From contig JAFGWL010000059.1 of assembly GCA_016937175.1 (NCBI GenBank), positions 1-15,255 of the forward strand: DNA of 15,255 nt, given 5' to 3'. The position numbers and the translations under genes are program-made. Origin of the DNA: Candidatus Mcinerneyibacteriota bacterium. GTDB lineage: Bacteria > Macinerneyibacteriota > Macinerneyibacteria > Macinerneyibacteriales > DSCS01. The notes under the pieces were generated by a model, which worked only from the letters and a program-made list of their open reading frames with translations, was not told the origin of the DNA and did no database searches. This document shows positions 1 to 15,255 of the stretch, piece by piece. Every line of letters starts with the position of its first letter. The first letter of the stretch is position 1.

Positions 1-246
1 ACAGTCCACGTGGGCGTAATGCCTGGTTTCAGACTGATACTCCACATGAGCGGTCGCGATGGTGATCCCACGCTCCCTCTCTTCGGGTGCTTTGTCTATG
101 GCATCGAACTCCATGGCTGTCGCCAGATTCCGGGATGCCAGAACTTTTGTCATTGCACTGGTCAAAGTTGTCTTTCCGTGATCGACGTGGCCGATGGTGC
201 CGACGTTCACATGTGGTTTACTGCGTACGAATTTTTCTTTGGCCAT
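1..246 (-). CDS. tuf: Elongation factor Tu, N-terminal part (cut by window edge)
   Basis: EF-Tu is the GTPase that delivers aminoacyl-tRNA to the ribosomal A site. The 82 codons present translate to [20 protein letters not shown] and onward. The P-loop GHVDHGKT is at residues 19-26, switch I reads [12 protein letters not shown] around residues 59-70, and the fragment ends at D81-C82 of the DCPGH motif. The ATG at 246-244 is preceded by a strong Shine-Dalgarno site (GAGGAGG, about 253-259). The fusA stop lies only 18 bases upstream, so this is the last str-operon gene seen and is probably co-translated with fusA. The remaining roughly 310 residues lie beyond base 1. It is a second tuf copy, distinct from the 3' end of tuf at the other edge of the window. 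Identity is certain; intactness cannot be judged. Confidence 0.97.
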
Positions 247-264
247 TACTACTTACCTCCTCTG

Positions 265-2331
265 TCAACTGACAATATCTTCAGCAATGCTAGAAGGAAC
301 TTCATCATAATAGGCAAACTGCATACTGTAGCTTGCCCGTCCCTGGGTCAGCGACCGCATTGTAGTGGCATACCCGAACATCTCCGACAGGGGCACTTCC
401 GCTGTGATGATCTGTGTGCTTCCCTTGTGCTCCATGCCCTTGATACTGCCACGGCGGCTGTTTATATCGCTGATTATATCCCCCATATAGTCTTCCGGAG
501 TGGTGACTTCTACTTCCACGATGGGCTCCAGAAGAACGGGAGAAGCACTCTTGAATCCGTCCTTGAAACCGATGGACCCGGCAATGGAAAAGGCCATTTC
601 CGATGAATCCACCTCATGATAGGAACCGTCCAGAACGGTGACCTTGACATCCACTACGGGGAACCCGGCCATGGTGCCGCTGATCATCGCCTCTTTGATA
701 CCCTTCTCAATGGCAGGAATATACTCTTTGGGGATGACTCCGCCGACGGTCTTGTCTGCGAATTCGAAACCCATCCCGCGGGAAAGAGGCTCAAGCTCCA
801 GGACACAATGTCCGTATTGGCCGCGTCCTCCCGACTGGCGGATATATTTCCCTTCCACTTTGACTTTTTTCCGGATACTTTCCCGATAGGCGACCTGGGG
901 TTTCCCGATATTCGCTTCCACGTTGTATTCCCGCTTCATCCTGTCCACCAGGATCTCGAGGTGAAGCTCTCCCATGCCGGAAATAATGGTCTGTCCGGTC
1001 TCATGATCCACATAGGTCTTGAAGGTCGGATCCTCGTCAGAAAGTTTCTGGATTGCATTACCGAGTTTCTCCTGGTCCGCTTTGCTCTTAGGCTCGATGG
1101 CTACGGAGATGACCGGCTCAGGGAACTCCATGGCTTCCAGGACGACGGGATGGTTCATGTCTGTGATTGTATCGCCGGTGGAGACATCTTTCATACCCAC
1201 AAAGGCGGCGATATCTCCCGCATAGAGCTCCTCGCGCTCCTGGCGCTTATTGGCATGCATCTGCAAAATCCGGCCTATACGCTCTTTTTTCCCTTTATTG
1301 ACATTATAGACATAACTGCCTTTTTTCAGCATTCCCGAATAGACGCGTGCATAGACCAGCTTTCCCACAAAGGGATCCACCATGATCTTGAAGGCCAGCG
1401 CAGAAAACGGGGCATTGTCGTCTGCGGGGCGCTCTTCCCACTTGTCTGTCTTGGGGTTCTTCCCCTCGACAGGGGGAATATCCAGAGGAGAAGGCATGAA
1501 ATCGACGACAGCATCCAGCAGGGGCTGAACACCCTTGTTTTTGAACGCTGTCCCGCAGAGAACCGGGACGGCTTCATTATTTATGGTCAGTTTCCGCAAA
1601 ACTGCCTTGTACTCTTCAGCGGAGACCTCTTCCCCTTCCAGGTAGCGCTCCATGATATGTTCATCATGTTCCGCCAGGGTCTCTTTCAGGTGAGCGTGAT
1701 ACATCTCAGCCTCTTCCCGGACATCTTCCGGGACTTCCGCTTCACGGAAGGGGGCTCCCAGGTCGTCTCCGTCCCAGATAAGGGCTTTCATGGTAAAAAG
1801 GTCCACGACACCCCGGAAGGAGTCTTCCGCTCCGATGGGATACTGGACAGGGATAGGATTAGCGGCCAATTTGTCTCTGATCTCGTCGACAGCACTCATG
1901 AAATTCGCACCGGTCCTGTCCATCTTATTGATGAAGACCAGACGGGGGACACTGTATTTGTCAGCCTGCCTCCAGACTGTCTCTGACTGGGGCTGAACCC
2001 CGGAAACGGCGCAGAAGACACCCACGGCTCCGTCCAGGACTCTCAGAGAACGCTCGACTTCGACCGTGAAGTCAACATGCCCTGGCGTATCTATTATACT
2101 GATCCGGTGGTCTTTCCAGAAACAAGTCGTGGAGGCAGACGTGATGGTGATCCCACGCTCCCGTTCCTGCTCCATCCAATCCATCTCGGCATTGCCGTCA
2201 TGGACTTCCCCGACTTTATGGGTCACACCGGTATAATACAGAATCCGCTCTGTCGTTGTCGTCTTTCCAGCATCGATGTGAGCCATGATGCCTATATTAC
2301 GTTGTCTTATAAGCGGTATCTCTCTTGCCAC
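265..2331 (-). CDS. fusA: Elongation factor G (translocation GTPase)
   Basis: EF-G moves tRNAs and mRNA through the ribosome after peptide transfer and, with RRF, helps recycle ribosomes. The 688 residues match the usual length of about 690-700. Visible G-domain motifs are AHIDAGKT (17-24), RGITITSA (59-66), DTPGH (81-85), NKMD (135-138) and a G5-like GTAFKNKG near 260. Downstream are the domain II segment ([11 protein letters not shown]), domain [13 protein letters not shown], domain IV with the SGGRGQYGH loop, and domain V ending in [18 protein letters not shown]. The start is GTG at 2331-2329, placed by GGGAGGAA two bases upstream and by the family N-terminus [21 protein letters not shown]. 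It sits 12 bases after rpsG and 18 before tuf, as in the classical str operon. The gene looks intact and ordinary; the sequence shows no sign of an organellar or EF-G2 type paralogue. Confidence 0.98.
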
Positions 2332-2343
2332 AATTCCTCCCGA

Positions 2344-2814
2344 CTAATACCTGAAATGAGCAAAAGCTTTATTGGCTTCGGCCATCTTATGTGTATCATC
2401 TTTTTTCTTGGCGGCGCCGCCCTGTCCGTTCACGGCATCAATGATCTCTTTTGCAAGGCGCTTGGACATGGCATACTCATCTTTACGGTCGCGGGCATAG
2501 TTGACCAGCCACCTGATGGCCAGCGAAAGCTTGCGTTCGGGCCGCACAGGAATGGGGACCTGATAGTTGGCTCCACCCACACGGCGGGATTTGACTTCCA
2601 GTTCAGGCTTCAAGGCCTCGATGGCTTTACGGAACATGGTCAGGCCGTCTTCCCCGGTCCGTTCACGTACTTCAGCGATGGCGGATTCGAAGATGTTCCG
2701 GGCTACGCTCTTCTTTCCTTCCCACATAAGCTTGTTGATGGTCTTCTCGACGACCATCTGCTCATAACTGTCATATTTCTTTTCGATCTTTTTACGGATT
2801 CCTCTCCTAGGCAT
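2344..2814 (-). CDS. rpsG: Small ribosomal subunit protein S7
   Basis: S7 nucleates assembly of the 30S head by binding the 3' major domain of 16S rRNA and lies near the E-site tRNA. The 156-residue product begins MPRRGIRKKIEKKYDSYEQ. It carries the conserved PELEVKSRRVGGANYQVPIPV segment (about residues 74-94) and ends in KKDDTHKMAEANKAFAHFRY, all typical of bacterial S7. ATG at 2814-2812 follows a GGAGGAAAGACAT ribosome binding site. It is 17 bases downstream of rpsL and 12 upstream of fusA. In E. coli S7 represses its own operon by binding the rpsL-rpsG spacer. Here that spacer is only 17 bases, too short for that structure, so regulation of the E. coli kind is unlikely (inference). Confidence 0.98.
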   Translation of the reverse strand: MPRRGIRKKIEKKYDSYEQMVVEKTINKLMWEGKKSVARNIFESAIAEVRERTGEDGLTMFRKAIEALKPELEVKSRRVGGANYQVPIPVRPERKLSLAIRWLVNYARDRKDEYAMSKRLAKEIIDAVNGQGGAAKKKDDTHKMAEANKAFAHFRY

Positions 2815-2831
2815 ATGTCTTTCCTCCGTTT

Positions 2832-3206
2832 TTACTTTTTGGGTCTTTTGGTTCCGTATTTGGACCGGCTCTGCATACGTCCGTCGACACCGGCGGTATC
2901 CAAAGCCCCTCTCACAATATGATAGCGCACCCCGGGCAGGTCTTTGACACGTCCCCCGCGGATCAGCACGATGGAGTGCTCCTGGAGGTTATGTCCTTCC
3001 CCGGGAATGTAAGCCGTCACTTCAAACTGGTTGCTCAGCTTGACTCTGGCGATTTTACGCAAAGCGGAGTTTGGCTTTTTAGGTGTCTGTGTAGTCACCC
3101 TCGTGCAGACCCCCCTTTTCTGGGGATTCCCCTGCATGGCAGGAGATTTGCTTTTTTTGACGATTTTCTTTCTCCCTTTACGCACTAGCTGGTTTATCGT
3201 AGGCAT
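2832..3206 (-). CDS. rpsL: Small ribosomal subunit protein S12
   Basis: S12 lies at the 30S decoding centre and contributes to codon-anticodon checking. The 124-residue product starts [14 protein letters not shown]. It contains [19 protein letters not shown] (from residue 41) and [13 protein letters not shown] (from residue 84). Lys43 and Lys88, the positions where streptomycin-resistance substitutions are known, are both the sensitive-type lysine. Asp89, methylthiolated in E. coli, is present. The ATG at 3206-3204 has an AAGGAGG site ten bases upstream and a second AGGAG almost touching it. It is the first gene of the rpsL-rpsG-fusA-tuf unit and has its own strong promoter about 35 bases upstream. 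Confidence 0.98.
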
Positions 3207-3239
3207 ACTCCTATGTCCTCCTTTTTAATTCGTGCACAA

Positions 3240-3268
3240 ATATTAACAACCTCACCCTGCACTGTCAA
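3240..3268 (-). promoter_or_regulatory. Near-perfect sigma70-type promoter for rpsL-rpsG-fusA-tuf
   Basis: On the minus strand the -35 hexamer is TTGACA (3268-3263) and the -10 hexamer is TAATAT (3245-3240), with a 17-base spacer. The spacer ends TGT, giving an extended -10 (TGn) element. An A/T-rich tract with seven Ts (3287-3281) lies just upstream and could act as an UP-like element. Transcription would start near 3233, leaving a leader of about 27 bases before the rpsL ATG. The element lies after rpoC and its terminator-like hairpin, as expected for a separate str transcription unit. Confidence 0.87.
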
Positions 3269-3312
3269 GATAATTCAGGCAAAAAAACCCTCTTTAGCCT
3301 AAAATACCCTCT

Positions 3313-3353
3313 AAAAAGATGCAGGCGCCCTGAAAGGAGTAACTTTCAGGGCG
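3313..3353 (-). terminator. Terminator-like hairpin after rpoC
   Basis: A perfect 11-base-pair stem, CGCCCTGAAAG pairing with CTTTCAGGGCG (3353-3343 with 3336-3326), has a six-base loop. It begins about ten bases after the rpoC stop. The nearest T tract (TTTTT, 3317-3313) starts eight bases after the stem instead of directly, which is unusual for an intrinsic terminator and suggests partial or imperfect termination. Downstream, two similar AGAGGGT-plus-T-run segments (about 3317-3301 and 3297-3281) occur before the rpsL promoter. The position between rpoC and a strong promoter supports a terminator or 3'-end stabilising role. Confidence 0.7.
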
Positions 3354-3362
3354 GGAATCTCC

Positions 3363-6300
3363 CTACTCTTCGTCTTCGACGTCGATCTCCAGGGCATCGG
3401 TGATCCCGTTGACCACCATGGAGTCGATATATTTATACTCTTTGGCGCAAGTCCCGGCGGGGATCAGGTGCCCGATGATGATGTTTTCTTTCAACCCTTC
3501 CAGATTGTCGTACTTTCCTTCCAGGGCAGCATCTGTAAGGATCCTGTTGGTCTCCTGGAAAGACGCCGATGAAAGGAAGGAGTCTGTATTCAGGGCCGCC
3601 TTGGTGATCCCCAGCAGGATGGGCTCGGCCTGGGCCGGCTCTTTTCCCTGGCTGATCAGATGCTCGTTCTCTTCCATATAGACGTTATGGTCGATATACT
3701 CCTGGGGCATGAAGAGGGAATCGCCGGGATCCTTGATCCTGACCTTGCGTGTCATCTGGCGGATAATGATCTCAAGATGTTTATCATTGATCTCGACTCC
3801 CTGGATCCGGTAGACTTCCTGGATCTCATTGAGGAGATATTCACGGACATCATCCAATCCCTTGACCTTCAGGATGTCGTGGGGATTGACATTGCCGGAT
3901 GTGAGGGCTTCTCCAGCCTCGACACGGTCTTCGGGGTTGACGAGGATCTGTTTTCCGAGAGGCACCTTATAGCGTTTCTCGTCACCGAACTCGTTCTTAA
4001 CGATAAGGATCCGGTATCCATGGACGATCTTGCCGTATTCCACCACGCCGTCGATCTCGGAGATGATAGAGGTGTCGTCAGGTTTACGGGCTTCAAACAG
4101 CTCGGTGATCCGGGGCAAGCCCCCTGTGATATCACGGGTCTTCCCGATCTGCCTGGGCATTTTAGCCACCATATCGCCCGGTTTGACCTCGTCATTCTCA
4201 TTGACGATCAGATAGGCTCCGGTGGGAAGGTAGTAGAGGCTGCGCCCCTCTTCCTCTTCGTTCTTGGCTGTCTCTTTCCCTTCGATGATGACACGGGGAT
4301 GAAGCTTTTTGGTCTTGTCTTCTATAATAACGCGCTGGATGGTGGCTGTTGAGGAATCAAGCACCTCTTCCACCGTCTTTCCTTCGATGAGGTTTTCAAA
4401 TTTGATCTTACCTTCTTTTTCCGCCACAATAGGACGGATGAAGGGATCCCATTCAAAGACGATATCCCCGGCCTTGATCTCGTCTCCGTCATTGACTTTC
4501 AACATAGCTGCATAAGGGACGTCATACTTGGAACGTTCCTTTCCTTCAGCGTCGATGACAAAGATCTTTCCGGAGCGGTTGATCACCACCTTGTCTCCGT
4601 TTCTGTTCTCAATGAATTTCAGCCCTTCGATGCGGATGATCCCGTCAAATTTGCTTTTGACTTCAGACTGTTCGATGATACGGGAGGCGGTTCCGCCGAT
4701 ATGGAAGGTCCGAAGGGTGAGCTGTGTACCGGGTTCTCCGATGGACTGGGCAGCGATGACCCCCACCGCGTCACCCACTTCGGCAGGACGGCCGGTTCCG
4801 AGATTGACCCCGTAACATTTGGCACAGGTCCCCGCCTTTGAATCACAGGTCAGCACGGAACGGACATAGATATACTCTATCCCTTTGTCTTCGATTTTTT
4901 TGGCCAGGTCTTCTGTAATGACCTCATTGGCCTGAACCAGGACCTGATCCGGATTGTCAGGGTCTGAGACATCATAGAGAGAGACGCGGCCCCTTATCCT
5001 TTCGGATATCGGGATGATGATCTCTTCGCCGTCCTTCAGATGGCCGACTTTCAGCCCTCTGAGGGTCCCACAATCCTCTTCTTTGACGATGACTTCCTGA
5101 GCCACATCCACCAGTTTCCTTGTGAGGTATCCCGCATCGGCAGTCTTCAGGGCTGTATCCGCAAGGCCTTTTCGGGCTCCGTGTGTAGAGATAAAATACT
5201 GGAGGACATTGAGGCCTTCACGGAAATTGGCGGTGATAGGCTGCTCGATGATCTCTCCTACACTTCCTGTCAGGGTCTTCTGGGGTTTCGCCATCAGGCC
5301 GCGCATTCCGGCCAGCTGTGTGATCTGGGTCCGGGATCCCCGGGCTCCGGAATCCATCATCATAAAGACAGGGTTAAAGCCCCCCTTGTCGTTCTTCATC
5401 TTAGTGATCATCTCGTCGGCCACCTGTTCTGTGGTATGCGTCCAGGCGTTGATGACCATATTATATCGCTCTGTTTCGGTAATGATCCCTTTTCGGTACT
5501 GGTTCCAGTACTTGTCCACTTGTTCGGTGGTCTTGTCGATCATCTCCTTTTTGATCTCAGGAGTGAGAAGGTCGTCAGAAGCAAAGGTGGTCCCTGAAAG
5601 GGTGGCATAAGCGAATCCGCTGCTTTTCATACGGTCAAGCGTCTCCACAGCCGATTCATTTCCTACTTCCTTCACAATATCGCCTATAGTCTTTTCAATA
5701 TTCTTCTTGTTCATGAGAAGGTTCACATAGCGGAAACCCGACGGAAGCACCTCAAAATTAAATAGGGCACGGCCCACAGTGGTATAGTCTCTCCACTTAT
5801 CCACATTCCGGATCTCTTTTTCAGTCCAATCGGCCTTCTCTTTGATCTTATTGACACCCATGAGCTTGATCCGGGTATGAAGCCCGATCTTCTTGTTGTG
5901 GAAAGCGACGATGACTTCATCCACGGAACTGAAGATCTTTCCTTCTCCGGGAGCCCCTTTACGTTCTTTGGTAAGGTAATAGAGCCCCAGCACCATATCC
6001 TTGGTAGGCGTCGCCAGGGGTTTCCCGTGGGCCGGAGAAAGGATATTGTATTTGGAAAGCATAAGCATGCGTGCTTCGATCTGAGCTTCCAGGGAAAGAG
6101 GAAGATGGACACCCATCTGGTCCCCGTCGAAGTCGGCGTTAAAAGCCGTACAGACGAGGGGATGGATCTTGATGGCCTTTCCTTCTACCAGCTGAGGCAT
6201 AAAGGCCTGGATGCTGAGACGGTGAAGGGTAGGCGCGCGGTTCAGGAGAACCGGATGGTCTTTGATGATCTCATCCAGGTACTGCCAGACTTCCGGAGAG

Positions 6301-7553
6301 GCCTTTTCCAGGATCTTCCGGGCTCCCTTGAGGGTATCTACCATATTTTCTTCGATCCTGTTGAGCAGGAAGGGTTTGAAGAGTTCGATGGCCATCTGTT
6401 TGGGGATCCCGCACTGGTCCAGGCGCAGCTTGGGGTCCACGACGATGACTGAGCGGCCAGAATAATCCACGCGTTTCCCCAGCAGGTTCTGGCGGAAACG
6501 GCCGTTTTTCCCTTTGAGCATATCCGACAGGGATTTCAGGGGTCGGTTTCCTGTCCCTGTCACAGGACGGTTACGGCGCCCGTTATCAAAGAGGGCATCC
6601 ACAGCTTCCTGGAGCATCCTCTTTTCATTTTTCAAAATGATCTCAGGCGCATTGAGGTCGATGAGTTTTTTCAGCCTGTTGTTCCTGTGGATGACGCGCC
6701 GGTAGAGGTCGTTCAGGTCTGAAGTGGCAAACTTGCCGCCGTCCAGGGGAACCAAAGGCCTCAGGTCAGCCGGGGTCACCGGCAGGACTTCAAGGATCAT
6801 CCATTCAGGGCGGATATCCGATATCTTAAGCTGATTGAGCAGGCGGAGACGCTTAATGAGTTTTTTCCGGTTCTGAACAGATTTAGTCGTCTCGATCTCG
6901 CTCTGGATCCGGAAGAATTCCAGCTCCACATCGATCTTTTCCAGAGCTTTCCGCAAAGCGCCGGCTCCCATCTCCGCTACGAAACTCTCTTCTCCGTAGC
7001 GCTCCACCAACTCATCGTATTCCTCTTCGTCCAGGATCCGCTTCTTCAGATTGGGCTTAAGAGAGCCGTCTTCCAGAGATGTCTCATATTCCACCAGTTC
7101 GGGTATATCCCCGGGATCCACGACAAAATATTTGTCATAATAGATGATCGAATCCACCTCTTTGCTTTTCAGGTCAAGAAGCAGGGCCATCCTGTTGGGC
7201 AGATTCTTGAAAAACCAGATATGCGCCACGGGAGTCACAAGCTCGATATGTCCCATCCGTTCACGACGGACACGGGACTCCGTCACTTCCACACCGCAAC
7301 GGTCGCAGATGATCCCCTTGTTCTTTTTCTTCTTATATTTTCCGCAGGCGCACTCATAATCCTTGACAGGGCCGAATATCCGTTCACAGAAGAGGCCGTC
7401 TTTTTCCGGCTTCAGTGTCCTGTAATTGATGGTCTCCGGCTCTTTCACTTCCCCGTAGGACCAGGAACGGATCTCATCAGGTGAAGCCAGGGAGATTTTG
7501 ATAGAATCAAAATCATTCGTCGATTTCGGAAAAACCTTTTTCGGAGATGTCAA
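3363..7553 (-). CDS. rpoC: DNA-directed RNA polymerase subunit beta'
   Basis: Beta' forms the clamp and half of the active site of RNA polymerase. The 1396-residue product is close to the 1407 of E. coli. The N-terminal zinc ribbon uses C68, C70, C83 and C86. The catalytic NADFDGDQM has its Mg-binding aspartates at 474, 476 and 478. The second zinc site is C828, C903, C910 and C913. The bridge-helix/trigger-loop region includes [16 protein letters not shown] from about 939. A long insert follows before [15 protein letters not shown], matching the Gram-negative SI3 position. The start is TTG at 7553-7551: it is six bases after AAGGAGG, it gives the family-like N-terminus ([27 protein letters not shown]), and no in-frame ATG occurs until about residue 99. 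It is 11 bases after rpoB. Confidence 0.98.
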
Positions 7554-7559
7554 AGCTAT

Positions 7560-7566
7560 CCTCCTT
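7560..7566 (-). promoter_or_regulatory. Ribosome binding site that fixes the TTG start of rpoC
   Basis: AAGGAGG on the minus strand overlaps the rpoB TAA stop (7567-7565) and lies six bases before the rpoC TTG. The overlap suggests that ribosomes finishing rpoB restart on rpoC, which would help keep beta and beta' in balance (inference). Confidence 0.85.
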
Positions 7567-10500
7567 ATTTATCATTCTTAAAAAATTCAATATTCAGGCA
7601 AAGTCCCTTGAGCTCGTTGACAAGGACGTTGAACGACTCGGGGATCCCGGGCTCAGAGGGATTCTCTCCGCGGATGATGGACTCATACATCTTTGTCCTT
7701 CCGTTGACGTCATCGGACTTCACCGTGAGCATCTCCCTCAGGAGATGAGCTGCGCCATAAGCTTCCAGCGCCCACACCTCCATCTCGCCGAACCTCTGTC
7801 CGCCGAACTGGGCTTTGCCTCCCAGAGGCTGCTGAGAGACCAGGGAATAGGGGCCTGTGGCCCGGGCATGCAGCTTATCATCCACAAGATGGTGAAGCTT
7901 CATGACGTAGATCACACCTACGGTGACTTTCTCATCGAAGGGTTCTCCGGTATAACCGTCATACAGGGTTGTTTTCCCCGATTCGGGAAGCCCTGCTTTC
8001 TTAAGCCACTCTTTGATCTCAGATTCGGGCGCTCCGTCAAAGACCGGAGTAGCGATCTTTACTCCCATTTTCCGGGCGGCCCATCCGAGATGTGTCTCCA
8101 GGATCTGCCCCACATTCATTCGCGAAGGCACACCCAGGGGGTTCAGGACGATATCCACGGGAGTCCCGTCTTCCAGATAGGGCATATCCTCTTCCGGGAG
8201 GATGATGGAGACGACACCCTTGTTCCCGTGACGGCCGGCCATCTTGTCTCCCACGGAGACCACGCGGCGGTTAGCCACATAGACCTTGACAGACTTGATG
8301 ACTCCCGGGGGAAGGTCATCACCGCGGAGAAGCTTCTTCCACTCCTCATCGCGCCATTTGATGATCTCACGCCTTTTCTCTTCTACGATATCCGCCAGCT
8401 TCTGGAGACGCTGCAGGTCCTCCACTGGAAGTGCCTTCTTCTCCACCAGCACTTTTTCAATCGCCTTGACGGAGCAGTGCTCTTCTGTGAGCGCAGTCCC
8501 CTTGGGGCCGATGGGCTTGACCTCTTTGGAGATAGCCTTGCCCGGCAGTATCTTTTTCAGGACTTCTATTCTTCTTTTGTTGATGATCTCCAGTTTCAGA
8601 GCCTGTTCCCGTTCGATCTTATCAATATCATCCTTGCGCTCCCGGCGGATCACCGCCTCCATATCTTCTGTCTGTTTCCGCGTAAAGACTTTGACATCGA
8701 TCACTTTCCCTTTAACCCCCGGAGGGACACGGAGGGAAGCGTCTTTCACATCTTCAGCTATCTTTCCGAAGATGGCGCGCAGGAGCTTCTCTTCAGGGGT
8801 AAGTTCTGTCTTCCCTTTGGGAGTGACCTTGCCCACGAGGATATCACCGGGTTTTACATAGGTGCCGATCTTGATGATACCGCTCTCGTCCAGGTCTTTG
8901 ATCATCTCGTCCATGACCTGGGGTATATCGCGTGTGATCTCCTCTTTCCCGAGTTTAGTCTCACGGGCATCTATCTGCAGCTCTTCCACGTGAATAGAGT
9001 CGAAGCTGTTGTTCTTGACCAGGCGCTCGCTGAGGACGATGGCATCCTCGAAATTGTATCCTCGCCAGGGGAGGAACGCCACAAGCAGATTCTGTCCCAG
9101 AGCCAGTTCTCCGCCCTGGGTCCCGAACCCTTCTGTGAGAGGATCCCCCTTTTTTATCTTCTGGCCCACTTGCACGATGGGCCTGGTATTGATACAGGTA
9201 TCCTTATTGGACCGCCGGAATTTTTCAAGATAGTAGATGTCGCGGCCCATGTCATGGCCGAAATCCTTGTCCAGGTTGTCAGGATCCAGCTTGTCCTGGT
9301 CCGTCTTGATGACGATGAGGTTTGCTGTGACCTTCTCCACCACGCCGGGGCGACGGGCGATCTGCACATATCCTGAATCCTGTGCGATCTTGGACTCGAT
9401 CCCTGTTCCGATGACGGGAGATGCGGGATTGATGAGCGGCACACCCTGACGCTGCATGTTGGAGCCCATGAGGGCCCGGTTGGCGTCATCATGTTCCAAA
9501 AACGGAATGAGAGCCGCCGAGACAGAGATAAGCTGTTTCGGGGAGACATCCATGTAATCCACGCGTTTGGGCTCCACCAGGATGAACTCTCCGGACTGCC
9601 GTGCCAGGATACGGTCGGCAGCAAAATGCCCGTTCTCTTTGAGAACGGCATTGGCCTGGGCGATGACCTTCCCCTCTTCCTGATCCGCAGTCAGATAGAC
9701 CACATCATCAGTGACCTTCCCCTTGACGACTTTTCTGTAAGGTGTCCGGAGAAACCCGAAACGGTCGATGGTGGCAAAAGAAGCCAGTGATGTGATAAGG
9801 CCGATGTTCTGTCCTTCAGGTGTCTCGATAGGGCAGATCCGGCCGTAATGGGTATAGTGGACATCACGGGCTTCGAACCCGGCCCGTTCACGGGAGAGTC
9901 CCCCCGGGCCCAGCGCCGAAAGCCTTCTCTTATTGGTGATCTCCGACAGAGGATTGGTCTGATCCATAAACTGGGAGAGCTGATGGCTCCCGAAGAACTC
10001 GTTGAGGACAGCCGTCACCGGCCGTGAGTTCACCAGATTCTGGGGGTTGATCTTATCCGCCTCGCTGATGTTCATCCGCTCCTGGATCACCCGCTTCATC
10101 CTGTAGAAACCCGTATAAAGGTGATTCATCAGCAATTCACCCACGGCGCGCACACGGCGATTGCCCAGGTGATCGATATCCCCGGCTTCGACCATATTGA
10201 AACGAAGTTTCAAAAGATAGGCGATACTGCCGATGATATCTTCATTGGTGAGAGTGTTTTCACCGGATTCTGCTTCATTCCCCAGGACGACGTTCAGTTT
10301 GTAACGTCCCACTTCTCCCAGATTATAGGTCCTGGGGTTAAAGAAGAGGTCATAGATGAGAGACTCCGCCAGTTCGATGGTCGCCGGAGAGCCGGGACGC
10401 AAAATCCCGTAGACACGAGCCAGCGCCTTTTCCATGGTGTCGAAATTGTCTTTTTCCAGAGAGGCAGCGATGATATCCTGGCTTCCTTCTTTGACTACAT

Positions 10501-11629
10501 AGAGGATGATCTCGTTCTCCACGCCCTGCTCTTTGAATTTATTGAAGATCTCCATGGTGAACTGGTCTCCGGGCTGTGCGGCCACCTCATCCAGTTCCGT
10601 TTTGACTTTGTTGCCGAAGATCGTGTTCCTGATATATCCGCGGAGGCTCTCTTCTTTCCCGGGAGCCAGCTTGATATGCCTCTTTTCCGCATAGATGAGG
10701 ATCTTCTGAAAATCGGGGTGCCCCGCATCTCTCAGATGGCTGATGGCATTCCAGATCTCGGCGTCCACACGCTGGCCCAGACGTCCGATCACTGTCCCGG
10801 CCTCGTCCTTCAATTCACGGGCCAGGGTCATCTCCTGATAGAAGGTATCGGGATATGCCTTTGTATCGATCTCATATTTTTCTGAAAAGAGGTCCAGGAT
10901 CTCTTCGTCTTTCTCATAGCCCAGCGCCCTGAGAAAGGTCGTAATATAGATCTTCTTCTTACGGTCGATACTGATATACATCAGGTCCCTGCGGTCGATG
11001 GAAAATTCGATCCAGGAACCGTCATAGGGAATAAGGCGTGCTGAATAGGCCTCTTTCCCCGGATTGTCATCCACAGAATCAACAAAGAGGCCGGGCGAAC
11101 GATGAAGCTGCCCCACGACCACACGCTCAGCTCCGTTGATAATAAAAGAGCCGTTTGAAAGCATGAGGGGGATATCCCCAAAATAGACCTCCTGCTCCTC
11201 ACTCACATCGATCTCCTGCTCGGCTGTGCCGGGGTTTTCGATCTTTTTAGTCAGGCGCAGGGTCACGCGGAGATTGCTCCCGTAAGTCAGCCCCCGCTCA
11301 CGGCATTCGTTAGGCGTAAACTGGGGAGGGTCGAGATCATACCGGATAAATTCCAAAATATATTTACTCTGCTCCAGGTCCGGTTCCCGGTTCTTCTTTT
11401 CATGATTCGTGATGGGAAAGGTCTTCAGGAAAATTCCCTGGAGCCCTTTGTCTTCCCTTTTCTCGGGCGGGACATCTATTTGAAGAAACTCTTCATATGA
11501 TTTCTGTTGCATGTCAAGCAGATAAGGGATGTCTACCATCTCCCTGATCTGCGCGAAACTGAAACGCCCCGTTTTGGAATCAAATTTTTCTTTCATTGAG
11601 AAAGGAAATTCTTTCGTTTTCTGGGTCAT
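7565..11629 (-). CDS. rpoB: DNA-directed RNA polymerase subunit beta
   Basis: Beta pairs with beta' to form the catalytic core of RNA polymerase and contains the rifamycin pocket. The 1354-residue product (E. coli 1342) has the N-terminal [20 protein letters not shown], the rif region [20 protein letters not shown] then [17 protein letters not shown] (about 550-585), the active-site segment [29 protein letters not shown] near 1126 and the C-terminal [20 protein letters not shown] roughly 115-residue charged insert before [16 protein letters not shown] (about 980-1095) corresponds to the Gram-negative beta insert. Residue 566 is Asn (AAT, 9934-9932) where E. coli has His526; Asp516 and Ser531 equivalents are unchanged. 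The ATG at 11629 has only a modest site (AAGGGGG, ten bases upstream). It is separated from rplL by an attenuator-like hairpin. Confidence 0.98.
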
Positions 11630-11681
11630 TGTTTAAAAACCCCCTTGTCTGCAAAAGCCACAGTGAAATCGAGCAAGGCCG

Positions 11682-11709
11682 TTTATGTTTTTTTATCGAT
11701 ATCTTTCAA
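11682..11709 (-). promoter_or_regulatory. Possible weak internal promoter before rpoB
   Basis: On the minus strand TTGAAA (11709-11704) and CATAAA (11687-11682) are separated by 16 bases, matching the sigma70 consensus at five and four of six positions. They lie between the attenuator-like hairpin and the rpoB start. Such matches occur by chance in A/T-rich spacers, so this is tentative. The remainder of the spacer shows no gene. Confidence 0.3.
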
Positions 11710-11715
11710 ATAAGC

Positions 11716-11744
11716 AAAATCGGGGTGTGTATGAAACACACCCC
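11716..11744 (-). terminator. Attenuator-like hairpin between rplL and rpoB
   Basis: A perfect nine-pair stem, GGGGTGTGT with ACACACCCC (11744-11736 with 11730-11722), has a five-base loop and is followed by GATTTTGC. The short T tract fits a partial terminator. In E. coli an attenuator at this same place lowers rpoBC transcription relative to rplJL, so that stalk proteins, needed in several copies per ribosome, outnumber polymerase subunits. The same role is inferred here from position and structure. Confidence 0.75.
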
Positions 11745-11780
11745 ATCTTTTCATTTAGGTAACTTCGCTGCGAGATAAGA

Positions 11781-12149
11781 TTACTTAATCTCAACAACCG
11801 CTCCGACTTCTTCAAGCTGAGCTTTGACCTGATCTGCTTCAGCCTTGGGAATCCCTTCCTTGATGGCTTTGGGCAGAGAGTCAACGAAAGCCTTGGCTTC
11901 GGGCAGCCCGAGACCGCCGATCTCCTTGACGGCTTTGATGACTTTCAGGCGCTGGTCGCCGGCAGCATTGATGACAACGTCAAACTCTGTCTTTTCTTCT
12001 TCTGCTGCAGCGGCGGCAGCAGGCATGGCCGCCATGGCCACGGGAGCTGCAGCGCTCACGCCGAATTTTTCTTCCAGTTCCTTGACGAGCTCTGAAAGCT
12101 CCAAAACGGTCATCTCTTCGATAGCTTTAATAAGTTCTTCTCTTTTCAT
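11781..12149 (-). CDS. rplL: Large ribosomal subunit protein L7/L12
   Basis: L7/L12 is the multi-copy stalk protein that recruits and activates translational GTPases. The 122-residue protein has the N-terminal dimerisation helices ([20 protein letters not shown] to KFG, residues 1-30), an Ala-rich flexible hinge (about 32-50), and the C-terminal factor-binding domain with [20 protein letters not shown] and [16 protein letters not shown]. The ATG at 12149-12147 is chosen because AGGGGG (12163-12158) is eight bases upstream. A GTG at 12158 would overlap that site and add three residues absent from the family. It lies 16 bases after rplJ, as expected for genes whose products form one complex. 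Confidence 0.97.
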
Positions 12150-12165
12150 GGTGAACACCCCCTAG

Positions 12166-12693
12166 TTATTCGCTTTTCTTGTCCTGAATAGCGCTTAAGA
12201 CACCCACAAGATTCCTGATATTACCCGCCAGGACATTCACAAACCCGGTGACCGGGCCCTGCATGGTCCTGAGCAGCATAGCAAGAAGCTCGTCCCTTGA
12301 CGGCAGTTCAGAAAGGGCATTGATCCGTTCCTGATCCACCACCATACCTTCAACCATACCTGCCTTCACGCTAAATTTGTTGTTCGCTTTGGCAAATTTA
12401 ACGAGGACTTTCGCGGGTGCGACAGGATCATCATAGCTTAAAGCAAAGGCGGTCGGGCCCTTGAGGCTTTCTTCCAGTCCCTTGATCTCAAGGGCCTCAA
12501 GCGCTCTGTACGCCATTGTGTTTTTATAGACTTTATACTCGACATTGTTTGCTCTCAACTCTCGACGTAACGCTGTGATCTCTTCCACGTTCAAACCCAT
12601 ATAATCGGTAAGGATCACCGATTTGGCCTTGGACACTTTATCCTTGATCTCGTCGACGACTTGAACTTTTTCAGGTCTAACTTTATGAGCCAT
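12166..12693 (-). CDS. rplJ: Large ribosomal subunit protein L10
   Basis: L10 anchors L7/L12 dimers to 23S rRNA next to L11 and is the autoregulator of this gene pair in well-studied bacteria. The 175-residue product begins MAHKVRPEKVQVVDEIKDKV. It contains the conserved SVILTDYMGLNVEEITALRR and YKVYKNTMAYRAL segments and ends in a hydrophobic C-terminal helix (ELLAMLLRTMQGPVTGFVNV to LSAIQ) of the kind that binds L7/L12. The ATG at 12693-12691 has AAGGAGG seven bases upstream. A longer frame starting at TTG 12765 runs back through the leader hairpins and lacks family similarity, so it was rejected. It follows an L10-type leader RNA and precedes rplL. Confidence 0.97.
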   Translation of the reverse strand: MAHKVRPEKVQVVDEIKDKVSKAKSVILTDYMGLNVEEITALRRELRANNVEYKVYKNTMAYRALEALEIKGLEESLKGPTAFALSYDDPVAPAKVLVKFAKANNKFSVKAGMVEGMVVDQERINALSELPSRDELLAMLLRTMQGPVTGFVNVLAGNIRNLVGVLSAIQDKKSE

Positions 12694-12719
12694 GTTTTTC
12701 CCTCCTTTCTCGTGATCTA

Positions 12720-12763
12720 TCGGGCTCTTCCTCATACGGAAGAAAGCCCGACAAAGGTCGGGC
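12720..12763 (-). terminator. Leader hairpin and overlapping alternative hairpin upstream of rplJ (attenuator candidate)
   Basis: GCCCGACCTTTGTCGGGC (12763-12746) forms a seven-pair stem with a four-base loop followed by TTTCTT, resembling an intrinsic terminator. Its 3' arm can instead pair downstream: bases 12751-12745 with 12726-12720 (seven pairs), then 12742-12738 with 12731-12727 (five pairs) with a two-base bulge. The two folds share the arm TCGGGC and cannot coexist. The downstream fold ends 19 bases before the rplJ ribosome binding site. Which fold terminates or protects transcription is inference. Confidence 0.65.
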
Positions 12764-12835
12764 AATGATTTTAGTCATTGGACCTCTGTCTCGGTAGGCA
12801 TTTTTAAGCCTGCGCACCCACTGTCTACGACAGGA
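12756..12835 (-). promoter_or_regulatory. Ribosomal protein L10 leader (autoregulatory mRNA element)
   Basis: The transcript upstream of rplJ contains GTAGACAGTGGGTGC, then GGCTTAA, then CCTACCGAGACAGAGG. These match, from memory, the conserved blocks of the bacterial L10 leader family, which binds L10 or the L10-L7/L12 complex. Just 3' of it, GGTC (12784-12781) and CAATGA (12780-12775) can pair with TCATTG (12768-12763) and GACC (12759-12756) around a three-base bulge. That third hairpin would occupy the 5' arm of the terminator-like stem. In Bacillus subtilis the rplJL leader is reported to act by transcription attenuation. The same logic is plausible here but unproven. Confidence 0.8.
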
Positions 12836-12840
12836 TATCT

Positions 12841-12870
12841 ATTACAAACTCTGTAACGTTGTAATATCAA
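12841..12870 (-). promoter_or_regulatory. Possible rplJ promoter overlapping the rplA stop codon
   Basis: TTGATA (12870-12865) and TGTAAT (12846-12841) are 18 bases apart on the minus strand, each matching sigma70 hexamers closely. The -10 covers the rplA TAA. Initiation near 12834 would begin the RNA right at the L10 leader. The -10 lacks the important second-position A, so the site may be weak. Confidence 0.42.
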
Positions 12871-13543
12871 GCTTAATGGACGGGCCCATTGTCGTCGTGA
12901 CATAAGCAGACCTTAAATAGGTCCCCTTTGCTGACGATGGTTTTGCCTTGATGACAGCCTTGATGATGGACACCAGGTTCCCGCGCAAATTCTCGGCATC
13001 GAAGCTGCGTTTCCCCACCGGGACATGCACGATACCGAATTTATCCACTTTATACTCCACGCGACCCGCTTTGGCTTCGGAGACGGCAGTCTTGACATCC
13101 GCCGTGACCGTACCGACTTTGGGGTTGGGCATAAGCCCGCGCGGCCCCAGCACACGGCCGAGTTTTCCGACTTCCTTCATCATATCAGGTGTCGAGATGG
13201 CCACATCAAAATCGAGCCACCCACCCTTAACTTTTTCCACCAGGTCGTCTCCGCCGACAAAGTCAGCGCCAGCTTCCTGGGCTTCCTTCTCCTGCTCGCC
13301 GGAGGCAAAGACCAGGACACGGACATCCTTGCCGGTTCCGTGGGGCAGAACCACTGTGCCTCGCACCATCTGATCCGCATATTTGGGATCGACGCCGAGA
13401 CGGATATGAAACTCAACTGTCTCGTCGAATTTGGCGGCAGGGATCTGCGCTAAAAGTTCAATAGATTCGTCCAGGGTATAGAGCTTCTCGGAATCGATGA
13501 GCTCCCTGGCGCTTTTCAGCCTTTTTGAGATCTTTCTTGCCAT
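12842..13543 (-). CDS. rplA: Large ribosomal subunit protein L1
   Basis: L1 forms the mobile stalk that handles deacylated tRNA leaving the E site, and in several bacteria it represses its own operon. The 233-residue product starts [20 protein letters not shown]. It carries [20 protein letters not shown], the signature [18 protein letters not shown] near 130-147, [19 protein letters not shown], and a C-terminal [11 protein letters not shown], in the usual family order. ATG at 13543-13541 has AGGAGGT five bases upstream. It is 51 bases after rplK, with a small hairpin in that spacer. It ends just before the rplJ leader; its stop codon lies inside a possible promoter. Confidence 0.98.
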
Positions 13544-13554
13544 ATGCTACCTCC

Positions 13555-13585
13555 TGTGGTACAACAGCCCTTCGGGCCTCCCACA
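13555..13585 (-). promoter_or_regulatory. Imperfect hairpin in the rplK-rplA spacer
   Basis: TGTGG pairs with CCACA (13585-13581 with 13559-13555). Inside it, GCCC pairs with GGGC around a three-base loop (13577-13574 with 13570-13567). The outer stem touches the rplA ribosome binding site. It could modulate L1 translation, but the inner and outer stems are separated by internal loops and no L1-binding motif was confirmed. Confidence 0.3.
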
Positions 13586-13594
13586 TCTCCTTTG

Positions 13595-14020
13595 TTAACC
13601 CTTGATTTCAAGCCCCATGCTGCGGGCAGTCCCCGCGATCATGCGCATAGCGGCTTCCACATCATTTGCATTGAGATCGGGCATCTTCAACTCAGCGATC
13701 TCCTTTACCTGGGCCTTGGTTACAGACCCGATCTTTTCCTTATTCGGAACGCCTGACCCCTTATCCACCTTAGCTGCTTTTTTCAGCAGGACCGCAGCGG
13801 GAGGAGTTTTCGTAATGAACGAAAAGCTCCTGTCCTCGAATACCGTGATAACGACCGGTATGATGAGGTCGCCTTTATCCTGTGTGCTGGCGTTGAAAGC
13901 TTTGCAGAACTCCATGATGTTCACGCCATGCTGCCCGAGAGCCGGGCCCACAGGAGGGGCGGGGTTGGCCTTTCCGGCAGGAATCTGAAGTTTGATAAAT
14001 CCCTTTACCTTCTTTGCCAT
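13595..14020 (-). CDS. rplK: Large ribosomal subunit protein L11
   Basis: L11 binds the GTPase-associated centre of 23S rRNA at the stalk base and is the target region of thiostrepton-type antibiotics; it is also needed for RelA activation in some bacteria. The 141-residue protein matches the family length. It begins [20 protein letters not shown], followed by [20 protein letters not shown] with the conserved N-terminal prolines, then [18 protein letters not shown] and a C-terminal [20 protein letters not shown]. The ATG at 14020-14018 gives the family N-terminus and has AGGTGA five bases upstream. A GTG three codons earlier would add residues not seen in relatives. It follows nusG by 26 bases. 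Confidence 0.98.
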
Positions 14021-14046
14021 ACTAATCACCTACTCCTTTATCTTCA

Positions 14047-14577
14047 CTACTCTTCTTTTTCAACCTGATAGTAATCCAGTTCCACAGGAGTCTGGCGCCC
14101 GAAGATGGAGACCATGACCCTGAGTTTGGATTTTTCCGCCATCACATTATCCACAACACCGGAAAAAGAGGCAAAAGGACCATCTACGATCCGCACCTTT
14201 TCCCCGACCCGGTAGTAAATACGCGGCTTGAGGGTATTCTTTCTATCCTCGCTGTCTTCCTTGATCTGCCGGACCTCTTCATCACTGAGAGGGACGGGCC
14301 TGCCTTTGGGGCCCACGAAAGAGCCGATCCCCTGAACGTTGGAGACAAGATGCCAGGTTTCGTCTGTCAGGTCCATCTCCACGAGGATATAGCCGGGGAA
14401 TATCTTCTTGTTGATCTCTTTCTTCTTCCCGTTCTTTGTATCAATGATCTTTTCCGAGGGAATATAGATCTCGCCGAACATCTCTTCCATGCCGGACTGT
14501 TTGATCTTTTCAAGGAGAAGCTTACGGGCTTTCCCCTCTCCTCCGACCAGTGCATTTAAGACATACCATTTTTTCAT
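14047..14577 (-). CDS. nusG: Transcription termination/antitermination factor NusG
   Basis: NusG binds the polymerase clamp to control pausing and links transcription to Rho or to the leading ribosome. The 176-residue product has an NGN domain starting [19 protein letters not shown], with [12 protein letters not shown] near residues 59-70 and [18 protein letters not shown] near 86-103. The C-terminal KOW domain is [21 protein letters not shown] onward (about 122-176), ending [13 protein letters not shown]. Length and order match standard NusG with no extra inserted domain. The ATG at 14577-14575 has only a weak AAGG site; it follows secE by 23 bases, so coupling may help its translation. It is encoded beside its partner polymerase genes. 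Confidence 0.97.
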
Positions 14578-14600
14578 AACATCAAGCCTTACCCGAGGAC

Positions 14601-14780
14601 TCAGAATACAAGGCCAAGTAAAAAGATAAATAAACGGTCAAATAATCCGAGGGTGATCCCGAAGACCAGTGTTATAACTATCACAAGCCATGTCGAGGCC
14701 CAGAGAACCTGCTTTTTAGGCCATACGACCTTTTTCATCTCTGCAACGACTTCGTCGATAAACCTTTTTATTTTGTTCAT
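14601..14780 (-). CDS. secE: Preprotein translocase subunit SecE
   Basis: SecE is the small membrane subunit that braces SecY in the protein-export channel. The 59-residue protein has an amphipathic N-terminal helix with VAEMKKVVWPKKQ (12-24), the conserved Trp-Pro motif of the family. A single membrane segment follows (about residues 27-58, rich in Leu, Val, Ile and Phe). One-span SecE of about 60 residues is the common bacterial form; the three-span form is limited to groups such as enterobacteria. ATG at 14780-14778 is chosen because GGAGGGG (14790-14784) is correctly placed before it. A TTG at 14792 would put that site inside the coding region. It lies 27 bases after tRNA-Trp and just upstream of nusG. 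Confidence 0.95.
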   Translation of the reverse strand: MNKIKRFIDEVVAEMKKVVWPKKQVLWASTWLVIVITLVFGITLGLFDRLFIFLLGLVF

Positions 14781-14807
14781 ACGCCCCTCCAATATGTATC
14801 AAGAAAA

Positions 14808-14881
14808 CAGGCCAAGAGGGATTCGAACCCCCAACCACCTAATTTGGAGTCAGGTGCTCTACCAATTAGAGCTATTGGCCT
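14808..14881 (-). tRNA. trnW: tRNA-Trp (anticodon CCA)
   Basis: The minus strand folds into a full cloverleaf. The acceptor stem is AGGCCAA with TTGGCCT (7 pairs). The D arm is GCTC/GAGC with GG in the loop. The anticodon stem is CCTGA/TTAGG around CTCCAAA, giving CCA for tryptophan. The variable loop has five bases and the T arm GGGGG/CCCTC holds TTCGAAT. The discriminator base is G and the CCA tail is not encoded. It sits between rpmG and secE within the protein operon, so it must be cut out of the mRNA. Only seven bases separate its 5' end from a long hairpin. Confidence 0.97.
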
Positions 14882-14883
14882 AC

Positions 14884-14919
14884 AAAAGGCATAAGGAGAC
14901 TCAGCGAGTCTCCTTATGC
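14884..14919 (-). terminator. Perfect 14-pair hairpin at the rpmG stop codon, terminator or processing signal
   Basis: GCATAAGGAGACTC and GAGTCTCCTTATGC form a perfect 14-pair stem with a three-base loop (arms 14919-14906 and 14902-14889). The stem codes for the last residues of L33 and includes part of its TGA stop (14903-14901). It is followed at once by CTTTT and then, after GT, by tRNA-Trp. The T tract is short, so this may be a leaky terminator that lowers secE-nusG expression relative to tuf-rpmG, or a structure used in cutting out the tRNA. Confidence 0.72.
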
Positions 14920-15071
14920 GGTGTATGTTTTTTGCAGAACTTGCAGTATTTGCTCAGCTCCAGACGGTCTTTGGTGTTTCTCTTGTTTTTCGTGGTGGTG
15001 TAGTTCCTGTTTTTGCACTCAGTGCACTCCAGGGTGATAATATCCCTGATGACACCTTTTTTCTTTGCCAT
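14901..15071 (-). CDS. rpmG: Large ribosomal subunit protein L33, zinc-binding type
   Basis: L33 is a small 50S protein near the E site. The 56-residue product [20 protein letters not shown] and onward carries two CxxC pairs (C16/C19 and C43/C46), the zinc-ribbon or C+ form. Conserved features are [20 protein letters not shown] and the basic tail [10 protein letters not shown]. The ATG at 15071-15069 has GGAGG four bases upstream. The gene is below the size limit of many ORF callers. It lies 27 bases after tuf and its last codons form half of a long hairpin. The C+ type implies zinc-dependent assembly; whether a zinc-independent paralogue exists elsewhere cannot be seen here. Confidence 0.97.
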
Positions 15072-15098
15072 GTTTCCTCCACCTTATCCTGCGACCGA

Positions 15099-15255
15099 TC
15101 ACTCGATGACTTCAGCGACGACTCCGGCTCCTACTGTCCTTCCGCCTTCTCTGATAGCAAAACGCAGACCCTGCTCCAGAGCAACGGGATGAATCAATTC
15201 AACGGTCACGGTCACGTTATCCCCGGGCATACACATCTCAACGCCCTCAGGCAGA
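15099..15255 (-). CDS. tuf: Elongation factor Tu, C-terminal part (cut by window edge)
   Basis: The final 51 residues of EF-Tu are present: [20 protein letters not shown], then [20 protein letters not shown], ending AEVIE at TGA 15101-15099. This is domain III, which contacts the T arm of aminoacyl-tRNA. The rest of the gene lies beyond the right edge. It is upstream of rpmG in transcription and is a separate gene from the tuf fragment at the left edge, because the two face the same way about 14.9 kb apart. The tuf - rpmG - tRNA-Trp - secE order is a common bacterial arrangement. Cys in MCMPGDN is a mild variation on the usual MVMPGDN. Confidence 0.97.

Follow-up and report, generated by a model that had tools for sequence, protein, structure and literature searches.

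Autogenous control of L10 operons, known and probable

A close known counterpart of the leader examined here is that of Bacillus subtilis rplJL, in which overlapping anti-antiterminator, antiterminator and terminator structures have been established by footprinting, in vitro transcription, oligonucleotide competition and mutants (Yakhnin et al. 2015, PMC4538822, our reference for B. subtilis throughout). In E. coli, by contrast, L10(L12)4 represses translation by way of the rplJL leader (PMC4538822). Here we describe the rplJ leader in a stretch of 15,255 nucleotides from a Candidatus Mcinerneyibacteriota bacterium (the window). This leader is very likely an L10(L12)4-dependent transcription attenuator within the rplK-rplA-rplJ-rplL-rpoB-rpoC cluster, and it is followed by a further hairpin, C, that re-pairs one arm of the terminator.

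Gene setting and the L10-binding element

The minus strand of the window carries a ribosomal protein and RNA polymerase cluster, with nusG, rplK, rplA, rplJ, rplL, rpoB, rpoC, rpsL, rpsG and fusA; L1, L10 and L7/L12 were confirmed with Pfam, and the remaining gene names come from reading the translations. A tRNA with the apparent anticodon CCA (Trp) lies upstream of nusG (14808-14881, minus strand). On the plus strand, open frames of 456 and 609 amino acids (616-1986 and 7547-9376) run antisense to fusA and rpoB and are probably artefacts of codon usage.

About 150 bases separate the rplA stop codon (12844-12842) from the start of rplJ at 12693 (Table 1). Because the stop codon lies 5 nt from P1, the closing helix of the L10 element, there is no room for an intergenic promoter, and the sole promoter-like match near the leader sits within it, at chance level. 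The tight spacing between rplA and the leader was considered as a special feature and set aside, several other leaders showing the same. Over 12844-12829, a ribosome that ends translation at the rplA stop might sit on the 5' strand of P1, which would favour read-through.

Table 1. Coordinates of the rplJ leader and its flanking genes in the window
Feature	Position	Strand	Value or basis
rplA (L1) stop codon	12842..12844	-	5 nt ahead of first P1 base
P1 5' strand (AUCCUGUC), 5' strand of anti-antiterminator	12829..12836	-	MFE of truncated leader
Alternative 5' hairpin CUGUC-GUA-GACAG	12821..12833	-	takes P1 5' strand when A forms; ensemble sampling
L10(L12)4 recognition core: kink-turn strands AGACAG and CCGA, CUUAA loop	12791..12828	-	RF00557 cmscan
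P1 3' strand (GACAGAGGU), common to A 5' arm	12782..12790	-	MFE of truncated leader
A, antiterminator: 12790-12781/12759-12750 and 12780-12775/12768-12763, 3-nt bulge	12750..12790	-	-20.1 kcal/mol
B, intrinsic terminator stem-loop	12746..12763	-	-13.4 kcal/mol
U-tract UUUCUUCC of terminator B	12738..12745	-	5 U in 8; weak
C, post-terminator hairpin re-pairing B 3' arm	12720..12751	-	-19.3 kcal/mol
Shine-Dalgarno GGAGGG of rplJ	12700..12705	-	similarly accessible in A+C and P1+C states (ensemble sampling)
rplJ, ribosomal protein L10	12166..12693	-	PF00466 E 2.2e-31
rplL, ribosomal protein L7/L12	11781..12158	-	PF00542 and PF16320

The initial annotation saw here an L10-binding element with a full terminator/antiterminator switch behind it, and in this it was right. 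In a search of 351 bases with cmscan, the Rfam L10_leader family (RF00557) aligns over its full model to 12848-12731, with 38.4 bits and an E value of 6.5e-5; the score is below the gathering score of 44, and the match is significant though under that curated cut-off. Searched genome-wide, the leader is the single match in the genome (E 8.3e-5). The core motifs AGACAG, CUUAA and CCGAG are intact and lie directly upstream of rplJ.

The initial annotation overlooked a fourth competing helix. This helix, P1, lies upstream of the others and pairs 12836-12829 with 12790-12782; its 3' strand falls inside the 5' arm of the antiterminator (12790-12781). When A forms, a small hairpin at 12833-12821 can replace P1 because GACAG is present twice in the L10 element. 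Across L10 leaders, P1 is canonical in 0.786 of cells compared with 0.618 when partners are shuffled (maximum 0.670 in 1000), figures that are approximate, given that the anchors were found in 88 of 108 loci, that the 3' anchor is misplaced in the window and its congener, and that the set also contains related species.

The predicted antiterminator/terminator switch

The three hairpins of the initial annotation were A, B and C, and every pair it listed is canonical: GGUC/GACC plus CAAUGA/UCAUUG in A; GCCCGAC/GUCGGGC in B, followed by UUUCUUCC; and UCGGGCU/AGCCCGA plus CUUCC/GGAAG in C. Hairpin A is longer than was given there. With GACAGAGGUC at 12790-12781 pairing with GACCUUUGUC at 12759-12750, it becomes a helix of 16 bp (12790-12775/12768-12750), and its energy goes from -9.0 kcal/mol as first written to -20.1 kcal/mol. 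In this extended form A occupies the loop of B and parts of both B arms. None of 2000 shuffles of the A segment folds as well, and for the whole leader z is -3.7, with 0 of 200 shuffles folding as well.

Ensemble folding shows how P1 sets the choice between these structures. In growing transcripts P1 makes up about 0.4 of the ensemble until the 3' arm of A emerges. At transcript ends 12746-12738, A is present at 0.99-1.0 (about 100%) and B at no more than 0.01 (about 1%) when P1 is free, whereas B is present at 1.0 (about 100%) when P1 is clamped; these values are for the RNA alone at thermodynamic equilibrium and 37 C, leaving aside RNA polymerase, NusA and true kinetics. Computation shows these pairings, how they exclude one another and how the ensemble switches; the mutual exclusion of A and B proposed in the initial annotation stands. 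The A and P1 states are about 4 kcal/mol apart, a gap that plausibly could be paid by a bound protein.

It is through the overlap of P1 with A that L10 would act on the switch. Both L10 binding and the direction of control (L10 favours termination) are inferred from B. subtilis, and on this analogy the rplJ operon is probably shut off by its own protein through premature termination. With L10(L12)4 occupied on rRNA, P1 would be lost from the nascent leader and antiterminator A would form; B would then be blocked, and RNA polymerase would read into rplJL-rpoBC. Free L10(L12)4, on the other hand, would bind the kink-turn element and hold P1, depriving A of its 5' arm. Without that arm A would give way to B, and transcription would end around 12745-12738.

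Control of translation rather than transcription, as at E. coli rplJL, is a highly improbable reading of this element, given the terminator with a U-tract that sits directly behind it and the similar accessibility of the rplJ Shine-Dalgarno sequence in the A+C and P1+C states.

Hairpin C: structure and timing

Hairpin C takes up the 3' arm of B. With the terminator arm kept fixed, shuffling of the tail gave 21 sequences in 3000 that folded as well; when the terminator arm was also required to be paired, 12 of 3000 were as good. C is therefore modestly significant: it is more than a typical chance hairpin, yet not overwhelmingly so alone.

The initial annotation proposed that C is a second antiterminator, preventing B by capturing its 3' arm. 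It is true that bases 12751-12746 are common to the two hairpins, that C is about 6 kcal/mol more stable, and that B drops to 0 in the full-length RNA at equilibrium. The order of synthesis, however, speaks against this role. The 3' arm of C (12731-12720) begins 7 bases and ends 18 bases beyond the U-tract (12745-12738) where B must act; transcription must go further still before this arm leaves the polymerase, by which time B has been passed, and C therefore cannot act as an antiterminator of B. In ensemble sampling C is 0 at transcript ends 12742-12730, with A or B settled earlier, and it replaces B only after 12720 has been transcribed, whether P1 is free or clamped. An antiterminator role for C is thus extremely unlikely and was rejected on transcription order. 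C would instead form solely in read-through RNA, after the decision, ousting B from its 3' arm.

C and A are compatible, both being present in the minimum-energy fold of the full leader, and in the P1 state C has an advantage of about 5 kcal/mol over B. The coexistence of C and A would allow C to insulate the read-through mRNA from L10 by hardening the A-to-P1 switch in the full-length message. The computed cost of going from A to P1 is, however, 3.9 kcal/mol when C is intact and 4.3 kcal/mol when it is blocked. It is not raised by C; this candidate was rejected on that ground, and we regard it as highly improbable. C also does not clearly alter Shine-Dalgarno accessibility in ensemble sampling.

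Conservation of the leader structures

The comparison within the phylum covers three genomes, among which the only near neighbour of the window is one congener (genome G001, leader L055). In the third genome neither L10 nor L1 was matched, which probably reflects an assembly gap. In the congener the pairs of P1, A and B are identical to those of the window. In C, the terminator arm is unchanged and the downstream part differs by six gapless differences, or by two indels plus two substitutions, yet C still pairs, with its register shifted. This shifted pairing is weak evidence for C. After random mutation of the window, pairing as good as that of the congener is kept at a frequency of 0.011 with substitutions only and of 0.15-0.25 under an indel model, and the congener's own tail test gives a p value of 0.117 (dinucleotide shuffles).

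The leader also holds an in-frame ATG at 12735-12733, which has no clear Shine-Dalgarno sequence. Starting there would lengthen L10 by 14 residues, but the congener has CTG at this place, so the codon is probably not used as a start. A conserved leader peptide was rejected on the loss of this start codon.

More widely, a terminator-like hairpin lies between the L10 element and rplJ in all 30 of the other leaders examined across bacteria, by a loose criterion. By automatic criteria, antiterminator-like pairing between the P1 3' strand and the terminator is present in 21 leaders of a set of 32 that contains the window and its congener; the other 11 do not show this overlap.

Outside the genus of the window and one family of another phylum (f117), C-like pairing occurs at about chance level among the 74 leaders tested, and the leaders with p below 0.1 beyond these two groups match chance expectation, so that no general C is seen in L10 leaders. 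Within f117, a C-like hairpin was found in about ten genera (g304, g342, g343, g344, g346, g353, g354, g355, g356 and g358), where the terminator 5' arm recurs downstream as a near-copy, as in CGGAAGCC with GGCAUCCG. The pairing runs on into the terminator loop, changes on one side being matched on the other: GUGACGG with CCGAUCAC in g343, GUUCGG with CCGAAU in g344 and g355, and GGUCAU with AUGAC in leader L106. When each leader was paired with its own tail and with tails from other genera, the own tail ranked 0 or 1 of 23-30 in g343, g353, g355 and two g358 leaders and 4-7 in g342, g344 and g356, and was weak in g304, g346 and g354. The hairpin was not found in g348, g347 and g349 leaders. 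Of the leaders tested from the remaining families of that phylum, nearly all are likewise without it; three (L137, L141 and L153) were flagged, L153 through a misassigned terminator. (It should be noted that species within a genus are not independent and that single-leader tail p values in f117 are mostly 0.01-0.1.) The strength of the f117 case, as judged from the predicted pairings, is its recurrence and its matched changes.

The f117 leaders in which a conserved near-copy hairpin stands behind the L10-leader terminator, with matching changes between genera, are L063, L106, L108-L110, L112-L125 and L127 (centre G353).

The suggestion that two-sided competition for the terminator is specific to this lineage therefore holds in part: most of the L10 leaders tested do not have such competition, but some ten f117 genera do. 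That C in the window genus is inert, a product of chance with no link to the conserved hairpin of f117, is a serious alternative, though less likely than not. It would fit a hairpin that was singled out after the fact with a shuffle probability of only about 0.007, together with its survival in 15-25% of indel simulations and the congener's tail test at about 0.12; the substitution-only retention frequency and the conservation in f117 of this very arrangement, with the terminator 5' arm nearly duplicated downstream, count against it. C is, on the sequence comparisons, a predicted recurrent accessory element found in the window genus and in family f117.

Possible roles of hairpin C

Any specific role for C is doubtful at present. 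The most likely of these, put forward as speculation, is that C would compact the part of the leader that runs from the terminator to the rplJ ribosome-binding site. Another candidate, which we hold to be rather unlikely, is that C shields the untranslated leader from Rho, A and C together leaving little unpaired RNA from the L10 site to the rplJ ribosome-binding site. In this reading C would stand in for the leader-peptide translation thought to block Rho in B. subtilis, where Rho-dependent termination is thought to lie downstream of the terminator (PMC4538822). Rho is encoded in the genome of the window and in the C-bearing relatives checked, and the potential leader-peptide start at 12735-12733 is lost in the congener, both of which would fit a Rho shield; Rho is nearly universal, however, so its presence weighs little.

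Viewed across both groups, C might tentatively be taken as a recurrent variant of the L10 attenuator, in which a downstream near-copy of the terminator 5' arm captures the 3' arm after read-through, so that full-length messages are freed of the terminator hairpin; the element would then act in the read-through mRNA (Rho exclusion, stability or translation). Literature searches of open-licence papers found no description of such a post-terminator competitor. If C is functional, attenuators can also include a dedicated element whose action follows the termination decision, and the recurrence in f117 provides about ten genera in which C can be tested.

Comparison with known L10 leaders

The leader of the window resembles B. 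subtilis rplJL in its ordered chain of overlaps, with P1, A and B corresponding to anti-antiterminator, antiterminator and terminator upstream of rplJ, and it shares the same L10 motif and the same expected direction of control. Its anti-antiterminator holds the L10 site and shares bases with the antiterminator, its antiterminator and intrinsic terminator are mutually exclusive, and its terminator is followed by a U-rich tract, though a weak one. It differs in that A overlaps the terminator loop and both arms, compared with 5 shared bases in B. subtilis; in that it starts directly after the rplA stop codon, without an evident promoter of its own; and in that it lacks a conserved leader peptide and has the extra hairpin C. 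The translated leader peptide, whose Shine-Dalgarno sequence lies in the 3' part of the terminator, is a Bacillus addition rather than a part of the basic attenuator, and no such peptide was found in the window.

With RF00557 the leader shares the kink-turn strands, the CUUAA loop and the terminator, which align over the full model; the consensus structure line of the family, however, marks no P1, antiterminator or C. Like the f117 leaders, it has a C-like hairpin in which the terminator 3' arm pairs anew with a near-copy of the 5' arm further downstream. The f117 leaders differ in sequence and phylum, in a C helix that reaches into the terminator loop and, in at least some of them, in a TTGACA/TATAAT promoter just upstream. 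On these comparisons, L10 autoregulation of the B. subtilis kind very likely reaches a deep and barely sampled lineage, which the standard Rfam cut-off misses: the core switch is a known mechanism in a new lineage, and C is a small variant of it.
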